A stretch of DNA of 64,000 nucleotides from an uncultured Allosphingosinicella sp. (GTDB lineage: Bacteria; Pseudomonadota; Alphaproteobacteria; Sphingomonadales; Sphingomonadaceae): assembly GCA_934539295.1 (NCBI GenBank), contig CAKTCN010000009.1:18231-82230 (forward strand), read 5' to 3'. Made by a program: the position numbers and the translations under genes. The notes beneath the pieces were generated by a model. That model was not told the origin of the DNA. It saw only the letters and a list, made by a program, of their open reading frames with translations, and did not search any database. This document shows, piece after piece, positions 1 through 64,000 of this stretch; positions within the stretch are counted from its first letter, which is position 1, and each line of letters opens with the position of its first letter.

Positions 1-755
1 TCGCCCGACAGGAACGGCTTTTCCCAAATCACCTCGCCTGCGCGGCGAATGCGGCTTGCGCCGCGCACATCGGCAGGCGCTTCGCCAACCAGCAATTCGG
101 GGCCGAGGGCCGCCTGGCGCAGCTTCGAATGGGCGAGCCAGAGATAATTGTGCCGTTCGGTCACGTGATCGCTGAACTCGTTGGCGAGGCACAGGCCGAG
201 GCGATACGGCGTGCCGTCGGGGCCGATGAGGTAAATGCCGGCAAGCTCCGGCTCCTCACCGCCATCCTGCGCGAAGGCCGGCATGGCGAGCGGCTGTTCC
301 GGACCGACCAGCTGGGTGCCGTCGCCCTTGTAGAACCATTCCGGCTGCTGCCCCACGGTGCCGGCAGCCGGTTTGCCGCCCGCCACGCCTTCCAGGAACA
401 TGCGCATCGAGTCGGTCTGCTTCTCGGCTGCGGCAGCCTCGCGATGCATCTTGTCGCGGCCCTCTGCCGATCCGAGATGGGTCAGGCCGGTGCCGGTCAT
501 GACGAGGTGCGCCGGATCCTCATGATCGATGGGGGAAAGGAGTTGGCCGTCGGCGAGCGCCTGTGCGAGATCGACCTCAGCCCCTTCACCCCGCGCCTCG
601 ACTGCCTGGGCCAGCGTCAGGCCGCTTGCGATCGCGTCCAGAGCCAGTGCGCGAACGCTTTCCACGCCGGGCACGATCACCGACCGGTCCTGGTGGGCGG
701 CGATTACCGAACGGGTGCCATCGGGCGCACGATGCTGCAACAGGCGCAAGCTCAT
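1..755 (-). CDS. AraD1/GguC family protein, fumarylacetoacetase-like fold (partial, 3' end outside window)
   Basis: About 251 residues are visible and the C-terminus runs off the window. The start is ATG at 755 (MSLRLLQH), with a GGAG ribosome site about 13 bases upstream. Recognisable segments are THLGSAEGRDKMH near residue 95, then GKPAAGTVGQQPEWFYKGDG and LCLANEFSDHVTE, which match the AraD1/GguC branch of the fumarylacetoacetate hydrolase fold. Members usually sit in sugar-acid or arabinose/galactose catabolic loci, and their exact reaction is not settled. The gene diverges from a FadR-type regulator at 968, which suggests that regulator controls it. The family call is fairly secure; the substrate is inference. 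Confidence 0.8.
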   Translation of the reverse strand, partial: MSLRLLQHRAPDGTRSVIAAHQDRSVIVPGVESVRALALDAIASGLTLAQAVEARGEGAEVDLAQALADGQLLSPIDHEDPAHLVMTGTGLTHLGSAEGRDKMHREAAAAEKQTDSMRMFLEGVAGGKPAAGTVGQQPEWFYKGDGTQLVGPEQPLAMPAFAQDGGEEPELAGIYLIGPDGTPYRLGLCLANEFSDHVTERHNYLWLAHSKLRQAALGPELLVGEAPADVRGASRIRRAGEVIWEKPFLSG

Positions 756-887
756 TCATCCACTCCTTCAAACGCGCGGCAGCGTGCCCGCGTGCTAATT
801 CACGACGGCCCGGCACCGATGTGCAGGAACCGCCATTCAGGGATGACGGCCGGTGCCCAGATGAGGTTAACGCCCGCTCGTCCCCTG

Positions 888-904
888 TTTTAGTCGGACA
901 TAAA
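888..904. promoter_or_regulatory. Candidate FadR-family operator between divergent genes
   Basis: An imperfect palindrome, TTTTAGTC-G-GACATAAA, with 6 of 8 arm positions matching, lies in the 212-base divergent region. Its core fits the GT-N3-AC pattern typical of FadR-subfamily GntR regulators. It is a plausible autoregulatory and gguC-like gene operator, but only one copy is seen and nothing proves binding. Confidence 0.35.
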
Positions 905-967
905 GAGCACCCAAGGCTTAGGCAATCTCTCGTTCCACAGCAGCCAAGCGGCTGTTAGACATGGGTC

Positions 968-1717
968 ATGGACAATGTGACAGGCGAGCCGCACGAGGCG
1001 GCGCAACCGGAGCGGCCGCGGCGCGGCACGGGGCGGCGGCTGAACGGCGCGATTGCGCAGAAGCTCGGATCCGCCATCGTCTCGGGCCAATATGCGCCGG
1101 GCGAACGGCTGGAAGCCGAGGTCGTCATTTCCGAGATGCTCAACGTGTCGCGCAGCGCCTATCGCGAGGCGGTGCAGGCATTGGCTGCCAAGGGACTGGT
1201 GGAAAGCCGGACCAAGGCGGGGACCCGGGTGCTGCCGCGCAGCCGCTGGAACCTGCTGGACCCCGACGTGCTCGCCTGGGCCTTTACGGGCGAGCCGGAC
1301 ATCGACTTCATTCGCGACCTGTTCGAATTGCGCGCCATCGTGGAGCCCGCGGCTGCCAAGCTTGCGGCACAGCGGCGCGATCGCGACGACCTCAAAGCCA
1401 TGAAGACGGCGTTGACCGCCATGCGCCAGCATTCGTTGGCCACCGAGGCAGGGCGCGCGGCGGATCGCGGGTTCCACAATGCGATCCTGCAGGCCACCCG
1501 CAACGAAGCCCTGGTGACGCTGACCGCCAGCATCGAGGCGGCCGTAAACTGGACCACCCAGTTCAAGCAGCGCGCACGTGCCCTGCCCCGCAATCCGGTG
1601 CCCGATCACATTCGCGTCTATGACGCCATTGCAGCCGGAGATGCCGATGCGGCGAGCGCCGCCATGCAGACGTTGATCGACCTGGCGCTGGAGGACACGC
1701 GCAGTTCCATGCGCTGA
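968..1717 (+). CDS. FadR/GntR family transcriptional regulator (FCD domain)
   Basis: This is a 249-residue regulator. Residues about 25-90 form a GntR-type winged helix (GSAIVSGQYAPGERL, then SRSAYREAVQALAAKGLVE and a wing TKAGTRVLPR). Residues about 110-240 are an all-helical FCD ligand-binding domain (FELRAIVEPAAAKLAA, DRGFHNAIL, DHIRVYDAI), where Asp/His side chains in this family usually bind a metal that contacts a carboxylate ligand. The length is normal. It diverges from the AraD1/GguC-like gene, so a sugar-acid or its lactone is a reasonable effector guess, not shown by the sequence. A 5'-proximal ATG at 961 is out of frame. Confidence 0.88.
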   Translation: MDNVTGEPHEAAQPERPRRGTGRRLNGAIAQKLGSAIVSGQYAPGERLEAEVVISEMLNVSRSAYREAVQALAAKGLVESRTKAGTRVLPRSRWNLLDPDVLAWAFTGEPDIDFIRDLFELRAIVEPAAAKLAAQRRDRDDLKAMKTALTAMRQHSLATEAGRAADRGFHNAILQATRNEALVTLTASIEAAVNWTTQFKQRARALPRNPVPDHIRVYDAIAAGDADAASAAMQTLIDLALEDTRSSMR

Positions 1718-1742
1718 CCCGCCGGCCGCATCTGCGACCGAC

Positions 1743-1773
1743 AAAGAAAAGCCCCGGCCAGATGGCCGGGGCT
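1743..1773 (-). terminator. Rho-independent terminator of the 1816-2073 lipoprotein gene
   Basis: A perfect 10-bp stem (AGCCCCGGCC / GGCCGGGGCT) with a 4-base loop is followed, on the minus strand, by TTTTCTTTG. The T tract is on the minus side, so it serves the lipoprotein gene rather than the regulator ending at 1717. Confidence 0.85.
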
Positions 1774-1815
1774 CAAGCTCTTCGAAGTTGCTTCCGGCTG
1801 GGCCGGATGAGCGAC

Positions 1816-2073
1816 TTAGAGGCCGTTGGTCGCGTTCACGTCCGTCGACACGTTCAGGTCGGTCACGTTCGCGTCCGTGGTCATGTTCATGTCGGTGGCG
1901 TTCATGTCCATGTTCATGTCCATGTTCATGTCCGTGCTGAAGTTGTCAGCGAGCGGATCAGCGAGGTTCACGTCCTCGATCGCCGACACGTTGTTCTCGG
2001 CTTCCTCACCGCCGCCGCAAGCTGCGAGAGCCAGCGTGGTGGCCGCAGCCAGAGCAATCGAAACTTTCCTCAT
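1816..2073 (-). CDS. Small Asp/Asn/Met-rich lipoprotein, function unknown
   Basis: An 85-residue protein starts at ATG 2073 behind an AAGGGG ribosome site. The N-terminus is a lipoprotein signal peptide with lipobox LAAC at about residues 16-19, followed by GGGEEAENN. The rest is low complexity, built of repeated D-x-N units (DMNMDMNMDMN, TDANVTDLNV). No known domain is seen. It resembles in composition the proteins at 33155-33463 and 54576-55028. A strong terminator follows, indicating a single-gene transcript. I regard it as a real exported lipoprotein; no function can be assigned. Confidence 0.78.
   Translation of the reverse strand: MRKVSIALAAATTLALAACGGGEEAENNVSAIEDVNLADPLADNFSTDMNMDMNMDMNATDMNMTTDANVTDLNVSTDVNATNGL
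1901..1936. repeat. 12-bp tandem repeat inside lipoprotein gene
   Basis: The unit TTCATGTCCATG occurs three times head to tail, the last copy with one change. Each unit encodes M-D-M-N on the minus strand. It is a coding microsatellite that could vary the length of the Asp/Asn/Met tract. Confidence 0.8.
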
Positions 2074-2292
2074 GAGGTAACCCCTTAATGCGCAGAATTG
2101 CAGCGTCATGGGATACACTTGGCGCCGCCGCGAGCAATGCTGCTGCGCACAAGCCCGCGACATTTGGAACAATATTCCTCTGCAGCGGCCAAGTCGAACA
2201 AAGCTTGCCGCGCCATGACGTAGAAGTTTTTTCCGGTTAGCTTAAGCCGCGCTTAACGGCGCCCGCACTCGAATCAGAGCGTGGGCACACCG

Positions 2293-2559
2293 TCAGCACT
2301 GCCGCGCGGCGTCGTAGACCCGGTCGCCACGCTCGTCGACGCGGTAACAACGCGCATATTGATCCTTGTACCAGCGATCGGTGCCGGTGGTGGCGATGCC
2401 CGCCACGCCCGCGGTGGCGGCCGGCGCGGGCGCAGGTGCCGGTGGGGCGACGGGCGCCTGAACGGGGGCCGGTGGGGCGACGGGTTCGGCCGGCACAACC
2501 GCGCAACCTCCCATGGAGGCGGCAAACACGAGCACGACCGCCGGTTTGAAAAGCTTCAT
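2293..2559 (-). CDS. Small Pro/Ala-rich lipoprotein
   Basis: An 88-residue protein starts at ATG 2559 with a GGAGTAGCT ribosome site. Residues 1-19 are a signal peptide with a lipobox ending MGGC. Residues about 22-48 are a Pro/Ala/Val linker made of PVAPPAP-like units. The C-terminal part ([19 protein letters not shown]) is charged and contains two cysteines, one at the very end. The layout suggests a short flexible envelope-anchored protein. It is divergent from ispH with about 100 bases between starts. I do not recognise a named family. Confidence 0.7.
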
Positions 2560-2658
2560 AGCTACTCCTTCACTTTCGCGTCTGTTACCATCGGGTGCCG
2601 CACAAGGGAAACACGAGGCGGCTTCCGCCCCTGCCTGCAATGTCGTAGAGGCCTGTCC

Positions 2659-3606
2659 ATGTCCTCCAAAACACCGATGAAGCTGCTGATCGCCGCGCCC
2701 CGCGGCTTCTGCGCCGGCGTCGACCGCGCCATTCGGATCGTCGAACTTGCGATCGAGAAATATGGCGCCCCTGTCTATGTGCGGCACGAGATCGTGCACA
2801 ACAAATATGTGGTGGACAGCCTTCGCGCGAAGGGCGCCATCTTCGTTCCCGAACTGGACCATGTGCCGGATGATGCTCCCGTCGTCTTCTCCGCCCATGG
2901 CGTGCCGAAGGCGGTGCCGGCCAAGGCGGAGGAGCGCGGCCTCGAATATCTGGATGCCACCTGCCCGCTCGTGTCCAAGGTGCATCGCCAGGCGGAGCGG
3001 CTGGTGGAGAAGGGCCGGCACATCCTGTTCATCGGCCATGCCGGCCATCCCGAAGTGATCGGGACGTTCGGCCAGGTGCCTGATGGCGGCATGACCCTGG
3101 TCGAGGACGCTGCGGGCGCAGAGACGGTGGAGGTCGGGGATGCCGAGAATTTGGCCTTCCTGACGCAGACGACGCTCTCGGTGGACGATACGGCCGAGAT
3201 CATCGCGATCCTGCAGCGCCGCTTCCCATCGATCCTGGCGCCGCGTGGCGAGGACATTTGCTATGCGACATCGAACCGGCAGGCGGCCGTGAAGGCGATC
3301 GCGCGCATGAGCGACATCGTGCTGGTGATCGGCGCACCGAACAGCTCCAATTCGGTGCGCTTGGTCGAAACTGCACAGCGCGAGGGTGCTCGGGGTCAGC
3401 TGGTAGGCCGGGCGAGCGAGATCGACCTGGGCTGGTTCGAAGGTGCATCCACGATCGGCATCACGGCGGGTGCATCGGCCCCGGAAGTGCTGGTGCGCGA
3501 GGTGGTGGACCTGCTTGCCGAGCATTTCGACGTAACGGAAGAACAGCCCGAGGGCATGGAAGAGAATATGATCTTCAAGCTGCCGGCCAAGCTTCAAGCC
3601 GCCTGA
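2659..3606 (+). CDS. ispH: 4-hydroxy-3-methylbut-2-enyl diphosphate reductase
   Basis: The product catalyses the last step of the MEP isoprenoid pathway, reducing HMBPP to IPP and DMAPP with a [4Fe-4S] cluster. At 315 residues it is normal for IspH. The three cluster cysteines are visible in [11 protein letters not shown] (C18), LDATCPLV (C102) and [22 protein letters not shown] carries the catalytic Glu, and APNSSNS near the C-terminus is the substrate-binding signature. ATG 2659 was chosen because AGAGG lies 7 bases upstream; ATG 2677 is an in-frame alternative. It probably shares a transcript with rnhA 12 bases downstream. Confidence 0.96.
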
Positions 3607-3618
3607 GCAATTCGCCAC

Positions 3619-4068
3619 GTGACACAGGTCGAAATCTACACGGACGGCGCGTGCAAGGGGAATCCGGGGCCGGGCGGCTGGGGCGCGGTGATCCGATCGG
3701 GCGCGCACGAGAAGGAATTGTCGGGCGGCGAGCCTGCGACCACCAATAATCGCATGGAATTGCTGGCGGCGATCCGCGCGCTCGAAGCACTGACGCGGCC
3801 GTGCGACGTCGACCTTTATACCGACAGCGTCTATGTGCGCGACGGCATCACCAAGTGGGTCCATGGATGGCGCCGCAACGGCTGGCGCACCGCCAGCAAG
3901 GCGCCGGTCAAGAATACCGAATTGTGGCAGGCGCTGCTGGAGGCTGTCGCCCCGCATAAGGTGAACTGGCACTGGGTGAAGGGTCATGCCGGCCATCCGG
4001 AAAACGAACGTGCGGACCGCCTCGCCTGCGAGGCCGCCATTCAGTTCATGAAGCGGCCCGGCGCGTAG
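3619..4068 (+). CDS. rnhA: Ribonuclease HI
   Basis: A 149-residue endonuclease that cuts the RNA strand of RNA-DNA hybrids in R-loops and Okazaki primers. The D-E-D-D metal site is intact: D9 (YTDGAC), E47 (NNRMEL), D69 (YTDSVY) and D133 (NERAD), with GNPGPGGWG after the first strand and [10 protein letters not shown] before the last Asp. The start is GTG 3619, which gives the standard [11 protein letters not shown]-terminus. It follows ispH closely. Its last 28 bases overlap the tail of the convergent oxidoreductase gene. Confidence 0.96.
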
Positions 4069-5153
4069 GGCGCGGGATCGATCCCGACGACCATCGGATC
4101 GGCTGCGTTGCCAAGCAGCAAGGCGGCCGCGATCTTGGCTGCAGCAGGCGCCGTCTGGATGCCGAAACCGCCCTGGCCCGCGAACCAAAAGAAGCCGGAA
4201 ACATCGGTCGCGAAGCCATAAACGGGCAAGCGGTCCGGCGCGAAACTCCTGAGCCCGGCCCAGCTGCGCTCCACCCGTTCCACGCGCCAGTCGACCAGCT
4301 GCTCCAGCCAGTGGATGGCGGTTGCGACATCCACTTCGTCCGGCGCGCAATCGCCGGCCTCGCACGGCGTCTCGTCATGCGGGCTGAGCCACAGGCGGCC
4401 GCTCTCCGGCTTGAAATAGAAGCGGCCGAGCGCGTCCATGACGAGCGGCAATCCAGGATCTGCGGGCGGAGACACGCGAACCTGCGCCACGGTACGGCGA
4501 AACGGCCGGATGCCGATCGGCATCGCACCGCACAGGGCTGCCACATCGTCGGCCCATGCGCCGGCGGCGTTGACGAGAATGTCCGCCTGGAAGCTGCCTG
4601 CCGCCGTCTCGACCCGCCAAGCAGACCCGACCCGCGCCGCCGAGCGAAGCTGCCCGGACGTGACGAGCCGCGCTCCGCTTCGTCGGGCCTGGCGGAGATA
4701 TGCACCATGCAGCGCCGCGACATCGATGTCCTTGCAACTCGGCTCGGCGATGCCGTGGTCCCAGCCAGCTTTGAGGCCCGGCAGCGCTGCCGAAAGCCCC
4801 GCGCGATCGACCTTCTCCAACGACACCGCTGTTCCACTGAACTCGCCCGCAAGCGCCACGAGGGCGTGCATTCCCTCATCCTGCGCAACATGGAGCGCAC
4901 CGCGTGGACCGAGAAGCGAATGGCCGCAAAAGTCCGCCGACGGGTTCGCCAGAAAGTCGTAGGAGGCAGTGGTCAGCGGCTGCACGAGCGGTCCGCCATA
5001 GGTTTCCGACCAGAAGGCAGCGGATCGGCCGGTGGAATGGTATCCGGGCTGATCCTCCGCCTCCAGCAGCAGCACGGACGCATGCGGTGCCAATTCGGCA
5101 GCAAGGCTTGCGCCGGCCATGCCCGCACCGACGATAGCCACGTTGTAATGCAT
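4041..5153 (-). CDS. FAD-dependent amino-acid oxidoreductase (DAO/DadA-like)
   Basis: A 370-residue flavoprotein. The N-terminal dinucleotide fold is [15 protein letters not shown], ending with the Glu-containing LLLEAE strand. The following motif [14 protein letters not shown] is typical of the D-amino-acid/glycine oxidase (DAO) superfamily, as is the C-terminal [20 protein letters not shown]. The substrate is unknown; D-amino acids, glycine derivatives and 2-hydroxy acids are all possible. Its start overlaps the stop of the upstream hydrolase by one base (TGATG), so the two are translationally coupled. Its 3' end overlaps rnhA tail to tail by 28 bases. Confidence 0.88.
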
Positions 5154-6064
5154 CAGCGCGGCGCCGCTCGATTGAGGAAGTCGTCGATCAAGCGAAACGT
5201 CTCCAGCCGGACAGGATCCTCCTCGCGCAGGATTTCGTGCGCGGCATCGCGGAACATGTGCAGTTCGGCATCCGGGATGAGCCGCGCCGCGCGCCGGATG
5301 GCGGGCGCGCTCACCAGACGGTCAGCATCGGTGCCGATGAGGAAGGTGGGCGTCTTCACGCGGGCGAGTTGTTCCGCGTCCAATCTGGCCATGGATCCGA
5401 ATGCAGCGTTGATCCACCCCCAACTGGGTGGGCCGAGACGGTAGCCGGGCTCCCGCTCGTACCACCAGGCCTCGTCCTCGTAACGGTCGATCGAAGATGT
5501 GAGAAAGGCCTGACGCCCGACCCGCGGAGCGGTCGGCATCTCTCGAATGAGCCGTGAGGCAAGGCTTGCAACGGGCGGGCCGAGCCATTCAGGCAAGGGT
5601 GACGTGTTGATGCCCAGCATGGGGGCGCTCAGCACGGTGGCATCGACCTGGGGCAGGTGTTCGGCCAGCAGGCGCAGCGTCAGGTGCCCGCCCATGGAGT
5701 GGCCGATCAGCACATGAGGGGCAGGCGTCCCCGCGATCCACAGGCCGACGATCGCGGCCAGATCGTCGACCAGCGGATCGAGACTGGACAGATTCCCGCC
5801 GATGATGCTGCCGCGTGAGTCCCCCTGCCCGCGCCAGTCAAAGCTCGTGACGTTCCACCCACGCCGGTGCCAGTGGCCGAGCGCCTCCAGATATTTCTCC
5901 ACGAAGTCGCCGCGACCATTGGCGAACAGGATGCTTCCACGCGCGCCTTCGAAGTCCGATTGAAGCCAGTCCATGCGGCGGATGGACCAGCCGTCGCCTG
6001 CCGCCCAGCGGCTGAAGCTGGCGCCCCGGGGATGCGCGCGCCGGTCGAGAGGCTGGATGTCCAT
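5153..6064 (-). CDS. Alpha/beta hydrolase, lysophospholipase-like
   Basis: A 303-residue serine hydrolase of the PldB/monoacylglycerol-lipase type. It has the oxyanion-region strand SILFANGRGDFVEKY, the segment DWRGQGDSRG, and the nucleophile elbow GHSMGGH at about residue 121. Near the C-terminus are an acid in IGTDADRLV and the catalytic His in FRDAAHEIL. No signal peptide is seen, so it is probably cytoplasmic or peripheral. It is the first gene of a two-gene operon with the flavoprotein that starts at its stop codon. It is divergent from cpaA, with 47 bases between start codons. The precise lipid substrate is unknown. Confidence 0.87.
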   Translation of the reverse strand: MDIQPLDRRAHPRGASFSRWAAGDGWSIRRMDWLQSDFEGARGSILFANGRGDFVEKYLEALGHWHRRGWNVTSFDWRGQGDSRGSIIGGNLSSLDPLVDDLAAIVGLWIAGTPAPHVLIGHSMGGHLTLRLLAEHLPQVDATVLSAPMLGINTSPLPEWLGPPVASLASRLIREMPTAPRVGRQAFLTSSIDRYEDEAWWYEREPGYRLGPPSWGWINAAFGSMARLDAEQLARVKTPTFLIGTDADRLVSAPAIRRAARLIPDAELHMFRDAAHEILREEDPVRLETFRLIDDFLNRAAPR

Positions 6065-6111
6065 GGGCGCTGGTTACGGTTTGGAAAGCAGTGGCGTCTA
6101 GAGGCGATCGC

Positions 6112-6576
6112 ATGTCGACCCCGCCCGCGATCCTGCTTGCCGTGCTTGCGATCCTCCTGTTCGCCGCTGCGTCATGGGATCTGCGCTGCCGGCAGATACC
6201 CAACCTGCTGAACGCAGGCATCGCTCTCCTCGCCATCATCTTCTGGCTTTCACTGGGATTGTCCGTGTGGCCGGACATGCTTGTGCGGCTGGCGGTCGGC
6301 GTGGGTCTGTTCGCTGTGTTCGCCGCACTCTTCTACCTCGGCATGATGGGCGGCGGCGACGTCAAGCTGATCGCTGCGCTGTCATTGTGGCTGCCACCGC
6401 TGGCCGTGATCCCGCTTCTGACGATCATGGCGATTGTGGGCGGCATCCTGACCCTCATCATGCTGGTGCGCGCGCGGCTCGCCAATGCGGGCACGCCCGA
6501 GATCCCTTATGGGGTCGCGATCGCCTTTGCGGGCTTGTGGATGATTGCCGAACCGATTTTTAACCATTTTGCTTGA
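6112..6576 (+). CDS. cpaA: Prepilin peptidase CpaA/TadV (A24 family)
   Basis: A 154-residue polytopic aspartyl protease that processes Flp-type prepilins for the Tad pilus. The two catalytic aspartates are in SWDLRCRQIPN (near residue 23) and GMMGGGDVKL (near residue 84). Five or more hydrophobic segments span most of the protein. ATG 6112 is preferred because AGAGG lies 7 bases upstream; an in-frame GTG at 6091 would add seven residues. It is the first gene of the pilus cluster, followed by cpaB after 45 bases. Confidence 0.9.
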   Translation: MSTPPAILLAVLAILLFAAASWDLRCRQIPNLLNAGIALLAIIFWLSLGLSVWPDMLVRLAVGVGLFAVFAALFYLGMMGGGDVKLIAALSLWLPPLAVIPLLTIMAIVGGILTLIMLVRARLANAGTPEIPYGVAIAFAGLWMIAEPIFNHFA

Positions 6577-6621
6577 TGATCATCTTCGTCCTCACGAGTT
6601 CCCTAGGAGGCGAGTAGCGCC

Positions 6622-7668
6622 ATGGATTTGAAGAAGGTGATGCTGCTGGTGGTTGCGCTGGCCATCGCCGCGAGCACTGCGATCATGGCGAAGAACCTGT
6701 TCCTCGGATCGAGCGCCGACCAGGCCGAGGCAAAGGCGGCGGTAGCGGCGGGGCCCGACGTGCTGGTTGCCAGGCGCGCGCTGCCCGTGGGCACGATCAT
6801 CGATGCGGAGGCGCTGCACTATCAGCCATGGCCACAGGGGCTGGTCGAGGATGCCTATTTCATCAAGGGCAAGCCGGGTACCGACCCCAAGGACCTGCTG
6901 GGCACCGTCGTGCGGACGGAGATGACGGCCGGTCAGCCGCTCACGCAGGGTGCGCTGGTCAAGCCCGGCGAACGCGGATTCCTTGCCGCCGCGCTTGGGC
7001 CGGGGATGCGGGCGGTGACGGTGGGCGTCAACATGACGAGCGGCGTCGCGGGTTTCGTGTTCCCCGGTGACCGGGTCGATATCGTGCTGACTCAGGACGT
7101 GACCGGCGAGGGCGACGGGCCGCCGCTCAAGGTGTCCGAGACGATCCTGCGCAACATTCGCATTCTTGCAGTGGACCAGCGCATGCAGAGCACCGACGAG
7201 AGTGGAAAGCCGGTGGTCGCGGCAACACAAACTGTGACCATGGAGGTGACCCCCAGGATCGCCGAAAAGATCGCAGTGGCGCAGTCGGTGGGCCGCCTCT
7301 CGCTGTCGCTGCGCTCGCTGACCGACAATATGGCGGAACTGGAGCAGGCGATCGCGTCGGGACAGGTGGACGTGCCCGACAACGTAGATGCGAAGACCGA
7401 ACGAGCGATGTTGCTGGCGATCGCCAACCGTCCGTCGGACGGGGGCAGCACCGCCACTGTCGGGGCTGACGTGTCGCGCTATCAGCGGTCGACCGTGCCG
7501 GTGCGGCGCGTAACGGCAACGCCTCCTCCCCCTCCTCCGCCTGCCCCGGTGATGGTGCCGGGATCGATGAATGCTCAAGCACCGGTCGCACAGCAGCGTC
7601 CGCGCGGTCCGGTCGTACGCGTCGCCCGCGGAAATGCCGTGTCCGAAGTTCCGGTGGGAGGTTTCTGA
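6622..7668 (+). CDS. cpaB: Flp pilus assembly protein CpaB/RcpC
   Basis: A 348-residue periplasmic assembly factor. It has one N-terminal membrane anchor (VMLLVVALAIAASTAIMA). A SAF-type domain follows at about residues 50-120 (VLVARRALPVGTIIDAEALH, GQPLTQGALV). Then comes the RcpC/CpaB core (MRAVTVGVNMTSGVAGFVFPGDRVDIVL, VTMEVTPRIAEKIAVAQSVGRLSLSLR). The C-terminus is Pro-rich. AGGAGG lies 11 bases before the start. It probably stabilises or gates the CpaC secretin. The next gene, cpaC, begins one base after its stop. Confidence 0.92.
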   Translation: MDLKKVMLLVVALAIAASTAIMAKNLFLGSSADQAEAKAAVAAGPDVLVARRALPVGTIIDAEALHYQPWPQGLVEDAYFIKGKPGTDPKDLLGTVVRTEMTAGQPLTQGALVKPGERGFLAAALGPGMRAVTVGVNMTSGVAGFVFPGDRVDIVLTQDVTGEGDGPPLKVSETILRNIRILAVDQRMQSTDESGKPVVAATQTVTMEVTPRIAEKIAVAQSVGRLSLSLRSLTDNMAELEQAIASGQVDVPDNVDAKTERAMLLAIANRPSDGGSTATVGADVSRYQRSTVPVRRVTATPPPPPPPAPVMVPGSMNAQAPVAQQRPRGPVVRVARGNAVSEVPVGGF

Positions 7669-7669
7669 G

Positions 7670-9118
7670 ATGCTGAAGCACGCACGAACCCTCGCGCTCG
7701 GCACCGCACTTGCCTTGGCATCGGTCGCCCTCTCCGCGCCGGCCACCAGCCAGACCGTGATGCCCAGGCCGTCGGAGGACCTGAACCTTTCCACCGGCAC
7801 CGGCCGCATGATCCGCCTGGACTCGCCGATGAGTGACGTCTTTATCGCCAATCCCGGCGTTGCCGACGTGCAGGTCGAGTCCGCGGACCAGCTCTATGTG
7901 TTCGGCAAGGCGGCGGGAGAGACCACCCTCTTCGCCACCAATCAGGCCGGCCGCATCGTCTATTCGGCCAACGTCCGCATCGGCAACAATATCGCCTCCG
8001 TCTCCGACATGCTGCGGGTTGCCATGCCCGGCGCGCGGATCGAGGCCATACCGATGAACGGGCTAATGCTGCTCACCGGCACGGTGGCGAGCCCAGCCGA
8101 TGTCGAGGATGCCGAGCGCCTCACCGAAGCGTTCCTCGGCGAAGGCACGCAGGTGATGAACCGGCTGAAGACCGCCACCCCGCTGCAGGTCATGCTGAAG
8201 GTGACCATTGCCGAGGTCAGCCGGTCGCTTACCAAGACGCTCGGCGCAAGCATCCAGGCCTCCGACAGGAGCGGGAGCAGCTTGTTCGGGTTCACGCGCG
8301 GGCGGGACGTGACAAGCGGTGGCACGATCCTGTCGCCGGCCGATACGTCGACATTCGGGATCGTCGGCCGGGCATTAGGCCTGGACATCGCGGCGGCCGC
8401 CGACCTCAACGAGGAAAACGGTCTCGTCGCCGTTTTGGCCGAACCGACGCTGACGGCCCTGTCGGGAGAAACCGCCAGCTTCCTTGCCGGCGGCGAATTC
8501 CCGATCCCGGTTGCCGAGGGGATCAACGGCACGTCGATCGAGTTCAAGGAATATGGCGTCAGCCTCGCCTTCACGCCCATCGTGCTCGACACCGGGCGCA
8601 TTTCCATGCGGGTGCGGCCCGAAGTGTCGGAGCTGACGAGCGAAGGCGCGATCACCATCGGCAGCATCGAGATACCGGGCCTTACCACCCGCCGTACAGA
8701 GACGACGGTCGAGCTCGGCTCGGGACAGAGCCTGGTGCTGTCGGGGTTGATGCGCAACAACCATAACAATCTGGTCGAACGCACGCCCTTCCTCGGCAGC
8801 CTGCCGATCATCGGCGCCTTGTTCCGGTCGGACAATTACCGGCGCAATCAGAGCGAATTGCTCGTGGTCGTGACGCCTTATCTCGTGAAGCCGGTCGATG
8901 CAGGGCGCATCGCACTCCCGACCGACGGCTATCGCACCGCAAGCGATCCCGGGCGGCTGATTCTGGGCCAGGAGCATGACAGCCGCGCCGGCGAGCAGCG
9001 TCCGAAGCCGAGCATGGCACCGGCACAAGTGCCCGCTCCCGCCATCGACACCGGTTCGGTTCCGGCAGGCGGGGCGCAAGGCTCCGCCAGCCTGCCGCGC
9101 CCCGGCTTCGGCCTTTGA
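7670..9118 (+). CDS. cpaC: Tad pilus secretin CpaC/RcpA
   Basis: A 482-residue outer-membrane secretin. It has a signal peptide ending near SAPATSQ. The N-terminal pilus-assembly domain reads MIRLDSPMSDVFIANPGVADVQV, followed by a BON-like region (GLMLLTGTVASPADVEDAERL). The secretin core occupies about residues 170-425 and ends with ERTPFLGSLPIIGALFRSD and ELLVVVTPYLVKPV, both typical of type II/III secretins. The tail is Pro/Ala-rich. The start follows cpaB by one base with GGAGG 8 bases upstream. Confidence 0.94.
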   Translation: MLKHARTLALGTALALASVALSAPATSQTVMPRPSEDLNLSTGTGRMIRLDSPMSDVFIANPGVADVQVESADQLYVFGKAAGETTLFATNQAGRIVYSANVRIGNNIASVSDMLRVAMPGARIEAIPMNGLMLLTGTVASPADVEDAERLTEAFLGEGTQVMNRLKTATPLQVMLKVTIAEVSRSLTKTLGASIQASDRSGSSLFGFTRGRDVTSGGTILSPADTSTFGIVGRALGLDIAAAADLNEENGLVAVLAEPTLTALSGETASFLAGGEFPIPVAEGINGTSIEFKEYGVSLAFTPIVLDTGRISMRVRPEVSELTSEGAITIGSIEIPGLTTRRTETTVELGSGQSLVLSGLMRNNHNNLVERTPFLGSLPIIGALFRSDNYRRNQSELLVVVTPYLVKPVDAGRIALPTDGYRTASDPGRLILGQEHDSRAGEQRPKPSMAPAQVPAPAIDTGSVPAGGAQGSASLPRPGFGL

Positions 9119-9129
9119 GGATCATGAAG

Positions 9130-9783
9130 ATGAGATCTCTCCAACCTCTCGTTGCCGCAGCGTCGCTAGCGGCGCTTTCCGGTTGCGGCGTTACGGCCGG
9201 ACGGCTTTCCCCCGGTGCCAACCCGTCCCTCTATTCGGTGCACCAGCCCGTGGTGCAGCGCGCGCAATATGTGCTGGATGTCGGCACATATGGAGCGTTG
9301 CTGCCGGGCGAGGATGTGCGGCTTCGTGCCTGGCTCGATGCGCTGCGGATCGGCGAAGCGGACCAGATCGTGGTGCACACGCCCGACCTGGAAGCACAAG
9401 CTGCGATCACCCGCCTGGTGGCGGAATACGGGATCGCGCCGGGCACGGTAATTGCGGTGAATGACGGCAATGCCGCGCAAGGCGTTGCGCGCGTGGTTGT
9501 AAGCCGCACCACGGCGAGCGTGCCCGGCTGCCCAGACTGGAGCAACGCACGGGTGCCGGGTGCCCCCATTTCGACCGACAGCAATTTCGGCTGTGCCACC
9601 AACGCCAGCCTTGCCGCGATGATCGCCGATCCCGAGGACCTGGTCAGGGGACGCGTGGGGACCAGCGAAACGGTGGCCGCCGCAAAGCCGGTCACCACCT
9701 ATCGTGACCGCATCCTGACCGGCGTTGCCGCGATATCCGGCGGCGGCGATGCCGGCGGACAGCCACAGGAATCCGGCAATTGA
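9130..9783 (+). CDS. cpaD: Pilus assembly lipoprotein CpaD
   Basis: About 217 residues. The N-terminus MRSLQPLVAAASLAALSGCG has a lipobox LSGC, so the protein is lipid-anchored. The rest matches the CpaD family: an N-terminal OmpA-like stretch (LPGEDVRLRAWLDALRIGEADQIVV) and a Cys-bearing C-terminal segment (PGCPDWSNARV, SNFGCATNASLAAMIADPEDLVRGR). ATG 9130 was chosen because GAGG lies 9 bases upstream; ATG 9124 is an alternative with poor spacing. Its TGA overlaps the TTG start of cpaE. Confidence 0.88.
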   Translation: MRSLQPLVAAASLAALSGCGVTAGRLSPGANPSLYSVHQPVVQRAQYVLDVGTYGALLPGEDVRLRAWLDALRIGEADQIVVHTPDLEAQAAITRLVAEYGIAPGTVIAVNDGNAAQGVARVVVSRTTASVPGCPDWSNARVPGAPISTDSNFGCATNASLAAMIADPEDLVRGRVGTSETVAAAKPVTTYRDRILTGVAAISGGGDAGGQPQESGN

Positions 9784-11057
9784 GCCCGTCCTCCCCCTCG
9801 CGACCGGGCATGCGCACGCCGTTTGCGGCCTTTGCCTGCGACGACGACATGGCGGCGATGCTCAGCAGCGTCGCGGTCGAGTTCGGCTGGCTGCCGGAAA
9901 AGGTGCAATTGGGCGGCCTGCGCAATGCGGTGCAGACGCTGTCGGTCGCGCCCAGTCCCTGCATCCTGTTCGTGGACCTGTCCGGGTCAGGCAACCCGCT
10001 GGGCGACATCCAGGCCCTGGCCGAAGTGTGCGAGCCGGGCACGCTGGTCATTGCAGCGGGCGAGATCAACGACGTCCGGCTGTACCGCGAACTGCTGGTG
10101 AGCGGGATCCAGGATTATCTGCTGAAGCCCTTCACCCCCGACCAGCTGCGCGATGTCTTCTCGCAGGCGCAGTTCGCGCTTGCGGGGACCCGTTCGAGCG
10201 AGGGCGGCAAGGCGCGCGAACATCTCATGGCCGCCGTGATCGGTGTGCGCGGCGGCGTGGGAGCGTCCACCATCGCATCCTCGCTCGCATGGCTGGTTGC
10301 GGACAAGGCGGGGCAATCGACTGCGCTTCTCGACCTCGACATCTATTTCGGCACGGGCGCGCTGTCGCTGGACCTCGAACCCGGCCGCGGCCTTGTGGAT
10401 GCGATCGAGAACCCTGCACGCATCGATGGCCTGTTCATCGAACGAGCAATGATGCGCGCATCCGAGACTCTCAGCGTTCTTTCGGCCGAGGCGCCCATCA
10501 ACCAGCCGGTGGGAGGCGATGGCACGGGCCTGCTGCAGCTTCGCGACGAAATGCGCGGTGCGTTCGACACCACCATCCTCGACCTTCCCAGATCGTTGAT
10601 GATCGAACAGCCGGACCTGGTGCGCGATGCACGGGTAGTGGTCCTGGTCGTCGAGTTCACGCTGGCGGCAGCCCGCGACACGATCCGCATCCTTTCCTGG
10701 CTGAAGGCGACTGCACCCGATGCAAGGGTGCTGCTGGTCGCCAACAAGGCGCCGGCCGCTTCGGTCCAGGAAATCAGCCGCAAGGATTTCGAGAACAGCA
10801 TCGAGCGCCCGATCGATGTCGTCGTGCCATTCGACGCGAAGGCCACCGTTCAGGCTGCGAAGCTGGGTCAGCCACTGGCGCGGTCGGCAAGCACAGCGAA
10901 GATCGCGCAGCCGCTTGCCGAATTGATGTCGCTGGTCACAATCGTGAACGACGAAGTGCAGGCGCCGGTGGTTCGCGGCGGCTCCTCGCTGTTCGGCAGG
11001 CTGGGCGGGGTGAAGACTTTGCTGGCCAAGCGGCCGAAGGACAAGGCGGCCGCGTGA
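9780..11057 (+). CDS. cpaE: Pilus assembly/localisation ATPase-like protein CpaE/TadZ
   Basis: A 425-residue protein with an N-terminal receiver-like domain (residues about 12-130, ending in DYLLKPFTPDQLRDVF) and a C-terminal MinD/ParA-like domain. The Walker A region reads VIGVRGGVGASTIA. Both lysines of the ParA/MinD deviant Walker A are replaced (R and A), as is common in TadZ/CpaE. The start is TTG 9780, overlapping the cpaD stop, with AGGA 9 bases upstream; ATG 9810 is an alternative. CpaE places the pilus machine in the cell. The ATPase gene cpaF that usually follows is absent. Confidence 0.9.
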   Translation: MSPSSPSRPGMRTPFAAFACDDDMAAMLSSVAVEFGWLPEKVQLGGLRNAVQTLSVAPSPCILFVDLSGSGNPLGDIQALAEVCEPGTLVIAAGEINDVRLYRELLVSGIQDYLLKPFTPDQLRDVFSQAQFALAGTRSSEGGKAREHLMAAVIGVRGGVGASTIASSLAWLVADKAGQSTALLDLDIYFGTGALSLDLEPGRGLVDAIENPARIDGLFIERAMMRASETLSVLSAEAPINQPVGGDGTGLLQLRDEMRGAFDTTILDLPRSLMIEQPDLVRDARVVVLVVEFTLAAARDTIRILSWLKATAPDARVLLVANKAPAASVQEISRKDFENSIERPIDVVVPFDAKATVQAAKLGQPLARSASTAKIAQPLAELMSLVTIVNDEVQAPVVRGGSSLFGRLGGVKTLLAKRPKDKAAA

Positions 11058-11073
11058 GGGGACACCGGCTCCC

Positions 11074-12045
11074 ATGCTGACGTTCGTCCTCCTCGGCGGC
11101 GGCGCGGTCATAGCGCTCGCATTGCTGTTTGCCGTCTTCTCGGGACCTTCGGCGGCCAAAGCAGGAAACCGCCGCCTTCAGGCGGTGCGCGAGCGGTATA
11201 GCGAGTCATCGGAAGTTCGTGCGCAGGCCAAGTTCAAGAAGATTCTGTCGGCTCCAGCGGGCGGCAAGGTGGACACCGCGCTGCAGAAACTGGTTCCAAA
11301 TCCGGCCATGCTCGCTCTGCGGCTTGAGCGGACGGGACGCGACTGGACGCTGAACGCCTATGTGATGGCATCCCTGGGTATCGCTCTGGCCATCATGGTT
11401 CCGTCCTTGCTTCGCGGCGCGCCGATCCTGCTGTCGCTGCTTGCCGGGCTGTTTGCCGGCATTGCGGCGCCGCATTTCGTCGTCGGCACCCTGATCAAGC
11501 GCCGCGCGAAGGAGTTTAACGACCGCTTTCCCGAAGCCATCGAGTTGATGGTGCGCGGTCTTCGATCCGGTCTGCCGGTGTCGGAGACGATGCAGGTGGT
11601 GGCGGGGGAACTGGACGGTCCGGTTGGCGTGGAATTCCGCAGCATTTCCGACAAGATGAAGATCGGCCTGACGATGGATGCCGCCTTGCAGGAAACGGCC
11701 GACCGCCTGGGCACACCCGAATTCCAGTTCTTCGTGATCGCGCTCTCCATTCAGCGTGAGACAGGCGGCAACCTTGCGGAGACACTCGGGAATCTGGCGG
11801 ACGTGCTACGCCGGCGCGTTTCGATGAGACTGAAGATCAAGGCCATGTCGTCGGAAGCCAAGGCCTCGGCGATGATCCTGGGCTCGCTGCCCTTCCTTGT
11901 CTTCGCACTGATCTTCTTCATGAACCCCGAATATGCGGGCGAATTCTTCGTCGATCCGCGCCTGATGATCGCCGGATCCGGCGCATTGGTGTGGATCGGC
12001 ATCGGCGCGTTCATCATGTCGCGCATGGTCAACTTCGAGATCTGA
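11074..12045 (+). CDS. tadB: Type II secretion F-family inner-membrane protein TadB
   Basis: A 323-residue platform protein of the Tad pilus. It has one N-terminal membrane segment, a pair near residues 90-130, a T2SSF domain at about 155-285 (DRFPEAIELMVRGLRSGLPVSETM, QRETGGNLAETLGNLADVLRRR), and C-terminal membrane segments ending SRMVNFEI. It forms the inner-membrane base with TadC, three bases downstream, and would couple to the CpaF ATPase. It lies 16 bases after cpaE. Confidence 0.92.
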   Translation: MLTFVLLGGGAVIALALLFAVFSGPSAAKAGNRRLQAVRERYSESSEVRAQAKFKKILSAPAGGKVDTALQKLVPNPAMLALRLERTGRDWTLNAYVMASLGIALAIMVPSLLRGAPILLSLLAGLFAGIAAPHFVVGTLIKRRAKEFNDRFPEAIELMVRGLRSGLPVSETMQVVAGELDGPVGVEFRSISDKMKIGLTMDAALQETADRLGTPEFQFFVIALSIQRETGGNLAETLGNLADVLRRRVSMRLKIKAMSSEAKASAMILGSLPFLVFALIFFMNPEYAGEFFVDPRLMIAGSGALVWIGIGAFIMSRMVNFEI

Positions 12046-12048
12046 GCG

Positions 12049-13044
12049 GTGGCGCCAACCTCCCCTTCCGAGCTGATCGGCGTGGACGTGACGACGATCG
12101 CGACCTTGCTCGCTGCCGTTGCGACATTCTTCGCGCTGGTGGCGGTCTATGCTGCGACCACGGTGCGCGACCCGATGGCGCGCCGGGTGAAGGCGCTGAA
12201 CGAGCGGCGCGAGCAGTTGAAGGCCGGCATCATCGCATCTTCATCCAAGCGCCGGCGCAGCATCAGCAACAGGAACGAAACCGCCGACAAGGTTCGCGGC
12301 GTCCTCGCGTCGCTCAAGATGCTGCAGGACGAACAGGTCGAGGCGGCGCAGAAGAAGCTGCTTCACGCCGGTTACAGGTCGAAGGACCTCGCGTTTGTCG
12401 TCATCTTCGCCCGGTTCGTGATGCCGCTAGTGATCGGCACGATCATGGTGGTCGGCGTCTACCTGCTCGACTGGTTTCCGGATTGGGGCGGCTTCAAGCG
12501 GTACGGGTTGGTCGCGGGATCGCTGATCGCGGCCTACAAGGCGCCTGACATCTTTCTCACCAACAAGCTGAAGAAGCGGTCTGACGCGATCCGCAAGGGC
12601 GTCCCCGACGCGCTCGACCTGCTGGTCATCTGTGCCGAGGCGGGCCTGACGATCGACGCCGCGTTCAGCCGCGTGGCGCGCGAGCTCGGCCGGGCCTATC
12701 CGGAGCTTGGCGAGGAGTTCGCACTGACGTCGATCGAGCTCGGCTTCCTGACCGAGCGGCGCATCGCGTTCGAAAACCTTGCCAATCGCATCGACCTGGA
12801 AGCGATACGCGGCGTGGTCACGACCATGATCCAGACGGAGAAGTACGGCACGCCGCTCGCCAGTGCATTGCGCGTGTTGAGCGCCGAATTCCGAAACGAG
12901 CGGATGATGCGCGCGGAGGAAAAGGCTGCACGGTTGCCGGCGATCATGACCGTGCCGCTGATCATGTTCATCCTGCCGACCCTGTTCATCGTGATCCTGG
13001 GGCCGGCGGCGTGCAGCATCTCCGAGACGCTGGGCAAGATGTAA
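12049..13044 (+). CDS. tadC: Type II secretion F-family inner-membrane protein TadC
   Basis: A 331-residue partner of TadB. It has N-terminal membrane segments (TLLAAVATFFALVAVYAAT and a pair near residues 120-165) and a T2SSF domain at about 185-300 (RKGVPDALDLLVICAEAGLTIDAAF, FENLANRIDLEAIRGVVTTMIQTEKYGTPLASALRVL). It ends in a hydrophobic segment (LIMFILPTLFIVILGPA). The start is GTG 12049, four bases after the tadB stop. It is the last recognisable Tad gene here. Confidence 0.92.
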   Translation: MAPTSPSELIGVDVTTIATLLAAVATFFALVAVYAATTVRDPMARRVKALNERREQLKAGIIASSSKRRRSISNRNETADKVRGVLASLKMLQDEQVEAAQKKLLHAGYRSKDLAFVVIFARFVMPLVIGTIMVVGVYLLDWFPDWGGFKRYGLVAGSLIAAYKAPDIFLTNKLKKRSDAIRKGVPDALDLLVICAEAGLTIDAAFSRVARELGRAYPELGEEFALTSIELGFLTERRIAFENLANRIDLEAIRGVVTTMIQTEKYGTPLASALRVLSAEFRNERMMRAEEKAARLPAIMTVPLIMFILPTLFIVILGPAACSISETLGKM

Positions 13045-13098
13045 CGTTACGGAACCGTGCCCACGCCTCGCCGATTATGTGCGGCAAAGGAGATGGGT

Positions 13099-13335
13099 AT
13101 GAGCACGAACATGTGGGCGATCATCATTCTCGCCTTTCTCGCGGGCCTGTGCATTGGGCTGCTGTTCTCGACCGGACGCAAGTGGAAGCGTCGCTACCAT
13201 GAGGAAGTGGTGCGCCGTCAGACGTTCGAAACGGAGAATGAGCGGTTGCGCCGCGAAGATCGCGAAAAGGACATGCTGCGCCACGCCGCCGCCCGCGAAC
13301 GGACGACGGGTCGCGTCGATCCCGATCGCCTGTAA
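13099..13335 (+). CDS. Small single-pass membrane protein with charged coiled coil
   Basis: A 78-residue protein. Residues about 6-24 form one membrane helix (AIIILAFLAGLCIGLLF). The rest is highly charged and probably helical (EVVRRQTFETENERLRREDREKD). ATG 13099 is chosen because AAGGAG lies 6 bases upstream; ATG 13093 is too close to that site. It follows tadC by 54 bases and converges on ppdK with three bases between stops. I do not recognise it. It might belong to the pilus transcript or simply sit at its end. Confidence 0.65.
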   Translation: MSTNMWAIIILAFLAGLCIGLLFSTGRKWKRRYHEEVVRRQTFETENERLRREDREKDMLRHAAARERTTGRVDPDRL

Positions 13336-13338
13336 GCG

Positions 13339-16041
13339 CTAGCTTGCCGCCCGCAGCGCAGCCTGAGCGGCGGCAAGGCGCGCAATCGGCACGCGGTACG
13401 GCGATGCCGAGACGTAGTTGAGCCCGGTCTTCTCGCAAAATGCGATCGAGGCCGGGTCGCCGCCATGTTCGCCGCAGATCCCGAGCTTCAAGTCGCTGCG
13501 GGTCGCCCTGCCACGCTCTGCTGCGATGGCGATGAGCTGTCCGACGCCCTCCTCGTCAAGGCTGACGAACGGATCGCGGGCGAAGATGCCTTTCTCCACA
13601 TAGACTGACAGGAACCGCGCCGCATCGTCGCGGCTGACACCCAAAGTGGTCTGGGTCAGGTCGTTGGTGCCGAAGCTGAAGAATTGCGCTTCCTCGGCGA
13701 TGCTGTCGGCCATCAGCGCCGCACGGGGCAACTCGATCATGGTGCCAATCAGATACTCGATCGATATGCCGGCCTCGTCGAACACCGCATCGGCCGTCTT
13801 TTCGATGAGCTGGCGAATGATCTGAAGTTCCGCGCGGGTCCCGACCAAAGGCACCATCACCTCCGGAATGGGCGCGGCGCCGCTTGCCTTCGCGACCTTC
13901 ACCGCTGCCTCGAAGATGGCTCGAGCCTGCATCTCGTAGATTTCGGGATAGGTGATGCCGAGCCGGCAGCCGCGATGGCCGAGCATGGGGTTGAACTCGT
14001 GCAGGTCTGCCGAACGGCGCTTGAGCTCGTCCACGCCGACCCCCGCCGCGGCTGCGACATCCGCAAACTCGTGCTCGCCATGGGGCAGGAACTCGTGAAG
14101 CGGGGGATCGAGCAGGCGGATCGTGACGGGCAGCCCCGCCATGATCTCGAAGATCTCGACGAAGTCGCTGCGCTGAGCCGGCAGCAACTTCTCGAGCGCT
14201 GCGCGACGTCCCTTTTCACTGTCGGCCAGGATCATCTGGCGGACGTTTGTGATCCGCTCGGCATCGAAAAACATATGTTCGGTGCGGCACAGGCCGACGC
14301 CCTCGGCGCCGAACTCGCGCGCGGTACGGCAGTCGAGGGGTGTTTCGGCGTTGGTGCGCACGCGCAAGCGACGCACCTTGTCGGCCCACTCCATCAGCGT
14401 GCCGAAATCGCCAACCAGCTCGGGCTGAATGGTCGCGACCTCGCCCAGCATCACTTCGCCGGTCGAGCCGTCGATGGTGAGCGTGTCGCCTTCGCGCACG
14501 TCCTGGCCGCCGACCCGCATCACTCTGGCACGATTGTCGATCGTAATGCCGCTCGCGCCGCTGACGCAGGGACGTCCCATTCCGCGTGCCACCACCGCCG
14601 CGTGACTGGTCATGCCGCCGCGCGCCGTAAGGATGCCGGTAGCGGCGTGCATCCCGTGAATGTCCTCCGGGCTGGTTTCCACGCGAACCAGAATGACCTT
14701 GTTCCCGAGACCCGCCTGGCGTTCGGCCGTGTCGGCATCGAAGACGACGGCGCCCGACGCGGCGCCTGGGGAGGCAGGGAGGCCTTTGGCAACGACGTTG
14801 CGCGGTGCGGCAGGATCGAGCGTCGGGTGGAGCAGTTGATCGAGCGCAGCCGGGTCGACGCGGAGCACCGCCTCATTCTCGCTGATCAGGCCTTCGCGCG
14901 CCATGTCGACCGCGATCTTGAGCGCCGCCTTGGCCGTGCGCTTGCCGGACCGCGTCTGCAGCATGAACAAGGTGCCGCGCTCGACGGTAAACTCGATGTC
15001 CTGCATGTCGCGATAATGCGTCTCAAGCAGGTCGAACACGCGGGCAAGCTCCCCGTAGACTTCCGGCAGCGCCTCTTCCATCGACAGCGGCTTGGCACCC
15101 GCTTTCTCGCGCGCCGCACGGGTCAGATATTGCGGAGTGCGGATCCCCGCGACGACATCCTCGCCCTGCGCGTTGATGAGATACTCGCCATAATAAGCGC
15201 GCTCACCCGTCGCCGGATCGCGGGTGAAGGCAACGCCGGTGGCCGATGTCTCGCCCATGTTGCCGAACACCATCGCCTGCACGTTCACCGCAGTGCCCCA
15301 TCCGCCAGGAATGGAGTTCAGGCGGCGATAAACCTTCGCTCGATCCGACTGCCAGGAGCCGAATACCGCGCCCACCGCGCCCCAGAGCTGTTCATGAACG
15401 TCCTGCGGGAACGGGCGCGACCATTGTTCCTCGACCAATTCCTTGTAGCGGGCGACCAGCGCCTTCCAGTCGGAGGCTTCCAGTTCGGTATCGAGGCTGA
15501 CGCCCTTCTCTTCCTTGGCGATCTCCAGCGCTTCCTCGAACGCGCCATGCTCGAGTTCGAGCACCACGTCCGAATACATCTGGATGAAGCGGCGATAGCT
15601 GTCCCAGGCGAAACGCTCGTCGCCCGAGGTTGCTGCAAGGCCGACCACCGTCTCGTCGTTGAGGCCGAGGTTGAGCACCGTGTCCATCATGCCCGGCATC
15701 GACACGCGCGCGCCCGAGCGCACGGAGACAAGCAGCGGATCGGCCGCATCGCCGAAACGCTTGCCGGTCACGCCTTCAATATGTGCAAGCCCTTCGGCCA
15801 CCTCGGCGCGCAGCGAGTCCGGGAAGCTCTCGCCTTCCTCATAATAACGTGTGCACATCGCGGTCGAGATGGTGAAGCCCGGGGGTACCGGCAGGCCGAT
15901 CGAGGCCATCTCGGCCAGGTTGGCGCCCTTGCCGCCCAGCAGGTTCTTATCGCCGTTTCCGCCGTCCGACACGCCGCCGCCGAAGCGATAGACGTAACGC
16001 GCAAGCGCACCCTGTTCGGGAGCGTCAAGAAGGCTGGCCAT
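13339..16041 (-). CDS. ppdK: Pyruvate, phosphate dikinase
   Basis: A 900-residue enzyme interconverting pyruvate + ATP + Pi and PEP + AMP + PPi. The N-terminal nucleotide-binding domain is seen in LLGGKGANLAEMASIGLPVPPGF and VRSGARVSMPGMMDTVLNLG. The swivelling phosphohistidine domain carries GGMTSHAAVVARGMGRPCVSG, with the catalytic His about residue 455. The C-terminal TIM barrel carries FSFGTNDLTQ and the acid/base Cys in GICGEHGGD. Length is normal. It lies 122 bases downstream of glyS in the same direction, an arrangement I recall from other alphaproteobacteria. Confidence 0.96.
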   Translation of the reverse strand: MASLLDAPEQGALARYVYRFGGGVSDGGNGDKNLLGGKGANLAEMASIGLPVPPGFTISTAMCTRYYEEGESFPDSLRAEVAEGLAHIEGVTGKRFGDAADPLLVSVRSGARVSMPGMMDTVLNLGLNDETVVGLAATSGDERFAWDSYRRFIQMYSDVVLELEHGAFEEALEIAKEEKGVSLDTELEASDWKALVARYKELVEEQWSRPFPQDVHEQLWGAVGAVFGSWQSDRAKVYRRLNSIPGGWGTAVNVQAMVFGNMGETSATGVAFTRDPATGERAYYGEYLINAQGEDVVAGIRTPQYLTRAAREKAGAKPLSMEEALPEVYGELARVFDLLETHYRDMQDIEFTVERGTLFMLQTRSGKRTAKAALKIAVDMAREGLISENEAVLRVDPAALDQLLHPTLDPAAPRNVVAKGLPASPGAASGAVVFDADTAERQAGLGNKVILVRVETSPEDIHGMHAATGILTARGGMTSHAAVVARGMGRPCVSGASGITIDNRARVMRVGGQDVREGDTLTIDGSTGEVMLGEVATIQPELVGDFGTLMEWADKVRRLRVRTNAETPLDCRTAREFGAEGVGLCRTEHMFFDAERITNVRQMILADSEKGRRAALEKLLPAQRSDFVEIFEIMAGLPVTIRLLDPPLHEFLPHGEHEFADVAAAAGVGVDELKRRSADLHEFNPMLGHRGCRLGITYPEIYEMQARAIFEAAVKVAKASGAAPIPEVMVPLVGTRAELQIIRQLIEKTADAVFDEAGISIEYLIGTMIELPRAALMADSIAEEAQFFSFGTNDLTQTTLGVSRDDAARFLSVYVEKGIFARDPFVSLDEEGVGQLIAIAAERGRATRSDLKLGICGEHGGDPASIAFCEKTGLNYVSASPYRVPIARLAAAQAALRAAS

Positions 16042-16163
16042 TCGTATCCCCTGTATGTCTTCTGCACAGCTTGTGCACCGCAGCAGGAAAGAAGATCAAG
16101 CGCCAGAAGTTCCCGGACCCGCAACGATCCAGTGTCACCGTTGTCAGGCAAGAGGATGTGGGA

Positions 16164-18422
16164 TCAGCCCTCAATTCGCGAGAAATCGGCCACCCGGTGG
16201 ACGGCATTTCGCACGCGCGCCAGAAGGGCAAGCCGCGTCTCCCGCTTCTCCGAGTCGGCGTCGTTGACGGTCACCTTGTCGAAGAAGGCGTCGACGGGCG
16301 CGCGCAGGGAAGCCAGGAGCGCCATGGCACCTTCGAAGTCCTCGCCCTTCAAAGCGGCGGCCACCTTCGGCTCGGCTGCATCGAGGGCAGCATCCAACGC
16401 CTGTTCCTGCGGCTCGGGCGTGTAGCCGAACCAGACCTGGTGACGTTTCGTGTCCCAGCCTTCCTTCTTCAGGATGTTGGCCGCACGCTTGTAGCCGGCG
16501 AGGAGGTTGGCGCCCTCCTCCGTCTCCACGAAGGATTGCAGAGCCCGCACGCGATCGAGCAGGCGGATGAGGTCGTCTTCGCCGCCAAGGGCAAATACCG
16601 CATCGATGAGGTCGTGGCGAACGCCCGCCTCACGCTGCTGAACCTTGAGCCGTTCGGCGAAGAAGGCGAACACCTCCCTCTCGACGGCCCTTGCCTCGTC
16701 GATAAAGCGTCCGCGTTCCAGGTTCGGCGTCTTGGCTGCTTCCCAGCGCACGACCACGTTGCCGCTGCGCCGATAGGTGAAGGTGCCGACCTCGGCGGTG
16801 ATCTCATGGTCGCCGCTGCCGGTGAGCCGCGGGAAGGAAGCATTCTCGATCGCGCCGAGCTGCGACAGCTTCATGATCACGGCAGCCTCGACGAGCACGT
16901 CGCGGAGCGGGAGGCGGATATGGTTCCTGATAAGCAGCTGGATGACGCCCAGCGCCTGACGCCGCAGCGCGAAGGGATCGCGCGAACCGGTAGGCTTTTC
17001 ACCGATCGAGAAGAAGGCCACCAAAGTGTCCAGCTTGTCGGCGAGGCTGACCGCGACGGTCAGGCAATCGGTTGGAACGTCGTCGCCCTGCCCGACCGGC
17101 TTGTAATGGTCGCGTACCGCATCGGCGATCGCGACCGGCTGCCCCTGTGCACGGGCGATGTAACCGCCGATCGTTCCCTGCAGTTCGGGGAACTCGCCAA
17201 CCATGCCGGTGACGAGATCGGCCTTGGCAAGGCGGGCCGCCTTGGCTGCCTGATCGGCCATCTCCTGCTGGCTGGTGCCGCATACGGCCTTGACGATGCC
17301 GCGCTCGACCATCCAGCGGGCGAGCTTGGCGGTGCGCTCGACGCGAGCGGCCACCGTGCCGAGCTTTTCGTGAAAGACGATCTGGCCGAGCTTGCGGCCC
17401 TGATCTTCGAGCGGCGTCTTGAGGTCGGTCTCCCAAAAGAAGCGCGCATCAGAGAGCCGGGCGGCCAGCACCTTGCGATTGCCCGCGACGATCGCCTCAC
17501 CGCCGTCCGCTGCCTCCACATTGGCGGTGCAGATGAAGTTGGGGGCCAGCTCGCCGCCTGCATCGTTCAGCGAGAAATATTTCTGGTTGGTGCGCATGGT
17601 GAGCTGGATCACCTCGCGCGGCACATCCAGGAATGCCGGGTCGAAGGCGCCGAGAAGCGGCACCGGCCATTCGGTCAGGCCAGCATTCTCCACCACCAGT
17701 CCTTCATCCGCCACCACGGCGAGACCAGCTGCGGATGCAGCCTGCTCCGCACCGTCGCGCACCCTGGCCTGACGCTCGCGCGCATCGACGATCACGTGGC
17801 AGGCGCGAAGCTTTTCGACATAGTCATAGGCGCCGCCGATGGTGATCATGCCCGGGTGATGGAAGCGATGACCGACCGTCGCCGCGCCGGACGTCACGCC
17901 CGCAATCTCGAAGTTGACCACGTCTTCGCCCAGCAGCCCGACGATCCCCTGCAATGGCCGGACCCAGCGCGGGCTCTCGGTCGAAGCGGACGCATCGCCC
18001 CAGCGCATCGACTTAGGCCAGGGGAAGGCCCTGACCACGGCGGGGATCGCCTCCGCCAGCACGTCCCTGGCGGCACGCCCAGGGCGGTTCACGACCGCGA
18101 ACAATATGCCGCCACGCTCGACAAGCTGATCATGCGCAAGGCCGGTCTTGCGCAGAAAGCCTTCCAGCGCCTGCGGCGGCGCGCCGACACGCGGACCCTT
18201 CAGTTCCTCGGACACGCTTTCCGTTTCGATCGGGAGCGCGCGGGCGATCAGGGCCAGCCGTCGTGGCGTGGAATAAGTTTCGATCGAGGCGGCCTTCAGC
18301 CCTGCCTTGCCGAGCTCTTCGGTAAACAGGCGGGCGAGATCCGCCTCGGCCTTGGCCTGCATGCGTGCCGGGATCTCCTCGGACAGGAGTTCCAGCAGGA
18401 AATCGGTCGTCGTCACGCTCAC
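16164..18422 (-). CDS. glyS: Glycyl-tRNA synthetase beta subunit
   Basis: About 752 residues; this subunit provides tRNA recognition in the alpha2beta2 glycyl-tRNA synthetase. The family N-terminus [16 protein letters not shown] is clear, and the length is near the usual range. GTG 18422 is chosen because its GTGA overlaps the glyQ stop; GTG 18416 and a longer ATG at 18458 are alternatives. Other landmarks are [20 protein letters not shown] and [10 protein letters not shown]. Translational coupling to glyQ fits the need for equal subunits. Confidence 0.94.
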
Positions 18423-19300
18423 GCCGTCCACCCGTTCTTTTCCATCCATGCCTGGCACGCTCCCTTTGCGAGGTCGCGCACGCGGCCGATATAGGCCTGC
18501 CGCTCGGCAACGGAGATAACGCCGCGGGCCTGGAGCGTGTTGAAGATATGGCTGGCCTTGATCGCCTGGTCATAGGCGGGCAGCGGCAATTTGGCGTCGA
18601 TCAGCGCTCGTGCTTCGTCCGCCGCCATCACGAATTGCTTGAACAGCGTATCGGTGTTCGCCGCCTCGAAATGATAGGCGCTGAACTGGCGCTCATTCTC
18701 AAGGAACACGTCGCCGTAGCTGACGGCGGGGCGGCCCGGCACGGGGTCGTTGAACTGCAGGTCGTAGACGTTGTCGACGCCCTGGATGTACATGGCCAGC
18801 CGCTCCAGGCCGTAGGTGATCTCGCCTGCCACCGGCTTGCAATCATAGCCGCCAACCTGCTGGAAATAGGTGAATTGCGTCACCTCCATACCGTCACACC
18901 ATACCTCCCAGCCGAGGCCCCAGGCGCCGAGAGTGGGACTTTCCCAATCGTCTTCGACGAAGCGGATATCGTGCCGTTCGAAATCGATGCCGATTGCCGC
19001 GAGGCTGCCGAGGTAGAGCTGCTGGATATCGCTGGGCGAAGGCTTCAGGATGACCTGATATTGATAGTATGCGCCGAGCCTGTTCGGATTCTCGCCATAA
19101 CGGCCATCGGTCGGGCGGCGGCACGGCTGCACATAGGCCGCATTCCAGTGATCGGGGCCGAGCGCACGCAAAGTGGTCGCCGGGTGGAAGGTCCCTGCCC
19201 CTACCTCCATGTCATAAGGCTGGAGAATGACGCAGCCCTGCTGCGCCCAATAATCATGCAGCGTCAGGATGAGGCGCTGAAAGCTGAGCGGATTGCTCAA
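18419..19300 (-). CDS. glyQ: Glycyl-tRNA synthetase alpha subunit
   Basis: A 293-residue catalytic subunit of the class II glycyl-tRNA synthetase. It is highly conserved: [45 protein letters not shown], and [20 protein letters not shown]. The start TTG 19300 gives the family-like [15 protein letters not shown]-terminus and has AGGGG 7 bases upstream. A longer reading up to 19423 exists but its first 41 residues do not resemble the family. It is the first gene of the glyQ-glyS-ppdK group. Confidence 0.94.
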
Positions 19301-19438
19301 GGACAAACCCCTGTAGGCGGTGAAATGGCGCTTGCTTTGACCCAAGGCAGATGGAGGGTCAAGGGAGCGCTGCACGGGCGATCGAGTAGCCAGGCGCGAG
19401 TGGTCTACTTCTCGGTAAGTCACTATTACCTTGCATGA

Positions 19439-19498
19439 TGTCAGGCGTTGTTGACACAGCCTGGGAATCGCGTATGTAAGGTTTCACTGACATTCAGT
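19439..19498 (+). promoter_or_regulatory. Promoter with two inverted repeats ahead of the membrane/HTH operon
   Basis: A consensus -35 TTGACA (19451-19456) and a weaker -10 TATGTA (19473-19478) are 16 bases apart. TGTCA-N8-TGACA (19439-19456) overlaps the -35. ACTGA-CAT-TCAGT (19486-19498) lies at the expected transcript start. Both are placed where a repressor such as the HTH protein at 19930 could act. The binding link is inference. Confidence 0.45.
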
Positions 19499-19525
19499 CG
19501 GGCAAGGCTGACACGAAGGATGGGC

Positions 19526-19933
19526 ATGATGCAGAAGGACGGAAGGACTGATGAAGGCGGTTTCACCCGCTACTTTCTGCTGTTCGACCTATGCGCGCTG
19601 CTCTTCGCGGCGTGGCTGCTCCTTCTGGTCACCGGGCTGGACAGCCGATGGACCTTGGGGCTTCAGTTCGCGTGGCTCCTGATCCTGATCGCCCTCTTCT
19701 CACGCAAGCGGAGAGACGAGTTCGCCCGATATTGCTGGGGCAAGGCGTCAGAGGCAGCCTTCGCGATGCTGATCGTTGCGCCGATCGTGGGCGCCTTCGC
19801 AATGGGATTGATCGAAGGCTTCACAGGCCGCGACAGCGCAATCGACGTCACGCTCGACAGCGTCATGGCAGTGGTATTCGCGACCTTCTTCTCCGTTTTC
19901 GAAGCGACGCGGCTTCGGGACAATTGGGCATGA
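19526..19933 (+). CDS. Four-helix inner-membrane protein of unknown function
   Basis: About 135 residues with four hydrophobic segments at roughly 17-35, 43-60, 80-100 and 110-128. A positively charged loop (SRKRRDEFARYCWGK) lies between the second and third. ATG 19526 sits 5 bases after AAGGA; ATG 19529 and 19520 are close alternatives. Its TGA overlaps the ATG of the downstream HTH gene (ATGA), so the two are translationally coupled. This pairing of a small membrane protein with a compact HTH regulator suggests membrane-linked control. No family is recognised with certainty. Confidence 0.72.
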   Translation: MMQKDGRTDEGGFTRYFLLFDLCALLFAAWLLLLVTGLDSRWTLGLQFAWLLILIALFSRKRRDEFARYCWGKASEAAFAMLIVAPIVGAFAMGLIEGFTGRDSAIDVTLDSVMAVVFATFFSVFEATRLRDNWA

Positions 19934-20127
19934 ACAACCGCCTGCGGGTTCTTCGGGCCGAGCGTGGCTGGAGCCAGGCTGAGCTTGGCGGCCGGATCGG
20001 CGTATCGCGCCAGGCCGTGAACGCGATCGAAACCGGAAAATACGACCCTTCCCTGCCGCTCGCCTTCAAACTGGCGCGGCTGTTCGAGATGAACATCGAG
20101 GAGATATTCGACGATGGCCAGGTCTGA
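19930..20127 (+). CDS. Compact XRE-family HTH regulator (YozG-like)
   Basis: A 65-residue protein consisting almost only of a Cro/C1-type helix-turn-helix: RLRVLRAERGWSQAELGGRIGVSRQAVNAIETGKYDPSLPLAFKLARLF, followed by the family tail NIEEIF. There is no effector domain, so activity would be set by abundance or partners. It starts inside the stop of the membrane gene and overlaps the next membrane gene by 14 bases. It probably binds its own promoter; candidate palindromes lie at 19439-19498. Confidence 0.88.
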   Translation: MNNRLRVLRAERGWSQAELGGRIGVSRQAVNAIETGKYDPSLPLAFKLARLFEMNIEEIFDDGQV

Positions 20128-20545
20128 TCATGTCGTTGGCGAGGGCGAGCGCCTGGAAAGCGCATCGCGCAAACGCAGGTTCTGGGTGCTCGCCGGCCTG
20201 TTCGTCGCCGGCGTGCCGTGCGGCGGCTATCTCGGCTACCAGCTTGCGCGCCATGACAACGACCTGAGCGCGCCGTGGAACCCTGCGATAGCACTTGCGA
20301 TCACTGCAGTGTTCCTGCTGGCGGTGCTCGTCGGATCGCTGTTCCTTGCCAAGCAATTGGATGAGGTGGAGCGCGCAAACCAGTCCAAGGCAGCCGCCTT
20401 TGCAGGATCGATCTATGTTCTCGCTTATCCGACCTGGTTCTTCCTGTGGAAGGGCGGCTTCGTTCCGGAGCCGATCCATTGGGTTCTGTTTGTCGTTTTC
20501 TGGGTGGCTCTGACCGCTGCCAGCATCTACTACCGCTACCGTTAA
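20114..20545 (+). CDS. Four-helix membrane protein, third gene of the HTH operon
   Basis: A 143-residue protein with a basic N-terminus (SASRKRRFW) and hydrophobic segments near residues 25-43, 60-80, 96-112 and 120-138. GAGGAG lies 10 bases before ATG 20114. It overlaps the HTH gene by 14 bases, so all three genes form one tightly packed transcript. It is not clearly homologous by eye to the first membrane protein of the operon. Function unknown. Confidence 0.72.
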   Translation: MARSDHVVGEGERLESASRKRRFWVLAGLFVAGVPCGGYLGYQLARHDNDLSAPWNPAIALAITAVFLLAVLVGSLFLAKQLDEVERANQSKAAAFAGSIYVLAYPTWFFLWKGGFVPEPIHWVLFVVFWVALTAASIYYRYR

Positions 20546-20573
20546 CCTGTTAGGGCAAAAGGGGATTCCGTTT

Positions 20574-21458
20574 ATGAAGAAGTTTCTGCTCGCCGGCCTG
20601 CTTTCCGCAGTGGCCGCGCCGCTCGCCGCGCAAGCGCCGCTTCCCGACGCCGATCCGGCGATGTGGGTCGCTAAGGACGAGGACACGACCGTTTACCTGT
20701 TCGGCACGTTCCACATGCTCGACGGCAAGCAGGACTGGTTCAACGACGAGGTGAAGACCGCGTTCGACGCCAGCCAGGAAGTGGTTGTGGAAGCGATCAT
20801 CCCGGAAGATCCGGCTGCGCTCCAGCCGCTTATCATGAAGCACGCGCTGGATATGTCGGGCAAGAAGCTTTCGGACAAGCTTACCCCGCACGTGAAGACC
20901 CAGCTCGATGCCATGCTGACCAAGGCCGGCATACCCGCAGAAGCCAGGCAGGGTTTCGACATGATGAAGCCGTGGTTCGTGTCCACCGTGGTGACCAGCA
21001 TTGCTACCGACAAGATGGGCCTCAAGCCCGAACATGGTGCCGACAAGATCCTGACGACAGCGGCGAAGGCCAAGAACCTGAAGATCGGCGAACTGGAAGG
21101 CGTGGAATGGCAGCTCGGCATGTTCGATGCTTTGCCGGAGGCCCAGCAGGTTGCGATGCTTTCCGACAGCATTACCGAGTTCGATAAGATCGAAACCATG
21201 TTCAAGCCGATGTTGGCCGCCTGGTCGTCGGGTAACACCGAAGGTCTCGCCGAGATCATGAACGAGGATGACGATCCCGCGCTCTACAAGCTGATCTTCA
21301 CCGATCGTAACGCAAAATGGGCCGAGTGGATCGACACCCGCATGGAACAGCCCGGCACCGTGTTCATCGCGGTGGGCGCCGGTCATCTGGCGGGCAAGGG
21401 CAGCGTGCAGGATTTCCTGGCGCAAAAGGGCATCAAGTCCGAGCGCGTGACGCAGTAA
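20574..21458 (+). CDS. TraB/GumN family protein
   Basis: A 294-residue exported protein. Residues 1-20 are a cleavable signal peptide ([17 protein letters not shown]). The two family motifs are present: YLFGTFHML near residue 42 and [15 protein letters not shown] near residue 265. Between them is a Met-rich helical body ([22 protein letters not shown]). GTFH and GAGHL are proposed metal-binding protease-like motifs in this superfamily, but the activity of bacterial members is not established. It is followed by a strong terminator. Confidence 0.88.
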
Positions 21459-21478
21459 TCATCGCGTCGCAATGGTCG

Positions 21479-21513
21479 CGCCCCTTCCGCTTGCGGGAGG
21501 GGCGTTCCTTTTT
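21479..21513 (+). terminator. Rho-independent terminator after the TraB/GumN gene
   Basis: CGCCCCTTCCGC-TT-GCGGGAGGGGCG forms a 12-bp stem (one wobble) followed by TTCCTTTTT. The T tract runs directly into the -35 of the rplY promoter. Confidence 0.88.
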
Positions 21514-21540
21514 GACACCGTGGCGCCCCTCCCCTATAGG
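21512..21540 (+). promoter_or_regulatory. Strong sigma-70-type promoter for rplY
   Basis: A perfect TTGACA at 21512-21517 is separated by exactly 17 bases from TATAGG at 21535-21540. The predicted leader to the rplY ATG at 21619 is about 70 bases. Confidence 0.8.
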
Positions 21541-21618
21541 CGCCGCTTCCCCGCTCATGGTCATCCCTGGAGGCGCGAGCGTGGGATATTCAACCATCCG
21601 TTTTTTGGAGACATGCAC

Positions 21619-22248
21619 ATGAGCGATCAGCTTACGCTGTCGGCCGAGACGCGCGAACCGGGCAACAAGGGAGCTGCCCGTGCTCTGCGTAATCAAGGCC
21701 GCGTCCCAGCCGTCATCTACGGCAACAAGGAAGAAGCCGTCTCGATCCACATCGAGGAGAAGCTTCTGGTCAAGGCCCTCAACACCGGTCACTTCATGAA
21801 CACGGTCGTGATGATCGATGCCGGCGGCCAGACCCACCGCACGCTCCCCAAGGACGTGCAGTTCCATCCGGTGACCGATCGCCCGCTGCATGTCGACTTC
21901 TTCCGCATCGGTGAGCATTCGACCGTGACGGTCGCAGTGCCGGTCCGCTTCGTCGGCGAAGAGAATTCGCCGGGCCTCAAGAAGGGCGGCGTGCTGAACA
22001 TCGTCCGTCACGAGATCGAGCTCGTCTCCGACGCTGCCGAGATCGCAGACGAGGTCGTGGTCGACGTGTCCGGCTTCGATGTCGGCGATTCGATCCACAT
22101 CTCCGCCGTCACGCTGCCGGCCGGCGCCAAGTCGGCGATCGAGGATCGCGATTACACGATCGCGACGATCGTTGCGCCTTCGGCTCTGAAGTCGAGCGAG
22201 GACCAGTCCGCTCCCGAGGGTGACGTTCCCGCGGGCAGCGACGCTTAA
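21619..22248 (+). CDS. rplY: 50S ribosomal protein L25 (Ctc/TL5 type)
   Basis: A 209-residue 5S-rRNA-binding protein of the long Ctc form. The N-terminal L25 domain (residues 1-95) shows [21 protein letters not shown] and [19 protein letters not shown]. The C-terminal TL5 beta domain (about 100-190) is present, followed by a Ser/Ala/acidic tail. ATG 21619 has GGAG 8 bases upstream; ATG 21613 is too close to it. It lies upstream of pth, the usual alphaproteobacterial neighbour. Confidence 0.95.
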
Positions 22249-22368
22249 GCACTGACCCTCATGTCGCTGCTGGGGCGCCTTGCCGACCTTTTTCGGCCCA
22301 AGCCGGTGGAAGTGCTCGGACAGACAGGCGAACCGGCAGCGGCTGAGGATTGGCTGGAGTTCGAGCCG

Positions 22369-22935
22369 ATGCAGATCTGGGTCGGCCTCGGCAATCCGGG
22401 CGCGCAATATGCGATGCACCGGCACAATGTCGGCTTCATGGCGCTGGACGCCATCGCCGACCGGTGGAATTTCGATCCGCCCAAGAAGAGCTTCCAGGGC
22501 TGGGCGCAGCAGGGCCGGATCGGCACGCAGCGCATCTTGCTGCTCAAACCCTCCACCTTCATGAACGAGAGCGGCCGCGCCGTCGGCGAGGCGATGCGCT
22601 TCTTCAAGCGCGAGGTTGGTGACGTCACCGTCTTCCACGACGAGCTCGATCTCGCCCCTTTCAAGGTCAAGGTGAAGACCGGAGGCGGCACTGCGGGCCA
22701 CAACGGCCTGCGCTCCACCGAGGCGCATGTCGGCAACCCGTTTCGCCGCGTGCGGATCGGCATCGGCCATCCGGGACACAAGGAAAAGGTCACCGGGCAC
22801 GTCCTCGGCAACTATGCCAAGTCGGAACTGGACGACCTTGCCGACATGATCGGTGCGATCGCCGCGGACGCCGAGTGGCTCGCCAATGGCGACGATGCGC
22901 GGTTCATGAACGAAGTGGCGCTGCGGCTCGCCTGA
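22369..22935 (+). CDS. pth: Peptidyl-tRNA hydrolase
   Basis: A 188-residue esterase that frees tRNA from prematurely released peptidyl-tRNAs. The family N-terminus MQIWVGLGNPGAQYAMHRHNVGF contains the catalytic His. Later come KPSTFMNESGRAV, FHDELDL and GGGTAGHNGLRS, which are all characteristic. ATG 22369 has GGAG 9 bases upstream and gives the standard length. The frame stays open to an ATG at 22261, which would add 36 residues (MSLLGRLADLF...) that do not resemble the family; that start lacks a clear ribosome site. Confidence 0.92.
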   Translation: MQIWVGLGNPGAQYAMHRHNVGFMALDAIADRWNFDPPKKSFQGWAQQGRIGTQRILLLKPSTFMNESGRAVGEAMRFFKREVGDVTVFHDELDLAPFKVKVKTGGGTAGHNGLRSTEAHVGNPFRRVRIGIGHPGHKEKVTGHVLGNYAKSELDDLADMIGAIAADAEWLANGDDARFMNEVALRLA

Positions 22936-23025
22936 CAGCGGTGCCGAGCAGCATCAGCACATGTGTTTGAGCCGCTGGTAAAGGCGCAGCAGGCTCGGCT
23001 TCGCCCTCGCCTGCCGCGCACGTCT

Positions 23026-23307
23026 TCAGGCCTTGGCGGTCTTCTTCGCCTTTGCCTGGCCGCCGGACTTCTTCGCGGCGGTCTTCTCTTCGGTCTTCCA
23101 GTTGCGGCCGATGAAGGGGATCGCGGCTGCGGCGACGGCTGCAGCAAGGACGGTGGCACCAGCGGCGATGGCGGGCTTGGGATTGGCCCTCACCTTCTCC
23201 CGCAGGGAAGCGGCACGCGCCTTCACCGTAACGGTGTCATGCTCCTCGTCATGCGCTTCTTCGATATGCCCGGCGTGCGGCATGACCTTGTTCGGAATGT
23301 GCGACAT
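23026..23307 (-). CDS. Small Lys/Ala-rich single-pass protein, unknown
   Basis: A 93-residue protein from ATG 23307 with AGGA 6 bases upstream. It has a His/Glu-rich N-terminus (HAGHIEEAHDEEHD), one hydrophobic helix at about 47-66 (AIAAGATVLAAAVAAAAIPFI), and a Lys/Ala tail (TAAKKSGGQAKAKKTAKA) reminiscent of nucleic-acid or polyanion-binding tails. It sits between pth (convergent) and ychF (divergent). I do not recognise it. Confidence 0.65.
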   Translation of the reverse strand: MSHIPNKVMPHAGHIEEAHDEEHDTVTVKARAASLREKVRANPKPAIAAGATVLAAAVAAAAIPFIGRNWKTEEKTAAKKSGGQAKAKKTAKA

Positions 23308-23439
23308 AGCTTGTCCTCATGAAGGTGATGATCGTGTCGCGCCTATAACGAGAAGGCGCGCAAGCATGTTCCCTCAAGCGGGTGGAATAGCACGGCCGCA
23401 CAGGCTATCGGCTGCGGCAACCAGAGACACGGAGTTACA

Positions 23440-24540
23440 ATGGGTTTTCGTTGCGGGATCGTCGGACTTCCCAATGTCGGCAAGTCCACCCTGTTCAATG
23501 CGCTGACCGAGACGGCGGCGGCGCAAGCGGCCAATTATCCTTTCTGCACGATCGAGCCCAATGTGGGCCGCGTCGCGGTGCCGGATTCGCGGCTGCAGGA
23601 GATCGCGCGGGTCGCGAGCTCGGCCAACATCATCGAGACGCAACTTGAGTTCGTGGACATTGCCGGCCTGGTGCGCGGCGCGTCCAAGGGCGAGGGCCTA
23701 GGCAACCAGTTCCTCGGCAACATCCGCGAGGTGGACGCAATTGTCCACGTGTTGCGCTGCTTCGAGGAAGGCGATGTCACGCACGTCGAGGGCCGCGTGG
23801 ACCCGATCGCGGATGCGGAGACGGTCGAGACCGAGCTGATGCTCTCGGACCTGGAAAGCCTCGAGAAGCGGGTACCGAACCTCATCAAGAAGGCGCAGCA
23901 GGGCGACAAGGAAGCCAAGGTGCAGGCGAGCGTGCTCGGCAAGGCATTGGACCTGCTGCGCGAAAGCAAGCCGGCGCGCCTCACGCAGCCGTCGGACGAG
24001 GAGGAGGCAAAGGCGCTGGAACGGGCGCAACTGCTGACCGCCAAGCCGGTCCTTTACGTGTGCAACGTCGACGAGGGCGATGCCGCGGAGGGCAATGCCC
24101 ATAGCGCGCGCGTGTTCGAGAAGGCGGCGGCCGAGGGCGCCAAGGCGGTGATCATCTCCGCCGCCATCGAGGCCGAGATCGCGACCATGCCGGCCGAGGA
24201 CCGCACCGAGTTCCTGGGCGACCTGGGCCTGGAAGAAACCGGCCTGTCGCGCATCATCCGTGCAGGCTACGCGCTGCTGGATCTCATCACCTTCTTCACG
24301 GCCGGGCCGAAGGAAGCGCGCGCGTGGACGGTGGAGAAGGGTTCGAAGGCGCCGCAGGCCGCCGGGGCGATCCACTCCGACTTCGAGCGCGGGTTCATCC
24401 GGGCCGAGACGATCGCCTATGACGATTATGTCCAGTTCGGCGGGGAGAGCGGCGCACGCGAGGCGGGCAAGCTCCGGTCCGAAGGCAAGGAATATGTCAC
24501 CCAGGACGGCGACGTGATGCTGTTCCGCTTCAACGTCTGA
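23440..24540 (+). CDS. ychF: Redox-regulated ATPase YchF (Obg-like)
   Basis: A 366-residue P-loop protein of the Obg/HflX-related TRAFAC class that prefers ATP. Motifs are G1 [14 protein letters not shown] (residues 9-22), switch region [12 protein letters not shown]3 [20 protein letters not shown], and the altered G4 YVCNVDE (NxxE replacing NKxD). It ends in a TGS-like domain ([29 protein letters not shown]). Length and motifs are standard. It is broadly linked to ribosome and oxidative-stress functions. Confidence 0.96.
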
Positions 24541-24594
24541 CACTGGACGCGCCCTTCCCTGTCGTTGCAGCATGCGGCGACAAGGGAGAAGTGC

Positions 24595-25044
24595 ATGATC
24601 TGGTGGGACGATCTGGAGGTCGGCGCGAAGGCTGGCTTCGGAAGCTATGAGGTGACGCGTGAGGAGGTGGTGGCGTTTGCGCAACGCTACGATCCTCAAC
24701 CCTTTCACCTGTCCGACGAGGCGGCGGCGCAGACCTATTTCGGCCGCGTAGCTGCGAGCGGCTGGCATACATGCGCGATGACGATGCGCATGATGGTGGA
24801 CCAGATGGACAGGGCCGGTTCGGCGAGCCTGGGATCGCCGGGCATCGACGAGCTCAGGTGGCTGAAGCCGGTATATCCCGGCGACACGCTCCGCGTCGAA
24901 ACCGAGCTGCTGGAGAAGACGCCTTCGCGCAGCAAGCCCGGGATCGGATCGTTTCGGTCGACGGTGACGGTGTTCAACCAGGATGGCGAGCCCGTGCTTC
25001 GGTTCGTGTCGATCGTGCTGATGCGGCGGCGGCCGGCAAGTTGA
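24595..25044 (+). CDS. MaoC-family hot-dog-fold dehydratase
   Basis: A 149-residue single hot-dog domain protein. The signature region VTREEVVAFAQRYDPQPFHLSDEAA contains the Asp and His used by R-hydratases, and FGRVAASGWHTCAMTMRMMV is also typical of MaoC proteins. The C-terminal half (ELRWLKPVYPGDTLRVETELL) fits the fold. It is likely an enoyl-CoA or other acyl-thioester hydratase; the substrate is unknown. ATG 24595 has GGGAGAAG just upstream. It follows ychF by 54 bases. Confidence 0.87.
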   Translation: MIWWDDLEVGAKAGFGSYEVTREEVVAFAQRYDPQPFHLSDEAAAQTYFGRVAASGWHTCAMTMRMMVDQMDRAGSASLGSPGIDELRWLKPVYPGDTLRVETELLEKTPSRSKPGIGSFRSTVTVFNQDGEPVLRFVSIVLMRRRPAS

Positions 25045-25215
25045 GCGCCAAAGGTCAGGAAAGTCAGGGCGCGGGAAGAATCCGCTCGATCAATAAAGCA
25101 CGTTCTGATCGAGCGAATCGATTTATCGGACGGCGGTGAGAAAGAGCGTGCGTCGGGTATCTCATGGCCGGGGGCTGTAGGAAAATGTGTTTTGTAGTTC
25201 CGCGTCCGGAGTTCG

Positions 25216-25244
25216 CCCTCACCTAACCCTCTTCGCAGGCGAAG
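25216..25244. repeat. Intergenic palindromic element, copy 1
   Basis: CCCTCACCTAACCCT is followed by the hairpin CTTCGC-AG-GCGAAG, ending just before the apt stop codon. The leading block is shared with the element at 26591-26622, and the two copies flank the apt pair. Confidence 0.6.
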
Positions 25245-25247
25245 GCG

Positions 25248-25784
25248 TTAGTGGCCCTCGAAGGAGACGAGGGCCGTGACGTTCACACCGGCCTCGCGGA
25301 GGCGGTCGGCGCCGCCGAGGTCAGGCAGGTCGATCGCGAAACTGGCGCCGACGACATCGCCCCCGGCCCTGCGGATGAGGTTCACCGCCGCGCGTGCCGT
25401 GCCGCCGGTGGCGATGAGATCGTCGACGAGCAGCACCCGGGCACCGGGCGTACAGGCATCGACATGCATGGCCAAGCGGTCGGTGCCATATTCCAGCGCA
25501 TATTCCTCGGCGATCGTCTCACCGGGCAGCTTGCCGTCCTTGCGGATCAGGAGGAGCCCCTTGTGCAACCGCTGCGCCAGCGCGGCGGCGAAGACGAAGC
25601 CACGCGCATCAATGCCGGCGACCAGGTCCGGCGCAGCGGCGGTTTCGGCCATGCGGTCGACGGCCAGAGCGAAGCCGGCAGGATCAAGCAGCAAGGTGGT
25701 GATGTCGCGAAACTGGATGCCGGGCTTTGGAAAGTCGGGAATGGTGCGGATCAGCGCGCGAAGGTCATCATTGCGGTCGGTCAT
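25248..25784 (-). CDS. apt: Adenine phosphoribosyltransferase
   Basis: A 178-residue purine-salvage enzyme making AMP from adenine and PRPP. The PRPP-binding loop VLLVDDLIATGGTA (about residues 122-135) is intact. IPDFPKPGIQFRDITTLL, AGIDARGFVFAAALA and LIRKDGKLPGET are family signatures. Length is normal. It begins two bases after the stop of the upstream unknown gene, so the two form an operon. Confidence 0.95.
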   Translation of the reverse strand: MTDRNDDLRALIRTIPDFPKPGIQFRDITTLLLDPAGFALAVDRMAETAAAPDLVAGIDARGFVFAAALAQRLHKGLLLIRKDGKLPGETIAEEYALEYGTDRLAMHVDACTPGARVLLVDDLIATGGTARAAVNLIRRAGGDVVGASFAIDLPDLGGADRLREAGVNVTALVSFEGH

Positions 25785-25786
25785 GT

Positions 25787-26512
25787 CTACTCGTCGGAAA
25801 ATACCTGAAGGTCGTAGCCTGCGACCTTGGCCGAATAGTTAAGGCACAGGAAGGTCTCACCGCTGGAATCGCGCTTAATCTCGCGGTCCACCCATGTGTA
25901 GGGCATGCCGAGCACGCCGCGCTTGACGCGCAGGACGCCTGTGGCGCGGCGGCCGCAAAGCGCCTCGATCTCCCTTCCGAAGGCAGATGGGTCCGCACTG
26001 GCCGCGCCGGCGGCGGGAAGCCGTTGCAGCAGGTGCTTCGAAGCGACCCAGCCGACTGCCTGGCCGAAGTCTGAGAGTTCGCTTGTTAAGGCTTTCGCAT
26101 AACAGGCCCGCAGCGGCTCGCGGGTTGCGGCCGCCCACAATGCCCGGCCGCCGGGCGTTGCGACGGTGCTGCGCATGTCTCGCAGTGTCGGAAGGTCGTA
26201 GGCGTAGCCTAGGCTCTGATCGACGCAGCCGGAGGCTTGGGCGTCGATCTTCGGACGGCTGACGGTCAGCCGCTGGCGCAGCCTGTCGAGCGCGGCGGGG
26301 ATCGCTTCGGATGTGGCGGGCGGCTGAGCCTTGGCGAGCGCGGCGGAAGCAGTCGAGAAGATGGCACGGTCGAACGCATCGTCGAGTGTCGCTTGGTCGA
26401 ACGGTGCGGCGGCGCGGACTTCGGCTGCCGCGGCAAGCAGTTCGGGTGCCGGCAACGGGATGGGCGGCGGGATCAGCATGGTGGCCGCGAGGGTCAGGGG
26501 CGCCGTCGTCAT
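25787..26512 (-). CDS. Hypothetical protein cotranscribed with apt
   Basis: A 241-residue protein from ATG 26512 with AAAGGAG 8 bases upstream. The N-terminus is moderately hydrophobic and Pro-rich (LTLAATMLIPPPIPLPAPELL) and could be a poor signal peptide. The middle is helical and Ala-rich. It contains four cysteines (GCVDQ, RACYAK, ALCGRR, FLCLNY). No catalytic motif is evident. It is first in the operon with apt, two bases away. I do not recognise the family. Confidence 0.65.
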   Translation of the reverse strand: MTTAPLTLAATMLIPPPIPLPAPELLAAAAEVRAAAPFDQATLDDAFDRAIFSTASAALAKAQPPATSEAIPAALDRLRQRLTVSRPKIDAQASGCVDQSLGYAYDLPTLRDMRSTVATPGGRALWAAATREPLRACYAKALTSELSDFGQAVGWVASKHLLQRLPAAGAASADPSAFGREIEALCGRRATGVLRVKRGVLGMPYTWVDREIKRDSSGETFLCLNYSAKVAGYDLQVFSDE

Positions 26513-26590
26513 GCTGCCACTCCTTTGCGGTGCCTTTGGGCTAGAGAGTGCATCAGGGGCGGTGGGTTGGCAATGAGCAGAGGAGAAAGT

Positions 26591-26622
26591 CCCTCACCCA
26601 ACCCTCTCCCGGTGGGAGAGGG
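26591..26622. repeat. Intergenic palindromic element, copy 2
   Basis: CCCTCACCCAAC precedes a perfect 9-bp palindrome CCCTCTCCC-GGT-GGGAGAGGG. It is of the kind of GC-rich intergenic repeat found dispersed in proteobacterial genomes, and shares its leading block with 25216-25244. Confidence 0.65.
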
Positions 26623-26628
26623 CTTACG

Positions 26629-26659
26629 AAAAAGGACGCCGCAGTTTCCTGCGACGCCC
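26629..26659 (-). terminator. Terminator of the cytochrome bc1 operon
   Basis: On the minus strand GGGCGTCGCAG-GAAA-CTGCGGCGTCC forms an 11-bp stem (two G-U pairs) with a stable tetraloop and is followed by TTTTT. It lies 24 bases past the cytochrome c1 stop. Confidence 0.88.
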
Positions 26660-26683
26660 CTTTTGTTTTCAGCGCTTGGCCGA

Positions 26684-27517
26684 TCAGTGCTTCTGATCGC
26701 TCCACACGTTGCGATAGGCGAGGTAGCCGAGCGCGGTGGCGATGATCAGGAAGAAGAGGACGGCGACGCCGGTGCGGTGGCGGTTCTCGAGACGGGGTTC
26801 CGCGGTCCAGGTGAGGAAAGCCGCGACGTCCTTCGACATGTTGTCGACCGTCGGCTGGGTGCCGTCGGCATAGGTGACCTGGCCGTCCGAGGTGATGGGC
26901 GGCGGCATGGCGAGGTTCAGGTTCGGGAAGTAGGGGTTGTAGTGCAGCCCCGTCCCCGGACGTGCCTCCGCCGGAAGATCCGCCGGCGGGTTCTGATAGC
27001 CGGTCAGCAGCGAGTAGACGTAGGCCGGACCATGGTGGCGTGCCTTGGTGATCAGCGAAAGATCGGGCGGAAGCGCATTGTTGTTGGCAGCGCGCGCAGC
27101 CGTCTCGTTTGCATAAGGGTTGGGGAAGCGGTCGGCCGGAATGGCCTTGCGCGTCGCCGCCTCACCCGTCTCCGGATTGATGGACGGAACCTCGATCTGC
27201 CACTGGTTGGCGATCGCCTTCACCTCGGCCTCCGAATAGCCGATTTCTTCCAGGTTGCGGAACGAGACAAGGTTGAGGCCATGGCAGGCGGCGCAGACTT
27301 CCTTGTAGACCTGGAAGCCGCGCTGCAGCTGCTGACGGTCGTAGCGGCCGAAGGGGCCGTCCGACGCGAATTCGACGTGCTTCACATCCTTGTGGAAGCG
27401 GCCCTCGATCGTTTCCGGCTTGCCTTCGGAGATGAAGGTCGCCGCGCCCGTGATGAGCGAGATGGTGAGGACGAGGATGAAGCCGAGGCCGACGATGCCG
27501 GCAATCAAACGAAGCAT
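26684..27517 (-). CDS. Ubiquinol-cytochrome c reductase, cytochrome c1
   Basis: A 277-residue heme c subunit of complex III. It has an N-terminal membrane/signal segment and the heme-attachment site VCAACHGL (about residue 75). The axial Met is in NLNLAMPPPI, and a C-terminal membrane anchor reads TGVAVLFFLIIATALGYLAYRNVW. It is the third gene of the operon Rieske, cytochrome b, cytochrome c1, which is the usual order, and is followed by a terminator. It passes electrons from the Rieske centre to cytochrome c. Confidence 0.95.
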   Translation of the reverse strand: MLRLIAGIVGLGFILVLTISLITGAATFISEGKPETIEGRFHKDVKHVEFASDGPFGRYDRQQLQRGFQVYKEVCAACHGLNLVSFRNLEEIGYSEAEVKAIANQWQIEVPSINPETGEAATRKAIPADRFPNPYANETAARAANNNALPPDLSLITKARHHGPAYVYSLLTGYQNPPADLPAEARPGTGLHYNPYFPNLNLAMPPPITSDGQVTYADGTQPTVDNMSKDVAAFLTWTAEPRLENRHRTGVAVLFFLIIATALGYLAYRNVWSDQKH

Positions 27518-27529
27518 GTGTCCTTACCC

Positions 27530-28858
27530 TTATTCAGCAGGCACGGCGCGCGTGTCGCCGTTGGTGCCGCCATTGTTGCCGGGCGTCCCGAACGGGGCGG
27601 CTTCAGCCTTCTCGCCGTGCAGCACGCTTTCCGAGATGGAGTTCGGCAGTGGCAGCGTCGTCTCGAACTTCGAGATCAGCGGCAGGATGATGAGGAAGTG
27701 CGCGAAGTAATAGATCGTCGCGATCTGCGAGATGATCACGTACGGCTCCTCCGCCGGCGCACCGCCGCACCAGCCCAGGATCAGGACGTCCACCACCAGG
27801 ATGATGAAGAACATCTTGAACGTCGGACGGTAGCTGCCCGAACGCACCGGCGAGCGATCCAGCCAGGGCAGAAAGAAGAGCAGCAGGATCGATGCGAACA
27901 TCGCGATCACGCCCCACAGCTTCGCCGGCAGGATGAAGTCGACGGTGAAGGCGCGCAGGATCGCGTAGAAGGGCCAGAAATACCATTCGGGCACGATGTG
28001 CGCAGGCGTCGAGAGCGGGTTGGCCGGAATGTAATTGTCGGCATGGCCCAGATAGTTCGGCGCGAAGAAGAGCACGGTCGAGAAGGCGATCAGGAAGATG
28101 CCGAGCCCGAAGCCGTCCTTGGCCGTGTAATAGGGATGGAACGGCACGGTATCCTGCGCCGTCTTCACTTCCACACCCGTCGGGTTGCTGGACCCGTAGA
28201 TGTGCAGCGCCCAGACGTGGAGGATGACCACGCCGACGATCACGAACGGCAGCAGATAGTGGAGCGAGAAGAAGCGGTTGAGCGCAGCGTTGTCCGGCGC
28301 GAAACCGCCCAGCAGCCAGGTCTGGATCGGCTCGCCTACCAGCGGGATTGCACCGAACAGGCCGGTGATGACCTTGGCACCCCAGAAGCTCATCTGGCCC
28401 CAGGGAAGAACGTAGCCCATGAAGCCCGTCGCCATCATCAGGAGGAAGATGACGAGGCCGAGCATCCACACCATTTCGCGCGGCGCCTTGTACGATCCGT
28501 AGAAAAGGCCGCGGAAGATGTGGATGTAGACCACGATGAAGAAGAAGGAGGCGCCGTTGGCGTGGCCGTAGCGCAGCAGCCAACCCTGGTTCACGTCGCG
28601 CATGATATGCTCGACCGAGTTGAACGCGGCATCGGCATAAGGCGTGTAGTGCATCGCCAGGATCACGCCCGACAGGATCTGGATGACCAGAGCCGCGCCG
28701 GCGAGAATGCCGAAATTCCAGAAATAGTTGAGGTTGCGCGGCACCGGATAGCCGGCGCCGACCGCATTGTAGACGAAGCGCGGCAGCGGAAGACGGTCGT
28801 CGATCCACTGCGTGAGCGCGAACTTAGGCTTGTATTGGTTTGCCCAGGGGAAGCTCAT
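27530..28858 (-). CDS. Ubiquinol-cytochrome c reductase, cytochrome b
   Basis: A 442-residue polytopic subunit carrying the two b hemes and both quinol sites. Conserved features are the Qo-site [34 protein letters not shown], and histidines in [25 protein letters not shown] and [25 protein letters not shown]. The tail ([11 protein letters not shown]) extends slightly past the last helix. It lies 12 bases upstream of the cytochrome c1 gene and 11 bases after the Rieske gene. Confidence 0.96.
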
Positions 28859-28869
28859 CTCAGTCTACC

Positions 28870-29436
28870 TCAACCGATCCGGACGACAGTGTCGGATACG
28901 AATGCGTATTCCGGCACCTCGAGGTTCAATGGGGCCGGACCCTTACGGATGCGACCGGCCGTGTCGTAGTGCGAACCGTGGCAGGGGCAGAAATAGCCGC
29001 CATATTCGCCTTTGTTCTCACCCGGACCGGCGCCGAGCGGCACGCAGCCCAGGTGCGTACACACGCCCATGGTGATGAGCCAGTTGGTCTTACCCTCCAG
29101 CGTGCGTTCCGCCAGCGTCTGGGGATCGCGCAGGTCGGACGGCGACACCGCGTCGGCCTGCTGCTGCTCCTGCGGCGTCAGGTTGCGGATGAACACCGGC
29201 TGCTTGCGCCAGATGGTCTTGATCGCCTGCCCCGGCTGGATCGCCGAGATGTCGATTTCGGCCGAGGCGAGCGCGAGCACGTCGGCCGACGGGTTCATCT
29301 GGTTCACCAGCGGGTAGACGCAGGCAAGCGCGCCGACCCCGGCGAAGCTTACTGCAGCGATATTGATGAAGTCGCGGCGGCGCACGCCATCGGGCGTCAC
29401 GTCCATCGTCCCATCATTATGTTCAACCGTCGCCAT
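28870..29436 (-). CDS. petA: Ubiquinol-cytochrome c reductase, Rieske iron-sulfur subunit
   Basis: A 188-residue protein. The twin-arginine-type N-terminal anchor [15 protein letters not shown] directs folded export. The [2Fe-2S] ligands are in [12 protein letters not shown] and [11 protein letters not shown]. Length is normal. It is the first gene of the bc1 operon, with AAGGA upstream. The 198 bases before it hold no gene that I can see and should contain the operon promoter, although no clear -35/-10 pair was found. Confidence 0.95.
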
Positions 29437-29634
29437 AAGATCCTTCAGCGATTCAGTACCGGATGTGCGAAAAGCGCCGCCAGACGTAGCGACCGGGGCG
29501 GTTCAGGCACGAGCCACGGAAGGGTCCCCCTTTTGCGGCTTCGCCCGGCCTGATAGCCGCGTGGGCGAGGCTTTGCCAACAGCCATTTTGACGCCGCTAT
29601 CACAGAGCGGGCGCGGGGCTTATGGGGCGACGGC

Positions 29635-30084
29635 ATGCGCCTTGCCCTCCACCAGCCCGACCAGCCGGGAAATGTCGGCACGATCCTGCGCCTGGGGGCG
29701 TGTCTCGCCACGCCCGTGGACGTGATCGAACCTTGCGGATTCCCCTTCTCCCACGCTGCCTTGAAGCGGGCCGGGATGGACTATGTGGAGATCGCCAATG
29801 TGCGCCGGCACGCGAGCTGGGAAGCATTTCGCGCAGGTGTCGGCGGGCGGATCGTCCTGCTGACCACAAAGGCGGACCTGCGCATTGACGAAGCGCAATT
29901 TGCGGCCGGCGACATCCTGCTAATGGGGTCGGAGAGCAGCGGCGTGTCGGACGCGGTCCATGCCGCTGCCGATCTTCGGGTGCGGATACCGCAGGCGGCG
30001 GGCACCCGGTCCTTGAACATTGCGCTGGCGGCGGGCATCGCGCTTGCCGAAGCGCTGAGGCAGTTGAACGGATTTCCCCGATGA
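29635..30084 (+). CDS. trmL: tRNA (cytidine/uridine-34-2'-O)-methyltransferase TrmL
   Basis: A 149-residue minimal SPOUT methyltransferase that modifies the wobble base of tRNA-Leu. Its N-terminus [18 protein letters not shown] contains the conserved N-x-G. The AdoMet-binding knot is [12 protein letters not shown], then [27 protein letters not shown]. Length matches the family. Its TGA overlaps the ATG of hemF (ATGA), so hemF translation is coupled to it. Confidence 0.93.
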
Positions 30085-30946
30085 GCGAACCCACCATCCC
30101 CGACACGACAGGTTTGGAACTGGACGGCGAACAGCAGGCCGCGCGCAGCTGGTTCGAATCGCTGCGCAACCGGATCTGTGCCGAATTCGAGGCGATCGAG
30201 CGCGAGGCGGGCAGCGATGCCGGTTTCGATTACGTTGCCTGGAACCGGGAGGATCCGAGCGGGGAGGCGCAGGCGTGCGCGGCGTGATGAAGGGCAAGGT
30301 GTTCGAGAAAGTGGGCGTGAACGTGTCCACCGTGGGGGGCAGCTTCAGCCCCGAATTCGCAAAGACGATCAATGGCGCGGCCGAGGATCCTCGCTTCTTC
30401 GCCACCGGTATCAGCCTGGTCGCGCACATGGCCAACCCGCACGTGCCGGCGGTGCACATGAACACGCGCTTCCTGGTCACCACCAAGCGCTGGTTCGGCG
30501 GCGGCGCGGACCTGAACCCGCCGATTCCGTATGAAGGGGATACGGCCGAGTTTCATGCGCGTCTGCGTGCGGCATGTGCGGCGCACGACCCGACTTATTA
30601 TCCGCGCTTCTCGAAATGGGCGGACGAATATTTCTTCATTCCGCACCGCAACGTCCATCGGGGTGTCGGCGGCATCTTCTACGACCATCTGGAAGGGCAG
30701 TTCGACGCGCATTTCGCCTTCACGCGGGACGTAGGCGAGGCGTTCCTGGACGTCTTCCCGCGGATCGTGCGGCGGCGCATGGGTATGGAGTTCACGCAAG
30801 CGGACAAGGCGCGGCAGCTGGAATGGCGCGGTCGCTATGCCGAGTTCAACCTGATCTACGACCGGGGCACCTTGTTCGGGCTCAAGACCGGCGGCAATGT
30901 CGACGCGATCCTGATGAGCCTGCCGCCGGAGGCGACGTGGAGCTGA
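30081..30946 (+). pseudogene. hemF: Coproporphyrinogen III oxidase, aerobic (frameshifted hemF)
   Basis: The first 64 residues (30081-30272; [39 protein letters not shown]) and the last 224 (about 30272-30946) lie in different frames. The second part holds all diagnostic HemF motifs: [50 protein letters not shown] and [17 protein letters not shown]. Frame 1 stops at 30287. Reading one extra G after CAG at 30270-30272 would give [12 protein letters not shown] and restore a roughly 289-residue enzyme of normal length. So one base is missing from a G run: a real mutation or a sequencing error. If real, heme synthesis would need another oxidase such as HemN. The gene is coupled to trmL. Confidence 0.9.
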
Positions 30947-30967
30947 TATGGGCGAGCTGATATGGGC
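30940..30967. repeat. 14-bp tandem duplication at the hemF/GNAT junction
   Basis: GAGCTGATATGGGC occurs twice in direct succession. Copy 1 contains the hemF stop codon and an ATG that soon stops; copy 2 contains the ATG (30962) used by the GNAT gene. It looks like a recent slippage or unequal-exchange duplication. Confidence 0.85.
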
Positions 30968-31555
30968 GGGCTGATCGACATAGCGCCGGGCGAGGTCGGC
31001 ACGGTCGTGACTTTCCTCGAGATGCGAGAGCGGCCGAAGCTTCGTCCGCTACCCCCTTCCCCGCTCAGGATCATGCCCTGGACCGACATCCGGCCCGATC
31101 AGTATCGCGTGCTGTTCCGGCGCGTGGGCGGGCGCTGGCTGTGGTTCTCGCGATTGCGGATGGACGATGCGACGCTGATGGCGAACATCGCCGAGCTGCA
31201 CGTGGTGCGCGATCCGCGCGGCGTGGAGGTCGGGATGCTGGAGCTCGATTTCTCGACCGCTGGCGAATGCCTGATCCGTTTCCTGGGGCTGGTGCCGGAA
31301 CTGGCCGGCAAGGGGCACGGCAAGTGGCTGTTCGGGCAGGTCATGGCGCTGACATGGCGCGCCGGAATCAGCCGGGTGCATGTGACCACCTGCAGCCTCG
31401 ATCATCCGGCAGCGCTGCCCTCTTACATTAGGGCAGGTTTTGTCGCCTACAGGCGCGCGTTCGAAAGCTTCCCCGACCCGCGCCTCATCGGCGCACTGCC
31501 GGTGGATGCGGCCCCTCAGATCCCCGTGCTGGGCTCATCCGCCAGCTGCGTGTAG
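30962..31555 (+). CDS. GNAT-family N-acetyltransferase
   Basis: A 197-residue protein. The acetyl-CoA-binding core is at about residues 105-160: LIRFLGLVPELAGKGHGKWLFGQVMALTW, where the G-x-G-H-G loop stands in for the usual Q/RxxGxG/A, followed by RVHVTTCSLDHPAALPSYIRAGFVAYRRA, a typical beta5-alpha4 region. The acceptor is unknown. It starts in the second copy of a 14-bp tandem repeat, 16 bases after the hemF stop. Its last 40 bases overlap the convergent membrane-protein gene. Confidence 0.85.
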   Translation: MGGLIDIAPGEVGTVVTFLEMRERPKLRPLPPSPLRIMPWTDIRPDQYRVLFRRVGGRWLWFSRLRMDDATLMANIAELHVVRDPRGVEVGMLELDFSTAGECLIRFLGLVPELAGKGHGKWLFGQVMALTWRAGISRVHVTTCSLDHPAALPSYIRAGFVAYRRAFESFPDPRLIGALPVDAAPQIPVLGSSASCV

Positions 31556-32310
31556 ATGCGCGCGACGATCACTGCGTAGAAGGCACCCCACAAGGTGTTG
31601 AGCGCACCGCCGATCAGCAGCAGGATGACGAAGCTGAGATTGGCAGGCTCCGGACGCCCCAGCAGGAGCGCGATGACGCTGCCGAGCACCATGGTCACGG
31701 CGATCATGATGATGCCGGCGCCGAGGCTGACCAGGATCGCGAAGCCCAGAAGCTTCGCCGTGTGGCCCCGCGCAAGTGCCCAGCTGCGCTTGATCATGGC
31801 ACTGGAGCCGGCGCCCTCGGCAGCGGCAACGGGGATCATCATCATGATCCGTGCCCAGAAGAGTGCGAACAGAGGCACGAGGACGATTACCGCCAATGCG
31901 CTCGCGGCCAGTGCGCCCCCGCCGATCAGCGCCACCACTAAAGCCAGCACCAGGACAAGGACGAACGTGGCGATGCCGATCAGCGCGGTGAGGATGATCG
32001 ACGCGCCCAGCACCGGAAGGATGCGGCGGGCGCCGGCGGCGAGTGCCTCGCCCACGCTGATGCCGCCGCGCAGCGCCAGGATGGTGATGGTCAGCGATCC
32101 GAGCACGCTCACCACGGCAAGCGGGATGATGAAGACGAGCCAGGGACCGACTTCGGGATTCGCGCCGGGTGCAGTGTCGGGCATGGCGAGCTGGAAGAGG
32201 ACGATCGGCAGGCCGATAAGCGCCAGCGCCACCGGAAAGATGAGGCTGCCTTCGCGCCGAAGAACAGCGAGCGCCTCGTCCCATGCCTGTGTGATCGAAA
32301 GCGTGCGCAT
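31516..32310 (-). CDS. Multi-pass membrane protein, unknown
   Basis: A 264-residue protein from ATG 32310 with GGAGG 7 bases upstream. The short cytosolic start [21 protein letters not shown] is followed by six or so hydrophobic segments rich in Ala/Val/Ile/Leu/Gly. A soluble loop, [21 protein letters not shown], resembles the amphipathic helix of YciC/GDPD-membrane-domain-like proteins. No enzymatic motif is seen. The 3' end overlaps the GNAT gene by 40 bases tail to tail. Confidence 0.75.
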
Positions 32311-32408
32311 GCTTGTCCTCCCCTGCCAGCACGATGCGTAGGCGCAAAGCGCGGCGTTGCGCAATGCGGCATCTTGCCAGCGCCTGGCGGCGGCGCCACT
32401 TGGCAGAC

Positions 32409-33065
32409 ATGATCGACGACATCGAATGGCGGACATCCAAGGCGCCCATCCCCTACCCCGAGGCGCTTGGGCCAATGGAGGAACGGGCGGCGGCGATCCG
32501 CGCGGGCGACGCGCGCGAACTGGTGTGGATGCTGGAACATCCGCCGCTCTTCACGGCCGGCACCAGCGCCGATCCGGCCGAGTTGTTCAACCCGCAAGGC
32601 TTTCCGGTTTTCGAGGCCGGCCGCGGCGGCCGCTACACCTATCACGGGCCGGGGCAACGCGTCGGCTATGTGATGCTCGACCTGCAGAAACGCGGCAAGG
32701 ACGTGCGCTGCTATGTCCACGCATTGGAAGGCTGGGTGATCGGCGCGCTGGGCAAGCTCGGCATCGCGGCGCGGCGCGCCGACGGGCGTATCGGCATTTG
32801 GGTCGACGACCACGGCATCGAGGCCAAGATCGGTGCGATCGGCGTCAGGGTTCGGCGGTGGGTCACCTTTCACGGCTTCTCCGTCAACGTGGAGCCCGAC
32901 CTGGCCCATTTCAGCGGGATCGTCCCCTGCGGATTGCCCGAGTTTCCCGTCACCAGCCTCGCCCGGCTAGCGCCCGCCCTCGGCATGGCCGACCTGGATG
33001 CGGCGCTGGAGGCCACCTTCGCCGACTTCCTTACACATGTTGGCGGATGCGCCGTCCCGGCTTGA
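32409..33065 (+). CDS. lipB: Lipoyl(octanoyl) transferase
   Basis: A 218-residue enzyme moving octanoyl groups from acyl carrier protein to lipoyl domains. The catalytic Lys lies in [19 protein letters not shown] and the catalytic Cys in [37 protein letters not shown] is the family signature. ATG 32409 gives the conserved N-terminus [20 protein letters not shown]; the frame is open upstream but that extension is not family-like. It is divergent from the membrane-protein gene at 32310. Confidence 0.95.
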
Positions 33066-33154
33066 GGGCGGCTGCATTTGGCTTTAGACGTGCGCACGGC
33101 CTGGAGAGGGGCGCGATCCCGCCAGCCTCTTTCGATGTCTTTGAGGAGTTTGAA

Positions 33155-33463
33155 ATGCGCAACATCGTTTCCAAGATCGTGACCGGCGGCATGGTGGCCG
33201 GGGCGGCCCTGCTCGTAACCGCATGCGGCGGCGGCGAGGATGCTGAAGCCAACAACAGCGCGATGACCGAGCTGAACGCCACCGACACGATGCTGGACGG
33301 CACCACCAACGACGTCACCGCGATCGACGCGGGCACGGGCGCCGACACCAACATGGCTGGCGACATGACCATGGACGCGAATGCGACCACCGACCTCAAC
33401 AGCACGGGTGCGGCGAACACCACCGCCCCCACCTCGACCGAGGCTGACCTGAACGGCATGTAA
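33155..33463 (+). CDS. Thr/Asn/Asp-rich low-complexity lipoprotein
   Basis: A 102-residue protein starting at ATG 33155 with GAGGAG upstream. The signal peptide ends in lipobox VTAC, followed by GGGEDAEANNSAM, which closely mirrors the GGGEEAENN that follows the lipid Cys in the protein at 1816-2073. The remainder is T/N/D/A/M-rich with no domain. A strong terminator follows immediately. It belongs by composition to a small family also represented at 1816-2073 and, without the lipid Cys, 54576-55028. Function unknown. Confidence 0.78.
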   Translation: MRNIVSKIVTGGMVAGAALLVTACGGGEDAEANNSAMTELNATDTMLDGTTNDVTAIDAGTGADTNMAGDMTMDANATTDLNSTGAANTTAPTSTEADLNGM

Positions 33464-33495
33464 TGACCATTTTCCGCCCCGGCGGAGAACAGAAA

Positions 33496-33525
33496 GGGCC
33501 GTCCGGCATCCGGGCGGCCCTTTTT
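33496..33525 (+). terminator. Terminator of the 33155 lipoprotein gene
   Basis: An 11-bp stem (GGGCCGTCCGG / CCGGGCGGCCC, one G-U pair) with loop CAT is followed by TTTTT. Confidence 0.9.
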
Positions 33526-33672
33526 CGTTGGGCGACACATTCGGGCCGTTGTTCAACGCAGCGGGAACATTCCGCGACCGCGATGATTCCAAGCCACTCT
33601 TTAGCATTGCGAAAGCGCCGGCTGCGGGCATAGATACTCGTCAACAGGGCTTGGTTTCGAGGGGTTCTAGTA

Positions 33673-34356
33673 ATGGCGTTGTTCTTCCGATCGAGCATGG
33701 TGAAGCTCGCGGCCCTGGCTGCGATCGCGCTGCCGCAAGCGGCCTCGGCCCAGCTGTTTCTCAATGAGCCGGTTTTCCCCAAGGGACCCATCCAGGGCAG
33801 CGATCCGCTGGTCGGACTGCCGGTGCCCGGCGCCAATGCCGCCGAGCAACAGGCGCACCTCATCTGGAACCTGCGTTCGGGCCTGAACGTCGCGGCGCTC
33901 CAGTGCCAATTCTCTCCGCTGCTGCGCACCGTCGACAATTACAACGGCATCCTGGCGCAACATTCAAAGGAACTGGCGAGCGCCTACACCACGCTGAACG
34001 GCTATTTCAAACGGGTCCAAGGCGCCAAGGCCGGGCAGAAGGCTTTCGACGATTATTCGACCATCACCTACAACAACTTCTCGACGCTTCATGCGCAGCT
34101 TGGCTTCTGCCAGACGGCGGCGTCGATCGCCAAGGAAGCGCTGGCACAGCCCAAGGGTGAGCTGCACAGCGTCGCGGAACGGCGCATGCGCGAACTGCGC
34201 GGCAGCCTCATCCCCGCTTATGATCGGGTCGGCGTCTTCAATCCCAACATCGTGCGCTTCCAACCGGTGCCGGCACTCGCGCTCGACCCCAAATGCTGGG
34301 ACAAGAAGAACCGCCTGACGAAGAAGTGTCGCGCTCAGCTGGCGTTGAACACGTAA
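33673..34356 (+). CDS. Exported protein of unknown function
   Basis: A 227-residue protein with a clear signal peptide (MVKLAALAAIALPQAASAQ) cleaved near residue 26. The mature part is largely helical, with aromatic-rich segments (LLRTVDNYNGILAQHSKELASAYTTL, FDDYSTITYNNFSTLHAQLGFC) and three Cys pairs or singles (LQCQF, GFCQTA, KCWDKK, KKCRAQ) that may form disulfides in the periplasm. It stands alone between a terminator and the convergent queE. I do not recognise a named domain, but it reads as a conserved periplasmic protein. Confidence 0.75.
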   Translation: MALFFRSSMVKLAALAAIALPQAASAQLFLNEPVFPKGPIQGSDPLVGLPVPGANAAEQQAHLIWNLRSGLNVAALQCQFSPLLRTVDNYNGILAQHSKELASAYTTLNGYFKRVQGAKAGQKAFDDYSTITYNNFSTLHAQLGFCQTAASIAKEALAQPKGELHSVAERRMRELRGSLIPAYDRVGVFNPNIVRFQPVPALALDPKCWDKKNRLTKKCRAQLALNT

Positions 34357-34402
34357 GAGTCAAGCACGACGCCGGATCGAACCGGGGTGATGGCAGGGGC
34401 GG

Positions 34403-35029
34403 CTACGGCAGCCCCAGCAGCTTGTGGGTCTGGAGCGTCAGGCTCCAGCGCGGGTTTGCCATCACATAGGCGATCGCCGCTTCCAGGTTCGCGGCCCGGT
34501 TCACGTCGTCCTTGGGCTGGATCAGGAAAGCGTCGAAATCGAACGCCAGCAGCGACTGTGGATCGAGCCCGGCCTGCGGCCAGACCAGCTTGAGCTCGCT
34601 GCCGCAGGTCTGGACGATCGCGTTTCCCGCCTTGGGACTGACGCAGATCCAGTCGATGCCGGGCGGCGCCGCAACGGTGCCGTTGGTCTCGACCGCAATC
34701 TCGAAACCGCGGGCATGGAGCGCGTGGATCAGCGCGGCGTCGAGTTGCAGCAGGGGTTCGCCCCCTGTGACCACCACGAGCGGACGGGCACCCTCGCCCC
34801 ACAATGTGGCGACCTGGCCGGCCAGCGCATCCGCTTCGTAGCGGCCGCCATTCTCGCCATCCATGCCGACGAAATCGGTGTCGCAAAAGGTGCAGCGCGC
34901 GTCGGCGCGATCCTGTTCGCGTCCCGTCCAGAGGTTGCATCCGGACAGGCGCAGGAAGACGGCGCGGCGGCCGGCCTGCATGCCCTCCCCCTGCAGGGTG
35001 AGGAATATCTCCTTGACCGCGTAGCTCAT
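34403..35029 (-). CDS. queE: 7-carboxy-7-deazaguanine synthase
   Basis: A 208-residue radical-SAM enzyme of the queuosine/7-deazaguanine pathway, converting CPH4 to CDG. The cluster motif is the long-linker form C-x14-C-x2-C (SGCNLWTG ... ARCTFCDTDF) that is known for one QueE class. Also present are IFLTLQGEGMQAG and VVVTGGEPLLQLD. ATG 35029 gives the standard MSYAVKEIFLTLQGEG start. It begins 7 bases after the queC stop, forming an operon. Confidence 0.95.
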   Translation of the reverse strand: MSYAVKEIFLTLQGEGMQAGRRAVFLRLSGCNLWTGREQDRADARCTFCDTDFVGMDGENGGRYEADALAGQVATLWGEGARPLVVVTGGEPLLQLDAALIHALHARGFEIAVETNGTVAAPPGIDWICVSPKAGNAIVQTCGSELKLVWPQAGLDPQSLLAFDFDAFLIQPKDDVNRAANLEAAIAYVMANPRWSLTLQTHKLLGLP

Positions 35030-35036
35030 GCGCCGG

Positions 35037-35741
35037 TCACGGCTGGGCGGCGTAGCGGGTGGGGTCCGGGAGGCCGGCCTCTTCATAGCCCTTGGACCGC
35101 AAGCGGCAGCTGTCGCACAAGCCGCAATGCAGCCCCAGCGGCGCGGGATCGTAGCAGGACCAGCTCATGCCCGCGTCGAGACCGAGACGATCCGCCTCGC
35201 GGGCGATGTCGGCCTTGCTCATGTGCTGAAGGGGGGCATGAACGGTGAAGCCCTGCCCCTCCGTTCCGGCCTTGGTCGCAATGTTGGCGAGCCGTTCGAA
35301 GGCGGCGATGAATTCCGGCCGGCAATCGGGATAGCCGGAATAATCGAGCGCGTTGACGCCGATGAACATGTCGCGTGCGCCCGCCGCTTCTGCCCAGCCA
35401 AGGCACAGCGAAAGGAAGATGGTATTGCGCGCAGGCACGTAGGTGACAGGGATGCCGGGCTCCACCCCGCCCTTCGGCACGGCGATATCGTCGGTGAGTG
35501 CGGAACCGCCGAAGCCGGTGAGGTCGAGCGGCAGCACGATGTGGCGCTCGGCACCGAGCAAAGCAGCGATGGTGCGGGCCGCGTCGATCTCCACGCGGTG
35601 ACGCTGGTTATAGTCGATCGTCAGCGCAAGCAGGCGGAAACCCCGTTCCCGCGCCAGTGCGGCCGAGACCATGGAGTCGAGCCCGCCGGACAGGAGCACG
35701 ACGGCAAGGGGGGGAGCTTTGGCGTTCTGTTCGAAGGACAT
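35037..35741 (-). CDS. queC: 7-cyano-7-deazaguanine synthase
   Basis: A 234-residue ATP-dependent ligase converting CDG to preQ0. The PP-loop [15 protein letters not shown] (residues about 14-28) is intact. The zinc site is in the C-terminal SWSCYDP and LHCGLCDSC segment. [18 protein letters not shown] and [16 protein letters not shown] are family signatures. It precedes queE. Other pathway genes (queD, folE-type, queF/tgt) are not in the window. Confidence 0.96.
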
Positions 35742-35784
35742 GGGCGGGAGCGGCTAAAGCGTGCGGCAGGGCAAGGCAAGCATG

Positions 35785-36192
35785 TCAGCGACGGCAGGAA
35801 CCGGCACGGCGCGCATCTGCGCGGTAGTTGAACGGCCGGCCCTGCATGATGCCCTGTGTTTCGATCCGTGCGCTGGCCGGGTCCGTGACGCGCACAGTGG
35901 TCTGCCCGAAACCCTCGGCGGCGCAGGTATAATGGACGGTCACGCTGCGCTGATCCCCCGCGACCACGAGGCGGGAGCAGGAGGCACCGCGATGTTCCAG
36001 TTGCAGCAGCATGTGCGGATCGGCAACGCAGATCGCCCGCGGCGCCGCGGACGGCGCGTCGAGGTCACGCAGCTGCCAGCGCCCGGGCTGCAGCCGAGCG
36101 ACCGGATCCTTCGTCGCCCGCTGCGCCGTGCCTGTCGCCGCAATCATGACAGTGCCGATCGCCAAGGCGCGGCACACAGCCCCAAAGCTCAT
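35785..36192 (-). CDS. Exported DUF3617-like protein
   Basis: About 135 residues from ATG 36192, with GGAG about 10 bases upstream; a longer frame exists up to 36291 but lacks a signal-like start. Residues 1-25 form a signal peptide (GAVCRALAIGTVMIAATGTAQ). The mature part starts RLQPGRWQLRDLD, then has ICVADPHMLLQLEHRGASCSR and VHYTCAAEGFGQTTVRV. The PGxW opening and paired cysteines are what I associate with DUF3617 proteins, periplasmic and of unknown role. Confidence 0.7.
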   Translation of the reverse strand: MSFGAVCRALAIGTVMIAATGTAQRATKDPVARLQPGRWQLRDLDAPSAAPRAICVADPHMLLQLEHRGASCSRLVVAGDQRSVTVHYTCAAEGFGQTTVRVTDPASARIETQGIMQGRPFNYRADARRAGSCRR

Positions 36193-36321
36193 GGCCGAAG
36201 CCACTCCCGCTATAAAGGACGGTTGTCCGCCCGGTTTACCGAACGGCCACGCCCCCATGGCCGTCGGGTGTCTTAGCAGCATAGACCGCATGAATCGACC
36301 TCGACGCCGATCCGATCCGGA

Positions 36322-37233
36322 TCATGTGGCCAAGTCGTTCAACGTGAAGCGATACTTGCTCGAACAAAACTCGCAATCCACGACGATGAAGCCATCGTCA
36401 TCGACCATTTCACGCTGCTCATCCGGACCGAATCGGGACAGGACCGACTTGATATGATCGACGTTGCACCGGCATTCGTTGCCGAGCGGCACGGCAGCGA
36501 GGACGCGCACCTCCTCCTCATGGAACAGGCGCCACAGCAGAGTTTCGAGCGGAAGCGACAGATCGACCAACTCGGCAGCCTTCATCGTCTGTGCCAGAGC
36601 GCGGACATGCTCCCATTCGGGATGGTCGAGGCGGGTATGAAGGCGCTCGCGCCCCTCCTCGCCCTCGGGCAGGTGCTGGATCAGCATGCCGCCTGCAACA
36701 TGGCCGGTGTCGCTGACTGCCAGCCGAACGATGCTCGGCAATTGCTCCGACTGCCCGAAATAGCTTTCCACCGCCTCGGCAAGGCTGCTGCCTTCGAGAG
36801 GCACGATGCCCTGATAGCGCTCCTTGGAAACCGCCTGGTCGAAGGTAATCGCCAGATAGCCCTTGCCGAACAGGTTTTCGAGACTGGGGACGCCCTGCAG
36901 ATCGGCCAGGCGTTTGGCATCGAAGCGGACATAGCCGCGCAGGATGCCCGCCTTGTAGTCGGACACGAACAGGTCGACGATCCCGTTCTCCGTCTGCGCC
37001 TGCATGGTGAGCTGGCCTTCATCATCCTTCAAGGTCGAGCCGAGCAAGGCGGTGAGCACCAGAGCCTCGGACAGGACGCGGGCGATGGGCGCCGGGTAAT
37101 CGTGCGCGGAGAGGATCTCGTCCAGCACGCCGCCAAGGCGCACCAGGCGGCCACGCGCATGGTTTGCGGGAATGGTAAAGCCCACCGCCAGGTCGATCTG
37201 ACGGGCTTCGGTGTCTGCGATTTCGGAAGCCAT
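36322..37233 (-). CDS. hslO: Redox-regulated chaperone Hsp33
   Basis: A 303-residue holdase activated by oxidation. The C-terminal zinc switch has both Cys pairs: NECRCNVDHIKS (CxC) and DCEFCSSKYRF (CxxC). The N-terminal domain shows the conserved ALLGSTLKDDEGQLTMQAQTE and GYLAITFDQ segments. ATG 37233 gives the family-like MASEIADTEARQIDLAVGF; the longer frame upstream overlaps a terminator and is not family-like. Confidence 0.95.
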   Translation of the reverse strand: MASEIADTEARQIDLAVGFTIPANHARGRLVRLGGVLDEILSAHDYPAPIARVLSEALVLTALLGSTLKDDEGQLTMQAQTENGIVDLFVSDYKAGILRGYVRFDAKRLADLQGVPSLENLFGKGYLAITFDQAVSKERYQGIVPLEGSSLAEAVESYFGQSEQLPSIVRLAVSDTGHVAGGMLIQHLPEGEEGRERLHTRLDHPEWEHVRALAQTMKAAELVDLSLPLETLLWRLFHEEEVRVLAAVPLGNECRCNVDHIKSVLSRFGPDEQREMVDDDGFIVVDCEFCSSKYRFTLNDLAT

Positions 37234-37288
37234 GGAGGGGATGTAGGAAGGCCCGCGCAAATGGGAAGGGGTCAGCGCCCTCGCATGC

Positions 37289-37320
37289 AAAGGGCGGCGA
37301 AGCACTCTGCTTCGCCGCCC
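37289..37320 (-). terminator. Terminator of the 37351 gene
   Basis: A perfect 13-bp stem GGGCGGCGAAGCA / TGCTTCGCCGCCC with a 3-base loop lies 30 bases past the 37351 stop. The trailing minus-strand T tract is short (TTT), so efficiency may be moderate. Confidence 0.75.
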
Positions 37321-37350
37321 CTTCACTCTCCGCTTCAGGCGGTTGGCCGA

Positions 37351-37683
37351 TCAGCCGCGGCGACCGTCGCGGTCCCGGCGTTCCCAACGCAGCTTCTGTT
37401 CGAGCTGTGCGATGCGGGTCTGAAGATCGCGCTGCTCGCGGTTGCTGATGCCGTCGCGGGCATAACGATCGGCAAGGCGATCGATGCCGTTGGCCTGGCT
37501 GAGCAACTGGGTCGCTTCGCGGCGGGAAATGATCTTGCGGTCGGCCGCGCGCTGGATCCGGTTCTCGATCTGGTTGACCTGCCGTTCGATCTGGCCACCC
37601 TGGTAACGGTGGTTCTGCGCAGACGCGGGTGCGGCGACCGATGCGGCGGCGATGAGAGCGGCGGAAATCACGAACTTGCGCAT
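37351..37683 (-). CDS. Exported helical protein, paralogue A
   Basis: A 110-residue protein with a signal peptide ending PASAQ (residue about 23). The mature part is helical and Arg/Gln-rich: QIENRIQRAADRKIISRREATQLL, GIDRLADRYARDGISNREQRDLQTRIAQL. The pattern QI-x2-RI ... ISR ... ID ... YA-x-x-G-S ... LQ-x-R is shared with the next gene upstream (37810-38178), so they are paralogues. It may be a small periplasmic helical-hairpin protein. Function unknown. Confidence 0.75.
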   Translation of the reverse strand: MRKFVISAALIAAASVAAPASAQNHRYQGGQIERQVNQIENRIQRAADRKIISRREATQLLSQANGIDRLADRYARDGISNREQRDLQTRIAQLEQKLRWERRDRDGRRG

Positions 37684-37809
37684 GGCTGATACTCCTTGGG
37701 AAGCAACTGGCCGGGCAATACTCCTGCCCGGCGAATCACTGTCTACGCCCCTGCCCGTTCCCGTTCGCTGAACGCACCTGTCAGCAGCCGTTAAGCATCC
37801 GAAACCACA

Positions 37810-38178
37810 TCAATGCGGCGTGTGGCGCGTGGCGATGACGGCGTCGCTCAGATAGTTCGCACGGTTCTGCAGCTCGCGTGCCTCGGATTCGGAGAGGCCG
37901 TTTTCGGCATACATGCTCGCCACCATGTCGATGGCGCCGGCTTCACGCTTCATCCGCCGCTTGGTCTTGCGCGAGATGACGCCAGCGTCCCGCGCGGCAT
38001 CGATCCGGTCGTCGATCTGGCGAAGCTGTCCGGAAAGTTCAGGGACCGGCGCGGGCTCGACCGACATGCGAACGGGCGCAGGCCGTGATCCAGGCGCTGG
38101 CGGGCCGTAGACTTGTGCGTGCAACGGAACGGCCAGAAGGAAGCTACCCAGCAGGGCGGAAAGGGAAAGCATGCGCAT
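37810..38178 (-). CDS. Exported helical protein, paralogue B
   Basis: A 122-residue protein from ATG 38178, with AGGAGG 8 bases upstream. The signal peptide is MLSLSALLGSFLLAVPLHAQ. A Pro-rich linker (PPAPGSRPAPV) precedes a helical domain (QIDDRIDAARDAGVISRKTKRRM, AIDMVASMYAENGLSESEARELQNRANYL) clearly related to the neighbouring 37351 product. The linker is absent from its paralogue. The two genes lie 126 bases apart in the same direction and probably arose by tandem duplication. Confidence 0.75.
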   Translation of the reverse strand: MRMLSLSALLGSFLLAVPLHAQVYGPPAPGSRPAPVRMSVEPAPVPELSGQLRQIDDRIDAARDAGVISRKTKRRMKREAGAIDMVASMYAENGLSESEARELQNRANYLSDAVIATRHTPH

Positions 38179-38256
38179 CGACGTCACCTCCTCTGATCGT
38201 GGCAGGAAGGTGGCACGCCCAAGCTGTTCCGGAGATGAACCGTTTGAAAGGCCGGG

Positions 38257-39084
38257 TCAGTTCTTGATCTTCCAACCGCTGCGCAGGAGCGAGTAGCAGA
38301 GCGCCCACAAGGCTATGTTGATGACCAGCAGCAGAGCGCCGCCGAACAGTACATTTGAATCTGCCGTTTCCAGGAACCCGTAACGGAACCCCGAGATGAC
38401 GTAGAAGAACGGATTGGCGTGGCTGACCGCCTGGAACCAGGGCGAGAGGTTGTCCACCGAATAGAAAGTGCCGGACAGGAGCGACAGCGGCGCCACCACG
38501 AAGTTGGTGACGGCGGCCGCATGGTCGAACTTTTCCGCCCACAGCGAGGTGAGCAGGCCGAAGAAGGACAGCATCGCCGCGCCCATGAGGCCGAACCACA
38601 GGATTGCGCCGAGATGGCGCGGCGTCACGTCCACGCCGGGCCAAAGGATCATGGCGAGCCATACCGCCAGTCCGACCAGGATTGCGCGGGTGACGGATGC
38701 GCCGACCATGCCCGCGATCAGCTCCCCACTCGACAGCGGCGGCATCAGATAGTCGACGATCGTTCCCTGGACCTTGCCGACCAGCAACGAGAAGCTGGAA
38801 TTGGCAAAGGCGTTCTGCAGCATGCCCATGATGATGAGGCCCGGCGCGATGAAATTGGCAAAGGGCACGCCCATCACGCTGCGGTCGCCGCCGCCCAGGG
38901 CGACGGTGAAAATGACCAGAAAAAGCATGGTGGTGAGCGCCGGAGCCCACACCGTCTGAAGCTGGACCTTGAAGAAACGCCTCACCTCCTTCAAATAAAG
39001 GGTCTTGAGGCCGCCCCAATTGACGCTCCTGATCACAGGGACGCCAGGATCGGTCCTGACCCAATTCGAAGGTTGCTCGTTCAT
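38257..39084 (-). CDS. ABC-2 type transporter permease
   Basis: A 275-residue permease with six membrane segments. After a cytosolic N-terminus containing GLKTLYLKEVRRFFKV, the typical ABC-2 features follow: APALTTMLFLVIFTVALGG, IMGMLQNAFANSSFSLLVGKVQGTIVDYLMPPLSSGEL, and the ABC-2 signature zone FVVAPLSLLSGTFYSVDNLSPWFQAVSHANPFFY. Such permeases pair with an ATP-binding subunit, but none is encoded next to it. ATG 39084 is preferred; an upstream start would add nine residues. Substrate unknown. Confidence 0.9.
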   Translation of the reverse strand: MNEQPSNWVRTDPGVPVIRSVNWGGLKTLYLKEVRRFFKVQLQTVWAPALTTMLFLVIFTVALGGGDRSVMGVPFANFIAPGLIIMGMLQNAFANSSFSLLVGKVQGTIVDYLMPPLSSGELIAGMVGASVTRAILVGLAVWLAMILWPGVDVTPRHLGAILWFGLMGAAMLSFFGLLTSLWAEKFDHAAAVTNFVVAPLSLLSGTFYSVDNLSPWFQAVSHANPFFYVISGFRYGFLETADSNVLFGGALLLVINIALWALCYSLLRSGWKIKN

Positions 39085-39152
39085 TGCGCCGTCGCCTACC
39101 GGCTGACGCACTGGGCCGCAAGCTGTGAAGATAATCGAGGAACGAGTTACCT

Positions 39153-39818
39153 ATGTCCTGGACCGACGAACGGATCGATCGCCTGAAGGAATTGTGGTCC
39201 AAGGGCATGACGGCCAGCCAGATCGCCGACGAACTGGGCGCGGTCAGCCGCAATGCGGTGATCGGCAAGGCGCACCGTCTCGGCCTGCAATCGCGCCCCT
39301 CACCCGTGAAGGCCAACGATCCGGCCCCTGCGCCCAAGCCGAAGCCGAAGGCGGCAGAGGAGCCCAAGGTCGAGGCAGCGACGCCCGCGCCCAAGCCTGC
39401 GCCGCAGCCGGCGGCCCCGGTAGCACCCCCGGCAGCAGCCGCACCGGCGGCCGAGGCGCCCGAAGCCGCACCGGCACCTCAGCCACGCATCGTATCCGTC
39501 GGGCCGGGCGGCTTCCTGCGCCAGGGTCCGGGCGACCAGCAGGCGCCGATCCCGCCCGCGCCGCCGCGCCGGCTCGTTCCCGCCAAGCCCAGCGCGGAAG
39601 TGGCGGACAAGACCAGCCTGCTCGATCTCAACGAAAAGATCTGCAAATGGCCGATCGGTCATCCGGGTGAGCCGGACTTCCACTTCTGCGGCAATGCGGC
39701 CAATCCAGGCTTCCCTTATTGCGTCGAACATTGCGGCGTCGCCTATCAGGCGCAGCTGCCGCGCCGCGATCGCCGCCCGCCGCCGCCGCTTCCTTATGGC
39801 GGGCCGCGAATTCGCTGA
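39153..39818 (+). CDS. gcrA: GcrA family cell-cycle regulator
   Basis: A 221-residue alphaproteobacterial regulator. GcrA acts with sigma-70 at promoters methylated by CcrM at GANTC. The N-terminal HTH is SWTDERIDRLKELWSKGMTASQIADELGAVSRNAVIGKAHRLGL. Residues about 55-110 are a long Pro/Ala/Lys linker. The C-terminal domain that contacts sigma-70 includes CKWPIGHPGEPDFHFCGN and YCVEHCGVAYQ, with four cysteines and a His in a zinc-like pattern. The long Pro/Ala linker makes it larger than the Caulobacter protein. Confidence 0.93.
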   Translation: MSWTDERIDRLKELWSKGMTASQIADELGAVSRNAVIGKAHRLGLQSRPSPVKANDPAPAPKPKPKAAEEPKVEAATPAPKPAPQPAAPVAPPAAAAPAAEAPEAAPAPQPRIVSVGPGGFLRQGPGDQQAPIPPAPPRRLVPAKPSAEVADKTSLLDLNEKICKWPIGHPGEPDFHFCGNAANPGFPYCVEHCGVAYQAQLPRRDRRPPPPLPYGGPRIR

Positions 39819-39932
39819 AACGCAGGTTAGAGACAGGTTTCATTACGGAACCTGCCTCTCGGCATGTTCGTTTATGGCCCCGTAACGAGCGGCACTTTTC
39901 TGCCGTTCCAGTGACGGAGTAAGGTAACGAAC

Positions 39933-40094
39933 ATGTCTCGCAATGAGGCGGAATATTACGAGCGTCGCGCCGAGATCCAGATCGAGCTGGCGCAGAAGGC
40001 GACGGACGCGAAGGCGGTGAAGGCGCATTACGAACTCGCCACCGCTTATCTCGACAAGGTATATGGCGACGCCGAGCCGGTACCGGCAGACTAG
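39933..40094 (+). CDS. 53-residue charged helical protein
   Basis: A short frame from ATG 39933 to TAG 40094 encodes MSRNEAEYYERRAEIQIELA followed by ATDAKAVKAHYELATAYLDK and an acidic/Pro tail. It reads as two amphipathic helices and resembles a minimal helical-hairpin protein. It has no signal peptide. A ribosome site GGTAACGAAC is weak. It lies between gcrA and parE on the same strand. The codon usage matches its neighbours, and the absence of stops in a Glu/Ala/Tyr-rich helix pattern argues that it is real. Function unknown. Confidence 0.62.
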   Translation: MSRNEAEYYERRAEIQIELAQKATDAKAVKAHYELATAYLDKVYGDAEPVPAD

Positions 40095-40145
40095 GCCCGG
40101 TACCGGCATGCGGGCGTGACGGCATGCGTGGGTGCCGCCACGTGC

Positions 40146-40173
40146 TTCACAAGGACAGACAACCGGTTATAGC
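40146..40173 (+). promoter_or_regulatory. Candidate parE promoter, possibly leaderless
   Basis: TTCACA (40146-40151), a 16-base spacer and TATAGC (40168-40173) place the expected transcript start at or next to the parE ATG (40180). No Shine-Dalgarno sequence precedes that ATG. Confidence 0.4.
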
Positions 40174-40179
40174 TGCGGC

Positions 40180-42156
40180 ATGAGCGATCTGTTTGCGTCC
40201 AGCCAGCCCCAAGCCGTTGAATATGATGCCTCCGCCATCGAGGTTCTCGAGGGGCTGGAACCGGTGCGCCGTCGCCCGGGCATGTATGTCGGCGGCACCG
40301 ATGACCGCGCGCTCCATCACCTTGCCGCCGAGGTGCTGGACAACAGCATGGACGAAGCGGTCGCCGGCTTTGCCACGCGCATCGAAGTCCTGCTGGAGCC
40401 CGGCAACCGGCTGACCATCGCCGACAATGGCCGCGGCATGCCGACGGACGAGCATCCCAAATATCCCGGCAAGTCGGCGCTGGAAGTGATCCTGACCATG
40501 CTCCACTCCGGCGGCAAGTTCAGCCACAAGGCCTATGCCACATCGGGCGGCCTGCACGGCGTGGGCGTCAGCGTGGTCAACGCCCTTTCCTCCGAGACGA
40601 TCGTGGAGGTCGCGCGCAACAAGGAATTGCAGCGGCAGACCTTCTCGCGCGGGCTCGTCACCTCGCCGCTGACCAATGTGGGGGCAGCGCCGAACCGGCG
40701 CGGCACCACGGTCAGCTTTGTCCCGGACACTGAGATTTTCGGCGAGGACGCACATTTCTCGCCAGCGCGCCTCTACCGGCTGGCGCGGTCCAAGGCATAT
40801 CTGTTCGCCGGCGTCGAGATTCGCTGGAAGTGCCACCCGAGCCTCATCAAGGATGAGACACCGGTCGAGGCGGTGTTCCAGTTCCCGGGCGGCCTTGCCG
40901 ATCACCTGAAGGAGCAGATCGGTACGCGCGCCTGTGCCACGGCCGACTTCTTCGCCGGGCGCCAGGAGTTTCCGGACAGTCAGGGCTCTGTCGAATGGGC
41001 GATCGCCTGGCCGCTATGGAGCGAGGGCGGGTCGGCTTATTACTGCAACACCATCCCTACCCCGGATGGCGGCACCCATGAACAGGGCTGCCGAATGGCG
41101 CTGACCCGCGGCATCCGCGCATTCGGCGAGCTGGTCGGCAACAAGCGTGCCAAGGACATCCAGAACGAAGACATCGTGGCGGGCGCAGAGATCATGCTCT
41201 CCGTCTTCATCCGCGATCCGCAATTCCAAAGCCAGACCAAGGACCGGCTGACCAGTCCCGACGCGCAGCGCCTGGTGGAAGCCGCTATCCGCGACCATTT
41301 CGACCATTATCTTGCCGACAATGCCGACCGGGGGCGTGCCCTGCTCGCCTTCGCACTCGACCGCATGGACGAGCGGATGAAGCGCAAGGCGGACCTGGAG
41401 GTGAAGCGCAAGACCGCGACCTCGGGCCGCAAGCTGCGCCTGCCCGGCAAGCTCACCGACTGCGCCAATTCGGATGCGGACGGCACCGAATTGTTCATCG
41501 TGGAAGGCGACAGCGCCGGTGGCTCCGCCAAGCAGGCCCGCGACCGCAAGACGCAGGCGATCCTGCCGATCCGCGGCAAGATCCTAAACGTCGCGTCGGC
41601 CAACAGCGCAAAGATCGGCGCCAACCAGGAGATTGCCGACCTCGTCCTCGCCCTGGGATGCGGCACGCGCGACAGATGCGATCCGGGCGCGTTGCGATAT
41701 GATCGCGTCGTCATCATGACCGACGCCGACGTGGACGGCGCCCATATCGCTACCTTGCTGATGACCTTCTTTTTCCAGGAGATGCCGGCGATTGTGAAGG
41801 ACGGGCGCGTCTACCTCGCCCAGCCGCCGCTCTATCGCCTCGCCGCGGGCAGCCAGGTGGCCTATGCCCGCGACGACTCCCATCGCGCCGAGCTAGAGCG
41901 CACATTGTTCAAGGGCAAGAAGGTCGAGGTCGGGCGCTTCAAGGGCCTGGGCGAGATGAACCCCAACCAGCTGCGCGAGACGACCATGGACCCGAAATCG
42001 CGCTCGCTCATCCGCATCGGCCTGCCCGAACATTATGAGCAGCATTCAAAGGTGCGCGACCTTGTCGACCGCCTGATGGGCAAGAACCCGGAACACCGCT
42101 TCGCCTTCATCCAGGACCATGCGGCGGAAGTCGCGGACGAAGAGATCGACGCCTGA
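40180..42156 (+). CDS. parE: DNA topoisomerase IV subunit B
   Basis: A 658-residue type IIA topoisomerase ATPase subunit. GHKL motifs are EVLDNSMDEAVAG, IADNGRGMPTDEH and TSGGLHGVGVSVVNALS. The Toprim motifs are FIVEGDSAGGSAKQARDRK and MTDADVDGAHIATLL. The C-terminus carries RFKGLGEMNPNQLRETTMD. The length fits ParE rather than the longer alphaproteobacterial GyrB. ATG 40180 gives a standard start (MSDLFASS); an upstream frame to 40132 is not family-like. It decatenates daughter chromosomes with ParC, which is elsewhere. Confidence 0.94.
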   Translation: MSDLFASSQPQAVEYDASAIEVLEGLEPVRRRPGMYVGGTDDRALHHLAAEVLDNSMDEAVAGFATRIEVLLEPGNRLTIADNGRGMPTDEHPKYPGKSALEVILTMLHSGGKFSHKAYATSGGLHGVGVSVVNALSSETIVEVARNKELQRQTFSRGLVTSPLTNVGAAPNRRGTTVSFVPDTEIFGEDAHFSPARLYRLARSKAYLFAGVEIRWKCHPSLIKDETPVEAVFQFPGGLADHLKEQIGTRACATADFFAGRQEFPDSQGSVEWAIAWPLWSEGGSAYYCNTIPTPDGGTHEQGCRMALTRGIRAFGELVGNKRAKDIQNEDIVAGAEIMLSVFIRDPQFQSQTKDRLTSPDAQRLVEAAIRDHFDHYLADNADRGRALLAFALDRMDERMKRKADLEVKRKTATSGRKLRLPGKLTDCANSDADGTELFIVEGDSAGGSAKQARDRKTQAILPIRGKILNVASANSAKIGANQEIADLVLALGCGTRDRCDPGALRYDRVVIMTDADVDGAHIATLLMTFFFQEMPAIVKDGRVYLAQPPLYRLAAGSQVAYARDDSHRAELERTLFKGKKVEVGRFKGLGEMNPNQLRETTMDPKSRSLIRIGLPEHYEQHSKVRDLVDRLMGKNPEHRFAFIQDHAAEVADEEIDA

Positions 42157-42178
42157 CGTTTACCTGGTCGGCGAGAAA

Positions 42179-42577
42179 TCAGATCGAAACCGTAGGCGCT
42201 GTAAGCTTGAACCGCGGGATCGCCACGGCGAAGCTGGTGCCGTCTGCGGAGATCATGTGATAGGCGCCTTCCATCTCGCCGGATGATGCGGTGAGCGGAC
42301 AGCCCGAGACATAGTCGAACGCGCCGCCGGGTTCTATCACCGGCTGCTCGCCCACCACGCCTTCGCCTTGCACTTCGTGGTGGCCACCGAGCGCGTCGCT
42401 GATCGACCATTCGCGGCTGATGAGTTGGACTGCGCTGTCGCCCTGGTTCTCGATGCGGATGTGATACGCCCAGAACCAGCGGCCCTTGGCAGGTTCGGAC
42501 TGTTCGGACAGGAAGCTGACCGACACCCTGACGATGATGTCGCGCGTGGTCGCGCTATAGGGGAAGAGTGCCTTCAT
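42179..42577 (-). CDS. apaG: ApaG protein
   Basis: A 132-residue beta-sandwich protein of the ApaG/polymerase-delta-interacting family, linked to Co2+/Mg2+ efflux and diadenosine tetraphosphate phenotypes in enterics, with no proven biochemical role. Family signatures are FWAYHIRIENQGDSAVQLISREWSI, GEGVVGEQPVIEPGGAFDYVSGCPL and GEMEGAYHM. Length is normal. It is the last gene of the operon containing the winged-helix regulator and recO, starting 6 bases after the recO stop. Confidence 0.94.
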   Translation of the reverse strand: MKALFPYSATTRDIIVRVSVSFLSEQSEPAKGRWFWAYHIRIENQGDSAVQLISREWSISDALGGHHEVQGEGVVGEQPVIEPGGAFDYVSGCPLTASSGEMEGAYHMISADGTSFAVAIPRFKLTAPTVSI

Positions 42578-42583
42578 ACCCCA

Positions 42584-43315
42584 TCAACGCGTCACGCGTC
42601 GAAGTCGCTCCACCAGCCGTTCGCGTGCGGCCAGCACGTCCGCCTGCCGCTCGATCAGCAGGTCGCGGGCAAGGAAATGACCGGTGAGGCGCAGCCCGGC
42701 ATAGATATCGTCCCACGACGCATCCCCGCCCTGTGCGAGGAAAGCGGGCAGCGCAAGCAGGCGATCGGCATAACCGGCACTCCCCTCCCCGCTGACGGCA
42801 CGCCCGCTGCGTGGGCTTACATAGCGCAGATCCTGCGAACTGCCCGTCACCGCGCATTCGTCCAGGTCGAGACCGAAGCCCAGAGCAGCGAGCAGGAGCA
42901 GCTCGTAACGGACGAGACCCACCGCCCAGCCTCGCGCCGACGGTGCCGCCTCCACAGCAGCAAGCAGGCCGTCCAGTGCATCGTAGAGCATCGGGTAAGG
43001 CTGAGCCTCCGGCAAGGCGGCAGTGGTGAGCGCCGTGGCCCAATCGATCGCCGCCGCGGGAAGCGGCTCCTCAAGCAGCGGGGCCCTGCTTTCCAGCAAC
43101 TCGACGGAAAGTTGGGCAAGTTGCGTGTCCGAACGGGAACGATATTCGGCCTGCACGACATTGCCTGCGAGCAGGACCGGCCGAAGGCGACGCGATCGGC
43201 CGCCTCTCACGAAGCCCGGTTGCACACCTTCCCGGCGGGTCAATGCCCGCACGATCGCCCCGTGCTCGCCATGCGAACGGGTGGACAGGATGATCGCACG
43301 GGCGAGAAGGTGCAT
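42584..43315 (-). CDS. recO: DNA repair protein RecO
   Basis: A 243-residue mediator that loads RecA with RecF/RecR. The N-terminal OB fold is visible as [34 protein letters not shown] helical C-terminal domain follows ([22 protein letters not shown]). The zinc site of many RecO proteins is not complete, which is common in this group. ATG 43315 has GGAG 5 bases upstream and starts one base after the stop of the regulator gene, so recO is cotranscribed with it. Confidence 0.9.
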
Positions 43316-43316
43316 G

Positions 43317-43625
43317 TTACTCCGCCACCAGCCGGGCCTGACCGGCAAGCGCCTCCAGGGCCGCCACATGCGCCTTGAACGCGCGCTTGCCGTCCCTCGT
43401 CAACGTCAGCCAGGTACGCAGCCGCGACATGGCCGTCGCCTTGCTTACCGCGACATAGCCGGCATCCTCCAGCTGCTTCACATGCTTGCTGAGGACCGAG
43501 TCGCTGACGCCGATCGTGTCGCGAATGGCGGAGAATTCCGCATTCTCCACCGTCGCCAGCATTGCGCAGATCTGCAGTCGGGTGGGGGCGTGAATGACGG
43601 GGTCGAACTGCGGCGGCGCGATCAC
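43317..43625 (-). CDS. Winged-helix transcriptional regulator (MarR/ArsR-like)
   Basis: A 102-residue regulator from GTG 43625, whose GTGA overlaps the stop of the upstream membrane-protein gene. The winged helix is [47 protein letters not shown], with a wing at [17 protein letters not shown]. This fits the compact one-domain transcriptional regulators often annotated as HTH_27/MarR-like, commonly paired with a small membrane protein. It probably represses its own operon through the CTTTCC-N5-GGAAAG palindromes at 44084 and 44136. No effector site is evident. Confidence 0.87.
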
Positions 43626-44071
43626 TGCTCGGTCCCCGCTTCCGCAAGGAAGCTGCGCTCCCACGCATAGCCTAGCCATGTCGCGAAGATGCCCGACAAG
43701 GCGCCTGCCGCAAGCATCGCACCATCGATGTGGAGATGAAGCTTGAGGTAGGTGCCCACCAGCAGAGCGAGGATGATCGCGGCAATGCCGCCCCACATCA
43801 GCCGCCTGGTCCGCCGACCCCCGGCGGTAAAGCCGTTCTGCCAGGTGCCGGTGCGCCGCCGATACTGCGTCACCAGAACGGCCAGGAGCATCAGCGACAG
43901 GATCGTCAGGATCGTGCCGCCGCTTCCAAGTTCGATCGCTGCGAATTGCATGAAGAAGATGAACCCGATGGCCGGGTGGTAGTAAGCAGGTGCCCTCACC
44001 CGCCCTGCCGCTCTCTTCTGGGTGTTGCGGACGGCCCGCAGTGCGGCCGCCGGATCATTTTCGTGGGTCAT
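43622..44071 (-). CDS. Small membrane protein paired with winged-helix regulator
   Basis: A 149-residue protein from ATG 44071 with GGGAGG 8 bases upstream. A soluble N-terminus of about 45 residues (Ala/Arg-rich) is followed by four hydrophobic segments near residues 48-58, 64-82, 105-122 and 127-142, with basic loops (QYRRRTGTWQNGF, GGRRTRRLMW). It is translationally coupled to the regulator gene. The pair resembles other membrane-protein/winged-helix modules. Role unknown. Confidence 0.75.
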   Translation of the reverse strand: MTHENDPAAALRAVRNTQKRAAGRVRAPAYYHPAIGFIFFMQFAAIELGSGGTILTILSLMLLAVLVTQYRRRTGTWQNGFTAGGRRTRRLMWGGIAAIILALLVGTYLKLHLHIDGAMLAAGALSGIFATWLGYAWERSFLAEAGTEQ

Positions 44072-44083
44072 GAACTCGCCTCC

Positions 44084-44100
44084 CTTTCCGATACGGAAAG
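44084..44100. promoter_or_regulatory. Operator candidate 1, CTTTCC-N5-GGAAAG
   Basis: A perfect 17-bp palindrome CTTTCC-GATAC-GGAAAG lies 12 bases before the start codon and over the predicted -10/transcript start of the operon. It has the same sequence and spacing as the copy at 44136-44152, 52 bases away centre to centre, about five helical turns. Confidence 0.75.
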
Positions 44101-44128
44101 AGTAGCCGCCGACTTTCCGAGTCGTCAA
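44099..44128 (-). promoter_or_regulatory. Promoter of the membrane protein/regulator/recO/apaG operon
   Basis: On the minus strand TTGACG (44128-44123) and TACTCT (44104-44099) are 18 bases apart. They sit between and against the two identical operators. A further CTTTCC half site lies at 44113-44118. Confidence 0.55.
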
Positions 44129-44135
44129 GTGACAA

Positions 44136-44152
44136 CTTTCCGGATTGGAAAG
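44136..44152. promoter_or_regulatory. Operator candidate 2, CTTTCC-N5-GGAAAG
   Basis: CTTTCC-GGATT-GGAAAG, a second perfect copy of the 17-bp palindrome, lies just upstream of the -35 (minus strand) and 7 bases from the uvrC stop codon. Confidence 0.75.
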
Positions 44153-44158
44153 TCGGCG

Positions 44159-46090
44159 CTAGCCGCGCGGGTGGAAGTAGTCGTAAATGCCACGTGCCAT
44201 GGTCTTCGAGATGCCGGGCGCTTTTTCGAGATCCTCAAGTGCCGCCCCCTTCACCGCGCGCGCCGTGCCGAAGTGCATCAGCAGCGCGCGCTTACGGCCC
44301 GGACCGATGCCGGGCACGTCGTCCAGCGGACTGGTCGTCATGCTCTTGGCACGCTTGGTGCGGTGGGCGCCGATGGCGAAGCGGTGGGCTTCGTCGCGAA
44401 GGCGCTGAAGATAGAAGAGCAAGGGCGAGTTGACAGGCAAGGTGGCTTCGCGCCCGTTGGGGAAGTGGAACACCTCGCGCCCGGCATTGCGGTCGGGGCC
44501 CTTCGAGATCGCCACGGTGGGCACATCGTGGACGCCGGCATCCTCCAGCGTCTCCATCACAGCCGCAAGCTGGCCCTTGCCACCGTCGATGAGGAGCAGG
44601 TCCGGCCATTCGCCTTTCGAGCGATCCGGATCTTCCTTTTCGAGACGGGCGAAGCGGCGAGACAGCACCTCGCGCATCATGGCGAAATCATCGCCTGGCG
44701 CGGTCTCGGGACGCTTTATGTTGAACTTGCGATAAGCGTTCTTGCGGAAGCCCTCGGGTCCGGCGACGATCATGGCGCCGACCGAGTTGGTGCCCATGAT
44801 GTGGCTGTTGTCATAGACTTCGATGCGGCCCGGCGGACCTTCCAGCTCGAGGAAGTCGGCGAGCGCGCGCAGGTTCTGGTTCTGTGTGCTGGTCTCGGCC
44901 AGACGGCGGTCAAGTTCCTCCTCGGCATTGCGCTTGGCCTGGCGGATCATGCGGACATGGTCGCCGCGCTGTGGCGCGCGCACGGTCACCTTGCGCTCGG
45001 CGCGTTCGCTCAGCGCCTCCGCGAGGAGTTCGTCTTCCTCCAGCTTGCGGTCAAGCAGGACGGTCTTCGGCGGCGGCACGTCTTCGTAGAATTGGACGAG
45101 GAAGCTCGACAGGACCTCGTTCTCGGGGACTTCGCTGGTGTGGGCGGGGAAGAAGCTGCGATGACCCCAATTCTGCCCACCGCGAATGAAGAAGGCCTGG
45201 ATGCACATGGTGCCGCCCTTGCAGGCGAGCGCGAAGATGTCGGCATCGCCGAGCCCTTCGGCATTGATCGTCTGGGTGCCCTGTATGAAGGTCAGTGCCC
45301 GCAGGCGGTCACGAAGGATCGCGGCGAGTTCAAAATCCATCGCTTCGGCCGCGGCCTGCATCTGGGTGCCGAGCTTGGCCTGCACCTTGGTCGACTTGCC
45401 ACCCAGGAAATCCTTCGCGTCCTGGACGAGCTCGTCATAGCCGGCCTCGTCGATCCGCTCGACGCAAGGGGCGGAGCACCGCTTGATCTGGAACAGGAGG
45501 CAGGGACGCGAGCGATTGGCGAAGAAGCTGTCGGTACAGCTACGCAGCAGGAACAGCTTTTGCAGCGAGTTGAGCGTGTTGCGGACGGAGCCCGCGCTGG
45601 CGAACGGGCCATAATATTGCCCCTTGAAGCGGCGGGCGCCACGATGGAGCTGCACGCGCGGAAAGCCGTGATCCTCCCGCAGCAGTATGAAGGGGAAACT
45701 TTTGTCGTCGCGCAGCAGCACATTGTAGGGCGGGCGGAAGCGCTTGATCAGCTGCGCTTCCAGCAGCAGTGCCTCCGACTCCGTGTTGGTCGTGACGATG
45801 GTCATCGACCGGGTCTGCGCGACCATGCGCTGAAGCCGCTTCGTGAGGCGCGAGACCTGCGTGTAGTTGGTGACGCGGTTCTTCAGTGCCCGCGCCTTGC
45901 CGACATAGAGCACATCCCCCTTGGCATCGAGCATGCGGTAGACGCCGGGGCGTACCGGCAGCGTCTTCACGACCGCGCGGATCGCGGTGACGCCCTGTTC
46001 GATGTCAGGCTGGTCGGTGCCGCGGACCGTATAGGTGGCGGCTTCTTCGTTGAAACGGGAGGTGGAGTTCGGGTCGTTCACAGCGGGCAT
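44159..46090 (-). CDS. uvrC: UvrABC system protein C (excinuclease)
   Basis: A 643-residue nuclease of nucleotide excision repair. The N-terminal GIY-YIG domain reads RPGVYRMLDAKGDVLYVGKARALKNRV (the Y-G residues are present), with the catalytic Glu in TNTESEALLLEAQLIKRF. A Cys cluster (LLRSCTDSFF, LFQIKRCSAPCVERI) and the UvrB-interacting UVR region follow. The RNase-H-like 5' nuclease domain contains EVYDNSHIMGTNSVGAMIV and LLIDGGKGQL. The (HhH)2 domain at the end is DDVPGIGPGRKRALL. It is complete and of normal length. Confidence 0.96.
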   Translation of the reverse strand: MPAVNDPNSTSRFNEEAATYTVRGTDQPDIEQGVTAIRAVVKTLPVRPGVYRMLDAKGDVLYVGKARALKNRVTNYTQVSRLTKRLQRMVAQTRSMTIVTTNTESEALLLEAQLIKRFRPPYNVLLRDDKSFPFILLREDHGFPRVQLHRGARRFKGQYYGPFASAGSVRNTLNSLQKLFLLRSCTDSFFANRSRPCLLFQIKRCSAPCVERIDEAGYDELVQDAKDFLGGKSTKVQAKLGTQMQAAAEAMDFELAAILRDRLRALTFIQGTQTINAEGLGDADIFALACKGGTMCIQAFFIRGGQNWGHRSFFPAHTSEVPENEVLSSFLVQFYEDVPPPKTVLLDRKLEEDELLAEALSERAERKVTVRAPQRGDHVRMIRQAKRNAEEELDRRLAETSTQNQNLRALADFLELEGPPGRIEVYDNSHIMGTNSVGAMIVAGPEGFRKNAYRKFNIKRPETAPGDDFAMMREVLSRRFARLEKEDPDRSKGEWPDLLLIDGGKGQLAAVMETLEDAGVHDVPTVAISKGPDRNAGREVFHFPNGREATLPVNSPLLFYLQRLRDEAHRFAIGAHRTKRAKSMTTSPLDDVPGIGPGRKRALLMHFGTARAVKGAALEDLEKAPGISKTMARGIYDYFHPRG

Positions 46091-46131
46091 TTAGGGCATC
46101 CCTCGCGCGCATTCCACCACCTCGCTCAGTC

Positions 46132-46190
46132 CGAGCGTAGTCGAGGGGCGCTGGCACGAACCTCGGAAGTACGCCCCTCGACTACGCTCG
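46132..46190. repeat. Long inverted repeat between uvrC and the F0 operon
   Basis: Two perfect 19-base arms beginning CGAGCGTAGTCGAGGGGCG and its complement are separated by 21 bases. It resembles the dispersed 'CTCGACTACGCTCG' type intergenic repeats I recall from sphingomonads. There is no T tract, so it is not a simple terminator. Confidence 0.8.
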
Positions 46191-46218
46191 AGACCAGCGA
46201 AGCCGTGGATGGCACAAA

Positions 46219-46249
46219 AGAAAAGAGCCGGCATCTAGCCGGCTCTTTT
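46219..46249 (-). terminator. Terminator of the F0 ATP synthase operon
   Basis: AAAAGAGCCGGC-ATCTA-GCCGGCTCTTTT gives a 12-bp stem with a 5-base loop and a minus-strand TTTTCTTTTG tail. It is symmetrical and could work in both directions. Confidence 0.88.
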
Positions 46250-46263
46250 CTGACCCACCCCGG

Positions 46264-46285
46264 CCCCTCCCTCGTGAGGGAGGGG
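46264..46285. repeat. Perfect GC-rich palindrome after atpF
   Basis: CCCCTCCCTC-GT-GAGGGAGGGG, a 10-bp stem with a two-base loop, precedes the terminator by 15 bases. It is similar in style to the element at 26591-26622. Confidence 0.7.
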
Positions 46286-46294
46286 GAATTTGGA

Positions 46295-46915
46295 TCAGTT
46301 CAGTCGGCCAAGCCCCGCAATGGTGCGGTTCACCATGGCCTTGTCCGCACCGGCGTCGTGACGCTCCTGGATCAGAAGTGCGGCAGCGGCAGCGGCGGCT
46401 TCCGCGGCCTTGGCGCGGACTTCGGCGATCGCCGTGCGCTCGGCAGCGGCGATCTTGTCCTCGGCCATGCGCGTGCGGCGTTCGACCAGCGCATCGGCGT
46501 CGGTGCGAGCCTGGGCAACCAGCGCGTCGGCTTCGCCGCGGGCGCGGTCCAGCAGGGACTGGGCGTCCTCTGCGGCACGGGCGTTCTTGGCCTCATATTC
46601 CGCCTTGAGCGCTTCGGCTTCGGCACGAAGCTGCGCAGCCTCGTCCAGCTGCTCGCGAATGCCGGCGATCTTCTTGTCGAGCGCGCGGCCGATCGCGGCC
46701 GGCACCTTCTTCCACAGCATGAGCGCGATCACCGCGACCATGGCCAACGCGACCCAGCCTGTGGCGTCGAAGCCGAGGCCGTGCGGCTCGGCATGCGGCG
46801 CGGTGCTGTGGCCGTCCGCGGCGGTGGACGCGATCGCATCCTCGCCGGTGTGCGGCACGGCGCCCTCCTCGCCTTCGGTCGAGGCGATGTTGGTATCCAG
46901 CTTCTGATTAGCCAT
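46295..46915 (-). CDS. atpF: F0 ATP synthase subunit b
   Basis: A 206-residue peripheral-stalk subunit. It has an unusually long N-terminal extension of about 50 residues (acidic, His/Gly-rich) before the membrane helix WVALAMVAVIALMLW. A long charged helix follows (KIAGIREQLDEAAQLRAEAEALKAEYEAK...), then an Ala-rich end. It overlaps the b' gene by 8 bases. It is the last gene of the operon and is followed by a palindrome and terminator. Confidence 0.93.
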   Translation of the reverse strand: MANQKLDTNIASTEGEEGAVPHTGEDAIASTAADGHSTAPHAEPHGLGFDATGWVALAMVAVIALMLWKKVPAAIGRALDKKIAGIREQLDEAAQLRAEAEALKAEYEAKNARAAEDAQSLLDRARGEADALVAQARTDADALVERRTRMAEDKIAAAERTAIAEVRAKAAEAAAAAAALLIQERHDAGADKAMVNRTIAGLGRLN

Positions 46916-47402
46916 GTGCCAGCACCCTCTTCACCGCTGCCTGCGCGTCGACCTCCTGGACCTGCGCACCCGACAAGCGGGCTACCATCTCGCGCGCCGC
47001 ATCGGCGGCAACGGTTTCGATCTCACCCAGCGCCGCGTCGCGGGCACCGGCGAGACGCGCTTCGGCCGCGTTCAGCTTGACGTCGAGCTCGGCGTCGTGC
47101 GCCTTGACCTTTGCCTCGGTCTCACGCGCCGACGCATCCTTGGCCGCCTGGGTCAGCTTGGCTGCCTCGGCACGATTGGCCTCAAGGCGGAGACGCTGCT
47201 CCTCCTCCAGCGTGTCGGCAACACCCCGGGCGGCCTCGGCCGCAGCCAGGTCGCCGGCAATGCGGCTGTTGCGCTGGTCGACCGTCGCCTCGACCTTCGG
47301 GAGCATCGCCCGGCCGATCCCGAAATAGATCAAGCCGAAGACGAGGAGCATCCAGAAGATCTGCGACGCATAGGTCGTCAGGATCTGATCGATTTGAGGC
47401 AT
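46908..47402 (-). CDS. F0 ATP synthase subunit b'
   Basis: A 164-residue second stalk subunit, as found in alphaproteobacteria and phototrophs, where b and b' form a heterodimer. The membrane helix is near residues 12-30 (SQIFWMLLVFGLIYFGIGR), followed by MLPKVEATVDQRNSRIAGDLAAAE and a long coiled coil. It lies between atpE and atpF and overlaps atpF by 8 bases. Confidence 0.93.
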   Translation of the reverse strand: MPQIDQILTTYASQIFWMLLVFGLIYFGIGRAMLPKVEATVDQRNSRIAGDLAAAEAARGVADTLEEEQRLRLEANRAEAAKLTQAAKDASARETEAKVKAHDAELDVKLNAAEARLAGARDAALGEIETVAADAAREMVARLSGAQVQEVDAQAAVKRVLAHG

Positions 47403-47462
47403 TGGCGGCCTTTTGAATAAGAAACGGGAGGGCGGACCGGCCGCCCTCCCCGAACGTCGATG

Positions 47463-47690
47463 TTAGGCGACGAAGATCAGCAGCACCGCGATAACGAACG
47501 CGAGCAGGCCGAGAAGCTCAGCGGCGGCGAAGCCGATGAACAGACGGCCCTGCTGGCTGTCGGCAGCCGACGGGTTGCGCAGCGCGCCTTCGAGGAACTT
47601 GGCGAAGACGTTGCCCACGCCGAGTGCGGCGAGGCCCGCACCGATAGCAGCCAGACCGGCACCGAGCAGCTTTGCGGCTTCTGCGTCCAT
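47463..47690 (-). CDS. atpE: F0 ATP synthase subunit c
   Basis: A 75-residue hairpin of two membrane helices forming the proton-driven ring. Helix 1 carries the Gly-rich GAGLAAIGAGLAALGVG. The polar loop is RNPSAADSQQ. Helix 2 holds the proton-binding Glu in FAAAELLGLLAFVIAVL. AAGGAG precedes the start by about 7 bases, consistent with the high expression this subunit needs. Confidence 0.96.
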   Translation of the reverse strand: MDAEAAKLLGAGLAAIGAGLAALGVGNVFAKFLEGALRNPSAADSQQGRLFIGFAAAELLGLLAFVIAVLLIFVA

Positions 47691-47717
47691 TATAATACTC
47701 CTTGGGTTATTCGTTGA

Positions 47718-48500
47718 TCAGTGAAGATTGACTGCGTCGTTGAGGTACAGCGACGTCAGCAGGGCGAAAACATAGGCCTGGATCGCGCACACCATCAGCT
47801 CGAGGAGCGTGATGCCGATCATCAGAATGAAGCTGGGAATGGAGACGATTGCCGGGATCCACACGGCATCCGCGTTGATGCCGTTGATGACGAAGCCGGC
47901 CAGCACCTTCAGCAGGATGTGACCCGCGGTCATCGCCACGAACAGACGCAGCGCGAGGCTGAACGGGCGGACCATGAACGAGACGAACTCGACCGGCACC
48001 AGGATCGGAAGCATCCACCACGGTGCGCCATGCGGCACGAACAAGGAGAAGAACTGAAAGCCGTGACGCAGAAAGCCGACGATCAGGACGATCGAGAAGG
48101 ACACGATCGCCAGCACGCCGGTGACGGTCAGGTGGCTGGTCACGGTGAACGGGTGCAGGCCGACGACACCGACCGGGAGCATGCCGATCAGGTTCGCGAA
48201 CAGGATGAACATGAACAGCGAAAAGACGTAGGGCGTGAACTTCTTGCCCTCCGGCCCGATATTCGCGTGCATCATCGAGGAGACGAAGCCCGTCACACCC
48301 TCGACCGCGGCCTGCCAGCGGCCGGGCACCAATTGACGCTTCATGCCGCCGAGCATGAACAGCCACAGCGCGCCGAGCGTCACCAGCATCCACAGCGCCG
48401 AATTGGTGAAGGCGATCTGCTGCCCGAACAGTTCAAAACCGTCGGAGATGTTCTGCACCTCGAATTGGTGCATCGGGTCGATCTTGCCCTCGGCCGCCAC
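47718..48500 (-). CDS. atpB: F0 ATP synthase subunit a
   Basis: A 260-residue proton-channel subunit. The essential Arg is in RPFSLALRLFVAMTAGH. Other conserved segments are FILFANLIGMLPVG and LELMVCAIQAYVFALLTSLYLNDA. GTG 48500 is chosen (MAAEGKIDPMHQFEVQ) because AGGGAT is 8 bases upstream and the earlier in-frame sequence is not family-like. It lies between atpI and atpE. Confidence 0.94.
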   Translation of the reverse strand: MAAEGKIDPMHQFEVQNISDGFELFGQQIAFTNSALWMLVTLGALWLFMLGGMKRQLVPGRWQAAVEGVTGFVSSMMHANIGPEGKKFTPYVFSLFMFILFANLIGMLPVGVVGLHPFTVTSHLTVTGVLAIVSFSIVLIVGFLRHGFQFFSLFVPHGAPWWMLPILVPVEFVSFMVRPFSLALRLFVAMTAGHILLKVLAGFVINGINADAVWIPAIVSIPSFILMIGITLLELMVCAIQAYVFALLTSLYLNDAVNLH

Positions 48501-48535
48501 TGACTGATCCCTGTTCAATAACCCAAACGCCCGAA

Positions 48536-48856
48536 TCACTCCGGGCGTTGGCTGGAAAGCTTGATGATGTTCCTGAAGCCGGCTGCCGTTCCGAGGAACA
48601 TCAGCGTCAGCAGGAGCCACGGGGACGTCTTCAGCCAGGTGTCGAGCACCCAGCCGATCAACGCACCGCCGCCAAGCCCGCCGAGGAGATAGGACAATAC
48701 GCGATTGCCGAGTAGCTCATTCGCATCGACCGGCTTCGCATTCTGCCCTGTCCTCTCCACTTCATCGGCCTGAGCCCGTGCCAGCCGCGCGTCGAGCGAG
48801 GCAAGCCGTGCATCTTCCGGAAGCTTCGGGGCCTGCGTGCGTTCGTCTTCCGTCAT
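48536..48856 (-). CDS. atpI: AtpZ/AtpI family F0-associated protein
   Basis: A 106-residue protein with a charged N-terminal helix (LASLDARLARAQADEVERTGQN) and two membrane helices (VLSYLLGGLGGGALIGWVLDTWLKTSPWLLLTLMFLGTAAGFRNI). This is the AtpI/AtpZ form typical of alphaproteobacteria, first in the F0 operon, proposed to assist ring assembly or Mg2+ supply. The F1 genes are not in the window, as expected for this class. Confidence 0.92.
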   Translation of the reverse strand: MTEDERTQAPKLPEDARLASLDARLARAQADEVERTGQNAKPVDANELLGNRVLSYLLGGLGGGALIGWVLDTWLKTSPWLLLTLMFLGTAAGFRNIIKLSSQRPE

Positions 48857-49021
48857 GCCAACCTTTCCTGCGCGCCGCTAAGAAACGGCGCATGTGCGAA
48901 GGGCGTGGAACATGCCGGCGAACCAACGCGCCGAGGCGCCGCCCCTTTAGGAAGCGGCCGCATTCAAGTCAACCACGCCAATGCCCGCTGAACCGCCCGG
49001 ACCGATCTTCGTTATGCTCCC

Positions 49022-49789
49022 ATGCGTGTCTTTCTCCTCATCGGTGCTGCCGTTTCGTCGGCCTGCACGGCGCAGCCATTGCCGCCGCCCCCGCCAATTC
49101 CAGTCGCCGGCGAGGCGCGCAGAGTTGTGGACAGATCCGAGCTGCTGGAATTCACCTATGCGTGGCCACAGGAAGCAGCGGCGATCCCGTTACTTGCGAA
49201 GCGGCTGGAGGAAGAGTTGCTGGAACGGCGACGCGAAGCCGAGCGAGACGCGCGTGAGGACCGAGCAACGCGTGGAAAGGATGCCCCCTTCTTTGCCCAT
49301 AGCTTCGACAAGCAGTGGACTGTGGCCGGCAGCACGGGGCAATTACTGAGCCTTCGGGCAACCACTGAATTCTACACGGGCGGTGCACATCCAAACATGC
49401 TGTTCGACGCTGTCATCTGGGACAGGCAGGCGGCACGTGCGCTGACGCTGGCCGATTGGTTCACCGCTCCCGAGGAGGCTATTGCCAGGGTCGAGACACT
49501 ATATTGCCGCGCGCTCGACAGCGAACGGCTGGAGCGGCGGGGCGGCGAAATCGGCGCTCCAGGAACGTGGGAGACCAAATGCCCGGCGCTCAAGGCGCAG
49601 GTGGTGGTGCCGCAGGACGGCGACGGCGATGGTCGGTTCGAGCGCATCGTCATCATGCTGCCGCCCTATGAGGCAGGTCCCTATGCCGAAGGCGCTTACG
49701 TGGTCGTGCTCGCGGCCGATCCGCGTCTCGTCGCCGCGCTCAAACCGGAATACCGGGCATCATTCGGCGGCGCGCCCGCCGACGACTGA
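49022..49789 (+). CDS. Exported DUF4163/DUF3298-like protein
   Basis: A 255-residue protein with an N-terminal signal segment (VFLLIGAAVSSACTAQPL), possibly a lipoprotein although the lipobox is weak, then a Pro-rich linker. Residues about 40-120 resemble DUF4163 (LLEFTYAWPQEAAAIPLLAKRLEEELL, QLLSLRATTEFYTGGAHPN). Residues about 130-240 resemble the DUF3298/RsiV-like region (ALTLADWFTAPEEAIARVETLYC, IVIMLPPYEAGPYAEG). Members are envelope proteins of uncertain role. It stands alone, divergent from atpI. Confidence 0.8.
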   Translation: MRVFLLIGAAVSSACTAQPLPPPPPIPVAGEARRVVDRSELLEFTYAWPQEAAAIPLLAKRLEEELLERRREAERDAREDRATRGKDAPFFAHSFDKQWTVAGSTGQLLSLRATTEFYTGGAHPNMLFDAVIWDRQAARALTLADWFTAPEEAIARVETLYCRALDSERLERRGGEIGAPGTWETKCPALKAQVVVPQDGDGDGRFERIVIMLPPYEAGPYAEGAYVVVLAADPRLVAALKPEYRASFGGAPADD

Positions 49790-49831
49790 CGATCCGAACG
49801 CCACGCCTGCCGGCACGAGCCTGAAGATGGG

Positions 49832-50233
49832 TCAGGGGCAATAAGCGGGAAGCGGCACCGGCTCATCGCCATTGCGACGACGCCAGACATTGTCGGGCAG
49901 CCGGTAATATTGGCCAGGCTGGATGCGCGAGGCGAAGATGCGGCACGCCGTGCTGGCAGCCGCCTCCTGGATGGTGACGCCGCGCCGGCCGGCCAGATTG
50001 GTGTAGAGCGAGCGGCGAATGATGTTCACCGCATTGACCTCGTCATGGATGGCGCGCGGCGCATCGGGAAGCGCGCCCATATAGCCATCGGCCTGCTCAC
50101 CTGCCTGACCGCTGGCACGCAGCCGGGCCGAGCGTTCGGCCCCTTCCCCGCCCTGGGCGATGGCCGCGCCTCCCCCGGCAACGGCAGTCAAGCCGATGGC
50201 GGCGGCGATCAGGAACTTGGCTCGGCGCGTCAT
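49832..50233 (-). CDS. ydbL: YdbL family protein (DUF1318)
   Basis: A 133-residue periplasmic protein with a signal peptide (FLIAAAIGLTAVAGGGAAIAQ). The DUF1318 core is AVNIIRRSLYTNLAGRRGVTIQEAAASTACRIFASRIQPGQYYRLPDNVWRRR. In Escherichia coli YdbL supports the YdbH-YnbE complex that moves lipids between inner and outer membranes. Here it is the last gene of the same three-gene operon, one base after ynbE. The tail differs slightly from the enteric protein. Confidence 0.88.
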   Translation of the reverse strand: MTRRAKFLIAAAIGLTAVAGGGAAIAQGGEGAERSARLRASGQAGEQADGYMGALPDAPRAIHDEVNAVNIIRRSLYTNLAGRRGVTIQEAAASTACRIFASRIQPGQYYRLPDNVWRRRNGDEPVPLPAYCP

Positions 50234-50234
50234 A

Positions 50235-50453
50235 TCAGAAAACCCCTGGATTCCTTTCGATCAACTCGCGGGCATCTTCCTGAAGCCGCACCACCACTTC
50301 CTGGCGGATGTTGATGTTCAAATTGATTTCGATCGGCCGCTCAGGTGCGCTGACTTGCACACAGCCCGCCGTCATTGCAACCGATGCGGCGGCGAACAGC
50401 GTGCCCGCCCTGCCGCACCGCCAGCCTGGTCCCGTTCCATGGGGATCGTTCAT
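50235..50453 (-). CDS. ynbE: YnbE family outer-membrane lipoprotein
   Basis: A 72-residue lipoprotein. The lipobox TAGC is at about residues 28-31. The family hallmark IEINLNINIRQEVVVRLQ is intact. In enterics YnbE stacks beta strands onto YdbH to complete an intermembrane bridge. Its ATG overlaps the ydbH stop (ATGA), giving translational coupling. Confidence 0.9.
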   Translation of the reverse strand: MNDPHGTGPGWRCGRAGTLFAAASVAMTAGCVQVSAPERPIEINLNINIRQEVVVRLQEDARELIERNPGVF

Positions 50454-53400
50454 TGCACACCTTCGCTTTCTTGACCCTGAACAAGGGGGATGATTGGTTG
50501 CGGCTCCGGCTCGCCGGTGGTGGTCGACTGCTCGTCCTGCTCTTCCTCGACGACCTCGGTCGGCAGTCCCTGGAGCACTTGCGGGAGCACGGGCTGGATG
50601 AGGTCGCTGGGATCGCTGAACGAACGCGCCGTGCCGATGAGCGCGCGAAACGGCCCGCGGATGTTGATGTTGAATTCAAATGGCAGGCGCGCGAGCCGGT
50701 TGAGGATGTTGCCGAAGATGCCGCCATTGCCGCCGCTGTTGCGGGCAAGTCCGTCCAGTTCAATCCCGGCCAGGAACTCACCGTCGAGCGCGCCGGTCAG
50801 GCCGATGTCGAGCTTGTTGTAGCGGAACGACTTCAGCGCATCGAACGCCATCTTGCCAAAGGTGCCGAGTTCCTTGTCGGTAAGCTCGCCGATATAGGAC
50901 AAGGTGCCGCCGGGTGTGCGGGCCGACAGGCGACCATCGACGATCCGGCCGCCGGTTTCGTCGAACTCCATCGGTAGAATGCCGTCGAAGATGCCGGTCA
51001 GTTCGATGTTGGCGAACTCCATCTCCTGGATGAAGGTCGCGCCGTCGAGGCCAATCGCGCGGAACACGAGCCGCTTGGTCGTGGGACGGCTGAAATCGAG
51101 CAGCGTCTCTTCAAGCACCAGCTGTCCGCCCATGAACGGCCACATGCCCGATTCCACGCGTATCTGCTGCTGCGGCAGGATCTGGTAGCGGATGGTACCG
51201 TCGACCACGTCGATGCCGGTGCGGACCAGGTCGACTTCGGCCACCTGCCCGGGCGCACTGGTGAGACCGAGCAGGTCGGTGAAGTTCACGGTGGTGGTCA
51301 GTCCCTCGACAGGCCCGAACGGGGCGGCGAGGTCCATGTCGGCGACGCTGAACGTGCCGGTGCTGGTCGAGCCTTGCGGGCTCCAGGCGATCTCACCTCG
51401 TCCACGCAAGGTGCCGTCGACAAGGGCGACCACGCCGGTTGTGAGGCGTGTCAGCTCCTCGGGCTGATAGCCTTCCGGATCGAAGGCGATGCCCGGCACG
51501 TCGAGCGTCGCCCGTCCCGTTCCGGTGCCAAGATCATGGTCGATGTTCGCGGTAAGGATCTGAGTGCCGGTCTCAGGATCCTGCAGCAAGCCATTGGCAG
51601 CGATGCGGTTGTCGACCAGCGTCAGGCGGAAGTCGCGGCTGACCAGCGGATAGAAACGCGGTTCGGCCGCCTCGTCGGACACGATGACCGCACCGTTCAT
51701 GGCGAGCCGTCCGCCAAGCAGGCTCCAGTCGCCTTCGCCCTTCGAGACGAGCAGCGGGACGTTCGCGATCTTGCCATCAAGGCCGGAGAAGCGTCCGCGC
51801 ACGCCGCCCGTGACGAAGCGTCCATCCAGACGGGCGGCATCAAGGGCGTTCACCGACCCTTCCCTGCCGATCCGCACCGCCACGTCCGTGCCGGTGAAAT
51901 TGGGGAAGCCAAGGGCAAGGCGGAGGTTGGTGGCCGCAATGCCGATCGGACTGCTGCCAAGCCGCCCCGCCAGGCGGAGCGAGCGCAGGTCGGCACCGCC
52001 TTGCACACGGCCGCTCCGGTCTTTCCAGACCAGCGCCCGGCCTGTCGGACACAGGGGAAGGCGCGACGGGCCGAGCGTCAGGCTGGAGACGCGCAACTGA
52101 CTGAACACGGCGGTGGTGCAGCCCTCGCCGAAGCTAAAGCCTCCGCCGCCGAAAGTGGCGCGGATCGGAAGTCCCAAATTGGTGACGTAGCCGTCGCTGA
52201 ACGGCCCGCTTACGATGGCGGCGGTCTCGACCTGCGTGGTCCCGTTGCCACCTGCGCGGAAAGTTACCGGCGCAAGAGCCATTCGGGCGTTACCGGCCGA
52301 ATAAGGTGCGATACGCGCTTCGCCCTCCAGCGCCCCGCCGACATGGGCCTGGCGCAGGCGAATGCGGGTGGCAGGAAAGCCACCGCCGCTCAGGCCCAGC
52401 TCGCCGTTTAGCCTGACCCCGCCGCCGACCCAGTAGTAAGTGGCGCCTTGCCCGCTCATCCCGAGCCTTGCGCCGCTGACGCTCGCCAGGGCAAGTTGAT
52501 CGACACGCAACGCGCCGTAGCCGCGACCGCTTACCAGGGTCAGCGAAGCATCGGCATCGAAACCTTGCGTGGCGCGAGCTACGGCTTGGGACAAGGCGTC
52601 TGCAATTGGCTCCAGAGGTGTACCGCGAGCGTTCGACAAAGCCGTTCGCGCGGGCGCCGCCAGTATATTCGCGCCATTCACCCGATCGGCCGACGCGTCG
52701 GCGATCAGGGTCACTCGCCCGCCATCGGCAAGGGCATAGCGGCCTGCAAGAGTTAGACGCCCAGTGCGCACGCCCTGCACGGCGCCTTGCCCTGCGGCGA
52801 GCGCAAGCGCACCACGGGTAAGATCCGACGTTCCTTCAAATCCGAGCCGGCCGCCCACGCCGCGAAATGCATTGCCCGCCCAGCGCGCCAAGGGAACCTG
52901 CAATGTCGCTCCGCCGCGCCAGCGGTCGAGGCTCTCCGGCGCGGTGCCGTCAAGCGTGAATTGCGGGCGATCGAGTTCGATCCTCCTGTCGCGGCACGCG
53001 ATGCGAGCAGCGCTTAGCGGCCCGTGCAGGCTGGGATGCCGGTTCTCGATCGCCAGACGCGCGTTCATGGCAGCCTGTTCGACGTCACAGCCGCCCATGG
53101 TGAGACGTGACGAGCGCACCGCTACCTCCCCACGAAAGCCGTCGGCAAGGTTGCCTTGGCCCTCGATGGCCAACGCCACTCGCCCGGCCGGCGTGTCGAG
53201 AGCGATCGCCGCGTCGGCAACGTCCACATTCTGGTCGGGGAAGGCGAACGGCTTGCCCGATTTGGGCGGCAGCAAGCGATCGACCTGCCCCAGCGACAAT
53301 TGCCCGTTCACGACGCGGCCGAACATGCGAACGCCGCGCGCGGTGATCTTGCCCACCTTGGGTCCGCGGATTGTCCAGTCAATTTTCACTTCGGCCCATT

Positions 53401-53668
53401 TGGCGGTGAGGTCCGGCCGGGCAGGATCGCCGATGACGACATCGGCGATACGTTCGGTGCGGAAGCCGATGCGAGTGATACGATAGGTCGCCTGTACGCC
53501 GCGCCTCTCAAGCTCACGCTCGATGAAGTCGGTCGCGATACGCTCCCGCTGAGTCCAGACGATCAGGAACATGGCGAGGGCCAGCAGCACCAGCACCAGC
53601 GGCGCCAGGAGCAGCCAGCGCGGCACGCGACGACGAGCGGCCACTATCCGCGGCTCTTCAACGTCCAT
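50450..53668 (-). CDS. ydbH: YdbH family AsmA-like intermembrane lipid transport protein
   Basis: A 1072-residue protein with one N-terminal membrane helix (WLLLAPLVLVLLALAMFLIVW, about residues 19-40), then a very long beta-rich AsmA/Vps13-like repeat region. The C-terminal dicarboxylate-like domain includes LRGRGEIAWSPQGSTSTGTF, GLTGALDGEFLAGIELDGLARN and IFGNILNRLARLPFEFNINIRGPF, which are typical of YdbH. It forms, with YnbE and YdbL, an operon for glycerophospholipid movement to the outer membrane. This organism class also carries TamB/AsmA relatives elsewhere; redundancy is likely. Confidence 0.9.
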   Translation of the reverse strand: MDVEEPRIVAARRRVPRWLLLAPLVLVLLALAMFLIVWTQRERIATDFIERELERRGVQATYRITRIGFRTERIADVVIGDPARPDLTAKWAEVKIDWTIRGPKVGKITARGVRMFGRVVNGQLSLGQVDRLLPPKSGKPFAFPDQNVDVADAAIALDTPAGRVALAIEGQGNLADGFRGEVAVRSSRLTMGGCDVEQAAMNARLAIENRHPSLHGPLSAARIACRDRRIELDRPQFTLDGTAPESLDRWRGGATLQVPLARWAGNAFRGVGGRLGFEGTSDLTRGALALAAGQGAVQGVRTGRLTLAGRYALADGGRVTLIADASADRVNGANILAAPARTALSNARGTPLEPIADALSQAVARATQGFDADASLTLVSGRGYGALRVDQLALASVSGARLGMSGQGATYYWVGGGVRLNGELGLSGGGFPATRIRLRQAHVGGALEGEARIAPYSAGNARMALAPVTFRAGGNGTTQVETAAIVSGPFSDGYVTNLGLPIRATFGGGGFSFGEGCTTAVFSQLRVSSLTLGPSRLPLCPTGRALVWKDRSGRVQGGADLRSLRLAGRLGSSPIGIAATNLRLALGFPNFTGTDVAVRIGREGSVNALDAARLDGRFVTGGVRGRFSGLDGKIANVPLLVSKGEGDWSLLGGRLAMNGAVIVSDEAAEPRFYPLVSRDFRLTLVDNRIAANGLLQDPETGTQILTANIDHDLGTGTGRATLDVPGIAFDPEGYQPEELTRLTTGVVALVDGTLRGRGEIAWSPQGSTSTGTFSVADMDLAAPFGPVEGLTTTVNFTDLLGLTSAPGQVAEVDLVRTGIDVVDGTIRYQILPQQQIRVESGMWPFMGGQLVLEETLLDFSRPTTKRLVFRAIGLDGATFIQEMEFANIELTGIFDGILPMEFDETGGRIVDGRLSARTPGGTLSYIGELTDKELGTFGKMAFDALKSFRYNKLDIGLTGALDGEFLAGIELDGLARNSGGNGGIFGNILNRLARLPFEFNINIRGPFRALIGTARSFSDPSDLIQPVLPQVLQGLPTEVVEEEQDEQSTTTGEPEPQPIIPLVQGQESEGVQ

Positions 53669-53821
53669 CCGAGGCAGGCTCTAAGCAGAAACACATGGAG
53701 CGGCGGTTATCCCGGTACCAACTTGCCTTAAACCTACATCACTTTGCTAGCGTTCCGCCCCCGTCACTTTTTCCGCCCGGCGCCACTTGCCGCGGGCGCC
53801 TGCTCGGCTAAGCCATAGCAT

Positions 53822-54505
53822 ATGGCGGATCAGGTACAGGATGGCAGCGGACACCGCGCCAGGATGCGCAAACGCCTGTTGGAAGGCGGCCCGGATGCGC
53901 TGCTCGATCACGAACTGGTGGAGTATCTTCTCGCCCTCGCCATTCCGCGTCGCGACACCAAGCCGATGGCGAAGCAGTTGATTGCCGAGTTCGGCAGCTA
54001 TGGCGCCCTGGTCGCAGCCGATGCGGAAACGATCATGCGGGTCGGCGGGGTCAGCGAAGGCGCCGCCGCGGCGATCAAGATCGCGCAGGCATCTGCGCTG
54101 AGGCTGCTGAAATCAGAGGTTGCGGAGCGGCCGGTGCTTTCCTCCTGGCAGGCGTTGCTCGATTACCTGCGCGCCGACATGGCCCACAACCCGGTGGAGC
54201 GCGTCCGCGTGCTGTTCCTCAACAGCAAGAACATGCTGATCCGCGACGTCCAGATGTCCGAAGGCTCGGTCGACGAAGCGGCGGTCTATGTGCGCGAGGT
54301 GATCCGTCGCGCGCTCGAACTGCATGCCGTGGCGATGATCCTGGTGCACAATCACCCCAGCGGCGATCCCAGTCCCAGCGAGCAGGATATCCGGCTGACC
54401 CGGGACATCGTCGATGCCGGGCGTCACCTTCGCATCTCCGTCCATGACCACGTCATCGTCGGCACGCGCGGGCATAGCAGCATGCGCGCCATGGGCCTCA
54501 TGTGA
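53822..54505 (+). CDS. radC: RadC family JAB/MPN protein
   Basis: A 227-residue protein. Residues about 10-90 have helix-hairpin-helix character (LLEGGPDALLDHELVEYLLALAIPRRDTKPMAKQLIAEFGSYGAL, RVGGVSEGAAAAIK). Residues about 100-225 are the JAB domain with the JAMM metal site HNHPSGDPSPSEQD and an upstream Glu in YVREVIRRALELHAVAMILV. Despite the historical name, a role in DNA repair is not established for the family. It is divergent from ydbH. Confidence 0.93.
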   Translation: MADQVQDGSGHRARMRKRLLEGGPDALLDHELVEYLLALAIPRRDTKPMAKQLIAEFGSYGALVAADAETIMRVGGVSEGAAAAIKIAQASALRLLKSEVAERPVLSSWQALLDYLRADMAHNPVERVRVLFLNSKNMLIRDVQMSEGSVDEAAVYVREVIRRALELHAVAMILVHNHPSGDPSPSEQDIRLTRDIVDAGRHLRISVHDHVIVGTRGHSSMRAMGLM

Positions 54506-54514
54506 AAAGTGAGA

Positions 54515-54545
54515 AGAGCCGGCAGCACCATGTGCCACCGGCTCT
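54515..54545 (-). terminator. Terminator of the 54576 gene
   Basis: On the minus strand a 14-bp imperfect stem (AGAGCCGGTGGCAC / GTGCTGCCGGCTCT) with loop ATG is followed by TCTCACTTTTC. It is not strongly T-rich and may also close the radC transcript. Confidence 0.6.
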
Positions 54546-54575
54546 CGAGGGTCGTTCCTTTGATCCGCGGGCGGG

Positions 54576-55028
54576 TTAGCGGCCGCGGGGCTGGACGCAG
54601 CTGTCCGTCACGGTGCGCGAACAGGCCGGGTAGCTCTTGCTCTCGGCAGGGCCACCGACGCCGGAATAGGTCGGCGTCTGCATGCCCGAAGAGGCAGTTG
54701 CGCTACGATCCATCGTGGGCGTCATGGTCTGGCTGTTCATCGCACCGTCGGCGACAGCAGGGGTCGCAGCATCGACGTCCGCCGCGGTTTCATCCGACGC
54801 AACGTCGCTGGACGTCGTGGCGTTCGGCGTAGCCGTCATCGTGTGCATGCTATGGTCTGCCGATGCGTTCGGGACCGACTGTGCGTTGGTGTTGACCTGA
54901 TTGCCCGTGGCGACGCTGTTCGGCGTCGTGGTGGCACCGGCGGGCGTGTTGGTCGTCGGGTTACCGGTCTGTGCGATCACAGGCAGCGCGGCCAAGGTGG
55001 CGGCGCCTGCCAGAAGGGTCTTGAACAT
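54576..55028 (-). CDS. Exported Thr/Asn/Ala-rich low-complexity protein with C-terminal Cys pair
   Basis: A 150-residue protein from ATG 55028, with an AGGAGCAGGA ribosome site. It has a cleavable signal peptide (FKTLLAGAATLAALPVIAQ) and no lipobox. The mature part is T/N/A/D/M-rich (TGNPTTNTPAGATTTPNS). It ends in an ordered segment YPACSRTVTDSCVQPRGR with two cysteines. I recall similar YPxCSRTVTDxCxQ endings in other sphingomonad exported proteins. Composition links it to 1816-2073 and 33155-33463. Function unknown. Confidence 0.72.
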   Translation of the reverse strand: MFKTLLAGAATLAALPVIAQTGNPTTNTPAGATTTPNSVATGNQVNTNAQSVPNASADHSMHTMTATPNATTSSDVASDETAADVDAATPAVADGAMNSQTMTPTMDRSATASSGMQTPTYSGVGGPAESKSYPACSRTVTDSCVQPRGR

Positions 55029-55195
55029 GGTCCTGCTCCTGTTTTCTTGCACGGTGTCCGCAAGTTCGCAGCCTTGCGGGGATATGCTCTTCAAACGGGC
55101 CGGCATCGGAGAAGTGCCTCGTTTCGTCCGATTGATGGCTCGGCATGACTTTGCTAGGCGCGCGTCTCGCTCCACGATCAGGACCAGCCCACGAC

Positions 55196-56506
55196 ATGAT
55201 CCCTCGCTATGCCCGCGCCCGCATGACGCAGATATGGGAGCCGCAGGCGCGCTTCCGCATCTGGTTCGAGATCGAAGCTCATGCCCTCGACAAGATGGCC
55301 GAACTCGGAGTGGTGCCGCATGACGCGGCGGCGAAGGTTTGGGAGGCCGATGCCGGGCTGCCCTTCGACATCGCACGGATCGACGAAGTCGAGGCCGAGA
55401 CCAAGCATGACGTCATCGCCTTCCTGACCCATGTTGCCGAACGGACCGGGCCGGAGGCTCGCTTCCTTCACCAGGGCATGACCAGCTCCGACGTGCTCGA
55501 CACCTGCCTTGCGGTGCAGCTGAAGCGGGCGGCCGACATCCTGATCGAGGATCTGGATGCGCTGCTCGAGGTGCTGAAGCGGCGAGCCTACGAGCACAAG
55601 CTCACCCCCACGATCGGGCGCAGCCACGGCATCCATGCCGAGCCGGTGACCTTCGGCCTCAAGATGGCCGAGGCTTATGCCGAATTCAGCCGCAACCGGG
55701 CACGCCTGGTCGCGGCGCGCGAGGATGTCGCTACCTGTGCGATCTCGGGCGCCGTGGGCACGTTTGCCAATATCGACCCGGCGGTCGAGGCGCATGTGGC
55801 CGAGAAGATGGGTCTGGCGGTGGAGCCTGTATCCACCCAGGTCATCCCGCGCGACCGCCACGCCATGTTCTTCGCCACCCTTGGCGTCGTCGCCTCATCG
55901 ATCGAGCGGCTTGCCACCGAAGTGCGCCATCTCCAGCGCACGGAGGTGCTGGAAGCCGAGGAATATTTCTCGCCCGGGCAGAAGGGTTCGTCGGCGATGC
56001 CGCACAAGCGCAACCCGGTGCTGACCGAGAATCTTACCGGCCTTGCCCGCATGGTGCGCGCTTTCGTCACGCCAGCGCTTGAGAATGTCGCGCTGTGGCA
56101 TGAGCGCGACATCAGCCACAGCTCGGTCGAGCGCTATATCGGTCCGGATGCCACGATCACGCTCGACTTCGCCCTGGCGCGCCTTACCGGCGTGATGGAC
56201 AAGCTGCTTGTCTATCCCGAACGCATGCAGAAGAACCTCGACCGGATGGGCGGCCTCGTTCATTCGCAGCGTGTGCTGCTTGCACTGACCCAGGCGGGGG
56301 CGAGCCGCGAAGACAGCTACCGCCTTGTCCAGCGTAATGCGATGAAGGTCTGGGAATCGGACGGTCAGCTCTCGCTTCTCGAACTTCTCAAGGCCGATCC
56401 TGAAGTCAGCGCGCTTCTGACTTCCGAACAGATCGAGGAGCGGTTCGACCTCGATTACCATTTCAAGCACGTGGACACGATCTTCGCACGCGTGTTCGGC
56501 GGGTGA
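55196..56506 (+). CDS. purB: Adenylosuccinate lyase
   Basis: A 436-residue enzyme of the fumarase superfamily acting twice in AMP/IMP synthesis. The superfamily signature is GSSAMPHKRNPV (residues about 263-274), with the catalytic region GRSHGIHAEPVTFG. HQGMTSSDVLDTCLAV is also typical. ATG 55196 gives the standard MIPRYARARMTQIW start; the frame extends to 55145 without family likeness. Its TGA overlaps the GTG start of the heme-oxygenase gene. Confidence 0.96.
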   Translation: MIPRYARARMTQIWEPQARFRIWFEIEAHALDKMAELGVVPHDAAAKVWEADAGLPFDIARIDEVEAETKHDVIAFLTHVAERTGPEARFLHQGMTSSDVLDTCLAVQLKRAADILIEDLDALLEVLKRRAYEHKLTPTIGRSHGIHAEPVTFGLKMAEAYAEFSRNRARLVAAREDVATCAISGAVGTFANIDPAVEAHVAEKMGLAVEPVSTQVIPRDRHAMFFATLGVVASSIERLATEVRHLQRTEVLEAEEYFSPGQKGSSAMPHKRNPVLTENLTGLARMVRAFVTPALENVALWHERDISHSSVERYIGPDATITLDFALARLTGVMDKLLVYPERMQKNLDRMGGLVHSQRVLLALTQAGASREDSYRLVQRNAMKVWESDGQLSLLELLKADPEVSALLTSEQIEERFDLDYHFKHVDTIFARVFGG

Positions 56507-57042
56507 TCGCCCGGGGCCACCTGAAGGCGCGTACGGATGCCGCGCACGCGCGTGTGGACGCGCTTTTTTCCAGATTGAACCTCGCCGACCTGGCCGATTA
56601 CCGTACCTTCCTTTCGGCCCAGGCCGGACCGCATCTGGCGGTTGAAGCGTCCGTCGACTCAGCAGGGGCCGAGCGCATACTGCCCGACTGGCCGCAGCGC
56701 CGCAGGGCTGCGGCGCTGCGCGCTGATCTGGCCGAACTCGGCATCGCACCGGTGGCCGATGACGAGCCCTTCAGCTTTGCCAGCGACGCGGAAATGCTGG
56801 GCGCCGTTTATGTCCTGGAAGGGTCCAGATTGGGTGGATCCCTGCTGAAACGGCAAGTAGTCGACACGGCGCCGCGGCGGTTTCTTGATCAAGATCAAGC
56901 ACCGGGCGCGTGGCGGAAGCTACTGGAAAAGCTGGACGAAGCACTATACGACCAGCCTCGTCGCGAAGCGGCGGCCGATATGGCCGAGCAGGTATTTGCT
57001 CGTTTCGAAGCCGCCGCGATGAGGATCTTACAGGTAGGTTGA
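56503..57042 (+). CDS. bphO: Biliverdin-producing heme oxygenase (BphO/HmuO type)
   Basis: A 179-residue enzyme that opens heme to biliverdin, CO and iron. The proximal His is H15 in KARTDAAHARVD. The distal-helix motif is VLEGSRLGGSLL near residue 108. The start is GTG 56503, overlapping the purB stop (GTGA). One base separates its stop from the bacteriophytochrome start. The coupling indicates its product is the chromophore for that photoreceptor. The length is slightly short but in family range. Confidence 0.9.
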   Translation: MIARGHLKARTDAAHARVDALFSRLNLADLADYRTFLSAQAGPHLAVEASVDSAGAERILPDWPQRRRAAALRADLAELGIAPVADDEPFSFASDAEMLGAVYVLEGSRLGGSLLKRQVVDTAPRRFLDQDQAPGAWRKLLEKLDEALYDQPRREAAADMAEQVFARFEAAAMRILQVG

Positions 57043-57043
57043 T

Positions 57044-59626
57044 TTGACGGACACGCGGTATCAGGTCGACCTCACCAATTGCGACCGTGAACCCATTCAC
57101 CAACTGGGGGCAATCCAGCCGGTCGGGTTTCTCCTGGCCCTTTCACCCGATTGGCTCGTCAATCGCGCATCGGTCAATGTCGCCGATTACCTGGGTCAAA
57201 GTGCCGAGGACCTGATCGGTCGCGCCCTGACGGACGTCTTCTCGCGCGAAGCGGTGCATACTCTTCGCAACCGCCTGGCCATGCTGCGCGGACGCGACGC
57301 CGTTGAGCGCGTGTTCAACATGGCGCTGACCGCCAGCAGCAGCGAGCGGTTCGACGTTGCCATTCACATGACCGGCGGCCGGATCGTGATCGAAGCGGAA
57401 ACCGCCAGCGACGAGCATGGCGATGCCACGGGCATGGTGCGCGCCATGATCGCGCGGCTGGATCAGGCGGACACGATGGCTTCCTTCTTCAACGAAGGCG
57501 CCCGGCAGGTTCGCGCGCTGACCGGCTATGACCGCGTCATGGTCTATCGCTTTTCCGCCGACGGTTCGGGCGAAGTGGTGGCTGAGGCGACCAAGCCCGG
57601 CATCGGCTCCTTCTTCGGCCTGCACTATCCGGCATCGGACATCCCCAAGCAGGCCCGCGAATTGTACAAGCGCAACCTGCTGCGCGTGATTGCCGATATC
57701 GGCGCTAGGCCCGTGCCGGTGGTGCCCACCCTTGACGAGGAGAAGCAGCCGCTCGACCTTTCGCTATCGATCCTGCGGTCGGTATCGCCGATCCACATCG
57801 AATATCTGAAGAACATGGGGGTCGGTGCATCCATGTCGATCTCGATCGTGGTTGAGGGTCGGCTGTGGGGCCTGTTCGCCTGCCATCATTATAGTCCGCG
57901 GCGGGTGAGCTTCGAGCGGCGATCGGTATGCGAATTGTTCGCCCAGATGTTCGCCATGCGCCTGGAAAGCCGAGAACGCCGGGAGACGGTGGAGTTTGAA
58001 CGGCGTGCGCGCGACGTCTCGGACCAGCTTCTGGGTGCCGTTGCCTCCGACGACACCCTGCTCAAGAACCCGGACTGGTTGAGCGACATCCTCACCCACG
58101 TCATTCCCGCGAGTGGCGTCGGTGTGTGGATCAACGGCAACTACGCCTTCACGGGAAGGACGCCGAGCACCGAGGAGTTCGCGCGCATCGTCAAGGCGCT
58201 GAACGGCACCGGCGGTGGCAAGGTGTTCGCGACCGACCAGATCTCGTCGATCGTGCCGGGCGCCGAGCGCTTCGCCTCGGCTGCGGCAGGCATGCTCGCC
58301 ATCCCCATCTCGCGCACGCCGCGCGATTATGTGGTGCTGTTCCGCGAGGAGATCGTGCGCTCGGTTCGCTGGGGCGGCGATCCGCACAAGCCGGTCGAAT
58401 ATGGCCCGAACGGCCCCCGCCTCACCCCGCGCAAGAGCTTCGATGAGTGGAAGGAACTGGTCGAGGGCAAGTCCATCCCGTTCAATGCGTCGGAAATGCG
58501 CGTCGCAGAGACGCTGCGTGCCACGTTGATCGAGGTGGTACTCCGGCTGGCGGACGAGGCCAGTGCCGAGCGGACGGCCGCGAGTGCCCGCCAGGAACTG
58601 CTGATTGCCGAGCTCAACCACCGGGTTCGCAACATCCTTGGCGTGATCCGCGGTCTTATCCGCCAGTCCAAGACAAATGACGGGACGATCGACGACTTCG
58701 TGAAGCTGGTCGATGGCCGCGTCCACGCGCTTGCCCGGGCCCACAACCAGATTACCGAGGATCATTGGGGACCGGCGCCTTTCCAGGCGCTGATCGATGC
58801 CGAAGTCGCTGCCTTCCTTGCCGAGCGGAGTGACCGGATCAGCATGGACGGCCCCCCCGTGCTGCTCAACCCGCAGGCTTATTCGACCATGGCGCTGGTG
58901 ATCCACGAACTGGTGACCAACAGCGCGAAATATGGCAGCCTGTCGGACAATGGCCGCGTCAAAGTGCACTGGCATATCGAGAATAACGGCGACCTCGTGA
59001 TCGACTGGGAGGAGCAGGACGGCCCGCCGGTCAAGCCGCCGACGCGCAAGGGGTTCGGCACCACTATCATCGACCGTTCGGTGCCCTACGATCTCGGCGG
59101 AAAGGCCATGATCTCCTACCCGCCGGCGGGCGTGCAGGCACGTTTTCGAATTCCGGCGAAGCACGTTTCGCACACTCCGGCAGAAGAGGCGGCACCGAAC
59201 ATCACCTTCGCACGGCCTTCAAAGCCTTCATCTGCCCCCGATGGCGCATCCGAACTGCTGAAAGGCTGCACGGTGCTGCTGGTCGAAGACAGCCTCATCA
59301 TCGCGCTTGATGCAGAAGATATCGTGCAGCGGCTCGGCGCGGCGAACGTGGTCACGGCTGCGAACGTGGAGGATGCGCTGAGTTCGATCCTGGACGCCGA
59401 TCCGTCCCTTGCCTTGCTGGACATCAACCTGGGCGACCAGAACAGCTTCCCGATCGCGGATCGGCTGAGCGAGCTTGGCATCCCCTTCATGTTCGCCACG
59501 GGCTATGGCGAGCAGGCGCAGCTTCCCGCCAATCACAAGGCACGGGCGGTGCTGCAGAAGCCTTATACGCTGTCCAACGTGGCGCGCGCCCTGCCGCAGT
59601 TGCTGAAGGCCAAGGCAGCCGAATAA
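57044..59626 (+). CDS. bphP: Bacteriophytochrome HWE-type histidine kinase with C-terminal receiver
   Basis: An 860-residue biliverdin photoreceptor. The chromophore Cys is C13 (DLTNCDREP), followed by PAS (residues about 20-115, GAIQPVGFLLALSPDWLV), GAF (140-310) with PASDIPKQARELY, and PHY (about 330-500). An HWE/HisKA2-like kinase follows, with its phospho-acceptor His in ELNHRVRNILGVIRGL (near residue 525) and ATPase N-box VIHELVTNSAKYGSL. A receiver domain occupies about 742-855 (VLLVEDSLIIALDAEDIV, phospho-Asp in ALLDINLGDQNS). The start is TTG 57044, one base after the heme-oxygenase stop. It should sense red/far-red light and signal by phosphotransfer. Confidence 0.94.
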   Translation: MTDTRYQVDLTNCDREPIHQLGAIQPVGFLLALSPDWLVNRASVNVADYLGQSAEDLIGRALTDVFSREAVHTLRNRLAMLRGRDAVERVFNMALTASSSERFDVAIHMTGGRIVIEAETASDEHGDATGMVRAMIARLDQADTMASFFNEGARQVRALTGYDRVMVYRFSADGSGEVVAEATKPGIGSFFGLHYPASDIPKQARELYKRNLLRVIADIGARPVPVVPTLDEEKQPLDLSLSILRSVSPIHIEYLKNMGVGASMSISIVVEGRLWGLFACHHYSPRRVSFERRSVCELFAQMFAMRLESRERRETVEFERRARDVSDQLLGAVASDDTLLKNPDWLSDILTHVIPASGVGVWINGNYAFTGRTPSTEEFARIVKALNGTGGGKVFATDQISSIVPGAERFASAAAGMLAIPISRTPRDYVVLFREEIVRSVRWGGDPHKPVEYGPNGPRLTPRKSFDEWKELVEGKSIPFNASEMRVAETLRATLIEVVLRLADEASAERTAASARQELLIAELNHRVRNILGVIRGLIRQSKTNDGTIDDFVKLVDGRVHALARAHNQITEDHWGPAPFQALIDAEVAAFLAERSDRISMDGPPVLLNPQAYSTMALVIHELVTNSAKYGSLSDNGRVKVHWHIENNGDLVIDWEEQDGPPVKPPTRKGFGTTIIDRSVPYDLGGKAMISYPPAGVQARFRIPAKHVSHTPAEEAAPNITFARPSKPSSAPDGASELLKGCTVLLVEDSLIIALDAEDIVQRLGAANVVTAANVEDALSSILDADPSLALLDINLGDQNSFPIADRLSELGIPFMFATGYGEQAQLPANHKARAVLQKPYTLSNVARALPQLLKAKAAE

Positions 59627-59690
59627 GGCGGCCGAGAGGCGCGCTTCCCGCGAGGGCGGTTTGACCGGGTATTTGTGAGAGGCACAAACA

Positions 59691-59722
59691 AGAAGGGCGG
59701 TCCTTTCGGACCGCCCTTCCCT
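59691..59722. terminator. Bidirectional terminator between bphP and rplS
   Basis: AAGGGCGGTCC-TTTC-GGACCGCCCTT is a perfect 11-bp stem. The plus side is followed by CCCTTTTC and the minus side by CTTGTTTG. It serves the two convergent transcripts. Confidence 0.82.
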
Positions 59723-59741
59723 TTTCGCGATGACGAAAGGC

Positions 59742-60164
59742 TCAGCCTTCCGCGCTCTCCGTCTGGGGAGCGGCGGCAGCTGCGGCCGCGGCCTTCTCCG
59801 GACGCGTGTCGCGGCGCTCGGCGATACGCGCCGACTTGCCGGTGCGGCCACGCAGATAATAGAGCTTCGCGCGACGCACGACACCGCGGCGCACGACCTC
59901 GATCGAATCGATGTTCGGCGAATAGAGCGGGAAGACGCGCTCGACGCCCTCGCCGAAGCTGATTTTCCGGACAGTGAAGCTCGAGCCCATGCCGCGGTTC
60001 GAGCGCGCGATGCACACGCCCTCATAGTTCTGCACGCGGGTGCGCTCGCCTTCGACGACCTTCACGCCGATCTTCAGCGTGTCGCCCGCGCGGAATTCCG
60101 GAATCTTCTTCGCCTCGTTGAACTTGGCGATCTGCTCGGCTTCGAGCGTCTGGATGAGGTTCAT
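59742..60164 (-). CDS. rplS: 50S ribosomal protein L19
   Basis: A 140-residue protein at the 30S-50S interface. Family sequence is clear: [84 protein letters not shown]. The Ala-rich tail ([13 protein letters not shown]) is longer than usual. ATG 60164 has GAGGA 8 bases upstream and starts two bases after the trmD stop. rplS is normally last in rpsP-rimM-trmD-rplS. Confidence 0.96.
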
Positions 60165-60165
60165 G

Positions 60166-60897
60166 TCAGTCTTCCTCGTCATGTCGCCGCGCGCCAGAGG
60201 GAGGTCGGACCCGAGCGCCCTCATGGCGCTCCCAAAGATCCGGCCTCCGTAGCCGTGTATCGACCTCGGCCCTGTGCTTTCGCCAGGCCGCGATCTTCGC
60301 ATGATCCCCCGATCGCAGCACTTCGGGGATCGTGCGCCCTTCCCATGTCACTGGTCGGGTATATTGCGGATATTCGAGCAGCCCCGTCTCGAAGCTCTCG
60401 TCATCCCCGCTGGAAGCCGCGCCCATTACTCCTGGAAGCAGCCGGATGCAAGCATCCAGCAGCACCAGCGCCGCCATCTCCCCGCCCGACAGCACGTAAT
60501 CGCCGATCGACACCTGTTCGATGCCGCGGCCCTCGAACAGGCGTTCGTCCATGCCTTCGAAGCGGCCGCAGACCAGCGTCACCCCCGGCCCGGCCGCGAT
60601 CTCCCGCACGCGCGCCTGCGACAAGGGGCGACCGCGCGGCGTCATCGCCAGCACCGGCCGCCCCTCCCCTTGCGCATCCAGCGCGGCGGCGAGCACGTCG
60701 GCGCGCATCACCATGCCTGCGCCTCCGCCCGCCGGCGTGTCGTCGACCGAGCGGTGGCGGTCGGTCGCGAAGTCGCGGATCTGCACGGCATCGAGCGACC
60801 AGCGTTCTTCGCGCAGCGCGCGCCCGGCAAGCGATATGCCGAGTGGGCCGGGAAACATTTCCGGGTAAAGCGTTAGAATGGTGGCGGCGAACGACAT
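60166..60897 (-). CDS. trmD: tRNA (guanine-37-N1)-methyltransferase
   Basis: A 243-residue SPOUT methyltransferase preventing frameshifting at Pro/Leu/Arg codons. Landmarks are the N-terminal [14 protein letters not shown], the conserved [19 protein letters not shown], the knot [33 protein letters not shown], and the C-terminal LEYPQYTRP. Start ATG 60897. It is separated from rimM by about 2.7 kb of other genes, and only 29 bases separate its start from the divergent flavoprotein start. Confidence 0.96.
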
Positions 60898-60926
60898 GCC
60901 CGCCCTTTGCGACGGATGGGAACGGA

Positions 60927-61844
60927 ATGACAAGCGCAGCCGACGACTGCATCATCATCGGCGCCGGCCCGGCGGGGCTGACCGCCGCGATCTACCTGGC
61001 GCGTTTCCACCTCTCGATCCGCATGTTCGACTGCGGCTCCAGCCGCGCGGCGTGGATCCCGTGCACGCACAACCATGCCGGCTATCCCGGCGGCATCGAG
61101 GGCATCGAGCTGCTGCGGCTGATGCGGTTGCAGGCGGAGGAATATGGCGCGGTGCGCGAAGCCGCGCGCGTCACCGCCATCGAGCGCGACGGCGAGAACT
61201 TCGTGGTATGCGTCGGCGACCAGCGCTTCCCCGCGCGCAGCGTGCTGCTGGCGACCGGGGTGGTCAACCACCGGCCGGACATGCCGCAGGACTTCCACGA
61301 CGAAGCGGTGCGGCGCGGGCTGCTGCGCTATTGCCCGATCTGCGACGGCTACGAAGTCACCGACAAGCGCGTGGGCGTGATCGGCACCAGCGACCATGGC
61401 ATGCGCGAGGCGCTGTTCCTGCGCGGCTACACCCGCGACGTGACGCTGATCGCGCCCGACAGCGACCATGATCTCGACGCGGCCTGCATCGCCAAGCTCG
61501 ATGCGGCAGGCATTGCGCGCGCCGATGGTCCGTGCGGCGGCTTCCGCATCGACGGCGACCGCTTCGTGGTGGAAACCGCAGACGGCGAGCTTGCGTTCGA
61601 CAGCGTGTACCCGGCGATGGGATCGCACATCCGTTCGGAACTGGCGGTCGGCGCCGGCGCGGAAGCGAGCGAGGACGGCTGCATGGTGGTGGACGATCAC
61701 CAGCGCACCACCGTCCCCGGCCTGTTCGCCGCCGGAGACGTGGTGAAGGGCCTCGACCAGATCAGCCACGCGATGGGCGAGGCCGGCGTCGCGGCCACCA
61801 CCATCCGCAACCTGCTGAGCGAACGCGCGCCCTTGTGGCGGTAG
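60927..61844 (+). CDS. Thioredoxin-reductase-like flavoprotein with degenerate NAD(P)H motif
   Basis: A 305-residue protein of TrxR size. The FAD-binding motif is intact ([19 protein letters not shown]), as is the ending [23 protein letters not shown]. The redox pair CPIC (C136/C139) is in the normal place ([13 protein letters not shown]). The NADPH-binding glycine motif expected near residue 152 is replaced by [14 protein letters not shown], so NADPH use is doubtful. The substrate and electron donor are unknown. It is divergent from trmD and lies in the segment that splits rimM from trmD. Confidence 0.87.
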
Positions 61845-61882
61845 GGTTGATGCGGACGTCCATGCCGCCGCTGTAAATCTTC

Positions 61883-61919
61883 CGTTCCCCCGCGAAGGCC
61901 GGGGCCCAGTCGGGGAACG
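61883..61919. repeat. Palindromic intergenic element after the flavoprotein gene
   Basis: CGTTCCCCCG at 61883-61892 and CGGGGAACG at 61911-61919 are inverted, around a GC-rich centre with a GCGAAGGC core. A related inverted pair CCGTTC/GGAACGG occurs at 61968-61987. They resemble the GCGAAGGC-type dispersed repeats of sphingomonads. Confidence 0.6.
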
Positions 61920-61998
61920 ATCTGTATCTGAGCGGAACGGCCGCCATCACCGTCGCGGAACTGGACACCGTTCTTCGCCGGGGAACGGGTTCTTATAT

Positions 61999-63060
61999 TT
62001 ACGGGATCAGCCGCTCGCCGCGCAGCCGCGCGAACAGCTCGAAGAACGCCTCGTCGCTCGCGCGATAGCCGGTGAAGCCCAGCCGCCGGCTCTTCGACAT
62101 GTCGGTGACGACCTCGATCGGCCGGCCGAGATCGGCATCGCTGTGCCAGGGTGACGCCAGCCGGTCGAGATCGGGTTCGGCCAGTCCTTCGCGTTCCGCC
62201 AGCTGCCGCCACACCGGCGCGTCGCCCGCCATCTGCACTTCCAGCGGCTGCACGCTGCCGTCGAACGGCGCCGGCTCCAGCCCGAACCAGCCGGCGATGC
62301 GGCCCCACATCCACTTCCATCTGAACACGTCGCCGTTGACGACGTTGAACGCCTCGTTCGCGGCCGCAGGCGTGGTCGCCGCCCACAGCAGATGCTCCGC
62401 CAGCAGGCCGGCATCGGTCATGTCGGTCAGCCCGTTCCACTGCGCCGCCGATCCGGGGAAGCGGAACGGCCGTCCCTGTTCGCGGCACAGGGTCGCATAG
62501 GTCGCGAGCGTGCTGCCCATGTTCATGGCGTTGCCGACCGCCATGCCGATCACCGTGTGCGGGCGATGCACGCTCCAGGTGAAGCCGTCGCGCTCGGCGG
62601 CGGCGAACAGTTCGTCCTCCTGCGCGTAATAGAAGTTGTCGATATCGAGCCGCGGCTGGTCCTCGCGGAACGGCGTCTGCGGCAGCACGCCCTTGCCATA
62701 GGCCTCGAACGGCCCGAGGTAGTGCTTCAGCCCCGTCACCAGCGCGACGTGCCGGCGCTTGCCCGCCTGCGGCAGTCCGGCCAGCAGGTTGCGCACCATG
62801 CCCGCGTTGACGCGGATGTTCTCCGCCTCGCTGTTTTGCCGCGCCCAGGTGGTGATGAACACCGCGTCCGGATCGACCTCCGCCAGCGCCGCGCGCGTCG
62901 CGGCGGCATCGGTCAGATCGGCCGCCACCGGCCGCACCCCCGCCACATTCCCCGGCCGCCGCGCCAGCCCGAACACGTCCCAGCCCGCCGCCACCAGCAG
63001 CTCCGCCGTCGCGCTTCCCACGATCCCGCTCGCGCCCACCACCAATGCCGTTTTCGCCAT
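61999..63060 (-). CDS. SDR-family oxidoreductase, PRISE (progesterone 5-beta-reductase-like) type
   Basis: A 353-residue Rossmann protein. The NAD(P) motif is VVGASGIVGSATAELL (G-x-x-G-x-x-G). The PRISE signature NFYYAQEDELF, with the catalytic Tyr, lies near residue 147, and a conserved Lys precedes it in VTGLKHYLGPFEAYG. HRPHTVIGMAVGNAMN and EAFNVVNGDVFRWKWMW are also family features. Related enzymes reduce enones such as progesterone; the bacterial substrate is unknown. It starts at ATG 63060 with GGAAGGAAC upstream. It forms part of the segment between rimM and trmD. Confidence 0.88.
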   Translation of the reverse strand: MAKTALVVGASGIVGSATAELLVAAGWDVFGLARRPGNVAGVRPVAADLTDAAATRAALAEVDPDAVFITTWARQNSEAENIRVNAGMVRNLLAGLPQAGKRRHVALVTGLKHYLGPFEAYGKGVLPQTPFREDQPRLDIDNFYYAQEDELFAAAERDGFTWSVHRPHTVIGMAVGNAMNMGSTLATYATLCREQGRPFRFPGSAAQWNGLTDMTDAGLLAEHLLWAATTPAAANEAFNVVNGDVFRWKWMWGRIAGWFGLEPAPFDGSVQPLEVQMAGDAPVWRQLAEREGLAEPDLDRLASPWHSDADLGRPIEVVTDMSKSRRLGFTGYRASDEAFFELFARLRGERLIP

Positions 63061-63154
63061 CTGTTCGTTCCTTCCGTGCTGCGGGCGATCTAGGCAGCGC
63101 GTCCGCCGTCTTCCAGTTGGGGAGGATGCTGGAGCGGTTTTCGACTCCCTCGAA

Positions 63155-63230
63155 CCGTTCGTCCTGAGCCGAAGGACGTGTCGGAGCGCGGCGCGTGGCA
63201 CCCGTGCTTCGACAGGCTCAGCACGAACGG
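63155..63230. repeat. REP-like inverted repeat 'CGTTCGTGCTGAGCC' type
   Basis: CCGTTCGTCCTGAGCC (63155-63170) and GGCTCAGCACGAACGG (63215-63230) are inverted, matching at 15 of 16 positions. Inner portions (TGTCGGAGC and GCTTCGACA) also pair with one mismatch. This is a widespread intergenic element in sphingomonads and relatives. Confidence 0.82.
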
Positions 63231-63450
63231 TGGCGTGAGTCCGGTTGATCGAACGCTCCGGCTTGAGGAGGAGCGAACTGGCGAGCCGTCAGCTTTCGTC
63301 CAGCGATGCCGCCCGCCGGCGAATACGACGAACGCCGCTCGGCCAGCGCTCTGTCAGTCCGGGGGCGCTGTTATACGGCTGCGGCCGCGACCCGCTAGAC
63401 CACCTCCACGCAAGGGGGGCACGTCAGTGGCCTGTTCGGCCCCAATCGTC

Positions 63451-63470
63451 ATCCCAGCGAAAGCTGGGAT
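63451..63470. repeat. Small palindrome ATCCCAGC-GAAA-GCTGGGAT
   Basis: A perfect 8-bp stem with a GAAA tetraloop, in the context TCGTCATCCCAGC, the form of a common dispersed element in alphaproteobacteria. Confidence 0.8.
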
Positions 63471-63552
63471 CTCCCTGCCGCAGAAGACCCCGGCTTCCGC
63501 TCGGGTGCCGCCTCGTGCAATCGATCAGGGGACAGGTGCGACCCCGCCCCGC

Positions 63553-64000
63553 TCAACGCTCCACGAACACGTCCGCCACCACCAGCCGCTCGGCGTCCCA
63601 GCCGGGCACGGCTTCCGGCCGCATCGGCACCATGAAGCGCGTGGCGTCGGCGCGCTCGATCTCGATCACGTCGCCCGCGCCGAAGTTCTCGATCGCCACC
63701 ACGCGTCCGATCGCCTCGCCCGTGTCGCTGACCACCGGCAGGTCGAGCAGGTCGGCATGGTAATATTCACCCTCCGCCAACGGCGGCAGCGCGGAACGGG
63801 GGATCCAGAGTTCGGTGCCGCGCAGGGCTTCGGCGGCGTTGCGGTCGGGCACTTCCGCCAATCGCGCGATCGCGCCCTGCGTGGTCGGGCGCAGCGACGC
63901 CAGCGTGAAGGCGCCGGCGTTGAGCTGCCGGTGCGCGGCGAGATCGTCGGCGAACACCTTGAGCTTGACCTCGCCGGTCACGCCGTGCGCGGCGACTACG
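63553..64000 (-). CDS. rimM: Ribosome maturation factor RimM (partial, 5' end outside window)
   Basis: About 148 residues are visible. The sequence reaching the window edge reads VVAAHGVTGEVKLKVFADD, the typical N-terminal RimM motif, so only a few residues are missing. The PRC-barrel half shows LRGTELWIPRSALPPLAEGEYYHADLLDL and IGRVVAIENFGAGDVIEIE. RimM assists 30S maturation near helix 33b. It normally lies directly upstream of trmD; here about 2.7 kb intervene. The stop is at 63553. Confidence 0.92.
   Translation of the reverse strand, partial: VVAAHGVTGEVKLKVFADDLAAHRQLNAGAFTLASLRPTTQGAIARLAEVPDRNAAEALRGTELWIPRSALPPLAEGEYYHADLLDLPVVSDTGEAIGRVVAIENFGAGDVIEIERADATRFMVPMRPEAVPGWDAERLVVADVFVER

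Follow-up and report, generated by a model that had tools for sequence, protein, structure and literature searches.

In the 64,000-nucleotide stretch analysed here (the window), hemF, the gene for the oxygen-dependent coproporphyrinogen III oxidase of heme synthesis, lies on the plus strand as two ORFs that encode consecutive parts of HemF in different reading frames, a 68-aa ORF opening with ATG and a 223-aa ORF opening with GTG (Table 1). The two frames differ by -1 and the open frames overlap; an alternative ATG at 30287 stands in the frame of the 223-aa ORF. A SpoU-family methyltransferase gene precedes hemF and a gene for a GNAT-like acetyltransferase follows it. The bc1 genes lie on the opposite strand, and a preliminary description of the locus was right to call this operon intact, since Pfam identifies its members and each has a near full-length, unsplit match in G061, one of the nearest genomes. 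A heme oxygenase, which the same description placed close by, was absent from the 26 window ORFs scanned with Pfam (a subset of the ORFs in the window).

Table 1. Features at and around the hemF locus (positions in the window)
Feature	Position	Strand	Remarks
bc1 genes	26684..29436	-	Rieske 28870-29436, cytochrome b 27530-28858, cytochrome c1 26684-27517; Pfam
SpoU-family methyltransferase	29635..30084	+	PF00588; unsplit against G061, intact; overlaps the hemF start
Upstream hemF piece	30081..30287	+	68-aa ORF, ATG to TGA; HemF frame kept to about residue 58, then lost
Zone of break	about 30255..30266	+	net 7 nt short, just before or at the Gly-rich loop; gap placement mostly after 30253-30265
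SD-like GGGGAGG (30261-30267), 7-nt spacer, GTG start (30275)	30261..30277	+	possible re-initiation site (putative function)
Downstream hemF piece	30275..30946	+	223-aa ORF from GTG; PF01218, NF003727
Stop codon (TGA) closing the upstream hemF frame	30285..30287	+
GNAT-like acetyltransferase (name from relatives)	30962..31555	+	unsplit; identical protein on 3 contigs

The 223-aa half matches PF01218 with 281 bits (cut-off 31.8) over profile positions 45-271 of 295, and NF003727 with 331 bits, above the cut-off of 297. The 68-aa half, scanned alone against Pfam, has no match; in the protein database it matches HemF N-termini, for example P0123 (coproporphyrinogen III oxidase), at 84% identity over 66% of its length. 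Both halves are spanned by one 283-aa ORF of the related genome G137, residues 5-55 of which match the first frame and residues 55-283 the second, so the split is present in the sequence and is no chance overlap of frames. Together these matches confirm the preliminary reading of two consecutive HemF halves at these coordinates. The window holds no full-length single HemF ORF with the N-terminal helix and first strands, and no Gly-rich run in frame and at the family spacing before VRG/TRG: GGAG occurs in the downstream frame only. In this sequence the gene carries a frame-destroying lesion of the kind that marks a pseudogene, and we regard it as a housekeeping gene whose frame is broken in an ordinary way.

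The lesion proved to be neither as small as the preliminary description had it, a single base, nor at the site it gave (30270-30274). A conserved Trp has its codon at 30240 in the window, and the codon for the Phe of VFEK follows 62 nt later, at 30302. The same distance in 82 relatives (80 contig loci, G137 and G061) is 23 codons (69 nt) in 77, 24 in one, 25 in one, 27 in two and 29 in one; it is also at least 23 codons in all 112 measurable proteins among the 120 listed from the database (the window's own is one of the eight that were unmeasurable, and P0081 is overestimated, an earlier Trp having been picked). The window's hemF is therefore short by a net 7 nt against the usual length of its relatives. 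Joining the frames with one extra G, which had been expected to restore all signature motifs, gives 21 codons between Trp and Phe, two below every one of the 82 relatives, and a protein that lacks the Gly run. This run is GGG or longer in 81 of the 82 relatives and GGSG in the other, and two solved chains in the alignment, 8t7w and the mitochondrial 2aex, have it too.

The break lies upstream of the site first proposed. Already from 30257 the downstream frame aligns beside E-P-G-G-G-G-V-R-G-L-M-K of G137, and the upstream frame reads D-P-S-G-E up to 30266, as in some relatives; together these confine the break to about 30255-30266. Pairwise alignments mostly place the gap after 30253-30265, and we used this placement alone, because the net gap length of 7 found in 80 of the 82 alignments is forced by the chosen segment lengths and is not evidence. 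The loop at the break site is GGC-rich in the relatives. Slippage on a 7-nt tandem repeat stays a guess as the cause: six of the 82 relatives match 6 of 7 loop positions and 16 match 5 of 7, counts that come with no control.

The nearest public sequences come from Allosphingosinicella, Sphingosinicella and other sphingomonads, and, in line with the preliminary expectation of intact relatives, the frame is open through the site in all 80 related loci and stays so for 59 codons or more ahead of the match; none shares the split. In the family at large 295 of 298 genomes match the 223-aa query, without internal stops among the matches listed. Nine odd genomes were inspected individually. In one (G015) hemF is frame-broken, in two (G064, G151) its pieces lie on separate contigs, one (G276) has a partial match, and three (G030, G273, G287) have none. 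G273 has HemN above the cut-off and may be a natural HemF loss or an incomplete genome. The other two of the nine, G017 (L093) and G297 (L094), each have a hemF match with one internal stop (TGA and TAA, respectively), and G297 has a second copy without a stop. In G015 (loci L096, L101) a HemN-like gene is also split, with several stops, and the assembly looks error-rich.

We compared the window with the protein database as well, scoring 8000 candidates and listing the best 120 from a database clustered at 90%. Identical copies of the 223-aa and the 68-aa protein each occur on two contigs, the longest of 82,230 bases. The next HemF among the matches listed is intact, with 280 aa and 91% identity, and no intact one above 91% is among them. 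Both contigs may have been assembled from one set of reads; the third contig, which carries the neighbouring protein, may end before hemF, or it may lack the break or hold another allele. Several truncated HemF proteins also occur in the database. Three of 219 aa (P0092, P0106, P0107) start at a Met just past the Gly loop, the layout of the window's downstream piece, and lie on contigs of 1.0-1.8 kb, so they may be contig-end artefacts. Five N-terminal fragments of 62-66 aa (P0165, P0179, P0188, P0189, P0190), on contigs of 80-781 kb, seem to go out of frame ahead of the Gly loop; such breaks may be collected by a hidden stop that lies out of frame just past the loop. Two records appear mislabelled or contaminated: L071 (RPSH01000012.1), titled Bacillus sp. 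2B10, carries a sphingomonad-type hemF with 81% identity to the 223-aa piece and its name looks wrong or the record contaminated, and P0135, a partial hypothetical protein labelled Enterobacter hormaechei on a 264-base contig, has 73% identity to the window's sphingomonad HemF N-terminus and is probably contamination.

We slightly favour a very recent loss-of-function deletion over an assembly fault. The preliminary description had named real mutation and assembly error as the alternatives, and these are indeed the two serious readings. That a net 7 nt is truly gone from an Allosphingosinicella-like hemF, ahead of its conserved Gly run, and that the gene very recently lost its function in this way, is in our judgement an even proposition. 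Such a loss in the loop just before the Gly run would throw hemF out of frame; translation from 30081 would leave the frame and end at the TGA at 30285, yielding a presumably inert 68-aa peptide; the GTG at 30275, with the SD-like sequence ahead of it, could serve as the start of a 223-aa product; and heme would then be made via HemN encoded outside the window.

Support for a real deletion comes first from the quality of the surrounding sequence. When the ORFs of G137 and G061 were compared with the window, hemF alone was split into two frames among the 52 best regions (2.6-64 kb; these include a few shadow frames, such as 26645-28966 over bc1, so the true gene number is slightly lower), which argues against a generally error-rich sequence. 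We found no support for a generally error-rich assembly as the explanation. Three of the 52 rows had stops inside the match and were judged benign, two seeming to overrun the true start codon and one looking like an antisense shadow. A looser scan, in which 82 sources supplied the ORFs, marked 11 places. The hemF site was marked by 146 ORFs belonging to 81 sources; the runners-up, near 30900 and 35100, were marked by 14 and 13 sources, respectively. To us the places other than hemF, not each of which was inspected, look like shadow frames or like ORFs that are fused in the relatives; unsplit matches to ORFs of G137 or G061 exist for both genes at 34421-35720 and for the gene at 30971-31549. 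Elsewhere in the window, a 704-aa ORF at 59730-61844 is probably half spurious, its first 400 codons overlying minus-strand genes at 59796-60200 and 60175-60918 (G137 matches of 87% and 75%).

The deletion is supported further by the identity of both halves on two contigs, with no intact copy above 91% among the matches listed, and by its size and setting. Sequencing slips do not usually take the form of 7 nt lost outside a homopolymer.

Whether the organism could bear the loss turns on HemN. HemF is needed for heme where HemN is absent, so that a real loss of hemF asks for HemN elsewhere in the genome; the 28 window ORFs scanned against NCBIfam contain none. HemN (TIGR00538) is above the cut-off in 124 of the 298 family genomes, a low estimate, several genomes falling just under it, and in 13 of 23 genomes selected for closer study (the 20 with the best matches to HemF, plus three that lack hemF). 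In Escherichia coli, according to PMC9576991, a hemF mutant activates heme-dependent enzymes without defect and HemN is taken as the main coproporphyrinogen oxidase in air; the breadth of HemN in the family and the tolerance of this mutant both favour a real deletion. Against it stands the near-universal retention of hemF in the family, and closer to the window the picture is also less favourable: only one of the eight genomes first reached via the loci has HemN above the cut-off, seven do not, and none of the three nearest genomes by HemF identity (G137, G061, G001) has HemN above the curated cut-off, so that in these three the loss of HemF should be lethal. A literature search for hemF frameshifts with heme auxotrophy found no report; the papers listed on glycine-rich regions in coproporphyrinogen oxidase structures did not bear on this case, and the one paper found on frameshifts in metagenome assemblies dealt with a trypanosome.

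Nor does selection speak for the deletion. In the 223-aa part pN/pS is 0.115-0.175 between the window and six relatives (6 pairs) and 0.105-0.201 among intact relatives (15 pairs); in the N-terminal 41 codons it is 0.163-0.304 for window pairs against 0.103-0.374 among relatives, in a test that is weak because synonymous sites are far diverged. Window values thus stay within the intact range, with no signal of relaxed selection or ongoing decay; after a recent break such a signal would be missing too. There is no hint of an old pseudogene, and pN/pS cannot tell a recent mutation and an artefact apart.

The second serious reading, to which we give somewhat less than an even chance, is that the organism's hemF is intact and that the assembly or its consensus went wrong in a stretch rich in GC and in GGC. 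An error would readily account for a break in a gene that nearly every family genome keeps, for nearest genomes without HemN above the cut-off, for two halves that are each constrained as in intact genes, and for a position in a loop that is GGC-rich in the relatives; the family draw moreover includes G015, where hemF and a HemN-like gene are both frame-broken, as an error-rich assembly would leave them. It would also be consistent with two contigs built from shared reads, and with a third contig, bearing the neighbour, that may lack the break. An error fits less well with a lesion of 7 nt rather than 1, with a single split among 52 regions, and with the same halves on two contigs.

It is very unlikely that the pieces are still active, whether through re-initiation at the GTG at 30275, giving a 223-aa HemF, or through the assembly of two chains. 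The SD-like GGGGAGG 7 nt before the GTG, the purifying constraint on the 223-aa part and its score above the NF003727 cut-off would all suit a working product, but a recent break would leave the constraint intact as well, the arrangement occurs in none of the 80 loci, and a product begun at the GTG would not include the Gly run. A structure model of the intact relative P0005 is of moderate quality (mean pLDDT 63.5 overall, 74-94 over residues 1-70) and has a helix at residues 6-32 and strands at 40-47, 53-62 and 67-80; judged from this model, the 223-aa product would be missing the first helix and the first strands, and it probably has no activity. A related scenario is a long shot: in a sphingomonad population whose nearest relatives lack HemN, hemF would either be truly lost or still function as an N-terminally truncated enzyme of 223 aa, and the heme would then have an unusual origin or be supplied by a minimal HemF. 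Programmed -1 ribosomal frameshifting, raised in the preliminary description as a rescue, would suit the -1 relation and overlap of the open frames, but we reject it as having next to no chance of being correct, because no canonical X XXY YYZ slippery heptamer occurs in any frame of 30081-30290, none of the 80 related loci is split, and the joined product would be two codons short of all 82 relatives.

If the deletion is real, this hemF adds another case of an aerobic heme enzyme recently lost, and a modest test of how far HemN carries aerobic heme synthesis in sphingomonads. If it is an artefact, it is a warning against calling heme auxotrophy from single metagenome contigs. In either case it matters that the lesion is one of 7 nt, where 1 nt had been proposed, before the break is dismissed as a homopolymer slip.

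Compared with the intact hemF loci of G137 and G061, the window has the same order of SpoU methyltransferase, hemF and GNAT genes. The frame-broken hemF of G015 likewise lies in two frames, but its break is near residue 182-187, whereas the window breaks at the Gly loop, and in G015 the HemN-like gene is broken too. The gene dnaX is a programmed frameshift gene, and genes of its type share with the window's hemF the -1 relation of frames; the window differs in having no slippery heptamer and a split that is not conserved. Set against HemF itself (PF01218, NF003727; solved chains 8t7w and the mitochondrial 2aex), the 223-aa half covers most of the PF01218 profile (positions 45-271), while the N-terminal helix and strands stand in the other frame, 7 nt are missing, and no uninterrupted ORF joins the two.
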